Shown here: in pieces, positions 1-35,924 of the stretch
Layout of the letters: every line of letters begins with the position of its first letter
How positions within the stretch are numbered: position 1 is the stretch's first letter
Assembly (NCBI GenBank): GCA_016873255.1
Contig: VGXR01000026.1
Span: 1 to 35,924 of the forward strand
Reading direction: 5' to 3'
DNA: 35,924 bases
From: Planctomycetota bacterium
GTDB taxonomy: Bacteria; Planctomycetota; Phycisphaerae; Phycisphaerales; SM1A02
Program-made: the position numbers and the translations under genes
Notes under the pieces: generated by a model
What the model saw: only the letters and a program-made list of their open reading frames with translations
Told to the model about the DNA's origin: nothing
The model's database searches: none

Positions 1-2526
1 TCGCTGCTTGACGCCGGCCTGCACCGCGGCGCCGCCGGTCGCGCCCTCGATCTCCTGGTCGTAGATGGCGTAGGAGAGGTTCTCCGCGGTGTTCCAGCCC
101 GCCCACGTGTTCATGTAGGGCGTGACAACGTGGCGCAGGCGGTGCAGGTCGAGCGCCCGCACGTCCACCGAGTCGAACTTGCTCACGAACTCCGCGCTGG
201 AGCGGAACCCGCCCGCGAGGATGGCTCGGAAGCTGTCCGCGCTCTGGCTGTAGGTCTGCAGGGTGTCGTCGCCGACCACGTAGCCCATGACGTTGGCGGA
301 CGTGAAGGGCGTGACCTTCCAGCCCTGCCCGCCGAACGTGGAGCTCAGCTCCTGCCGCGTGTACAGGCGTGAGAGGGTGCCCTGCCCGTAGCCCTGTGCG
401 CCGTACAGCTCGCCGATCGTCGTGTTCTGGTTGAAGGCCTGGCCCGGCGCATAGTCCTGGCCGAGCAGGTTGTAGGTGTTGTTCTGCACGCCGGTGCCTG
501 CGGTCGATCCACGGCCAAGCTCGATGGACATCAGGTTTGCGCTGTACTCCTGCTGCCACGCGATGGAGTCGCCGAACAGCGTGTCGCCCCAGCGCTTGTA
601 GGCGAACTCGGGGTACTTGCGCACCTGGTAGGGGCGCGACGCCAGCTGCGAGGAGCTGGTGATCACGTCGTTGGTGGGCGCGCTGAAGAGGAGGCTGACC
701 TCGGACCGGTCGCCCGAGTCGGCCAGGTAGGCGCTGCTCTCGCGCTGGAAGTCCGTGGCGAACTCGCGCTGGCGCCATGTCTGCATGAATGCCTCGTCGG
801 TGACGTACGAGCCCTGCAGGTCGAGCTTGGCGGTGTCGGAGAACGCGAAGCGGCGGTTGCCGCTGAAGGTGCCGCGGAACTGGTCCGGGGCCGTGTACTC
901 GCCGCCCGCCGAGGTCTGCTCCAGGTTCTGGAAGTCGTAGATCGCCAGCAGGTCCAGGTTGGCGCCGTACAGCCGCCCGCGGAGCCCGCCGCCGACGCCC
1001 CAGTTGGTGAAGGCCACCTGCGTGAGGTCGAGGTTGCTCTCCGGCGGCGGCGCGATGCCGAGCAGCGAGAACAGCTTCCAGCGCGTGTTGATCTGCGCGC
1101 CGGTGCGGTCGTTGTAGTTGGCGGTCACGCCGCTGATGGGCGGCATTAGGTCGCCGTCGGCCTCGAACGCAGGCAGCCAGAAGAAAGGCAGCGACCCGGC
1201 GTTGAAGGTGACGTCCCGGGCGCTGAGCCGGGTGAGCCCGCCCTCGTCGCCGCCGTCGACCTCGGTGATGACCGCGCGGCCCGCGCCGACGGAGAGGTGC
1301 GGCTCGAAGAACTCGCTCATCGACACCTTGGCCTCGTTGGCCTCGAACTGCCTCTCCGAGTACTGGCGCAGCTCCTTGGCGCGCGCCACCAGCGTGACGC
1401 CCTTGCGGTCCTGGGTGCGCAGTACGCCGTCCACCATGCTGGCGCGGTTGGAGGCGAAGTCGTAGTACGCGCGCCGCGCGCGCACCACGTAGCGGAAGTC
1501 GGTGGCGTACACCTCGCCCTCGAGGTAGATGCCGAGCACGCCGTCCGCCTGCGTCTCGGTGCCGCCGGTCTTGAGGGACTCGAGCGTTCCCTTGCGGAGG
1601 AACACCACGCCGCGGTCCGCGCGCAGCTGCAGCGCGCGCGTCGAGCCGTCGAAGCGCGGCAGCACGTCGATGGCGGCGCCGCCGGTCAGCGTCACGGTGT
1701 CGCTCGCGGAGTCGGCCTCGATGCTCTCGGCCGCGAACGCCACCGTGCTGTCGGGGGCGACGATGGGCCGGGCGGTGGAGCGGTCGATCTCCGCGCCGGG
1801 CATCGCGGGTGCGTCGGGCACGACCGGGAGCGCGGGGAGCGATGCCGACGCACCCTGGCCCGCGGTGGACGCCTCGAGCGCGGCGGCCACGCTGCGGTCG
1901 ACGGGAGCCATGCCACCCACCTCGAGCGGCGGGGGCGGCGGGGGCGGCGGCGGTCGCAGCACCTCCGGCAGGATCCGCAGCGCGGGCGGCCTGGCGGCGA
2001 GCTCGGACAGGTATGCGGCCATGCGCTGGTCGGCGCGCACGATGTCGTCGTTGCGGGGCGGCGCCTGCGGGTCAACCACGACCGCCGAGAGCGAGGTCTC
2101 GCCGTAGGTCGAGGCCGTCACGAACAGGTTGGAGCCGCCGGCACCGAGGCCCGCGGCCTTGGTCGGCTCGATGGTCTCGGGGAACCACGCGGCAAGCTGC
2201 GTGACCAGCCCCTTCTCGGTGGGGATCCGCTCGATCCAGAGCACGGCCCGGTCGGCGGTGAACTCGTACGCGCCGATCTGCACCTGCACGCGGTCGCGCA
2301 GGTAGACGCGCTGCGTGCTGTCGAGCTTCCAGAAGCTGGCGTTCACCGCCTTCAGCACGAGCGGCCATGTGCCGGGCTCCGTGGGGATCACGAAGCCGCC
2401 GAGGCGGTCCCCCGTGACCGGGCCACGCGAGACCTGCGCCGCCGACTCCGCCGCGGCCAGCCCGAGCGCCGCGGCCACCGCCCCGAGGGCGGCGAGCGTT
2501 CGTGCGGATCGGCGCGGGCGCGGCAT
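1..2526 (-). CDS. lptD: LptD/OstA-like outer-membrane assembly protein (3' end beyond window)
   Basis: This frame is open without a stop from an ATG at 2526 to the window edge, giving 842 codons with the C-terminus missing. Residues 1-31 form a signal peptide (RR-containing start, Ala/Leu core, AESAAQ end). A stretch around residues 255-400 has the repetitive beta character of the OstA/LptA jellyroll that precedes the LptD barrel. It includes GTLESLKTGG and later ARDVTFNAGSLPFFWLPAF, which resembles the LptD signature where the substrate meets the barrel (family knowledge: VPLFYLPY-type). The rest is aromatic-rich beta sequence typical of a barrel. Residues 192-200 are nine consecutive prolines in a low-complexity linker. 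LptD inserts lipopolysaccharide into the outer leaflet of the outer membrane. The symbol is by resemblance, and another OstA-domain barrel protein is possible. A TAGCCT hexamer lies 8 bases before the ATG. Confidence 0.7.
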   Translation of the reverse strand, partial: MPRPRRSARTLAALGAVAAALGLAAAESAAQVSRGPVTGDRLGGFVIPTEPGTWPLVLKAVNASFWKLDSTQRVYLRDRVQVQIGAYEFTADRAVLWIERIPTEKGLVTQLAAWFPETIEPTKAAGLGAGGSNLFVTASTYGETSLSAVVVDPQAPPRNDDIVRADQRMAAYLSELAARPPALRILPEVLRPPPPPPPPPLEVGGMAPVDRSVAAALEASTAGQGASASLPALPVVPDAPAMPGAEIDRSTARPIVAPDSTVAFAAESIEADSASDTVTLTGGAAIDVLPRFDGSTRALQLRADRGVVFLRKGTLESLKTGGTETQADGVLGIYLEGEVYATDFRYVVRARRAYYDFASNRASMVDGVLRTQDRKGVTLVARAKELRQYSERQFEANEAKVSMSEFFEPHLSVGAGRAVITEVDGGDEGGLTRLSARDVTFNAGSLPFFWLPAFEADGDLMPPISGVTANYNDRTGAQINTRWKLFSLLGIAPPPESNLDLTQVAFTNWGVGGGLRGRLYGANLDLLAIYDFQNLEQTSAGGEYTAPDQFRGTFSGNRRFAFSDTAKLDLQGSYVTDEAFMQTWRQREFATDFQRESSAYLADSGDRSEVSLLFSAPTNDVITSSSQLASRPYQVRKYPEFAYKRWGDTLFGDSIAWQQEYSANLMSIELGRGSTAGTGVQNNTYNLLGQDYAPGQAFNQNTTIGELYGAQGYGQGTLSRLYTRQELSSTFGGQGWKVTPFTSANVMGYVVGDDTLQTYSQSADSFRAILAGGFRSSAEFVSKFDSVDVRALDLHRLRHVVTPYMNTWAGWNTAENLSYAIYDQEIEGATGGAAVQAGVKQR

Positions 2527-2534
2527 CGGCGGGA

Positions 2535-2540
2535 AGGCTA
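2535..2540 (-). promoter_or_regulatory. -10-like hexamer TAGCCT ahead of the lptD-like gene
   Basis: Read on the minus strand, TAGCCT lies 8 bases before the ATG at 2526, inside the 48-base gap after the UbiA-family gene. The position matches the other leaderless-type promoters here, so the gene may be transcribed separately from the upstream prenyltransferase. There is no recognisable -35 box. Confidence 0.4.
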
Positions 2541-2574
2541 CTTGCGCGGCCCGCGGGCGGGGCGCACGGCGGCG

Positions 2575-3576
2575 TCAGCGCCAGCCGATGGGCCGGCCGC
2601 TGAGGCCGTTGACTTCCTTGAGCACCGTCATCGCCACCAGTCCGGCCACCGCGAGCACGGCCATGGCCAGGGCCTCGACGCGCAGGCCCGCGGCCATCAG
2701 CCAGGCAGCCGCGTAGACCGCCTGCCACATGGCCCCGTAGCGGCGCAGCTTCTCGCCGCCGACGGGACCGGGGCTGCCCGCGACCTTCGTCCGCACCACC
2801 AGCAGGAACCCGATCAGCGCCAGCACCGGCCACAGCAGCCCGACCGGCCCGGCGGCGATCAGCTCGTCGCCGCGCGCCACCTGCGGCCAGAACCCGCCGG
2901 CCGACCCCTGCGCGACGATGGCCCCGCCGCCGAGGAGGAGCGTGGACCAGAAGAGCCACGCCGCCACCAGCGACAGGATGCGGCGCGTGCCGAAGAAGGG
3001 ACGCTTGTCCTCGAAGCGGTGCACGCTCGCGGCGATGGCCACGGCGTGCGACATCGACCACCACACCGGCACCGTGAAGGACAGCGACCAGTTGGGGATG
3101 AACATGTTGGCCGCATGCGCCACGCCGATGGTGGCGATGCCGAGGGCCGGGATGTGCTTGGCCACCGCGTCGTAGAACATCACCGCGGCGGCGACGCCCA
3201 CCGTCAGGACGAGCGCCGCCTCGCCGAGGACGCTGGCCGCCACCACCGCGGCCATGAGCGCACCGAAGGAGAGGAGCGCGGCGCTCGAGGCGCGGATGCG
3301 GCCCGCCGCGAGCGGGCGGTCCGGGCTGAAGCGGCGGTCGTGCCGGACATCGAGCAGGTCGTTGAGGCTCGCGGCGAAGGCGAAGAGCCCGATCGCCACC
3401 ACGGCGGTGCTCGCCAGCGCCTTCCACAGCGGCATGTGGTAGACGGGCAGGTGCACGTAGCGCGGGTCGGCGCGCGTGAGGAGCGTCACCAGCCACAGCT
3501 CGCAGACCGCGCCGAACGCAAGCGAGAGCCGCGTCAGCTGGAACGCGTCGAGGATGCGCTCGGCGACGGGACGCAC
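2575..3576 (-). CDS. UbiA-family prenyltransferase
   Basis: This is a 333-residue integral membrane protein with about eight to nine hydrophobic segments. The first Asp-rich motif of the UbiA family, NDxxDxxxD, is present as NDLLDVRHD, followed by FSPDRPLAAGRI; this pattern (D-RFSPDRPLAxGRI) binds Mg-prenyl diphosphate. A second charged loop, HRFEDKR, stands where the second Asp motif is expected. Members prenylate aromatic rings (quinone and haem pathways) or transfer phosphoribose to polyprenyl phosphate, and the sequence does not tell me which. The start is GTG at 3576, with TACGAT 6 bases upstream and no Shine-Dalgarno. It is divergent from ribH and precedes the lptD-like gene by 48 bases, so an envelope role is possible but only inferred. 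Confidence 0.8.
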   Translation of the reverse strand: MRPVAERILDAFQLTRLSLAFGAVCELWLVTLLTRADPRYVHLPVYHMPLWKALASTAVVAIGLFAFAASLNDLLDVRHDRRFSPDRPLAAGRIRASSAALLSFGALMAAVVAASVLGEAALVLTVGVAAAVMFYDAVAKHIPALGIATIGVAHAANMFIPNWSLSFTVPVWWSMSHAVAIAASVHRFEDKRPFFGTRRILSLVAAWLFWSTLLLGGGAIVAQGSAGGFWPQVARGDELIAAGPVGLLWPVLALIGFLLVVRTKVAGSPGPVGGEKLRRYGAMWQAVYAAAWLMAAGLRVEALAMAVLAVAGLVAMTVLKEVNGLSGRPIGWR

Positions 3577-3582
3577 GGGAGG

Positions 3583-3588
3583 ATCGTA
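3583..3588 (-). promoter_or_regulatory. -10-like hexamer TACGAT for the UbiA-family gene
   Basis: On the minus strand TACGAT ends 6 bases before the GTG start at 3576. Transcription starting about 7 bases downstream of the hexamer would begin at the start codon itself, giving a leaderless mRNA. It forms a divergent pair with TACGAT at 3601-3606. Confidence 0.5.
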
Positions 3589-3600
3589 TCGGGGCGCTGC

Positions 3601-3606
3601 TACGAT
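3601..3606 (+). promoter_or_regulatory. -10-like hexamer TACGAT for ribH-nusB-ftsY
   Basis: TACGAT lies 14 bases before the ribH ATG at 3621. The predicted leader is under 10 bases and contains no Shine-Dalgarno sequence. The identical hexamer on the other strand 12 bases away serves the divergent UbiA-family gene. Confidence 0.45.
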
Positions 3607-3620
3607 CCGCCGTCCCGCGA

Positions 3621-4091
3621 ATGCGCTCCGTCCCCACCATCACCGTCGATGCACGCGGCCTCCGCGTGGCGCTGGTCTCCAGCGGCTACCACTCCGATGT
3701 CACGGGCGCGCTCGAGCGCGGGGCGCGCGAGGCGTTCGCGGCCGCGGGCGGCGAGCCGGCGGCGCTGCGGACCGTCGCCGCGGCGGGTGCGTTCGAGCTG
3801 CCGCTCCTGGTGGACGCGGCGCTGGCGCGCACGGACATCGATGCCGCGGTGGCGATCGGCTGCATCGTGCGCGGCGAGACCGCGCACGACCGTCACCTCG
3901 GGCTCTCGGTGACGCAGGAGCTCCTGCGGATCTCCGTGGCGCGCGGCAAGCCGGTGGGGCTGGCGGTGCTCACCGTCGAGAGCCTCGGGCAGGCACGCGA
4001 ACGCGCGGGCGGCAATGTCGGCAACAAGGGCGAGGACGCCATGCGCGCCGCGCTGGCCACGGCACGCACGCACCGGGAGCTGTGCCGATGA
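3621..4091 (+). CDS. ribH: 6,7-dimethyl-8-ribityllumazine synthase (riboflavin biosynthesis)
   Basis: This 156-residue protein has the normal length for lumazine synthase. The enzyme condenses 5-amino-6-ribitylamino-uracil with 3,4-dihydroxy-2-butanone 4-phosphate, the penultimate step of riboflavin synthesis. Visible family motifs are GAFELP (56-61, the substrate-binding V/A-P/A-GAFELP loop), CIVRGETAHDRH (81-92, with the catalytic His at 89), GLAVLTVES, and AGGNVGNKGEDA near the C-terminus. The family consensus after GETxH is usually F-D/E-Y; here it is DRH, a modest deviation. The start ATG at 3621 sits just behind TACGAT. It overlaps nusB by 4 bases (ATGA), and ribH-nusB is a common bacterial pairing. 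Confidence 0.93.
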   Translation: MRSVPTITVDARGLRVALVSSGYHSDVTGALERGAREAFAAAGGEPAALRTVAAAGAFELPLLVDAALARTDIDAAVAIGCIVRGETAHDRHLGLSVTQELLRISVARGKPVGLAVLTVESLGQARERAGGNVGNKGEDAMRAALATARTHRELCR

Positions 4092-4552
4092 GCGGCCCGG
4101 TACGGCTGCCGGAGGGCGCCTCGACGCTCGCGGTGCGCCGCTGCGCGCTGCAGGCGCTCTACCAGCTCGATGCCGCGCAGAGCGACGACGCCACCCTCGT
4201 GGGCACGCTCTCCGAGGATGCCGCCGCCGACGGTGCCCCGGGCAGGGACATCGACCGGGGCATGGCGCTGGCGGCGCTCGCGTGGGAGTTCCGCCATGAC
4301 GCCGACCGCGAGCTCTCCGGCCTGGCGCGCGACTGGCCGCCGCACCGGCAGCCGCTGGTCGACCGGAACCTCCTCCGCCTGGGCTGGTACGAGCTCCGCC
4401 ACACCGCCGAGCCGCCCCGCAAGGTGGTCAGCGACGCGGTGGAGCTGGCCAAGGAGTTCGGCACCGCCGACAGCGGCAAGTTCGTCAACGGCGTGCTCGA
4501 CAAGGTCATGAACGGGCCGGTCGCGGACCGCCCGGAGGCTGCGGGCGCGTGA
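4088..4552 (+). CDS. nusB: Transcription antitermination factor NusB
   Basis: This 154-residue all-helical protein has RRCALQALYQLD near the N-terminus (consensus RR-A-Q-LYQ-D), LVDRNLLRLGWYELRH in the middle, VVSDAVELAKEFG, and KFVNGVLDKVM near the C-terminus (consensus FVNGVLD-I). These are the hallmark NusB motifs. NusB binds boxA RNA with NusE/S10 and supports antitermination of rRNA operons. The ATG at 4088 was chosen because it forms an ATGA overlap with the ribH stop and precedes the first conserved motif by about 18 residues. The in-frame open region further upstream runs antiparallel to the UbiA-family gene and is not coding. The gene ends in a GTGA overlap with ftsY. Confidence 0.92.
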   Translation: MSGPVRLPEGASTLAVRRCALQALYQLDAAQSDDATLVGTLSEDAAADGAPGRDIDRGMALAALAWEFRHDADRELSGLARDWPPHRQPLVDRNLLRLGWYELRHTAEPPRKVVSDAVELAKEFGTADSGKFVNGVLDKVMNGPVADRPEAAGA

Positions 4553-5466
4553 TCTTCCGGGCGGCCGTCGATGCCATCCGGCGCGGCCTGCGCAAGACGG
4601 CCGAGGCGATCGGGGCGGGCTTCCGCTCGGTGCTGCACGGCCGCACCCTCAGCGAGGAGCTGATCGACGAGGTCGAGCGCAGGCTCGTCTCCGCCGACGT
4701 CGGCGTGCGCGCGGCGCGCGAGATCTCCGCGGAGCTGCGGGCCGAGTTCCGCTCCGGCCGCGTTCCGCGCGGCGAGGATGCGGTCGAGTTCCTGAAGTCG
4801 CGGCTCAAGGACCGCCTCGGGGGCGCGCGCGGCATCGCGACCGCGCCGGGCAGGCCGACGGTGGTGCTCGTGGTCGGGATCAACGGCGCCGGCAAGACCA
4901 CCAGCGTCGCCAAGATCGCCAAGAGCCTGCGCGACGAGGGGCGCACGGTGCTGCTCGCCGCGGCCGACACGTTCCGCGCGGGCGCGGTGGCGCAGCTCGA
5001 GACGTGGTCGCGCCGGCTCGGCGTGGACATCGTCAAGGGCGCGCAGGGCGCCGACCCCGCGGCCGTGGCGTTCGATGCGGCTGACGCGGCCATCGCGCGC
5101 GGCGTCGACGTGCTGCTCGTGGACACGGCGGGGCGCCTGCACACGCAGGAGAACCTGATGCGCCAGCTCACCAAGATCCGGAACGTGCTCGCGAAGAAGA
5201 TCCCGGGTGCGCCGCACGAGACGCTGCTCGTGCTCGATGCCACGAGCGGGCAGACGGCGGTGGCGCAGGCGCAGGCGTTCAAGGCCGCCTGCGACGTCAC
5301 GGGCATCTTCCTGGCGAAGCTCGACGGCACGGCCAAGGGCGGCATCGTGGTGGCCATCCGCGACGCGGTGGACGTTCCCGTGAAGCTGGTCGGCGTGGGC
5401 GAGACCCCGGAGGACGTGCAGCCGTTCGAGCCGGGGCCCTTCGTCGAGGCCATGTTCGCCGAGTGA
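4549..5466 (+). CDS. ftsY: Signal recognition particle receptor FtsY
   Basis: This 305-residue SRP GTPase has an N-terminal helical bundle (about 1-100), then the G domain. Motifs are G1 GINGAGKTTS (from residue 110), ADTFRAGAVAQLETW, VDTAGRLHTQENLM (G3), FLAKLDGTAKGGI (G4/closing loop), and GVGETPEDVQPFEPGPFVEA at the C-terminus. FtsY docks ribosome-SRP complexes at the membrane for co-translational insertion. It lacks the long acidic A domain of the E. coli protein and starts with an amphipathic stretch (IFRAAVDAIRRGLRK) that may serve as the membrane anchor, as in short FtsYs. The start is GTG at 4549, overlapping the nusB TGA by 4 bases, which implies translational coupling. Confidence 0.95.
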   Translation: MIFRAAVDAIRRGLRKTAEAIGAGFRSVLHGRTLSEELIDEVERRLVSADVGVRAAREISAELRAEFRSGRVPRGEDAVEFLKSRLKDRLGGARGIATAPGRPTVVLVVGINGAGKTTSVAKIAKSLRDEGRTVLLAAADTFRAGAVAQLETWSRRLGVDIVKGAQGADPAAVAFDAADAAIARGVDVLLVDTAGRLHTQENLMRQLTKIRNVLAKKIPGAPHETLLVLDATSGQTAVAQAQAFKAACDVTGIFLAKLDGTAKGGIVVAIRDAVDVPVKLVGVGETPEDVQPFEPGPFVEAMFAE

Positions 5467-5476
5467 CCGCCCGGGC

Positions 5477-5482
5477 TAGACT
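5477..5482 (+). promoter_or_regulatory. -10-like hexamer TAGACT for the prepilin-like operon
   Basis: TAGACT lies 6 bases before the ATG at 5489, in the 22-base gap after ftsY. It fits the leaderless pattern and suggests that 5489-9404 can be transcribed independently of ribH-nusB-ftsY. Confidence 0.45.
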
Positions 5483-5488
5483 TGGCAC

Positions 5489-6124
5489 ATGGTCCAGCGC
5501 GGCTTCACGCTCGTCGAGTTGATGGTGACCGTCGCGGTCATCGGCATCCTCATGGGGGTGCTGGTGCCTGCCATGGGCGCCATCCAGCGAGAGAGCCGCA
5601 ACACCGGCTGCCTGAGCAACCTGCGCCAGGACTTCGTTGCCATCGACGCGTACCGCCAGCAGAACGGCGGCCGCCTGCCGATGTGCGAGTTCCTGCCGGT
5701 CGTCACGGACGACGGGATCGATGGCGGGCTGCCCAAGTTCCTCGCGGGCTTCATGCCCGAGGACTCGTCCTCGTGGATCTGCCCCGCCGACCAGGACGAC
5801 GAGTCGACCGCCACCGGCACGAGCTACGTGTACCTGCCCGGCCTGCTGCGCTACGCGCCGGCGGTCCAGGCCGACGTGGTGACGCTCCTCCTCTCGATGG
5901 GCCCGTCGATGGACCCGGTGCAGGTCGAGCGCATGCGCACCGACACCGAGGCGCGGGCCATGACCGCCTTCTGGGACGGCGAGGGCGCGAAGTACCCGCT
6001 TCTTGCCGACAGCCAGGACAGGCACCGTCGCGTGGGGAGCGAGCGCAACGGCGTGTTCGCCGACGGCAGCGCCAAGATGGCCGACGCCCCCGAGGAACCC
6101 GCGCAGGGCGGAGGAACGCCATGA
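5489..6124 (+). CDS. Prepilin-type N-methylation protein (pseudopilin-like)
   Basis: This 211-residue protein begins MVQRGFTLVEL, an exact type IV prepilin motif. Cleavage is expected after G5, Glu is at mature position 5, and a 20-residue hydrophobic helix (MVTVAVIGILMGVLVPAM) follows. The remainder is a soluble globular domain of the kind planctomycetes carry in many copies: CLSNLRQ, WICPADQDD, and a C-terminal VFADGSAKMADA resembling the 'GxvfxDGSvr' end of DUF1559-type pseudopilins. Such proteins are processed by a prepilin peptidase and sit in the inner membrane or in pseudopili. The specific role is unknown. The start is fixed by the prepilin motif and by TAGACT 6 bases upstream. It overlaps the next gene by ATGA, preceded by a GGAGGAA ribosome site at 6109-6115. 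Confidence 0.85.
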   Translation: MVQRGFTLVELMVTVAVIGILMGVLVPAMGAIQRESRNTGCLSNLRQDFVAIDAYRQQNGGRLPMCEFLPVVTDDGIDGGLPKFLAGFMPEDSSSWICPADQDDESTATGTSYVYLPGLLRYAPAVQADVVTLLLSMGPSMDPVQVERMRTDTEARAMTAFWDGEGAKYPLLADSQDRHRRVGSERNGVFADGSAKMADAPEEPAQGGGTP

Positions 6125-6831
6125 CCCTCAACGTGGACCTCGGGGACCTCTGGAACGACCACCGCGACCGCATCCTGCGCGCCGCCGCCGCCATGGCCGT
6201 GGCCGCGCTCCTCGTCTCCGTGGGATGGTGGTGGTTCGCGGTGCGCTGGCGGCCCCCGCCGTCGATCTTCGATTCGCCCGTTGACAATGTCCTCGGCTAC
6301 TTCACCACGCCGGACTTCAACCGGCTCTCGGTCGAGGAACGCGTCAAGTACGTGCAGGAGTTCGTGTCGCGGTTCCGCGGCATGAACCAGCAGGACAGCG
6401 TGATGGCGGCCGCGTTCCTCGCCGGCGTCACGGGCAAGGTCCGCGAGCAGCTCACGCAGAACGTCCGGATCCTGGCCAAGGACATCCTCGCGCAGGGAGC
6501 GGAGAAGTTCGTCAACCTGCCGGATGCCGACCGCGGGGCGTTCATCGACAAGTGGGTGGCCGACTGGTTCCGCCTCGCGGAGACGACCGCCACCGGCAAG
6601 GAGTCCTCGCGCACCGACGCGGAGATCGTCGAGGGCGCGCGCGCGGAGGCCCGCCGCGGCGAGGAGCGCCAGCGCGAGCGCATGAAGGGCCGCCAGCTCA
6701 CCGACCGCGGCGCAGACCGGTTCCTCGGGTTCTGGCAGTCCGAGGTGGAGCCGGCGTCGAACCCGCGCGAGCAGGCGCAGATCTCGCGCTTCATGGACGC
6801 GGTCCGAACGCGGATGATCACCGGCCAGTGA
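6121..6831 (+). CDS. Single-pass membrane protein of unknown function
   Basis: This 236-residue protein has one clear transmembrane helix at about residues 19-43 (ILRAAAAMAVAALLVSVGWW is its first part) and a mainly helical, charged remainder outside or inside the membrane. Residues near 165-200 are very rich in Glu/Arg (GARAEARRGEERQRERMKG), probably a coiled coil or basic-acidic helix. I do not recognise a family. It is sandwiched with 4-base overlaps between a prepilin-like gene (ATGA) and hrpB (GTGA), so it is co-translated with both. A role next to the pseudopilin is conceivable but is inference only. Confidence 0.8.
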   Translation: MTLNVDLGDLWNDHRDRILRAAAAMAVAALLVSVGWWWFAVRWRPPPSIFDSPVDNVLGYFTTPDFNRLSVEERVKYVQEFVSRFRGMNQQDSVMAAAFLAGVTGKVREQLTQNVRILAKDILAQGAEKFVNLPDADRGAFIDKWVADWFRLAETTATGKESSRTDAEIVEGARAEARRGEERQRERMKGRQLTDRGADRFLGFWQSEVEPASNPREQAQISRFMDAVRTRMITGQ

Positions 6832-9404
6832 GCGTGGGCCGCACCGCGCCGACTCCCGAGCCGCTGCCCGTGCTGCGCGAGGCTGGGCGCATCGTCGACT
6901 GCATGCGCGGCCGCGGCGCGATGGTGCTGACGGCCGCCACGGGAAGCGGGAAGACCACCCAGGTGCCGCAGATCCTCGACCGTGCCGGCGCGGTGCGCGG
7001 GGAGATCGTTGTGCTCGAGCCGCGGAGGCTGGCCGCGCGCATGACCGCGCGCCGCGTCGCCGAGGAGATGGGCGTCGCGCTCGGCGAGGACGTCGGCTTC
7101 CAGACGCGCTTCGAGCGCGCCGTGGGTCCCCGCACGCGGATCCGGTTCGTGACCGAGGGCGTCTTCCTGCGGCAGGCGCAGCGCGACCCGGGGCTTGCGG
7201 GCATCGGCTGCGTGCTGCTCGACGAGTTCCACGAGCGCAGCGTGCTGGCGGACCTGGCGCTGGGCGTGGTGCGGCGTGCACGCGAGCGCCGCGACGGCCT
7301 GCTGGTGGCCGCGATGAGCGCGACCATGGATGCGGCGCAGGCGGCCGCGTACCTCGGCGCCGACGTGGTCACCGCCGAGGGTCGCGCGTACCCCGTGTCG
7401 GTGCGGTACGAGCCCACGCCGGCGGGCGAGCCCGTCTGGGACTCCGCCGCGCGCGCGGTGCGCAGGCTGCTCGAGGAGGGCCACGAGGGCGATGCGCTCG
7501 TCTTCATGCCGGGCGCGTTCGAGATCGACCGCACCGTCGACGCCGTCCGCGCGGCCCTGCGCGGGCTGCCGGGCGGCGACGCCGTGGACGCGGTGCCGCT
7601 CCACGGCTCGATGCCGCCGGACCGGCAGGACCAGGCCGTGGCGCCGCCGGCGCGCGGGCGGCGGAAGGTGATCGTGGCGACGAACGTCGCCGAGACGTCG
7701 ATCACCATCCCCGGCGTGCGCATGGTGGTTGACTCCGGGCTGGCGCGGGTGTTCCGCGTGGATCCCCGGCGCGGCCTCAACGTGCTCCGGACCGAGCCCG
7801 TGAGCCGCGCGAGCGCCGACCAGCGCGCGGGCCGTGCGGGCCGCACGGCGCCGGGCACTTGCGTGCGGCTCTGGTCCGAGCGCGAGCACGCGATGCGCGC
7901 GGCCGCGGAGGCGCCCGAGGTGCGCCGCGTGGACATCGCCGAGTCGATGCTCATGGTGCTGTCGATGGGCCTCGGGCCGTTCGAGCGCTTCCCGTGGCTC
8001 GACCCGCCCGATGCCGAGGCCGTGGAGCGCGCGCGCGCCACGCTTGCGGCGATCGGCGCGATCGATGGCTCCGGCGCACTGACGCCGCTCGGGCGGCGCG
8101 TGGCGCGCATCCCTGCGCACCCCCGTCTCGGCCGGGTTCTGCTGGAGGCCGCCGGCCTCGGCGTGCTCGAGCGCGCCGCGCGCTGGTGCGCGGTGGCGAG
8201 CGACCGCGACGTGGTGCAGTCGGGCGGTGCCTCGCAGCTCATCCGGCTGACGCCGGACGGCGAGCCGCCGAGCGACGTGGGCGCGCGCGAGGAACTGCTC
8301 CGCCGCGTGGAGGCAGGGGGCTTCCGGGGCGCGCGCCACGAGGGCGTCGAGGCATCGATCGCGGCCTGCCGCGAGGCGGCGTCCACCGCCCGCGACCTGG
8401 TGCGTGCGGCGCAGGGCGGCGACGGCGCTGGCGACGCCGACGGCGCCACGGAGTTCGAGGGCGACTCCTTCGCGCGCGTCTCGCGCGCCATGCTCGCGGG
8501 CTTCGGCGACCACGTGGGCTGGCGGATGGACGCGCAGCGGCCGCACTGCGCCATGCCCGGGCGGCGCAAGGTGAGCATCGATCCCGCGAGCATCCAGCGC
8601 GGCGCGGGCTTCGTGCTTGGGCTCGAGGTGCGCGAGGGCGGGCGCGGCGACAGCCTGCACCAGTCGCTCGGCATGGTGACGCCGCTCGAGGTGGCGTGGG
8701 TCGAGCACGCCATGCCCGCGCGATTCGCCACGCGCACCGAGGTTCGCTTCGACGAGCGCCTCGGCGCGCCGGCGGAGTTCGAGGAGCGCGCGTTCGACGG
8801 CATCGTGTTCGAGCAGGTGGTCCGCCCGCTCCGCGGGCGCGAGGCGCGCGAGGCCGCGCACGAGGAGCTGGCCGCGCGCATCGCCTCCGGCGACCTGCGC
8901 CCCGCGTCGTGGGACGAGGGCGTCGAGCAGTGGATCGCGCGCGTGCGCTGCGTCGCCGCATGGTTCCCCGACCGCGGGCTCATCCACTACGACGCCGACG
9001 ACCTCGGCGTGCTGGCGGCGGAGATCGCCCAGGGCTGCGCGCGCGCATCGGACCTCGATGCGCGCCCCGTCCTCGACATCCTGCGCAACGCGCTCTCGTG
9101 GGACGAGCAGCAGTTCGTCGAGCGCATGGCGCCGTCCGGCATCGCGCTCCCGAAGGGCTGGCGCATGAAGCTCGAGTATGCCGAGGGCAAGCCGCCGCGC
9201 GGCCGCGCGAAGATCCAGGACTTCTACGACTTCGCGGGGCATCCGAGCGTCGCGGGAGGGCGGGTGCGCGTGGTGCTGGAGCTCCTCGGCCCCAACTTCC
9301 GTCCCGTTCAGGTCACCGAGGACCTCCCCGGGTTCTGGGAGCGCCTGTACCCCGAGGTGAAGAAGGAACTGAAGCGGCGCTATCCGCGCCACGAGTGGCG
9401 GTGA
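6828..9404 (+). CDS. hrpB: ATP-dependent RNA helicase HrpB (DEAH family)
   Basis: This is an 858-residue superfamily 2 helicase. In order: motif I TGSGKTTQ (near 38-44), LEPRRLAARMTARRVAEEMG (Ia), motif II DEFHERS (132-138), motif III MSATMD (about 163-168), ATNVAETSITIPG (motif V region), and motif VI QRAGRAGR (332-339). DEFH rather than DEAH and the C-terminal block PVQVTEDLPGFWERLYPEV ending RYPRHEWR are characteristic of HrpB, whose consensus is PVQVT-DL-FW---Y--V-KE--GRYP-H-W. HrpB is an RNA-remodelling helicase of poorly defined cellular role. The start is GTG at 6828 (GTGA overlap with the preceding stop), about 17 residues before the conserved LREAGRIVDCM. The long antisense frame here is a composition shadow. 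Confidence 0.92.
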   Translation: MSVGRTAPTPEPLPVLREAGRIVDCMRGRGAMVLTAATGSGKTTQVPQILDRAGAVRGEIVVLEPRRLAARMTARRVAEEMGVALGEDVGFQTRFERAVGPRTRIRFVTEGVFLRQAQRDPGLAGIGCVLLDEFHERSVLADLALGVVRRARERRDGLLVAAMSATMDAAQAAAYLGADVVTAEGRAYPVSVRYEPTPAGEPVWDSAARAVRRLLEEGHEGDALVFMPGAFEIDRTVDAVRAALRGLPGGDAVDAVPLHGSMPPDRQDQAVAPPARGRRKVIVATNVAETSITIPGVRMVVDSGLARVFRVDPRRGLNVLRTEPVSRASADQRAGRAGRTAPGTCVRLWSEREHAMRAAAEAPEVRRVDIAESMLMVLSMGLGPFERFPWLDPPDAEAVERARATLAAIGAIDGSGALTPLGRRVARIPAHPRLGRVLLEAAGLGVLERAARWCAVASDRDVVQSGGASQLIRLTPDGEPPSDVGAREELLRRVEAGGFRGARHEGVEASIAACREAASTARDLVRAAQGGDGAGDADGATEFEGDSFARVSRAMLAGFGDHVGWRMDAQRPHCAMPGRRKVSIDPASIQRGAGFVLGLEVREGGRGDSLHQSLGMVTPLEVAWVEHAMPARFATRTEVRFDERLGAPAEFEERAFDGIVFEQVVRPLRGREAREAAHEELAARIASGDLRPASWDEGVEQWIARVRCVAAWFPDRGLIHYDADDLGVLAAEIAQGCARASDLDARPVLDILRNALSWDEQQFVERMAPSGIALPKGWRMKLEYAEGKPPRGRAKIQDFYDFAGHPSVAGGRVRVVLELLGPNFRPVQVTEDLPGFWERLYPEVKKELKRRYPRHEWR

Positions 9405-9465
9405 CGTAAGTCGTTCGCGGGCAGGCGCTTGCATGCCTGATTTCGCCTTCTTTGAGGCATTTCGA

Positions 9466-9471
9466 TACACT
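9466..9471 (+). promoter_or_regulatory. -10-like hexamer TACACT for folC
   Basis: TACACT lies 9 bases before the ATG at 9481. It supports the start at 9481 rather than the in-frame ATG at 9433, which would lie upstream of the promoter. Confidence 0.5.
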
Positions 9472-9480
9472 GCCGGGGCT

Positions 9481-11136
9481 ATGCCAAAGGTGACCCCAGC
9501 CGGTGCCGCGCGCGCCGGATCGAAGACCGTGGCCAAGGCCTCCCCCGCCAAGTCGAAGACCGCTTCCAAGCCCGCGGCGAAGGCCCCGGCAGCGAAGTCC
9601 GCGCCCTCCAAGCCGCAGCAATCCAAGCCCGCGCCGGCGAAGGCCGCTTCCCCCGCGCCGGCGAAGGCCGCTTCCCCCGCGACGCGCCAGGCCATGCCCC
9701 CCGCCAAGCCCGGCGCCGTCCGGCCGGCGGCGTCCGCGGCCGCGCGTGCCGCCACGGTGACCGAGCCCAAGCCCGCGGTCCACGAGGTGCCCAAGGCGTC
9801 GGAGATCACCACGCTGGCCGTCGCGGCGCGCTACCTGTCGTCGCGCCCGGACCTCGAGCGGCAGCGGTCGCTGAGGTACTCGGAGCAGGTCTTCAAGCTC
9901 GACCGCATGCGCAAGCTCATGGACCTCCTGGGCAACCCGCAGGACCGCGTGAAGACCGTGCACGTGGCCGGCACCAACGGCAAGGGCAGCACGGTCTCCA
10001 TGATCGCGTCCATGCTGCGCAGCTCGGGCTACGCCGTGGGCGTCTACACCAGCCCGCACCTGATCGACCTGCGCGAGCGCGTGCAGATCGACGGCAACCC
10101 GATCGGCAAGTCGGACTTCGTCGACACCGTCCGTGACGTGGCCAAGGCGGCCGAGAGGCTCGGCGAGCAGCCGACCTTCTTCGAGCTGACGACCGCCGTC
10201 GCGTTCGTGCACTTCGAGCGCCAGGCGGTCGACATCGCGGTCATCGAGGTCGGTCTCGGCGGCCGCCTCGATGCCACCAACGTCATCACGCCGCTCGTGA
10301 GCGTCGTCACGGCGATCGACATCGACCACGCCAAGCTGCTCGGCGCCACCAAGGCGCTGATCGCCCGCGAGAAGGCGGGCATCTTCAAGAAGGGCGTCCC
10401 GGCGCTCTTCTTCGAGCAGGATGCCGAGATCGACGCGGTGATGCGCGAGTGCGCGCAGGCCGCTGGCGCCGAGCTGCGCATCGTCAACAAGGACATCGAG
10501 TTCTCGAGCCGCTTCTGCGTGACGCCCGACCTCGGCCCGCATACGCGAGTGTGCATGTACACCCGGTCGAGCCGCCTCGAGCACGTGCCCGTGCCGCTTC
10601 CCGGCGAGCACCAGGCGATCAACTGCGGGCTCGCGCTCGCGGCGGTGGATGCGCTGAAGGCGTTCGGCTTCGAGCTGCCCGAGGACAAGCTCACTGCCGG
10701 CCTCGCCGCCACCAAGGTGCCCGGCCGCATGGAGCTGGTCTCGCACCGCCCGCGCATCCTCTGCGACGGCGCGCACAACCCCGCCGCCATGAACGCGCTC
10801 ATGCGCTGCGTCGGCGCGCACGTGCCCTACGACAGCATGGTGTGCGTCTTCGGCTGCTGCTCGGACAAGGACGTCGCCGAGATGATCGACAAGGTCAACC
10901 TCGGCGCGGACAAGGTCATCTTCACGCGCTCCGCCAACACCCCGCGCGCCACCAGCCCCGAGGACCTGCAGAAGCTCTTCCAGGAGCGCTCCGGCAAGAT
11001 GAGCCAGATCGCCCGCAGCGTGCCCGAGGCCATCGAGATGGCCATCCGGGGGGTCAGCCGCGAGGACCTGATCTGCGTGACGGGCAGCTTCTACGTGGTG
11101 GGCGAGGCCCTCAAGTACCTGCAGGAACGGAAGTGA
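9481..11136 (+). CDS. folC: Folylpolyglutamate synthase/dihydrofolate synthase with long N-terminal disordered extension
   Basis: This 551-residue protein ligates glutamate to (dihydro)pteroate or folates. The Mur-ligase-type P-loop is HVAGTNGKGSTVS (161-173), followed by SPHLIDLRERVQIDG (FolC signature), FFELTTAVAFVHF, VEVGLGGRLDATNVI, IDHAKLLG, KAGIFKKGVPA and LCDGAHNPAAM, all in family order. The enzyme core is normal, but residues 1-95 are an Ala/Lys/Pro/Ser-rich low-complexity extension not found in typical FolC (about 420-450 residues). It includes a perfect 24-base tandem repeat. The start at 9481 was chosen over the in-frame ATG at 9433 because TACACT lies 9 bases upstream of it. The gene is followed by a strong hairpin terminator. 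The gene is monocistronic, and no other folate gene is adjacent (pabB lies at 22930). Confidence 0.9.
   Translation: MPKVTPAGAARAGSKTVAKASPAKSKTASKPAAKAPAAKSAPSKPQQSKPAPAKAASPAPAKAASPATRQAMPPAKPGAVRPAASAAARAATVTEPKPAVHEVPKASEITTLAVAARYLSSRPDLERQRSLRYSEQVFKLDRMRKLMDLLGNPQDRVKTVHVAGTNGKGSTVSMIASMLRSSGYAVGVYTSPHLIDLRERVQIDGNPIGKSDFVDTVRDVAKAAERLGEQPTFFELTTAVAFVHFERQAVDIAVIEVGLGGRLDATNVITPLVSVVTAIDIDHAKLLGATKALIAREKAGIFKKGVPALFFEQDAEIDAVMRECAQAAGAELRIVNKDIEFSSRFCVTPDLGPHTRVCMYTRSSRLEHVPVPLPGEHQAINCGLALAAVDALKAFGFELPEDKLTAGLAATKVPGRMELVSHRPRILCDGAHNPAAMNALMRCVGAHVPYDSMVCVFGCCSDKDVAEMIDKVNLGADKVIFTRSANTPRATSPEDLQKLFQERSGKMSQIARSVPEAIEMAIRGVSREDLICVTGSFYVVGEALKYLQERK
9631..9678 (+). repeat. 24-base perfect tandem duplication in folC
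   Basis: Two identical 24-base copies, 9631-9654 and 9655-9678, encode APAKAASP twice within the disordered N-terminal extension of FolC. The identity at synonymous positions suggests a recent slippage duplication. Confidence 0.85.
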
Positions 11137-11163
11137 GCCGGCCTGCGCGGCCCTGAAATGCAC

Positions 11164-11203
11164 CGGGCCGGGCGACGCTCATCGCGCCGCCCGGCCCGTC
11201 TTT
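11164..11203 (+). terminator. Rho-independent terminator after folC
   Basis: A perfect 11-base stem, CGGGCCGGGCG (11164-11174) with CGCCCGGCCCG (11188-11198), encloses a 13-base loop and is followed by TCTTT. It lies 27 bases after the folC stop and 16 bases before the stop of the convergent gene at 11219. It clearly serves folC. The minus strand lacks a good T-run after the stem. Confidence 0.85.
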
Positions 11204-11218
11204 CGGAGCTTGGTTTCC

Positions 11219-11797
11219 TCAGCGGCGTCGCCGACGCGCCGCGGTGAGCCCTGCCAGGGCGGCCAGGCTCGCGGGCCCAGGCACCGCCGAGGCGGAGAAG
11301 TCGAGGACGAAGGAGTCGCCGGGGTTCGCCACGGAGATCCCCGACAGGTCAATCGTGACCACGTTCGCGAGGCGGCTCAGGTCCTCATTGGCGAGGCCCG
11401 AAACGCCAGGGTCGGCCGAGGCGACCGAGAACGAGTCGATGTTGAAGCTCGGCGCGAACGTCACCTGCATCGAGACGCCCGGCGAGAAGGAGATCGTGGA
11501 GGCGCCCTGGAAGTCGAACGTGAACTTGATCGACGCAGCCCGTACGTCCATCGCGAAGGCGCTGTAGCCGCCGCCGGCGAAGCCTCCCGCGTAGTAGAAC
11601 TCGGTGAGCAGCGAACTGATCAGGAACGAGTTCTGGGCGAGCGATCCGCCGGAGTCGGAGAGCTGCGCGGACGCCTGGCTTCCGATGACGCTGACGAGTC
11701 CCGCATCGGCGGAACCGGCGACTGCGCAGGCGAGCACGGCAGCGACCCCGAGGGTCGCCCCGGCGCTGGCGGGCGCCGAAGGGAGAATGCGTGGCAT
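11219..11797 (-). CDS. Secreted protein with VPGP-type PEP-CTERM tail (paralogue A)
   Basis: This 192-residue exported protein has a signal peptide at residues 1-32 (ending AVAGSADA). Its C-terminus VPGPASLAALAGLTAARRRRR has the three-part PEP-CTERM layout: a Pro motif, a short hydrophobic helix and an Arg cluster. PEP-CTERM tails are recognised by exosortase and released during transit to the outer surface. The mature domain is beta-rich and polar. Its core SFLISSLLTEFYYAG ... AFAMDVRAASIKFTFDF is shared with the two genes upstream. I do not recognise the domain. The start ATG at 11797 is preceded by GAAGG with 6-base spacing. A longer in-frame start upstream would place a basic unstructured leader before the signal peptide and is rejected. 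The gene converges on folC. Confidence 0.82.
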   Translation of the reverse strand: MPRILPSAPASAGATLGVAAVLACAVAGSADAGLVSVIGSQASAQLSDSGGSLAQNSFLISSLLTEFYYAGGFAGGGYSAFAMDVRAASIKFTFDFQGASTISFSPGVSMQVTFAPSFNIDSFSVASADPGVSGLANEDLSRLANVVTIDLSGISVANPGDSFVLDFSASAVPGPASLAALAGLTAARRRRR

Positions 11798-11990
11798 GGG
11801 AAACCTTCGTTGAACGAACCGAGGGAGGGAAACGGCCGGGGAGACACACACCCGACTCGGGCCCGACGATGCCGCGGATCCCGCGGGCGGCAAGCCGGCG
11901 CGTTGCAAGAGGCCGTGATTGCGCGGTTATGAGATGTCTGCGGGTCGTTCTCGGTCGCGGCGACGGTGCCCGCGCCATTCGCAAAAGTTG

Positions 11991-12034
11991 ACGGCCCGCG
12001 CGGCGAATGTTGGGAAGGGCGCCGCGCGGGCCGT
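11991..12034 (-). terminator. Rho-independent terminator after paralogue B
   Basis: A perfect 15-base inverted repeat (ACGGCCCGCGCGGCG at 11991-12005, its complement at 12020-12034) encloses a 14-base loop. Read on the minus strand the stem is followed by CAACTTTTG, a short T-run, so it terminates the gene ending at 12075. This implies that paralogue A has its own promoter between about 11800 and 11990, which I could not pinpoint. Confidence 0.75.
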
Positions 12035-12074
12035 GCTGATGCGGGATGTGCGGCGCCCCGGGCGCCGCGGAGAT

Positions 12075-12620
12075 TCAGCGGTTCCGGATCCGGCTTAGCA
12101 GCGCCGTTGCGCTGGCCATGCCGAGCAGGGCGGAGGGCCCCGGGACAACCGTGGAGAAGCTCAGCGTGAAGGTGCCGCCCGGTGCCCCGAAGGTCACGTT
12201 CGAGGCGTTGACCGTGATGACGTTGTCGGCGACGGACAGGTCGCCCTGCGCCAGGTTGGACACGCCCGTCGTCGATGCGATCGAGACGCCGGCAAGCGTC
12301 ACCGTCGGCGAGAGCGTGAGCCGGAACTGGTTGCCCGACGGGAAGTACGTGGCAGCAAGGCCGGCGAAGTCGGCGGTGAAGGTCACCGACGTGGCGCGGA
12401 CGTCCACCGCGAACGCTGCCCACGAGCCGTTGCCGTAGTCGCGCGAGTAGTAGTACTCCGGCAGCAGGCTGCTGACGATGAAGGTGCGGCTGTCGACGGG
12501 CGTGCCTGAGGACGTCCAGCTGAAGGTGGCGGGCTGGCCCACGACGGCGGCGGCTGCGCCGGTGGAGGCAGCGGCGACGGATGCGACGCCGGCTGCGGCG
12601 ATGCGGTATGAGATGCTCAC
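12075..12620 (-). CDS. Secreted protein with VPGP-type PEP-CTERM tail (paralogue B)
   Basis: This 181-residue exported protein has a signal peptide at about 1-24 (Ala-rich, ending GAAAA) and a C-terminal tail VPGPSALLGMASATALLSRI with basic RNR end. The core TFIVSSLLPEYYYSR ... AFAVDVRATSVTFTADF aligns with its neighbours. Family and function are unknown to me; it is presumably anchored or displayed on the cell surface through exosortase sorting. The start is GTG at 12620, preceded by GGAG with a 7-base spacer. The leader GGAGTGGAAAA is identical to that of paralogue C. A strong terminator follows at 11991-12034. Confidence 0.82.
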   Translation of the reverse strand: MSISYRIAAAGVASVAAASTGAAAAVVGQPATFSWTSSGTPVDSRTFIVSSLLPEYYYSRDYGNGSWAAFAVDVRATSVTFTADFAGLAATYFPSGNQFRLTLSPTVTLAGVSIASTTGVSNLAQGDLSVADNVITVNASNVTFGAPGGTFTLSFSTVVPGPSALLGMASATALLSRIRNR

Positions 12621-12737
12621 TTTTCCACTCCCGAAACAGTCAAGCAGGCATGAAGGTGGTCCGTCCGAACGCCGTCCGGACCGAGGGGCAGGCAGGAATG
12701 CCGGCAGTGCGGTGGCAGCCGCACCGCCGGCGCGCGC

Positions 12738-13298
12738 TCATCCGCGGCGGCGTCGCGAGGGGATCGCCGCGAACGCGGACAGGATCACCAGGGCCGACGG
12801 GCCGGGGATGGCGGAGGTCGTGAAGTTGATGGTGAAGGACGCGCCGGGTGCGCTGGCGGTGATCAGTGAAGTGTCGAGCAGCAGCGTCCGCGTGCCGGAG
12901 CCGGAGACGTCCTCGAGCGCCAGCCCGGTGATGTCGTTTGACGCACCGAGTGAGAAGGAGTCGAACTGCATGGACTCCGGGATGGTCAGGGCGATGCGGG
13001 TGTTGTCGACGAAGGAGATGCTGCTCACCGAAGCAAAGTCCATCGTGATCGTCAACGACGCCGACTTGACGTCGGCGGAGAAAGCCCCGAAGCTGGCACC
13101 CGAGAAGAAAGTAGTCGAGTAATAGAACTCCGGCAGGAGGCCGCTGACGACGAAGGACTGCTCCTGGAACGTCTCGCCAGTCGTCGCGCTGTAGAAGCGA
13201 AGCGAAGAGTTTGTTCCCACGAGGCCGGCATCCGAAACGGACACCAGGCTTGCCGCGGCGAAGGCAGTCGCCACGACGAATCGATAGTTCGATTCCAT
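12738..13298 (-). CDS. Secreted protein with IPGP-type PEP-CTERM tail (paralogue C)
   Basis: This 186-residue exported protein has a signal peptide at about 1-25 (MESNYRFVVATAFAAASLVS, then VSDA). The tail IPGPSALVILSAFAAIPSRR plus RRG has the Pro motif, hydrophobic helix and Arg cluster. The core SFVVSGLLPEFYYST ... GAFSADVKSASLTITMDF matches paralogues A and B. The ATG at 13298 was chosen because GGAG lies 6 bases upstream and the signal peptide begins here. The frame extends 23 codons further upstream without export character. Gene order C-B-A on the minus strand, with intergenic gaps of 117 and 277 bases, suggests tandem duplication. The 145 bases up to leuS hold no gene; they should carry this gene's promoter, but I see no convincing hexamer. 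Confidence 0.82.
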   Translation of the reverse strand: MESNYRFVVATAFAAASLVSVSDAGLVGTNSSLRFYSATTGETFQEQSFVVSGLLPEFYYSTTFFSGASFGAFSADVKSASLTITMDFASVSSISFVDNTRIALTIPESMQFDSFSLGASNDITGLALEDVSGSGTRTLLLDTSLITASAPGASFTINFTTSAIPGPSALVILSAFAAIPSRRRRG

Positions 13299-13443
13299 TT
13301 TCCACTCCAATATTTGCAGGCTATGAGGGGTGGATCGGCCAACAGCTGGGCGATCCGCATCCATCATGGCCCGGGAACCGGCCTAGGCAAGCCAATTCCG
13401 CGCTTTTTCCTTGCGACCCCCCGGAGGAGGGGAAGGGGCGTGG

Positions 13444-16323
13444 TCAGAGCACCACGTTGACCATCCGTCCGGGGACCACGATCACCTTGCGGGGCGCCTT
13501 GCCGCCGAGGTGCGGGACCACCTGGACGTGGGCCAGGGCAATGGCCTCGACCTCGGCCGGCGAGGCCTTGGCCGGCACCAGGATGCGCGCGCGCACCTTG
13601 CCCTGCACCTGCACCGGGATCTCCACCTCGCTGTCGGTGAGCATGGCGGGGTCGAAGGCGGGCCATGGCTCGTCGATCAGCCCGCGCGCCAGCCCGAGCC
13701 GCGCGGCCATCTCGTCGGCCGCGTGCGGGGCGAATGGCCAGAGGATCCGCGCGAAGCGCAGCAGCTGGTCGCGCGTCATGCCGCCCTTCGCGGGATCAGC
13801 GAGGTCGGTCGGGCGCGTGGCCGCGTTCACCAGCTCGATCATCGCCGCGATGGCCGTGTTGAAGCTGAGGCGCTCGATGTCCTCGCCCACCTTGGCGATG
13901 GTGCGGTGCAGCAGCTTCTCGACCGTCGGGTCCGCCTCAGCGGCGAGCAGCGGCTCACCGGTGCGCTCGTCGACGGCCAGCCGCCACGCGCGCTGCAGGA
14001 AACGGAACACGCCCACGATGTCGCGGGTGTTCCATGGCTTCGACGCCTCGAGCGGGCCCATGTACATCTCGTAGAGCCGGAAGGTGTCGGCGCCGTACTC
14101 GGCGATCACGTCGTCGGGGTTCACGACGTTCCGCAGGCTCTTTGACATCTTGGCCACGATCTGCGTGACCTTCTCGCCGGTCTTGGTCTCGACGAACGTG
14201 CCCTCGCCGCGCTCCTCGACCTCGTCGACGGGCACCAGGCTCCGGTCGGCGCGCTGGAACGCGTGGCTCGTGATCAGGCCCTGGTGGAACAGCTTGCCCA
14301 TCGGCTCGGGCGTGCTGACGTGCCCGAGGTCGAACAGCACCTTGTGCCAGAACCGCGCGTACAGCAGGTGCAGCACCGCGTGCTCGCTGCCGCCCACGTA
14401 GAGGTCCACGCCGCCCGCATGGCAGGTGGCCGGGTCGTACGAGGTGGGCGCCGGCAGGCCCGCCGCCGACCTCTTCCGCGACAGCATCCAGTACCGCTCC
14501 GCCGCCGGGTCGACGAACGCGCCGCTTGTTCTCGGCGAGCAGTAGCGCAGGTAGTACCAGCAGCTGCCGGCCCAGCCGGGCATCGTGTTGGTCTCGCGCG
14601 TCACCGGCGTGCCGGGCGCGAGGATCGCCGGGTCCACGCCCGCGGCGCCGGCGGTCGTGTGCACCCACTCGCGCGCCTTGGCGAGCGGCGGCTGCGGCGT
14701 GTCGCTCTCGACCGGGTTGTAGTCGGCGAGCGGCGGCAGCCGCACGGGAAGCGCGCCGCCGCCGACCGGGTAGTGGTTTCCTTCCGCGTCGAACACCACC
14801 GGGAACGGCTCGCCCCAGTACCGCTGCCGGCTGAAGAGCCAGTCGCGCAGGCGGTAGTTGACGCGCAGCGCTCCGATGCCGCGCGCCTCCAGCCACGCAA
14901 TCACCGCGCGCTTGGCGTCGGCGGTGGCAAGCCCATCGATCGACAGCCCGGACGCCGCGCTCGAGCTGTTGACCGCTCTCCCCTCGCCGCCGGTGGCCGC
15001 CTCGCCCGTCCACGCGGTGCCGGCCACGTCGACCACCTGCACCACGGGCAGCGCGAACTCGCGCGCGAACTCGAAGTCGCGCTCGTCATGCGCCGGCACC
15101 GCCATGATGGCACCGGTGCCGTAGCCCATGAGCACGTAGTCGGCGGTCCACACCGGGATCCGCGCGCCCGTGGCGGGATTCACGGCGAGCAGGCCCGTGG
15201 CCACGCCGGTCTTCTTCTTGGATTCCTGGCGATCGACGTCGGAGCGGTTGCGCGCCCACGCCACGTACTCGGCGAGCGCCGCGTTCCCGCCGCGCCCGGC
15301 CGCGCGCTGCACCAGCGGGTGCTCCGGCGCCACCACCATGTACGTGGCGCCGAACAGCGTGTCCGGGCGCGTCGTGAAGACCGTGAGCGGCTCGGCCTCG
15401 CCCTCGACCGCGAAGCGGATCTCCGCGCCTTCGCTGCGGCCGATCCACTCGGTCTGCATCGTGCGCGTCGACTCCGGCCAGTCCACCAGCGCGAGGTCCG
15501 CGAGCAGCCGGTCGGCGTAGGCGGTGATGCGGAACATCCACTGCTTCAGCGGCATCCGCACCACGGGGTGGCCGCCGCGCTCGCTCCGCCCGTCGATCAC
15601 CTCCTCGTTGGCGAGCACGGTGCCGAGCTTCGGGCACCAGTTCACGGTCTGCTCGCCGAGGTACGCCAGCCGGAACCCGTCGAGGTGCGCCTGGCGCTCG
15701 CGCCGGCTGCACGCGCTCCAGCGCCGGCGTTCGCCGCCGGCCACCTCGACCTCGCGGTCCTCGCGTGCGAGCGCGGCCTCGAGCTCGGCGATCGGCCGCG
15801 CCGCGCCGGCCCTGGGGTCGAACCAGCTGCCGTATGCCAGCAGCCAGATCCACTGCGTCCACCGGTAGTAGTCGGGGTCGATGGTCGCGAACTCGCGCGA
15901 CCAGTCGTACATGAACCCGAAGCGCTTCAGCTGCCGCCGGAAGTTGTCGATCGCCTTGGTCGTGGTGACCTCGGGGTGCACGCCGGTCTGGATGGCGTAC
16001 TGCTCCGCGGGAAGGCCGAACGCGTCCCAGCCCATCGGGTGCAGGACGTTGAAGCCCTTCATCCGCTTGTAGCGGCAGACGATGTCGGTGGCCGTGTAGC
16101 CCTCGGGGTGGCCCACGTGCAGGCCGGCGCCCGACGGGTACGGGAACATGTCGAGGCAGTAGAACTTGGGCTTCGACGCGTCGAACCCGGGCTCCCCGGG
16201 GTTCGGCTGGCGGAACCCGCGCCCCGCGGCCTGCTCGGACTCGAGCCGCGCCTGCCAGCGTTCCTCGATGGCGTTGGCGAACGGCGCGGTGTAGCGGAAC
16301 GGGTGCTCGTTCGGCTCGGTCAT
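13444..16323 (-). CDS. leuS: Leucyl-tRNA synthetase
   Basis: This 959-residue class I synthetase charges tRNA-Leu. Visible are MFPYPSGAGLHVGHPEGYTA, with the HIGH-equivalent HVGH at 69-72, HPMGWDAFGLPAEQYA, the editing domain in the middle (TTRPDTLFGATYMVVAPEHP, MAVPAHDERDFEFA), NTMPGWAGSCWYYLRY, and the KMSKS loop at 725-729 followed by RNVVNPDDVI. This is the bacterial LeuS architecture with the CP1 editing domain; the length is slightly above the roughly 860 of E. coli. The region between the editing motifs and the KMSKS loop carries extra segments (for example SSAASGLSIDGLATADAKRA) common in Phycisphaerae-like relatives (inference). The ATG at 16323 has TACGCT 9 bases upstream on the minus strand and no Shine-Dalgarno. 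Confidence 0.96.
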   Translation of the reverse strand: MTEPNEHPFRYTAPFANAIEERWQARLESEQAAGRGFRQPNPGEPGFDASKPKFYCLDMFPYPSGAGLHVGHPEGYTATDIVCRYKRMKGFNVLHPMGWDAFGLPAEQYAIQTGVHPEVTTTKAIDNFRRQLKRFGFMYDWSREFATIDPDYYRWTQWIWLLAYGSWFDPRAGAARPIAELEAALAREDREVEVAGGERRRWSACSRRERQAHLDGFRLAYLGEQTVNWCPKLGTVLANEEVIDGRSERGGHPVVRMPLKQWMFRITAYADRLLADLALVDWPESTRTMQTEWIGRSEGAEIRFAVEGEAEPLTVFTTRPDTLFGATYMVVAPEHPLVQRAAGRGGNAALAEYVAWARNRSDVDRQESKKKTGVATGLLAVNPATGARIPVWTADYVLMGYGTGAIMAVPAHDERDFEFAREFALPVVQVVDVAGTAWTGEAATGGEGRAVNSSSAASGLSIDGLATADAKRAVIAWLEARGIGALRVNYRLRDWLFSRQRYWGEPFPVVFDAEGNHYPVGGGALPVRLPPLADYNPVESDTPQPPLAKAREWVHTTAGAAGVDPAILAPGTPVTRETNTMPGWAGSCWYYLRYCSPRTSGAFVDPAAERYWMLSRKRSAAGLPAPTSYDPATCHAGGVDLYVGGSEHAVLHLLYARFWHKVLFDLGHVSTPEPMGKLFHQGLITSHAFQRADRSLVPVDEVEERGEGTFVETKTGEKVTQIVAKMSKSLRNVVNPDDVIAEYGADTFRLYEMYMGPLEASKPWNTRDIVGVFRFLQRAWRLAVDERTGEPLLAAEADPTVEKLLHRTIAKVGEDIERLSFNTAIAAMIELVNAATRPTDLADPAKGGMTRDQLLRFARILWPFAPHAADEMAARLGLARGLIDEPWPAFDPAMLTDSEVEIPVQVQGKVRARILVPAKASPAEVEAIALAHVQVVPHLGGKAPRKVIVVPGRMVNVVL

Positions 16324-16332
16324 GGGGGTCGA

Positions 16333-16338
16333 AGCGTA
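16333..16338 (-). promoter_or_regulatory. -10-like hexamer TACGCT for leuS
   Basis: Read on the minus strand, TACGCT ends 9 bases before the leuS ATG at 16323, so a leaderless or near-leaderless transcript is expected. It is divergent from TACGAT at 16361-16366. Confidence 0.42.
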
Positions 16339-16360
16339 CTTCAGGCGCTGCGATTGCCCC

Positions 16361-16366
16361 TACGAT
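16361..16366 (+). promoter_or_regulatory. -10-like hexamer TACGAT for the gene at 16374
   Basis: TACGAT ends 7 bases before the ATG at 16374. It overlaps an earlier in-frame ATG at 16365, which argues that 16374 is the true start. Confidence 0.5.
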
Positions 16367-16373
16367 GCGTTCG

Positions 16374-17777
16374 ATGTCAGCGCCCGACGAAGAGCCCTCC
16401 GAGCCCGCATCGCCGGGCGAGGGCCAGCAGCCCGCGGGCGATGCCGCGAACTCCGTGCCCGACGACGAGTCCGCCTGGGAGCTCCCCGAGATGGTGCCCA
16501 GCTCGTGGGTGGCGTTCTGGCCGCACGCGGACGCGCCGTCGCGCGAGGAAGTCGGTCGCGCGGTGGCCAGCTGGGTGGGGCGCGAGCTCGAGGCCGAGGC
16601 CGGCGAGCCCGAGGAGGGCTCGGATGCGCTCTGGACGCTCGTGGTGCGCGTGCCGGGCGTCACCACGCCGGTCGCCCTGTGGGTCGAGGCCGCCATCCCC
16701 GCCGACCCCGGCCAGCTTCCCGATTCCGCGATGGCGCGCTGCAAGTGGGTGGTCGGCATGCAGGCGCTCCTCGAGCCCGGCGAGCCGCACGAGGAGTACT
16801 TCCACCTCGTGGCGATGCTCTTCGGCGCGCTGCCCGAGCTGGTGGGGCTGCTCGACGTGTCCAATTCCCGGCGATGGACGCGCGCGGAGATCGAGGAGCA
16901 GTTCCTCGCGCAGGACGCGGTGCCGAACGACGAGTTCCTGTGGACCATCACCGCGGTGGCGACGTCGGAGGACGAGGATGCGCCGATGCTCCTCTTCACC
17001 ACGGGGCTCGACCGCTGCGGGCTGCCGGAGCTTGAGCTGCTGGAGCTGCCTGCGCGCCATTCGCAGGCGGGCGCGATCCTCATGAACCACGTTGCGAGCC
17101 TGCTGCTCGAGGCGCCGCCGCCGGCGCCGCGCACGCCCATCGAGGTGGGGCCCGGGCTTTCCGTGGCGCTGGTGCCGTGGCAGGACTGCTCCCGCTTCGT
17201 GCCCGAGGGCCAGCCGGGCTCGGTGGCCTTCCGCGAGGAAGCCGCGCGCCACGGCGACGGCGCGCTCTCCGGCGTGCGCGCGGTCGTGTGCGGCCCCGAG
17301 CCGCGCGGGCAGTACCGCCATGTCTGGGCGTGGCCGCGCGACATCATCGGGCGCATGGAGGATGGCCGCGCCGTGCTCTACGCGAGCGAGCACGCCGCGG
17401 CCGCCACCGAGCGCCGCGCGCAGCGCGCGTGGCCGAAGTTCGCGACCGCCTACGCCAGCCTGCGCCGCGCCGACGACGAGGCGACGCGCGCGCTGGCGGA
17501 CACCGCGTTCAACGTGCAGGCCCCCGTGGGCGGCGTGGATGCCGAGGACCGCCGCGAGCAGGGCTGGTTCGTGGTCAGGCGGTTCGACCACGACGTGGTG
17601 GAGGGCGCGCTCTCCGAGGAACCCGTCACGCGCGAAGACCTGCACGCGGGCGACGTGGTTCGCATCGAGCGCAAGGACGTCACCGACTGGCGCGTGATCC
17701 TCCCGGACGACACGTTCGGGCCCGACCGCGGCGATGCGCTGCTCGCGGCCGTCGACCGGCTGCGGGGGCTCGCGTGA
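16374..17777 (+). CDS. Cytoplasmic protein of unknown function, DUF2314-like C-terminus
   Basis: This 467-residue acidic soluble protein has no signal peptide or membrane helix. The first 35 residues are Glu/Pro/Asp-rich and probably disordered. The central part contains SWVAFWPHADAPSREEVG and PVALWVEAAIPADPGQLP. The C-terminal part, with WFVVRRFDHDVVEGALSEEP ... LHAGDVVRIERKDVTDWRVI, follows the DUF2314 pattern (a W-V strand, G-L-P, a GD-V step, a DW ending); the whole may resemble DUF4026/DUF2314 proteins. This assignment is by pattern only and the function is unknown. The start at 16374 rather than 16365 is set by the TACGAT hexamer. A GTGA overlap couples it to the DUF2007-like gene. Confidence 0.75.
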   Translation: MSAPDEEPSEPASPGEGQQPAGDAANSVPDDESAWELPEMVPSSWVAFWPHADAPSREEVGRAVASWVGRELEAEAGEPEEGSDALWTLVVRVPGVTTPVALWVEAAIPADPGQLPDSAMARCKWVVGMQALLEPGEPHEEYFHLVAMLFGALPELVGLLDVSNSRRWTRAEIEEQFLAQDAVPNDEFLWTITAVATSEDEDAPMLLFTTGLDRCGLPELELLELPARHSQAGAILMNHVASLLLEAPPPAPRTPIEVGPGLSVALVPWQDCSRFVPEGQPGSVAFREEAARHGDGALSGVRAVVCGPEPRGQYRHVWAWPRDIIGRMEDGRAVLYASEHAAAATERRAQRAWPKFATAYASLRRADDEATRALADTAFNVQAPVGGVDAEDRREQGWFVVRRFDHDVVEGALSEEPVTREDLHAGDVVRIERKDVTDWRVILPDDTFGPDRGDALLAAVDRLRGLA

Positions 17778-18217
17778 GCGCGGGCGACGGCGAGGCCCGC
17801 GCGCGTGCCGTGGACGGCGGCGACATGCCCGTGGCGTTCGAGGCCCGCAACGAGTTCGAGGCCGAGTGCGCGCGCAGCGTGCTCGAGGACTCGGGCATCC
17901 GCAGCGTGGTGCTCCCCGCCGGGCAGGCGATCTTCGGGTTCCCGCTGCGAGCCGGTGGCCGCACGGTCCCCGTGCGCGTGCTGCCCGACGACCTGAGCCG
18001 CGCGCGCCAGGTGCTGGCCGAGGCGCGCTGGACCGGGCGCAGCGTCGACTGGGACCAGGTGGACGTGGGCGAGGTGCCGCCCGAGGTGGCACGCGTGCTT
18101 GCGCGCTCGCGGACCGAGGCATGGATCCGCCGCGCGCACGGGGCGCTGGCGTGGCTGGTGCTCGCGCTCGTGGCCGCGGGCCTCGTGGTGTCTGCGGTGC
18201 GTCTGGTCAGGGGCTAG
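17774..18217 (+). CDS. DUF2007-like protein with C-terminal membrane helix
   Basis: This 147-residue protein has a small alpha-beta domain at about 15-85 with the DUF2007 ('putative signal transducing protein') pattern: a beta strand into ARNEFEAECARSVLEDSGI, then VLPAG, then VPVRVLPDDLSRARQVLAEA. This fold resembles a GlnB/ferredoxin-like half and is of unknown biochemical function. A transmembrane helix at about 122-143 (ALAWLVLALVAAGLVVSAV) ends the protein, so the domain probably faces the cytoplasm as a tail-anchored protein. The start is GTG at 17774 in a GTGA overlap with the preceding gene. Confidence 0.78.
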   Translation: MSAGDGEARARAVDGGDMPVAFEARNEFEAECARSVLEDSGIRSVVLPAGQAIFGFPLRAGGRTVPVRVLPDDLSRARQVLAEARWTGRSVDWDQVDVGEVPPEVARVLARSRTEAWIRRAHGALAWLVLALVAAGLVVSAVRLVRG

Positions 18218-18220
18218 CCC

Positions 18221-18227
18221 GAGGAGG
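18221..18227 (+). promoter_or_regulatory. Strong Shine-Dalgarno GAGGAGG
   Basis: GAGGAGG lies 7 bases before the ATG at 18235. It is one of the few perfect ribosome binding sites in the window and decides against the out-of-frame ATG at 18228. Confidence 0.75.
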
Positions 18228-18234
18228 ATGATCG

Positions 18235-18717
18235 ATGTCCTGGATCGCGAGGATCGTTGCGTGCGCTCTTGCGCTGTCCGCGCCCGCGGGGTGCGCCTAC
18301 CGGCTTGACGGCAAGGTGGTCGACGGGTTCGGCAGCGCAACCGTCGGCCGCACCGACGACGCGGACGCGCGCCGCGGCGGGATCGGCGGCGCCACCGTCG
18401 AACTGGTGCGGGACGCGGGCACCATGAACCGCTCGGTGGCCGCGCGCGCCACCAGCGGCTCGGACGGGCGCTTCACGCTCGACGTCGAGGGCTTCGGCGC
18501 CGGCTGGATGGAGGAACGCTGGCAGGTGCGCGTCCGCCGCAACGGCTGCGAGAACGTGGAGAGCGAGCTGTCGCTGCCCTCGTCCACCTCCGGGCGCCTG
18601 CTGATCGTCACCATGGCGCGCGGCAGGAGCGCCCCGTTCCGCGATCCGGACACGGCGGGCAGCCTCATCGACGAGGCTCGCCAGTACGAGCGCTCGCCCA
18701 CGGGCGACCGCCCCTGA
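18235..18717 (+). CDS. Lipoprotein with carboxypeptidase-regulatory-like beta domain
   Basis: This 160-residue protein has a signal peptide with lipobox (ALSAPAGC, Cys at about 20), so it is probably a lipid-anchored envelope protein. The mature part starts AYRLDGKVVDGF and contains GGIGGATVELVRDAG ... ATSGSDGRFTLDVEG. This is the pattern of a carboxypeptidase regulatory-like or transthyretin-like beta sandwich (G-V-D---GxP/A-V-L ... T--DG-F). The C-terminus is polar. Function unknown. It sits between the DUF2007-like gene and the DUF58/TgpA pair, separated by 17 and 10 bases, so it is likely co-transcribed. Confidence 0.8.
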   Translation: MSWIARIVACALALSAPAGCAYRLDGKVVDGFGSATVGRTDDADARRGGIGGATVELVRDAGTMNRSVAARATSGSDGRFTLDVEGFGAGWMEERWQVRVRRNGCENVESELSLPSSTSGRLLIVTMARGRSAPFRDPDTAGSLIDEARQYERSPTGDRP

Positions 18718-18727
18718 GCGCCGGGCC

Positions 18728-19840
18728 ATGCGGCGGCGCTACCACATCCACCCGCCCGGACTGCTCTACCTGTTGCTGGTGGTGCTGGTCGGGCTTGCCG
18801 CCGCCAACCGCCCGAGCAACCTGCTGATCTGGGTGTTCGCCGCGATGCTCGCAGGCGTGCTGCTCTCGGGCATCCTCAGCGGGCAGCCGCTCATGAACCT
18901 CCGCGCGCAGCGCATCATGCCGCGCACGGCACGCGTCGGCGAGCCGGTGATCGTCCGCTACGCCATCTCCAACGGGTCGTCGGCGTGGCCGCTCTTCGCG
19001 CTCTTCGTGCGCGAGGCCGCGGCGGTGCGCGGCTCGCGCGCGTTCGCGCAGCACGTCGGGCCGGGCGAGGAGGTCGTGGCCGAGACGGCGCTCTGGCCGG
19101 AGCGCCGCGGGCCGCTGCGCCTGTCGCGCTTCCGCGTCGAGACGGTGTTCCCGTTCGGGCTGGTGATGAAGAGCGTGCGCTTCGACGAGCCCGCGGAGTG
19201 CCTCGTGCTGCCGAGGATCGAGCGCCTCCGGCCCGGAGTGCTGGCATCGCTCGCGGGCGGGTCGGTGCCGGGGCCGTCCACCAGCACGCGCCCGGGCGCC
19301 GGGAGCGATTTCCTGGGGATCCGCGAGTACCGGCCCGGCGACTCGCTGCGGCACGTGGCCTGGCGGCGCAGCGCCTCGACCGGGACGCTCGCGGTGATCG
19401 AGCGTTCGGTCGACGCGCCCCCGCGCATCCGCGTGGCCGTCGACCTGCGCCGCCCCACGTCGCAGCTGCGCGCGGATGCGGATGCCCGCGCGCCACGCGA
19501 CCTCGAGGAGGATGCCATCGTGCTCGCGGCGAGCCTGCTCGCGGCCGCGCAGCGCGACGGCTACGAGACGCGCCTCTGCGTGCTCGGCCTGCCGTCGCCC
19601 TCCATGCCGATGCGGCGCGGCCACTGGCACCTGCAGAAGGAGCTCGCGGTGCTGGCCTCGCTCGACCTCGACGCGGCGCGCGACGCGGGCGCATCGCTCC
19701 CCGAGGACCGGGAGCGTGCGGCGACGTTCGTGGTCCACGTGGACCGCGCCGACCTGCGCGTGGCCGGGCCCGACGCGGTGCACCTCGGCGCGGGCCAGCT
19801 GCCGGCGCTCGCCGGCGGTGCCGCGGGAGGTGCGGCATGA
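18728..19840 (+). CDS. DUF58 domain membrane protein
   Basis: This 370-residue protein has two N-terminal transmembrane helices (about 11-28 and 30-50). A soluble region follows, with the DUF58 signature SDFLGIREYRPGDSLRHVAW followed by RRSAS; this matches the family pattern G-(E/D)F-G-REY-PGD--R-I-W--SA. DUF58 proteins resemble von Willebrand A domains and are regularly encoded beside MoxR ATPases and transglutaminase-like proteins. No MoxR gene is visible here. It is followed by the TgpA-like gene with an ATGA overlap, the standard DUF58-transglutaminase pairing. A role in envelope maturation is inferred from that context. Confidence 0.9.
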   Translation: MRRRYHIHPPGLLYLLLVVLVGLAAANRPSNLLIWVFAAMLAGVLLSGILSGQPLMNLRAQRIMPRTARVGEPVIVRYAISNGSSAWPLFALFVREAAAVRGSRAFAQHVGPGEEVVAETALWPERRGPLRLSRFRVETVFPFGLVMKSVRFDEPAECLVLPRIERLRPGVLASLAGGSVPGPSTSTRPGAGSDFLGIREYRPGDSLRHVAWRRSASTGTLAVIERSVDAPPRIRVAVDLRRPTSQLRADADARAPRDLEEDAIVLAASLLAAAQRDGYETRLCVLGLPSPSMPMRRGHWHLQKELAVLASLDLDAARDAGASLPEDRERAATFVVHVDRADLRVAGPDAVHLGAGQLPALAGGAAGGAA

Positions 19841-22116
19841 ACGCGCAGCTCCTCTTCCGGCGCGCCGCCATGGCGCTGGTGCTCGTCTCCGTCGCCGCGT
19901 TCTCGGCGAGCGAGCGCAACGGCTGGATCCTGGTGGTCGGCGGCCTGCTCGCGGTGGCCGCGGGCTCGTTCACCCACGGCCCGCGCGGCCGGGCCCTGCC
20001 TCCGTGGGTGGTGCGGCTCGGCGTGATCGCCGCCATCGGCTGGGGGGCGGCGCAGTTCGCCCAGCGCCCCAGCCCCGAGGAGGCGCCGCGCGTGGTCGGC
20101 GGCGTGGTGCTTGCCGCCATGCTCCTCAAGCTGTGGGACCGCAAGCAGCCGTCGGACTGGCGGCAGGTGATCGCGCTGTCGATCGTGCTCGTCGTGGCCA
20201 GCGCGCTGGTGTCCGGCGACTTCCTGGTGGGCGTGCTGGTGATCGGCTACGCCATGGCGCTGGTGGCAACGACCATGCTCTACCAGCTGCACGCGGGCGC
20301 GGAGCGCGCCGCGGAGGACCGCAGTAAGGTGGCATTGCGGCCGGGAGCGCTCCCGCCGATGGAGGCTCCGCACGGCGCCTCGCCCGTGCGCCACCTGCGC
20401 CGCCTCTCCGTGGTCGCCATGGCGCTCGGCGTGGCGCTGAGCGCGCTGGTGTTCCTGCTGTTCCCGCGTGACTCGGCGCTCGGCGGCGGCCAGCAGTCGG
20501 CCCGCACCAGCGGCTTCCGCGCGGACATCTCGCTCTGGCGCTCGGGGCGCATCTCGCTGTCCTCGCGCGTTGCGATGACCGTGCAGCTCCTTGACCCGCG
20601 CGGGGCCGCCGGCGAGCTGACGCTCCCGCTGCGCATGCGCGGCGCGGTGCTGGAGCAGTACTTCCCGGGCGCGGCGCAGTGGCGCGGCGACCCGTCGCGG
20701 TCGGGCGACCGGCTCTACCAGGGAGACGGCACGGGCGCGTTCCAGTGGTTCGCCACCGAGGCACGCAACGAGCGCAGCAACGTCTGGACGCAGGTGGTCG
20801 AGATGCGCTCGCTCGCGAGCGACCGGGTCTTCTCGGCGTGGATGCCGCTGGCCATCGCCTGCGACGAGTCGCGCTCGTTCGTGATCGACTCGCGCACCGC
20901 CGAGCTCTCCGAGGCCGCCTCGGGCATCGTCGGCAAGCCGCGCTCCTACAGCATCCGAATGCAGGCCTACCCTTCGCCGCGCATCGCCAAGGCCGTGGTC
21001 GGCGCCGCGATGCCCGAGCCGGAGGTGGACTTCCCGGTGCCCGAGGTGCGCACGATCGCGGAGCGGATCGTGGCCGAGCACCCCGATGCCGAGATCCCCA
21101 CCGCCGAGGACATCGCCCGCGAGCCCGAGCAGCGCTGGATCCGCAACCGCCGGCTCGCCAACCTCTTCACCGAGCACCTCTCCGGCGAGCGCTTCCGGTA
21201 CTCCACGGACCTCTCCGAGTTCCGGCGCCGCGGGGGCGAGGACCCGATCGTCCTGTTCCTCGACCGCTACCGCTTCGGCCACTGCGAGTACTTCGCGTCG
21301 GCGCTGGTGGCGCTGTGCCGGTCGATGGGGGCGGAGGCCCGCGTGGTCACCGGCTACATGACCACCGAGTACGACAGCGTGACCGACCGCTACGTCTTCC
21401 GCGAGTCCGGCGCGCACGCATGGGCCGAGGTGCGCACGGGCGAGTGGCAGTGGGGCACCTTCGATCCCTCGCCGATGGACGAGCTGCTGGCCATCCAGCG
21501 CGCCAACCGCACGTGGATGGACAGCTTCCGCTGGATCCTCGACCCGGTGGAGTTCATGTGGAACAGCAGGTTCGCGTCCTTCGACAGCCGGTCGCAGGCC
21601 GAGCTCGGCGACCGCGTCGCGACGGGCGCCAAGTCCGCGTCGGCGTGGTTCACCGAGCGCGCCGGCGAGCTCGTCGAGCGCGCCAACCGGTGGTTCCTGC
21701 TCGGGCCCGCGGGAGCGCTCTGGCTCGCGCTCGTCGGCGTGACCGCGCTCATCGCCGTGGCCGCCGCATGGGTGGTGGCGCGCCGTGCGCGGCGCGCATC
21801 CGACGAGCTCGGCGCCCGCGGCCAGGGGCTGGCAGCGCGCCTTGCGCTGGGCCGCGACGCGCGCTTCTACCTCGATGCGCTCGATGCCCTCGCGCGCGCG
21901 GGCATGGCCAAGCCCGCCGGGCGCACGCCGGGGCTCCATGCCGATGCGCTGCGCGCGTCCCACCCCGAGGCGGGAGAGGCGTTCGCCGACGTCGTCCGCC
22001 GCTTCTACGCGGTGCGGTACGCGGGAATCGTCCCCTCGCGCGCCGACCGCGCCGATGCCGATGCCGCGGTGTCGCGCCTGCGGGCCGCGCTGGCGCGCGG
22101 CTACACTTCGACCTGA
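19837..22116 (+). CDS. TgpA-like membrane transglutaminase (DUF3488 plus transglutaminase core)
   Basis: This is a 759-residue membrane protein. The N-terminus (about 1-215) has six or so transmembrane helices of the DUF3488/TgpA_N type. A periplasmic region follows with LWRSGRISLSSRVAMTVQL and a transglutaminase core. The catalytic triad is visible as C483 in FGHCEYFASAL, H527 in SGAHAWAEV and D543 in TFDPSP. A last helix at about 625-650 leads to a cytoplasmic tail with ALDALARAGMAKPAGRTPGL, resembling the DUF4129 end of TgpA proteins. The family is thought to act on envelope proteins or peptides; the substrate is unknown. The start ATG at 19837 overlaps the DUF58 stop (ATGA). Confidence 0.9.
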   Translation: MNAQLLFRRAAMALVLVSVAAFSASERNGWILVVGGLLAVAAGSFTHGPRGRALPPWVVRLGVIAAIGWGAAQFAQRPSPEEAPRVVGGVVLAAMLLKLWDRKQPSDWRQVIALSIVLVVASALVSGDFLVGVLVIGYAMALVATTMLYQLHAGAERAAEDRSKVALRPGALPPMEAPHGASPVRHLRRLSVVAMALGVALSALVFLLFPRDSALGGGQQSARTSGFRADISLWRSGRISLSSRVAMTVQLLDPRGAAGELTLPLRMRGAVLEQYFPGAAQWRGDPSRSGDRLYQGDGTGAFQWFATEARNERSNVWTQVVEMRSLASDRVFSAWMPLAIACDESRSFVIDSRTAELSEAASGIVGKPRSYSIRMQAYPSPRIAKAVVGAAMPEPEVDFPVPEVRTIAERIVAEHPDAEIPTAEDIAREPEQRWIRNRRLANLFTEHLSGERFRYSTDLSEFRRRGGEDPIVLFLDRYRFGHCEYFASALVALCRSMGAEARVVTGYMTTEYDSVTDRYVFRESGAHAWAEVRTGEWQWGTFDPSPMDELLAIQRANRTWMDSFRWILDPVEFMWNSRFASFDSRSQAELGDRVATGAKSASAWFTERAGELVERANRWFLLGPAGALWLALVGVTALIAVAAAWVVARRARRASDELGARGQGLAARLALGRDARFYLDALDALARAGMAKPAGRTPGLHADALRASHPEAGEAFADVVRRFYAVRYAGIVPSRADRADADAAVSRLRAALARGYTST
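22102..22107 (+). promoter_or_regulatory. -10-like hexamer TACACT before the PilZ-like gene
   Basis: TACACT lies 17 bases before the ATG at 22125, inside the last codons of the TgpA-like gene. The resulting short leader would still contain the GAGGAA ribosome site at 22115-22120. It may be coincidental, because the gene could also be read from the upstream operon. Confidence 0.3.
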
Positions 22117-22124
22117 GGAACGCA

Positions 22125-22961
22125 ATGCCCGCAGCACGATCGCGCACCAACGAATGGAGACGCAGCCTCGAGGAGCTCTGCCAGAAGGGCGGGGCGCTGG
22201 AGGTGGCCATCGCGCGCGACGACGCGCGCGGGCACGACCTGGTGTGGCGGCTCCGGATCCTCGACGTGCGCGACGCGGGCATCGTGGTGGAGAATCCCGG
22301 CGCGTTCGGCAAGGTGATGCCGCTGCACGCGGGCACCCGGCTCATGGCGTTCATCGTCATCGGCCAGAACCGCTGGGAGTTCCGCACGTCGGTGCTCGAG
22401 GAGATCCTCCCCGGCAAGTACGCCGAGGGCCGCAACGGCGCCGCGCGCCTTGCCATGCCCGACCATGTCGAGCGCTGCCTGCGCCGCCACGCCCGCTACG
22501 ACGTGGGACCGCTGGCCCTGCCGCCGGTGGACCTCTGGCCGTTGCTCGACCCGAAGAGCGTGGTCGCCGCCGAGCGCGCCAACGAGCTCGCCTTCGCCGC
22601 GCTGGTTGAGGGCAAGGTGCACGAGCGCGGCGAGGAGGACTCGCTCCTCCCGAACGTCGGCCCGAAGGTGACGGCCTTCCTCGCGAACGTCGGCGGCGGC
22701 GGCGCGGGCGTCGTGGTCGAGCCCGCGCAGGCAGGCGCACTCTCGCACCATCGGCTGTTCTGGGTGCGCATCGACCTCGGCGAAGGGTGCCCGGTGCCGA
22801 TCGTCACCTCCGCCAAGCTCGTGCACACGCACATCGACAGCTCGCAGCGCACCTACGCTGGCCTGAGCTTCGACTTCGCGTTCAACCCCGCGCACCAGAA
22901 GACGGTCGCCTCGCAGGTGGAGCGCTCGATCAGGACGCTCGAGCGGCGCCAGCAGCTCTGA
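22125..22961 (+). CDS. PilZ-like (YcgR-style) protein
   Basis: This 278-residue soluble protein has an N-terminal beta domain (about 22-100) followed by a segment with R120-R-H-A-R124-Y and, further on, N188-V-G-G-G-G-A-G. These two elements match the PilZ cyclic-di-GMP motifs RxxxR and (D/N)xSxxG, with Ser replaced by Gly. The two-domain order recalls YcgR. The spacing between the motifs (about 64 residues) is much longer than usual, so a helical insert or a different fold is possible, and c-di-GMP binding is uncertain. The start ATG at 22125 is preceded by GAGGAA with 4-base spacing. The 3' end overlaps the convergent pabB by 32 bases. Confidence 0.68.
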   Translation: MPAARSRTNEWRRSLEELCQKGGALEVAIARDDARGHDLVWRLRILDVRDAGIVVENPGAFGKVMPLHAGTRLMAFIVIGQNRWEFRTSVLEEILPGKYAEGRNGAARLAMPDHVERCLRRHARYDVGPLALPPVDLWPLLDPKSVVAAERANELAFAALVEGKVHERGEEDSLLPNVGPKVTAFLANVGGGGAGVVVEPAQAGALSHHRLFWVRIDLGEGCPVPIVTSAKLVHTHIDSSQRTYAGLSFDFAFNPAHQKTVASQVERSIRTLERRQQL

Positions 22962-24216
22962 GCGCGTGCGCGGTGCGCACGAGCACCGCGGCCTTGTGCA
23001 GGCTCTCCTCGTACTCCGCGCGCGGCTGGCTGTCGGCCACGATCCCGCAGCCCGCGGAGTAGCGCAGCGTGCCCGGCGCCCCCCGGTCGCCGCGCAGCAG
23101 CGTGATGGTGCGGATGGCCACGTTCAGCGAGATGCGGCCCGGCGAGATCAGGCCCACGGCACCGCAGTACGCGCCGCGGGCGCACGGCTCGAGCCCCTCG
23201 ATCACCTGCATGGCGCGGACCTTCGGCGCGCCCGTCACCGACCCCGGCGGGAATGACGCCCGGAGCAGGTCGACCGCGGACGTGCCCGGCCGGAGGCGTG
23301 CGGCCACCTCGGCCACGCAGTGATGCACGGTCTCGTGGCTCTCGACGGCACGCTTCGTGCGTACCTCCACGCCGCCGGGCACGGCGACGCGCCCGAGGTC
23401 GTTGCGCACGAGGTCGACGATCATGTGGAGTTCCGCCGCGTCCTTGTCGCTTGCCAGCAGCGCTGCCGGGTCCTCGTGCGCGGCGCGCGTTCCCTTGATG
23501 GGCCGCGAGACGGCGGTGCCGGCGGCGCGGTCGACCTCGAGGTAGAGCTCGGGGCTCATGCTCACCAGCGCGCGCGGGCCATCCTCGAGGTAGGCGCCGT
23601 AGCGTGGGCGCGCCGCGCGCATCGCCGCATGGAGCACGGCACGCGGCGACCCGTGCCAGCGCGCGGAGAACCGCTGCGCGACGTTGGCCTGGAAGATGTC
23701 GCCCGCGAGCACGTAGTCGACCGCCCGCGAGACCATGCGCTCGAACTCCGCGCGCCCGATGTCCGGCTCCAGCCCCTCGATGCAGGCGCCCGCGCGCGGG
23801 TCCCCCCGGGCGATGCCTGCCGCACACTCCGCGAGGAGCTCCTCGCCGCTCCCCGCGAACGTCCAATCACCCGTCGCATGGTCGTGCTCCGCGCGGTCGT
23901 CGCAGCGCGCGAGCGTCACCAGCGGCCATCCGTCCGGCGGCACGCGCCCGGCGGGCAGCGCGCGCGGCTCGAACGCGCCGCCGAGCTCGTACGCGAGCGA
24001 CACGGCCCACGTGCCGCCGTCGCGCGATGCCTCCTCGAGCGCGTCGAGCGCCTCGCGATGCGTCCATGCGCTCACTGTTCGCGACGGCGCCGACAGCATG
24101 CTCCACCGCCCCCAGCGCTCCTGCGGGTCGCCGGTGAGGAGCGCCGCGAGCGGCATCCCGTCAGGCCATGCCTCGAGGGCTTCCTGAGGCGATGGTTTCC
24201 GGCCGTGGTGCTGCAT
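22930..24216 (-). CDS. pabB: Aminodeoxychorismate synthase component I (chorismate-binding)
   Basis: This 428-residue chorismate-utilising enzyme has GDIFQANVAQRFSA (about 175-188 from the ATG), SPELYLEV, SRPIKGTRAAHEDP, SDKDAAELHMIVDLVRNDLG, SFPPGSVTGAPKVRAMQVIE, GAYCGAVG, and SAGCGIVADSQPRAEYEE. PIKGTR is the lysine-containing motif that distinguishes PabB from anthranilate synthase TrpE, which has PxAGT. PabB aminates chorismate for 4-aminobenzoate and folate synthesis, using a PabA glutaminase not seen here. I chose the ATG at 24216. An in-frame TTG at 24234 lies closer to the upstream TACGAT and cannot be excluded. The 3' end overlaps the convergent PilZ-like gene by 32 bases. Confidence 0.9.
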   Translation of the reverse strand: MQHHGRKPSPQEALEAWPDGMPLAALLTGDPQERWGRWSMLSAPSRTVSAWTHREALDALEEASRDGGTWAVSLAYELGGAFEPRALPAGRVPPDGWPLVTLARCDDRAEHDHATGDWTFAGSGEELLAECAAGIARGDPRAGACIEGLEPDIGRAEFERMVSRAVDYVLAGDIFQANVAQRFSARWHGSPRAVLHAAMRAARPRYGAYLEDGPRALVSMSPELYLEVDRAAGTAVSRPIKGTRAAHEDPAALLASDKDAAELHMIVDLVRNDLGRVAVPGGVEVRTKRAVESHETVHHCVAEVAARLRPGTSAVDLLRASFPPGSVTGAPKVRAMQVIEGLEPCARGAYCGAVGLISPGRISLNVAIRTITLLRGDRGAPGTLRYSAGCGIVADSQPRAEYEESLHKAAVLVRTAHALRAAGAARAS

Positions 24217-24248
24217 GCGCTGGTGCCGCGGCAACGCACGGCAGCCGA

Positions 24249-24254
24249 ATCGTA
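24249..24254 (-). promoter_or_regulatory. -10-like hexamer TACGAT for pabB
   Basis: On the minus strand TACGAT lies 14 bases before a possible TTG start (24234) and 32 bases before the ATG at 24216. It is divergent from an identical hexamer 11 bases away for ppdK. Confidence 0.42.
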
Positions 24255-24265
24255 GGGTGATGCGC

Positions 24266-24271
24266 TACGAT
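24266..24271 (+). promoter_or_regulatory. -10-like hexamer TACGAT and long leader for ppdK
   Basis: TACGAT predicts transcription from about 24278 and a leader of roughly 88 bases to the ppdK ATG at 24366, unlike the leaderless genes around it. The leader holds a weak imperfect hairpin (24277-24297) and no good Shine-Dalgarno. The in-frame ATG at 24270 overlaps the hexamer and cannot be the start of this transcript. Confidence 0.4.
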
Positions 24272-24365
24272 GGTCGATCCACGGTTTCCCCGCGGATTCA
24301 CGCAATTCCCCGGTCGGTGCGGCCGCGTTGGCCCACCCTCCGGAGCTCACGCAGACTCTCCACAC

Positions 24366-27247
<2,882 letters not shown>

Positions 27248-27251
<4 letters not shown>

Positions 27252-28177
27252 CCGCCCGCGCCCGAGCCTCGAGCGTCGCCGCAGCGGCCGTGACCGGATG
27301 CCTGGTCGCGGCCGCTGCGTGCTCTGGTCCCGCCAGGGGCCCCGCGCCCGTGGCCGTGGCGCTGCACCCGCCGCTTGCCTATCGCGCCCCGTACGCCGCG
27401 ACGCCGCCGGCGCTCGGTGGATCGCTCGATGCCGGCGCATGGGCCGCAGCGCCGTGGACCGAGGACTTCGTCGACATCGAGGGCAGCCGCCGGCCGCGGC
27501 CCGCCTACCGCACGCGCGCCAAGATGCTGTGGGACGACGCGTTCCTCTACGTCGGCGCCGAGCTGCAGGAGCCGCACGTCTGGTCGACGCTCGCCAGGCA
27601 CGACGAGATCGTCTTCCACGACAACGACTTCGAGGTGTTCCTCGACCCCGACGGCGACGGCCGCGAGTACTACGAGGTCGAGATCAACGCCCGCGGCACG
27701 GTGTTCGACCTCTTCCTGCACCGCAGCTACCGCAACGGCGCGCCCGCGATCCACGAGTGGGACGTCGCGGGCGGGTTCGGGCGCACGGTGTACTTCGACG
27801 GCACGCCCGACGACGCACGCGACGTCGACCGCGGCTGGACCGTGATGCTCGCCATCCCGTGGCGCGCCTTCGTGCCCCCGCGCGACGCGCGCATCGACGC
27901 GCTTCCCGAGGGCCAGCGCGACTTCGGCGACCGCGCGCGCAACGGCGCGGCGCCGCGCGCGGGCGATGCCTGGCGCATCAACTTCTCGCGCGTGCAGTGG
28001 CGCCACAACCACGAGGAACTGGCCGCCGACGGCAGCCGCACCGGCCGCACGCTGCAGGGGCCCGAGCCCTACGCGAAGCGCGCCGGGCTTCCCGAGGACA
28101 ACTGGGTCTGGAGCCCGCAGTGGGCCATCGACATGCACCTCCCGCAGTTCTGGGGCCACGTCACCTTCGTGAAGTGA
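27248..28177 (+). CDS. Lipoprotein with carbohydrate-binding family 9-like domain
   Basis: This 309-residue protein has a lipoprotein signal peptide ending AAAACSGPA (Cys near 25). Most of the mature part is one CBM9-like beta sandwich. It has [20 protein letters not shown] at the start, then [40 protein letters not shown] and [15 protein letters not shown]. These follow the family order (D-G-W---P-----F, A---WD---LY-----D, D--E-F-dP---Y-E-E-N, W--E-AIPW). Family 9-like domains bind sugars in secreted xylanases and in stand-alone planctomycete proteins. The ligand here is unknown. The start is GTG at 27248 in a GTGA overlap with ppdK. It is 19 bases before the dehydrogenase homologue. Confidence 0.85.
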
Positions 28178-28182
28178 CGCAC

Positions 28183-28187
28183 AGGAG
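28183..28187 (+). promoter_or_regulatory. Shine-Dalgarno AGGAG
   Basis: AGGAG lies 9 bases before the ATG at 28197 and supports this start for the dehydrogenase homologue. Confidence 0.65.
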
Positions 28188-28196
28188 CACCGAGCA

Positions 28197-29543
28197 ATGA
28201 GCCATCCGCGCCGCCGCGCCACCGACCGCACCCCGGCCACCGTCTCCAACCAGCGCGTGGTCTTCGAGGAACTCGGCGTCGACCGCGACCCGTCCAGCCT
28301 CATCCACCAGGAGATGGAGCGGATGCTGGCCGCCGCCGAGATCGTCGGCGTGAAGCACCACCACCAGCTCATCCTGGCCAAGCCGCGCACCGAGGTGGCC
28401 GTGAACTTCCCGGTGCTGATGGACGATGGCCGCCACCGGCTCTTCAAGGGCTGGCGCGTGCAGCACAACGGCGCGCTGGGGCCCTTCAAGGGCGGGCTGC
28501 GGTTCCACCCGAGCGTCGACCCGGAGTCGCTGCAGGCGCTCGCCATGCTGATGACGCTGAAGTGCAGCCTGCTGCGCCTGCCCTTCGGCGGGGCGTACGG
28601 CGGCGTGGCGTGCAGCGCCCGCGAGCTCACCCGCGAGGAGCTGCAGCGCGTGACCCGCCGCTTCGCGTGGGCCATCTCCGAGCACGTCGGTCCCGACCAG
28701 GACGTGGTCGGGCCGGGCGTCGGCACGGACCCGCAGGTGATGTCGTGGTTCGCGGACACCTACGCGCAGACCGCGCCGACGAATGCTCGGTCCGACGCGC
28801 ATCGCGTCGCGAGCGGCAAGCCCGTCGAGGCGGGCGGCATCGTCGGCCGCGACAGCGCCGGCGGCACGGGCCTCGTGGAGGTGCTCCGCGAGATGCTGCC
28901 CGACATGGGCATCGACCTCGGGCGCATGTCGTTCACGGTCGCGGGCTTCGGCAACGTCGGCCGCTCGAGCGCCCTGGCCCTGTGCGCGGCCGGCGCGCGG
29001 CTCGTGGGCGTGCTCGACCGCAGCGGCGCGGTGGTGAACCCGCGCGGCATCGACCCCGACGACCTCATCGACCACCTCGACGCCGACGATTCCGTGGAGG
29101 ACTTCCGCCGCGGCGAGTGCGTGACCGCGGGCGACTTCTGGCGGCAGCCCTGCGACCTGCTGGTTCCGGCGGCGCTCGAGCAGATGGTGACCGCGTCGGT
29201 CGCGGCCGAGGTGGGTGCGCGTGCCGTGGCGGAGGTGGGCAGCGCACCGGTGACGCCCGATGCGGACGCGGTCTTCCTGCAGCGCGGCATCGAGGTGCTC
29301 CCGGGCATCCTGTGCAACGCCGGCGGCGTCACGGTCAGCTACTTCGAGTGGCTCCAGAACCGCTCGGCCACGCAGTGGACCGCCACGCAGGTGCGCGAGT
29401 CGCTCGCCGAGGCGATGGTTGCCGCGTCGCGCCGCGTGAAGCTGGCCCGGCACCGCTATGAATGCGACCTGCGCACCGCGGCAGCGTGCGCCGCGCTCGA
29501 GCAGATCGCGCGCGTGTACGAGGTGCGCGGCATCTGGCCGTGA
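28197..29543 (+). CDS. Glu/Leu/Phe/Val dehydrogenase homologue lacking the catalytic Lys and Asp
   Basis: This 448-residue protein is full length for the family. The dimerisation domain has LGPFKGGLRFHPSVDPESLQ and MLMTLKCSLLRLPFGGAYGG. The NAD-binding domain has VAGFGNVGRSSALALCAAGA, and the C-terminus has NAGGVTVSYFEWLQN and RGIWP. In active glutamate dehydrogenases the loop GGGKGG carries the catalytic Lys and PAPDV the catalytic Asp (family knowledge). Here the first is GGAYGG, with Tyr134 in place of Lys, and the second is VGPGVGT, with Gly174 in place of Asp. The usual EGANGPTTPEAD reads EVGSAPVTPDAD. The substrate-site lysines of GPFKGG and MTLKC remain. Oxidative deamination is therefore doubtful; the protein may bind nucleotide or act as a regulator or subunit. 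It stands 19 bases after the CBM9-like lipoprotein. Confidence 0.85.
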   Translation: MSHPRRRATDRTPATVSNQRVVFEELGVDRDPSSLIHQEMERMLAAAEIVGVKHHHQLILAKPRTEVAVNFPVLMDDGRHRLFKGWRVQHNGALGPFKGGLRFHPSVDPESLQALAMLMTLKCSLLRLPFGGAYGGVACSARELTREELQRVTRRFAWAISEHVGPDQDVVGPGVGTDPQVMSWFADTYAQTAPTNARSDAHRVASGKPVEAGGIVGRDSAGGTGLVEVLREMLPDMGIDLGRMSFTVAGFGNVGRSSALALCAAGARLVGVLDRSGAVVNPRGIDPDDLIDHLDADDSVEDFRRGECVTAGDFWRQPCDLLVPAALEQMVTASVAAEVGARAVAEVGSAPVTPDADAVFLQRGIEVLPGILCNAGGVTVSYFEWLQNRSATQWTATQVRESLAEAMVAASRRVKLARHRYECDLRTAAACAALEQIARVYEVRGIWP

Positions 29544-29556
29544 TGCCGCGGCATCA
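29541..29556. repeat. 16-base perfect palindrome joining two convergent stop codons
   Basis: TGATGCCGCGGCATCA is a perfect palindrome whose two ends are the TGA stops of the dehydrogenase homologue (plus) and the HIT gene (minus). There is no T-run, so a terminator role is unlikely on sequence alone. Confidence 0.8.
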
Positions 29557-29970
29557 GCGCGTCGGCATCTCCCGTGCGATCGACTGCGCGAGCATGGCCG
29601 CGTCGGCCTGGAGCGTGCGCGGCTCCCACTGGATGCCGAGGCCCGTGCCGTCGGCGTGCCTGGGGATGACGTGGAAGTGCACGTGCATCACCGCCTGGTG
29701 CGCGGCCGCGCCGTTGTTCTGCAGGACGTTGTAGTCCGCGCACCCGGTCGCCCGCACCAGCGCCGCCGCCACGCGCCGCAGCGCGATGCCGAGTGCCGCG
29801 GCGGACTCCTCGCTCAGCTCGTGCAGCCGCTCGCGCTCCTCCTTGGGAACCACGAGCACGTGTCCCCGCGAGAGCGGGCCGATGTCCAGGAACGCGATGA
29901 CATGCTCGTCCTCGTACACGCGGTGGCACGGGATCTCGCCTGCGATGATGCGCGTGAAGATGCTCGGCAT
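29554..29970 (-). CDS. HIT family nucleotide-binding hydrolase
   Basis: This 138-residue protein has the histidine-triad fold: SIFTRIIAGEIPCHRVYEDE, HVIAFLDIGPLSRGHVLVVP, NVLQNNGAAAHQAVMHVHFH and VIPR. The HxHxH active-site triad is MHVHFHV. Members hydrolyse adenosine 5'-phosphoramidates or dinucleoside polyphosphates; this one is of the HinT/Hit-like bacterial type. The exact substrate cannot be read from the sequence. The ATG at 29970 follows TATAGA by 8 bases, with only Cs between on the minus strand and no Shine-Dalgarno. The start is 25 bases from the divergent nadC start. Confidence 0.92.
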   Translation of the reverse strand: MPSIFTRIIAGEIPCHRVYEDEHVIAFLDIGPLSRGHVLVVPKEERERLHELSEESAAALGIALRRVAAALVRATGCADYNVLQNNGAAAHQAVMHVHFHVIPRHADGTGLGIQWEPRTLQADAAMLAQSIAREMPTR

Positions 29971-29978
29971 GGGGGGGT

Positions 29979-29984
29979 TCTATA
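29979..29984 (-). promoter_or_regulatory. -10-like TATAGA for the HIT gene
   Basis: On the minus strand TATAGA lies 8 bases before the ATG at 29970. It overlaps the plus-strand element of nadC around the shared palindrome TATA. Confidence 0.42.
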
Positions 29985-29988
29985 CCAT
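29983..29988 (+). promoter_or_regulatory. -10-like TACCAT for nadC-birA
   Basis: TACCAT (within TATACCAT, 29981-29988) ends 7 bases before the nadC ATG at 29996. The nadC frame is open well upstream of this, but that region is antisense to the HIT gene, so the promoter position fixes the start. Confidence 0.48.
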
Positions 29989-29995
29989 CCACCCG

Positions 29996-30937
29996 ATGCC
30001 TTCCGCGCTCCCGCCCCCCGAGGACCTGGCCGCGCTGACGCCCGAGGCGCTGCTCGCGGCGCTCCTCCCCGGGCGCCAGCTCGAGCAGCTGGTGGAACGC
30101 GCGCTCGCCGAGGACCTCGGCGAGGCCGGCGACGTGACCGCGACCGCGATGATCGCCCCCGAGCGCCGGGTTGCCGCGGTGGTGCGTGCGCGCGAGGAGG
30201 GGATTGCCTGCGGCCTGGCCGTTGCCGCCGAGGTGCTCCGTCAGTCGGCGCCGGGCGCCCGCATGTCCGCGCACGTCCGGGACGGGGAACGCGTCGCGGC
30301 CGGCGGCACCATGCTCTCGGTGGAGGGCCCGCTCCGCGGCGTTCTGGCGGCCGAGCGCACGCTCCTCAACTTCGTCGGCAGGCTCTCCGGCATCGCGACG
30401 CTCACCGCCCGCTACGCAGAGGCCATCCGGGGCACCCGCGCGCAGGTCTGCGACACGCGCAAGACAACACCGGGCCTGCGCATGCTCGAGAAGTGGGCGG
30501 TGCGCTGCGGCGGCGGCACGAACCACCGCATCGGCCTGTTCGATGCCATGCTGGTGAAGGACAACCATGTCGCGGGCCTCACGCCGCGCGAGATGGCCGC
30601 TGCCGTGGCGAGGGCCGCCGAGGGCGCCCGCGCCGCGCAACCGCTTCGGTTCGTCGAGGTGGAGTGCGACTCGCTCGACCAGCTGCAGGCGATCCTCGAC
30701 CTCCCGCGCGGCACCGTCGACATGGCACTCCTCGACAACATGCCGCCGTCCATGCTCGCCGACGCCGTGCGCATGCGCGACACGGCCGGCGTGCCGATCC
30801 TCCTCGAGGCCTCGGGGAGCGTCAGCCTCGCCACGGTCGCCGCGGTCGCGGCCACCGGCGTGGAGCGCATCTCGGTGGGCGCGCTCACCCACTCGGCGCC
30901 GTCCCTCGACGTGGGCCTCGACATCGACGCGGCATGA
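29996..30937 (+). CDS. nadC: Nicotinate-nucleotide pyrophosphorylase (quinolinate phosphoribosyltransferase)
   Basis: This 313-residue enzyme converts quinolinate and PRPP to nicotinate mononucleotide in de novo NAD synthesis. Family motifs: ALAEDLGEAGDVTATAM, RTLLNFVGRLSGIATLTARY, TRKTTPGLRMLEKWAVRCGG, GGTNHRIGLFDAMLVKDNH, VEVECDSLDQL, MALLDNM, LEASGSVSLATV and ISVGALTHSAPSLDVGLDI. All are in the canonical positions. About 25 extra residues precede the usual start. The ATG at 29996 follows TACCAT by 7 bases. The stop overlaps the birA start (ATGA). Confidence 0.95.
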   Translation: MPSALPPPEDLAALTPEALLAALLPGRQLEQLVERALAEDLGEAGDVTATAMIAPERRVAAVVRAREEGIACGLAVAAEVLRQSAPGARMSAHVRDGERVAAGGTMLSVEGPLRGVLAAERTLLNFVGRLSGIATLTARYAEAIRGTRAQVCDTRKTTPGLRMLEKWAVRCGGGTNHRIGLFDAMLVKDNHVAGLTPREMAAAVARAAEGARAAQPLRFVEVECDSLDQLQAILDLPRGTVDMALLDNMPPSMLADAVRMRDTAGVPILLEASGSVSLATVAAVAATGVERISVGALTHSAPSLDVGLDIDAA

Positions 30938-31734
30938 GCGACCGGATGCACCCGCAGCGACCGATCGAGGACTGGCCCGACGCGCTTGAGGCCGCCGCAT
31001 CCGCGTGCCGGCACGTGCGCCGCGTCCAGCTGCTGCGCGAGACCGCGAGCACGCAGGACCACGCGCGTGCCTCGGGCGCGTCCGCGGGCACCGCGGTGGT
31101 CGCGTTCCGCCAGACCGCGGGGCGTGGCCGGCTGGGCCGAGCGTGGGCCGACACCGCGCACGAGGGCATCGCGGTCACCTTCGTCGTGGGCGATCGGCCG
31201 CCCGAGTCGCTCGCCATGCGTTCCGCCGTGGCCGCCGCCACCGCCGCGCGCACCTTCGCCGGCGACGCGCCGGGCATCAAGTGGCCGAACGACGTGGTCG
31301 CCGGCGGTCGCAAGCTCGCCGGCGTGCTCGTGGAGCGCTCCGAGGGCCGTGCGCTCGTGGGGATCGGGGTGAACGTCCTGCAGCAGTCGTTCCCGGCGGA
31401 ACTCGCCCCGCACGCCACCAGCCTGGCGCTGCTCGGGGCGGCGTGCGACCGGCTCGACGTGCTCGCTGCGCTGGTGGCCTCGCTCGATGCGGCGCTCGAG
31501 GCCACGGACGACGACATCTATCGGACCTATCGCGGCCTCGACCGGATGTGCGGCAATCGCGTGCGATTCCTGACGCCCGACGGCGCAGTGGAAGGCACGG
31601 TGCGCGATGTGGACCCGCTTCATGGGCTGCTCGTGGACACGGACGCCGGGCCGCGATTTCTCCCCGCCGCGACCACTTCCGTCGCACCGCCGGCCTCCGT
31701 CAGCCGATATGGTGGGCGTGATGGCTCGAACTGA
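30934..31734 (+). CDS. birA: Biotin--[acetyl-CoA-carboxylase] ligase, catalytic form without DNA-binding domain
   Basis: This 266-residue protein activates biotin as biotinyl-AMP and transfers it to carrier-protein lysines. It has ETASTQDHARASG, FRQTAGRGRLGRAWADTAHE (the GRGRxG biotinyl-AMP loop), GIKWPNDVVAGGRKLAGVLV, LVGIGVNVLQQ, and a small C-terminal SH3-like domain (GAVEGTVRDVDPLHGLLVDT). The N-terminal helix-turn-helix of E. coli BirA is absent, so it is a class I, non-repressor ligase. The ATG at 30934 forms an ATGA overlap with nadC, and nadC-birA is a frequent bacterial pair. Its last 14 bases overlap the next gene and contain that gene's likely promoter. Confidence 0.93.
   Translation: MSDRMHPQRPIEDWPDALEAAASACRHVRRVQLLRETASTQDHARASGASAGTAVVAFRQTAGRGRLGRAWADTAHEGIAVTFVVGDRPPESLAMRSAVAAATAARTFAGDAPGIKWPNDVVAGGRKLAGVLVERSEGRALVGIGVNVLQQSFPAELAPHATSLALLGAACDRLDVLAALVASLDAALEATDDDIYRTYRGLDRMCGNRVRFLTPDGAVEGTVRDVDPLHGLLVDTDAGPRFLPAATTSVAPPASVSRYGGRDGSN
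31708..31713 (+). promoter_or_regulatory. -10-like TATGGT inside the birA 3' end
   Basis: TATGGT ends 7 bases before the ATG at 31721, the same geometry as the other leaderless-type promoters, even though it falls within birA coding sequence. Confidence 0.38.
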
Positions 31735-32470
31735 CGCCATGGCCCTGACGCTCACGGCTGCCGCCGCCCTCGCAGCGGCAGCGGTGGCGCAGGACCCCGT
31801 TCCATCGGGTGAGCCCACGCTGCGCAAGCCGCTGCCGGCGGCGCGCGAGTCCGCCATCCCCACGCAGGTGGACGCTCCCGTGGCGGACCGCAACTCGCTG
31901 TCCACCTCGCTCCGCGCGATGCCGGTCGACCTGTCGCCGCACGGGTTCGAGCGCGTCTATGCCGTGCCCGGCCGCGATGACCTCCTGATGCGCTCCAACG
32001 GCGCGCTGTACGCGGTGTTCAGCCAGTCCAACTACGCGCGCGACCCGCGCCGCGGGAACCTGCGCGTGGCGATCCCGCCGTCCACGGTCTTCTACATCGG
32101 CCGACCGAACTTCGCGGTGATCCGGAGCACCGGCGTCCGCGACGTGAGCCTGGTGCGCGACGACAGCGCGCCAAGCGCCGGCGGCACGCCGCTCGCGTCG
32201 GTGCACGGCGTCCGGCGCCTCGACGGGACCCCGGTCGACGGGCGCGCGGGCAAGCCCGGCGCCGCGCGCATCGATGACACCAACGACGGCCGCTTCCGCG
32301 CCGTCCACGAGGATGGTCCCGCGCCCGGCAGCGAGCCGCGGCCCGAGGCCACCGCGCCGCGTCCCGCCCCCGCCGGCGCGGCCGCGCCTTCCACGGACAC
32401 GCGGGCCTCGCGCCCCGGCTTCGGCGACCGCATCGACGAACTCATGCGTCGCGCACGCAAGGCGCCCTGA
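31721..32470 (+). CDS. Secreted protein of unknown function
   Basis: This 249-residue protein has a signal peptide at about 1-24 (MALTLTAAAALAAAAVAQ core). A conserved-looking middle follows (about 65-145) with LSPHGFERVYAVPGRDDLLM, YAVFSQSNYA and VAIPPSTVFYIGRP. The Pro/Ala/Arg-rich low-complexity stretch (about 190-235) precedes a C-terminal GFGDRIDELMRRARKAP. I do not recognise a domain. It is probably periplasmic. The start ATG at 31721 overlaps birA by 14 bases and follows TATGGT; the frame upstream lies within birA and is not coding. The next gene begins 5 bases after its stop. Confidence 0.75.
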   Translation: MARTDAMALTLTAAAALAAAAVAQDPVPSGEPTLRKPLPAARESAIPTQVDAPVADRNSLSTSLRAMPVDLSPHGFERVYAVPGRDDLLMRSNGALYAVFSQSNYARDPRRGNLRVAIPPSTVFYIGRPNFAVIRSTGVRDVSLVRDDSAPSAGGTPLASVHGVRRLDGTPVDGRAGKPGAARIDDTNDGRFRAVHEDGPAPGSEPRPEATAPRPAPAGAAAPSTDTRASRPGFGDRIDELMRRARKAP

Positions 32471-32475
32471 GCTCG

Positions 32476-34110
32476 GTGAACGCCTGCATCGCGAAGATCG
32501 CCGTCGCCTGCGCGCTCGCCTGCGCGACGCGGCTGCACGCCGACCTCCGCCCGCGGCTCGACGCGGTGCCGTGCGTGCCCGGCGGCATCGCCGCCATCCC
32601 GCTCGAGCGCACCGCGGGCGAGCCGTGGCCGGCGCGCATCCCGGTGCGCATCGGCGACCTCCGCTCGTCCGCGCCGCTCATCTGGGTGGGCGCGCGCGCC
32701 GACGACGGCGTGCGCTCGTGGACGCGCGCGCCCGAGCAGGTCGACGCGGTGCCGCTCCCGGAGATGCCCGCCTCGCCGGAGCCGGAATCCGTGGGCGAGG
32801 TGTTCGCGATGGTCGAGCTGCCCGCGTCGGGCGAGGGCGCCATCGAGGTCGGCGGCCTGCCGGTCACGGCGCGCTGGCTGCCCGTGCCGCGCCGCGTCCG
32901 AAGCGATGCGCCCATCCTGTCCATCCCGTCGACCGTCGCCGACGACCGCCCCGACCCCGCATCCTCCGTGGAGCACTGGCGCTGGACGCTGGTGGCGGAG
33001 CGCCAGGGCGCGCGCGTCGGCGACCCGCGCGGCGATGCCGCCGATCGCCTGTGGGCCCGGCACGTGGAGAACCTGTGGCTTGCGGGCCTCGAGCGCGTGC
33101 GCGGCACCAGCAAGGGCATCCACGCCGAGCTGGTCGAGCTGCTCACCGCGTGCGTCGAGGACCTCGACCATGGCAAGCAGGTCGCCGCATGGGTGGCACG
33201 GCCCGGCGAGCTCCGTGCGCTCCTCTCCATCCTCGTGGACGTGGACCGCTCCGATGCCGATGCCGCGCAGGCGGCGCTCACGTGGCTTCGCAACCGCTGG
33301 ACCTGCACCGCGTGGATCGAGGAGGACGTCGCCGACCGCGTGCTGCTCGCCGTTGCCAACCCGCTCGGCGGCGAGCGCGTGCTGAAGGCCGAGTGGATCG
33401 GCTCCGCGGGCCAGTCCGAGACGGCATCGGTCGTCGCCAGGCCGCGACGCGTCACCCGGACCTGGATCGACCGGCCCGCGCTCGCGCCGGGAACGGAGGC
33501 CATCGCCATCGACCGCCTCCGCACCGAGGCGCTGGAGCTGGCCGATGGCGCGGCCCGCCTGCGGCTCGGGGTGGGCGCGCGCGAGTACCCGGTCCGTCCG
33601 CCGGGACTGGCGTTCGGGACGTTCGTGCCGCCGCTCTCGCTCGCGGATGCCCAGGCCGGCTTCATCGGACCGCCGCCGCAGGCGTGGCGCACGCAGGCCT
33701 CGCTGCGGCTGCGGCAGGGCACGTGGGAGCTCTTCATCGAGGCGTTCCGCCCCGCGGGCGCCGGTGGCCTCGCCGCCGACCGCATCACGGTGCGGATCGG
33801 CGATCCCTCGTCGCCCGCGCAGTGCTTCGCGGTGGCCGCCGACGGTTCGCTCGAGATGGTCGCGGGGTCCGACGACGGCGTCTCCGCCGGCTTCATGGCG
33901 TGGGGCGACCGATGGCGCGCGCGCATCGAGCTGCCGGAGGCATGGCTTCCCTCGTCGATGCCCGGCGCGCGCCCGCTCCTCCTGTCGGTTGAGCGCACGG
34001 CTCCCGGTGCCGGCGGCACGCAGAGCGCGGGACTCGCGCGGCCGCCGTGGCTCGGGCGCGCCGCGCCGATCCTGGTCGACCTCGCCGCGTGGGACGAACT
34101 GGAGCGCTGA
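32476..34110 (+). CDS. Large secreted protein of unknown function
   Basis: This 544-residue protein starts with GTG at 32476. A signal peptide covers about residues 1-22 (IAKIAVACALACATRLHA). The remainder is a mixed beta-rich sequence with IPLERTAGEPWPARIPVRIG, EVFAMVELPASGEGAIEVGG, RGTSKGIHAELVELLTACVE and FGTFVPPLSLADAQAGFIG. Near the end WRARIELPEAWLP is reminiscent of the closing strands of CBM9-like sandwiches, but the match is weak. I do not assign a family. It is 5 bases downstream of the previous secreted protein, so the pair is probably co-transcribed and exported together. Function unknown. Confidence 0.75.
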   Translation: MNACIAKIAVACALACATRLHADLRPRLDAVPCVPGGIAAIPLERTAGEPWPARIPVRIGDLRSSAPLIWVGARADDGVRSWTRAPEQVDAVPLPEMPASPEPESVGEVFAMVELPASGEGAIEVGGLPVTARWLPVPRRVRSDAPILSIPSTVADDRPDPASSVEHWRWTLVAERQGARVGDPRGDAADRLWARHVENLWLAGLERVRGTSKGIHAELVELLTACVEDLDHGKQVAAWVARPGELRALLSILVDVDRSDADAAQAALTWLRNRWTCTAWIEEDVADRVLLAVANPLGGERVLKAEWIGSAGQSETASVVARPRRVTRTWIDRPALAPGTEAIAIDRLRTEALELADGAARLRLGVGAREYPVRPPGLAFGTFVPPLSLADAQAGFIGPPPQAWRTQASLRLRQGTWELFIEAFRPAGAGGLAADRITVRIGDPSSPAQCFAVAADGSLEMVAGSDDGVSAGFMAWGDRWRARIELPEAWLPSSMPGARPLLLSVERTAPGAGGTQSAGLARPPWLGRAAPILVDLAAWDELER

Positions 34111-34116
34111 CCGCAT

Positions 34117-34133
34117 CGCGCGGGAACCGCGCG
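34117..34133. repeat. Inverted repeat upstream of the parA promoter
   Basis: CGCGCGG-GAA-CCGCGCG is a perfect 7-base stem with a 3-base loop. It lies 9 bases upstream of the TATACT hexamer, in the place of a -35 box, and 6 bases after the preceding stop. It could be an operator or a weak termination hairpin; there is no T-run. Confidence 0.5.
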
Positions 34134-34142
34134 CCCCGCACC

Positions 34143-34148
34143 TATACT
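34143..34148 (+). promoter_or_regulatory. -10 hexamer TATACT for parA
   Basis: TATACT (5 of 6 match to TATAAT) ends 7 bases before the ATG at 34156. It is the best example of the leaderless-type promoter in the window. Confidence 0.6.
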
Positions 34149-34155
34149 CATCCGG

Positions 34156-35418
34156 ATGGAGGCGCCCCAGGAAACGCACGGAACGCAGGCACCGGAGGTG
34201 TCGCCGCTCGGCGGTGCCGGTGCCGCCGCCGAACCACCGCGCAAGCCGCGGACCGTGGCGCTCCTCAACCAGAAGGGCGGCGTCGGCAAGACCACGAGCA
34301 CCGTCAACCTCGGCGCGGCGCTCGCGCGCTACGGCCAGCGCGTGCTCCTCGTCGACCTCGACCCGCAGTCGAACCTCTCGCTCCACTTCGGGGTGGAGTG
34401 CGCCCCCGAGCAGCGCACCGTGCGCGACCTGCTGCTCGACCCCGAGTGCCGCGTGCAGGACTGCGTGCAGCGCGCGCGCCCGGGCCTCGATTTCGTCCCC
34501 GCCGTCACGGAGCTGGCGCTCGTCGAGGGCGAGCTGGCGCAGCTCGAGGGCATGCAGGCGGTGCTCCGGGACAAGCTGCGCGAGGCCTGGGGCGACTACG
34601 ACGTGGTGCTCCTCGACTGCCCGCCGAGCCTCGGCGTGCTGAGCGTGAACGCGCTGACCGTCGCCGACGAGGTGTTCGTTCCGATGCAGGCGCACTACCT
34701 GCCCCTGCGCGGGCTGGAGAAGCTGCTGCAGACGGTGCACCTGGTCTCGCAGGGCCTGAACCCGTCGATCCGCGTCAGCGGCATCCTCCTCTGCATGCAT
34801 GACGGCTCGTCGAGCCATGCGCGCGCGGTGATCGGCGAGATCGAGTCGCAGCTCGCGCAGTTCCGCGGCGTCGACGTGCCGTGGTCCGGTGCGGCCGTGC
34901 TCGACCCCGCGGTGCGCCGCAACATCAAGCTTGCCGAGGCGCCGTCGTTCGGCAAGACCATCTTCGACTACGCGCCGCAGTGCCCGGGTGCGGACGACTA
35001 CCGCCGACTCGCGCTCGGCCTCATCGATCGCTGGGGACTGCCGCACGGCGGGTTCGAGGGCATGGAACCGGCCGCGCCTCGTCGTCCGCGGGCCGCGAAG
35101 TCGCCGAAGCGCCCGAAGTCCCCGGCCAAGGCGGCGGCGAAGTCCGCCCCGAAGCCACGCCGCGCCGCGCCCGCCAAGGGAGCCGCGTCGACCAAGTCGC
35201 ATGCGCGCGCGAAGGCGGCTGCATCCGCGGCACGCCCCAAGGCCAAGAAGGTGGGCCGACCGGCTCGTGCCGCCGCCGCACGCGGCCCTGCCGCTCGCGC
35301 CGCCGCCAAGTCCGCGAAGCGGCCCGCGGCGGCCCGTGCGCCGCGGGCTCCCGCGCGCGCGGTTCGGCGTGCCGCGCGCACCGGCCGCTCGCTCCGCTCC
35401 GGCGGCCTCAGCCTGTGA
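34156..35418 (+). CDS. parA: ParA/Soj-family ATPase with histone-H1-like C-terminal tail
   Basis: This is a 420-residue protein. Residues 30-290 are a complete ParA: deviant Walker A NQKGGVGKTT (38-47), VDLDPQSNLSLHFG (Walker A'), VVLLDCPPSLGVLSVNAL (Walker B region), VPMQAHYLPLRGLEKL, VSGILLCMHDGSS, and the end block IKLAEAPSFGKTIFDYAP. ParA moves chromosomal or plasmid parS-ParB complexes on the nucleoid. A ParB gene is not in the window and may lie beyond or elsewhere. From about residue 300 to 420 the protein is an Ala/Lys/Arg/Pro tail of histone H1-like composition (KSPAKAAAKSAPKPRRAAPA is typical) absent from usual ParAs. It may strengthen non-specific DNA binding (inference). It overlaps the next start (GTGA). 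Confidence 0.9.
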   Translation: MEAPQETHGTQAPEVSPLGGAGAAAEPPRKPRTVALLNQKGGVGKTTSTVNLGAALARYGQRVLLVDLDPQSNLSLHFGVECAPEQRTVRDLLLDPECRVQDCVQRARPGLDFVPAVTELALVEGELAQLEGMQAVLRDKLREAWGDYDVVLLDCPPSLGVLSVNALTVADEVFVPMQAHYLPLRGLEKLLQTVHLVSQGLNPSIRVSGILLCMHDGSSSHARAVIGEIESQLAQFRGVDVPWSGAAVLDPAVRRNIKLAEAPSFGKTIFDYAPQCPGADDYRRLALGLIDRWGLPHGGFEGMEPAAPRRPRAAKSPKRPKSPAKAAAKSAPKPRRAAPAKGAASTKSHARAKAAASAARPKAKKVGRPARAAAARGPAARAAAKSAKRPAAARAPRAPARAVRRAARTGRSLRSGGLSL

Positions 35419-35924
35419 ACGCACCGGTCCCGGCGCCTGCCGGCTCCCCCGTGGAGCGCGCCGCTGCTGCACGCCGTCGCGCGTTCTGGGTTGCGCTCGC
35501 GGGCCTCCTCGTCACCACGCACTGGCCGAAGCTGCGCGTGGCGCCCGCGGATGCGCCGATCGACAAGCTGGCGCATGCCGCGGGCTTCGGGTCGCTGACG
35601 GCGCTGTGCCTGCTGGCGTTCCCGCGGATTCCGCGTTGGGGCGTGGCTGCGCTGATGCTTGCAGTCGGCGCGGTCGACGAATGGACCCAGGCGATTCCCG
35701 TGCTGCGGCGTTCCTGCGACCTCGACGACTGGCTTGCCGATGCCACCGGCATCGTGGCGGCGCTGGCGCTCCATGCCGCGCTCTCGCCCGTCGGCGGCGC
35801 GCCCGCGCGGCTCCTCCTTGCGCGGCGCCGTGCGGCATCCGACCTCCTGCTGGCGAAGCCGCTCAACTGGCTGCACCTGATGACGGCGGCGGTCCTCGGT
35901 GCGGCGGCCGGCGCGCCCGTCGCC
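35415..35924 (+). CDS. VanZ-like membrane protein (3' end beyond window)
   Basis: This frame is open from a GTG at 35415 (GTGA overlap with parA) to the window edge, giving 170 codons. It has hydrophobic segments at about 23-35, 57-70, 75-90 and 107-120. The VanZ-type pattern is visible: IDKLAHAAGFGSLTAL (DK--H--aF), then DEWTQAIPVLRRSCDLDDWL followed by ADATG (E--Q-----R--D--D----G). VanZ-family proteins are small integral membrane proteins, one of which confers low-level teicoplanin resistance; the biochemical role is generally unknown. A further hydrophobic segment begins near residue 157, so the protein may be longer than a single VanZ domain. Confidence 0.78.
   Translation, partial: MNAPVPAPAGSPVERAAAARRRAFWVALAGLLVTTHWPKLRVAPADAPIDKLAHAAGFGSLTALCLLAFPRIPRWGVAALMLAVGAVDEWTQAIPVLRRSCDLDDWLADATGIVAALALHAALSPVGGAPARLLLARRRAASDLLLAKPLNWLHLMTAAVLGAAAGAPVA

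Follow-up and report, generated by a model that had tools for sequence, protein, structure and literature searches.

A tandem array of three small proteins with putative Pro-Gly-Pro sorting tails and a predicted beta-sandwich core at the leuS-folC junction of a planctomycete genome

Three adjacent genes of the window (the whole stretch of DNA analysed, 35,924 nucleotides) encode small, fast-changing proteins, hereafter referred to as A, B and C, that are probably secreted and processed by exosortase as matrix or surface components, and that may help to hold exopolysaccharide on the cell. Each ends in a variant surface-sorting tag, and the three are therefore likely parts of a slime layer around the cell. 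Their core represents a real, lineage-restricted and apparently unnamed family. Exosortase substrates are numerous, and function or structure is known for few of them. An unnamed beta-sandwich family, a genome-wide signal without Glu and a single detected exosortase together constitute a natural test of the residues that exosortases need, and the array illustrates the multiplication and drift of such surface proteins at one chromosomal junction.

The array and its core family

The features of the window considered here are as follows.

12738..13298, minus strand: paralogue A, 186 aa, ATG start; likely signal peptide, core and IPGP tail
12075..12620, minus strand: paralogue B, 181 aa, GTG start; likely signal peptide, core and VPGP tail; the modelled protein
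11219..11797, minus strand: paralogue C, 192 aa, ATG start; likely signal peptide, core and VPGP tail
12741..12809, minus strand: tail of A, last 23 residues, IPGPSALVILSAFAAIPSRRRRG
12078..12146, minus strand: tail of B, last 23 residues, VPGPSALLGMASATALLSRIRNR; helix 162-180 in the model
11222..11284, minus strand: tail of C, last 21 residues, VPGPASLAALAGLTAARRRRR
13299..13398, minus strand: the 100-base stretch before A, which resembles its positional equivalent in genome G012 and closes with TTGGAGTGGAAA ahead of the start codon
13444..16323, minus strand: flanking leuS (leucyl-tRNA synthetase), same order in G012
9433..11136, plus strand: flanking gene with Mur-ligase domains by Pfam, presumably folC, same order in G012

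The preliminary description was accurate in its coordinates and sizes for three adjacent minus-strand genes (181-192 aa), in its shared core (about 135 residues, common to A, B and C), in both motif blocks quoted for that core (3/3) and in the Pro motif (IPGP in A, VPGP in B and C). Pairwise end-to-end identity was 32.0-37.2%, and the BLASTP matches (34-40% identity over the aligned part; E 7e-21, 5e-25 and 9e-26) were far beyond chance, so that, by sequence comparison, A, B and C are clearly paralogues. All three have hydrophobic N-termini, with likely signal peptides as judged by eye and with a crude hydrophobicity script.

No Pfam or NCBIfam family matched the core of A, B or C over its cut-off, and a PDB sequence search with the core gave no relative (best E 0.57), in agreement with the earlier statement that no named family has this pattern. 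Eight tail-free cores (A, B, four full members and two remote ones, with C left out) yielded one chance match (E 0.26). In genome surveys with membership set at E <= 1e-7, the family was found in 13/400 genomes of the order and in 1/392 genomes drawn from the phylum, the latter being the source genome itself (best 8 candidates per genome in both), and in 13/181 genomes of the taxonomic family (best 19 candidates per genome); weak members may escape these counts, because only the best 8 or 19 candidates were scored. The narrow range anticipated earlier thus held in the order and phylum samples. Full members of the source genus were located in the source genome (three), G012 (three), G010, G003 and G009, and those of one sister genus in G030, G120, G220, G206 and G338, the last two with two copies each in tandem; G323, also of the sister genus, has a partial member. 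Weak remote members were detected in G004 (source genus), G766 (a third genus) and G070 (another family of the order), with core E values, at a search size set to 1000, of 7e-5, 2.5e-10 and 5e-6, respectively; the matches in G004 and G070 cover part of the core, that in G070 over model positions 46-136. The core family is therefore rare, with two genera and weak members in two more. Within the source genome, the full core occurs at the array only, three other matches (E 0.05-1.4) being confined to the C-terminal part.

The residues invariant in 16/16 aligned members are S50, E55, D73, D84, P160, P162 and R179 (B numbering), the first four of which belong to the core. As the invariant residues are few, much of the pattern quoted in the preliminary description is specific to the three paralogues. 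AlphaFold2 modelling of B with 13 aligned members as input predicted a ten-stranded beta-sandwich for the core alone (pLDDT 93.4, pTM 0.85) and, for the whole protein (pLDDT 83.8), a separate C-terminal helix at 162-180 (block pLDDT 65 and 76). Foldseek returned no match at E <= 0.001, either against the PDB with the whole-protein and core models or against a viral library with the whole-protein model. The best VIA-align match, in an unspecific range, was the beta-domain of GH98 enzymes (Z 5.9, rmsd 3.9, 97 aligned; best with the core model 5.6, rmsd 4.0, 96 aligned), followed by Epf adhesin, cohesins and CBM3, all below Z 6. What the core has in common with these modules is a two-sheet beta arrangement of a general kind (VIA Z 4.0-5.9), but identity is 2-20%, the Z values are unspecific and Foldseek finds none of them at E <= 0.001. 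No match was taken as a fold identity, the best Z of 5.9 lying in the range of common beta-sandwich arrangements. The core can thus be confidently predicted to be a beta-sandwich, clear structural matches in the PDB being absent by Foldseek and VIA-align.

Putative sorting tail and exosortase locus

In A, B and C, the tail runs from Pro-Gly-Pro through a hydrophobic stretch to a basic, Arg-rich cluster at the protein end; the hydrophobic helix followed by a C-terminal basic cluster, a trait of exosortase substrates, is thus present in the window proteins. The near-invariant Pro-Glu-Pro of TIGR02595 is not, PGP being found in 3/3. None of the three tails passed an NCBIfam or Pfam tail model, and TIGR02595 and PF07589 matched 0/3 even at E <= 10. 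Among relatives, the PAP-tailed members of G030 (16.0) and G120 (17.0) reach the TIGR02595 cut-off of 16, and PF07589 matched 1/16 members (E 0.00079). The G030 member also passes the MYXO-CTERM model TIGR03382 (16.3 over 15.85), with its helix and Arg part only, from model position 7. MYXO-CTERM tails have a Cys signature motif ahead of the helix; the tails of A, B and C contain no Cys and were not assigned to this type. By analogy, the window proteins would work like PEP-CTERM proteins but fail the strict PEP-CTERM definition.

A tail profile gave 51 matches in the source genome at E <= 10, of which 46 were examined together with the tail of B, five weak or contig-edge matches being left out. 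These 47 rows correspond to 46 ORFs, some cut at contig ends, and 45 of the 46 have P-x-P. The motif was PAPG in 41 rows and PGP in five (A, B, C and two others without a core match), and one row had no first Pro. Tails were kept in 16/16 members of the core family, with PGP in six, PAP in six, PTP in three and PSP in one, and the remote member in G070 has a canonical IPEP end. The expectation that members always carry a PGP-CTERM tail was therefore not borne out, PGP being present in 6/16 members only and in a genome-wide minority (5/47 rows). The tail survey of relatives comprised 49 loci, the counts from which are biased because loci were ranked by similarity to PAP/PGP-rich profiles (two rows had no tail, and L136 was a false regex match). 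In this biased sample, PEP was found at 0/34 loci of the source family (PAP, PGP, PSP and PTP instead), whereas the 15 loci from other families had PEP in six (G040, G053, G055, G060 and G070), PTP in four, PAP in two and no true tail in three. The loss of Glu extends beyond the source family. Given that the genome-wide tail is mostly PAPG and that PEP occurs in some other families of this order, PGP can best be regarded as a local sub-variant of a PEP-CTERM-like signal lacking Glu.

One exosortase was detected in the source genome (C41:19231-20022; PF09721, E 7e-44). It passes the general models TIGR02602 (115.1 vs 105.55) and TIGR04178 (57.4 vs 23) and none of the named subtype models, and carries C-S-G, N-V-L-R and H-S-M-V-G, matching the three exosortase motifs C-x-G, N-x-x-R and H-x-x-x-G named in PMC1569441. 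Its neighbours include two proteins over Pfam cut-offs, one EpsI-like (DUF3485) and the other an SLBB export protein, a TPR protein (PrsT-like) and a tyrosine-kinase-type (chain-length-kinase) protein, both below NCBIfam cut-offs, and sugar genes nearby. The exosortase is thus located inside an exopolysaccharide locus. The preliminary description had tied its reading to the presence of an exosortase in this genome, and one is indeed found, with EPS genes. The suggested co-occurrence of the family with exosortase holds in 10/13 family-bearing genomes (in G004 as a 115-residue piece only) and fails in G003, G012 and G323 (81-88% complete), in which no exosortase was found.

According to PMC1569441 (Haft 2006), PEP-CTERM proteins are proposed to be cut at the motif by EpsH en route into the exopolysaccharide. 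The system described here resembles PEP-CTERM/EpsH (TIGR02595, PF07589, PF09721) in its tripartite C-terminal signal and likely signal peptide, in the large number of substrates per genome, which rarely have recognisable domains and expand as paralogues within lineages, in having an exosortase in an EPS locus beside EpsI-like and TPR proteins, and in that two relatives with PAP tails reach the TIGR02595 cut-off. It differs in that the window motif is PGP (genome-wide PAPG) rather than PEP, the tails of A, B and C reach none of the models and the exosortase passes general models only. VPLPA-CTERM/XrtD and VPDSG-CTERM/XrtC follow the same sorting principle, with a signal lacking the Glu of PEP, but their motifs are different and our exosortase lies far below their cut-offs; the VPLPA-CTERM model scored 14.6 bits against 25.35, and this for C alone. 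Titles and abstract starts, with subscription journals mostly outside, contained nothing describing such a tail or family.

PepA of Aquincola (NF033554) is likewise a small secreted PEP-CTERM protein, as described in PMC9850573. That paper reports that its overexpression increased bound polysaccharide, decreased soluble polysaccharide and restored flocs, and that several other PEP-CTERM genes failed to restore flocculation, so a given family need not follow the analogy. NF033554 weakly matched 5/16 members, each of them from the sister genus, with the alignment running collinearly from core residue ~65-71 as far as the tail; the best match (E 3.9e-6, 26.9 bits against a cut-off of 80) falls short of membership, and A, B and C gave none. 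The match disappeared on removal of the tails (0/8 cores, including two, G030 and G338, of the five matching members, with C and the other three left out) and was therefore not used for the core. Homology of the core to PepA was set aside on this basis, though the two may be remotely linked.

In G766, the gene next to the family member encodes a C-type-lectin-domain protein whose tail is of the same type; this one case fits a glycan-related role.

Junction, upstream DNA and rate of change

G012 has three genes of its own at the matching leuS-folC junction. Identity between the two genomes is 88-89% for the parts of leuS and folC that were compared, whereas for the positional counterparts it is 33.7% (A), 43.3% (B) and 45.7% (C). 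Relative to leuS, these pairs differ 4.8-5.9-fold, as against 3.0-12.9 in 11 sister-genus comparisons (3.0-4.5 in nine of the 11) and 0.8-2.3 among G003, G009 and G010, with the C-terminal part of leuS used in the source genus and the N-terminal part in the sister genus. The corresponding folC-relative values are 4.7-5.7, 6.0-29.9 and 0.7-6.6; all these ratios use uncorrected differences and understate the most diverged pairs. By the leuS measure, the pair formed with G012 therefore ranks among the fast ones, and by the folC measure it is slow compared with the sister genus; the higher folC-relative rates in the sister genus identify fast change as a trait of the family.

Whole-gene dN/dS averages, in which single selected sites could be masked, were 0.08-0.35 in all 11 closer pairs tested. 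The values of 0.74-0.86 for the pairs with G012 say little, since synonymous sites are near saturation, and the copies may predate the species split: codon identity at conserved sites relative to random choice gave z values of -0.1, 2.2 and 1.6 for these pairs, versus 3.9 for leuS and 5.1 for folC. An interpretation of 0.74-0.86 as positive selection was dropped for the same reason. We read this evolution as fast change under average purifying constraint, with the age of the duplications uncertain.

Upstream DNA was 60.6% identical to that of the G012 counterpart for A (shuffled 29.6, sd 9.0) and 52.5% for C (shuffled 32.2, sd 8.6), and less recognisably shared for B (41.2%). The sequence upstream of B also matches that of G012_a, the first of the G012 genes (57.7%), which leaves one-to-one orthology insecure. 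The element preceding the start of A has CGGGAGTGGAAAA as its counterpart in B. A shared motif, GGGAGTGGAAAA, precedes the start codons of B and G012_a and is shifted in A; it was rejected as a regulon signal for want of genome-wide recurrence, a search of the 47 tailed-ORF rows with <=3 mismatches finding B itself and one other (2 mismatches). This search covered 22 bases before candidate starts and, with this reach, was not fully sensitive, having missed A. Scanning 11100-13500 for promoters revealed no sigma-70-like site.

A folC hit was obtained in 12 genomes of the genus, and in 11 of them both flanking genes could be located (in G007, leuS was not seen within the stretch examined). The junction is 19-22 bp in G003, G008, G009 and G010, 314 bp in G013 and 505 bp in G005; G001, G002, G004, G006 and G011 have about 840-894 bp there, including a Y1-transposase-like ORF (two of the five ORFs matched PF01797, the others being judged by eye). 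Tandem tailed paralogues are also present elsewhere in the source genome: C92 has three copies (56-65% identity), C69 has three (31-37%), C8 has two or three, and C67, C23 and C15 carry repeat-like sets; rows of the C92 type comprise six copies in G010:C16 and five, two of them partial matches, in G012:C88. The "local diversifying locus" of the preliminary description is thus upheld as a tandem, lineage-specific and fast-changing array (differences ~5x those of leuS/folC against G012), and weakened, as to local diversification, by the fast change in the sister genus, the dN/dS of 0.08-0.35 and the arrays elsewhere in the genome.

Proposed role and alternative explanations

In the mechanism that we consider probable, the one detected exosortase would process the PGP tails, and the freed beta-sandwich of ~135 residues would leave with the exopolysaccharide to become a matrix or surface component. 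By analogy with PepA, it may serve as a structural or glycan-binding matrix part keeping polysaccharide on the cell. The array would have originated by tandem duplication, its copies drifting fast into three related but different matrix proteins. The tail layout, the 46 tailed ORFs and the C41 exosortase with its EPS genes support this reading; the TIGR02595 passes of G030 and G120 and the IPEP end in G070 point the same way, as do the core model, the PepA effect (PMC9850573) and the lectin neighbour in G766. Against it stand the absence of the PEP Glu, the failure of the window tails to pass any tail model, the MYXO-CTERM match of G030, the three family-bearing genomes in which no exosortase was found and the lack of a fold match to sugar binding. 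The missing Glu, the failed tail models and the MYXO-CTERM pass of G030 would also suit a tail acting as a permanent inner-membrane anchor, or handled by another protease, with the proteins staying periplasmic. We regard this as quite improbable, in view of the intact exosortase with EPS genes, the dozens of tails with the same motif and the absence of Cys from the three window tails.

It is unlikely that the array is a cassette of alternative surface proteins (phage receptors, kin-recognition or adhesion variants) under local diversifying selection. The gap between 33.7-45.7% identity for the counterparts and 88-89% for leuS/folC in G012, the still similar DNA upstream of A and C, the junction content varying among species of the genus and the leuS-relative differences of 4.8-5.9, above nine of the 11 sister-genus comparisons and above the G003/G009/G010 trio, all argue for such selection. 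However, the folC-relative values of 4.7-5.7 fall below those of every one of the 11 sister-genus comparisons (6.0-29.9), whole-gene average dN/dS is 0.08-0.35 in 11/11 closer pairs, and for B and C the coding DNA is at least as similar between the genomes as the upstream DNA (58.6 and 57.3 vs 41.2 and 52.5%), only A having the lower value in its coding part (48.8 vs 60.6%); near-saturated synonymous sites and insecure orthology with the G012 genes also weigh against it. That drifting, nearly neutral genes were inserted by chance at a convergent junction that tolerates inserts appears very improbable: the 12 same-genus genomes, with 19-22 bp in four and a Y1-transposase-like ORF in five, are compatible with it, but dN/dS is below 0.4 in relatives, residues are common to 16/16 members and tails are kept in 16/16.

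In a broader scenario, a whole planctomycete clade would have dropped the PEP Glu (PEP to PAP, with PGP, PTP and PSP as offshoots) along with an exosortase of unnamed type, and would display fast-changing tandem sets of small beta-sandwich proteins, of which the array would be one, as a species-specific coat under local diversifying selection; we hold this scenario to be unlikely.

A named-genome scan with query A1 gave no relative (the source record perhaps being left out), and a search of viral contigs with one query found none. The same named-genome scan with A5 returned six contigs of metagenome-derived genomes, one labelled Phycisphaerae and the others Planctomycetaceae, Singulisphaera, Bacteroidia and uncultured bacterium, such bin labels being loose; two are titled "pond", and other sample names look like lakes.

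Resemblance to PepA and tailed proteins with named domains

Five members of the family defined by the shared, predicted β-sandwich core of the three tandem proteins, from the sister genus (G030, G120, G206, G220 and G338), matched the model of the flocculation-associated PEP-CTERM protein PepA (NF033554) below its cut-off. The match was collinear in all five, extended over about 110 residues and reached the tail. The second half of the core may be remotely linked to PepA.

Tails were also found on proteins with named domains. In G766, from a third genus, a PAPGA-tailed protein with a C-type lectin domain (PF00059, E = 1.6e-12; L176, about 872-1420) adjoins a remote member of the core family. 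A VPAPG-tailed protein in the genome under study (C34:19384, L102) has a Lamin tail domain (PF00932, E = 1.1e-13).

Arrays of tailed paralogues

The same genome contains further arrays, tandem or repeat-like, of PAPG-tailed paralogues (C92, C69, C8 and C67/C23/C15), belonging to several unrelated families; arrays in related genomes comprise five and six copies. One reading frame on C67 has two tails:

C67, ORF covering 8571-9242 (L112): 704-aa reading frame with two tails

Within this single frame, the first tail (RRRRR) leads straight into another stretch resembling a signal peptide and then another tailed protein, an arrangement that looks like an in-frame fusion of two tandem genes. A sequence error may instead have generated the two-tailed frame.

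The leuS-folC junction in congeners

The junction occupied by the three tandem genes in the window holds a Y1-transposase-like ORF in other species of the genus:

G001, L153: Y1-transposase-like ORF
G002, L160: Y1-transposase-like ORF
G004, L151: Y1-transposase-like ORF
G006, L157: Y1-transposase-like ORF
G011, L167: Y1-transposase-like ORF

These ORFs are 242-282 codons long, from stop to stop, and appear by inspection to be of the RAYT type.

Tail motifs and the exosortase locus

Within the order, PEP tails were present in certain families (G040, G053, G055, G060 and G070) other than that of the genome under study, whereas none of the 34 loci sampled from the latter family had one, a comparison based on a biased sample of loci. 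The difference is a shift in the signal, potentially mappable against the exosortase tree. The exosortase of this genome lies in an EPS locus:

C41:8000-23591 (L040): exosortase/EPS locus

It passed only the general exosortase models and none of those for named subtypes; the surrounding genes are EpsI-like, TPR, SLBB and kinase-type.
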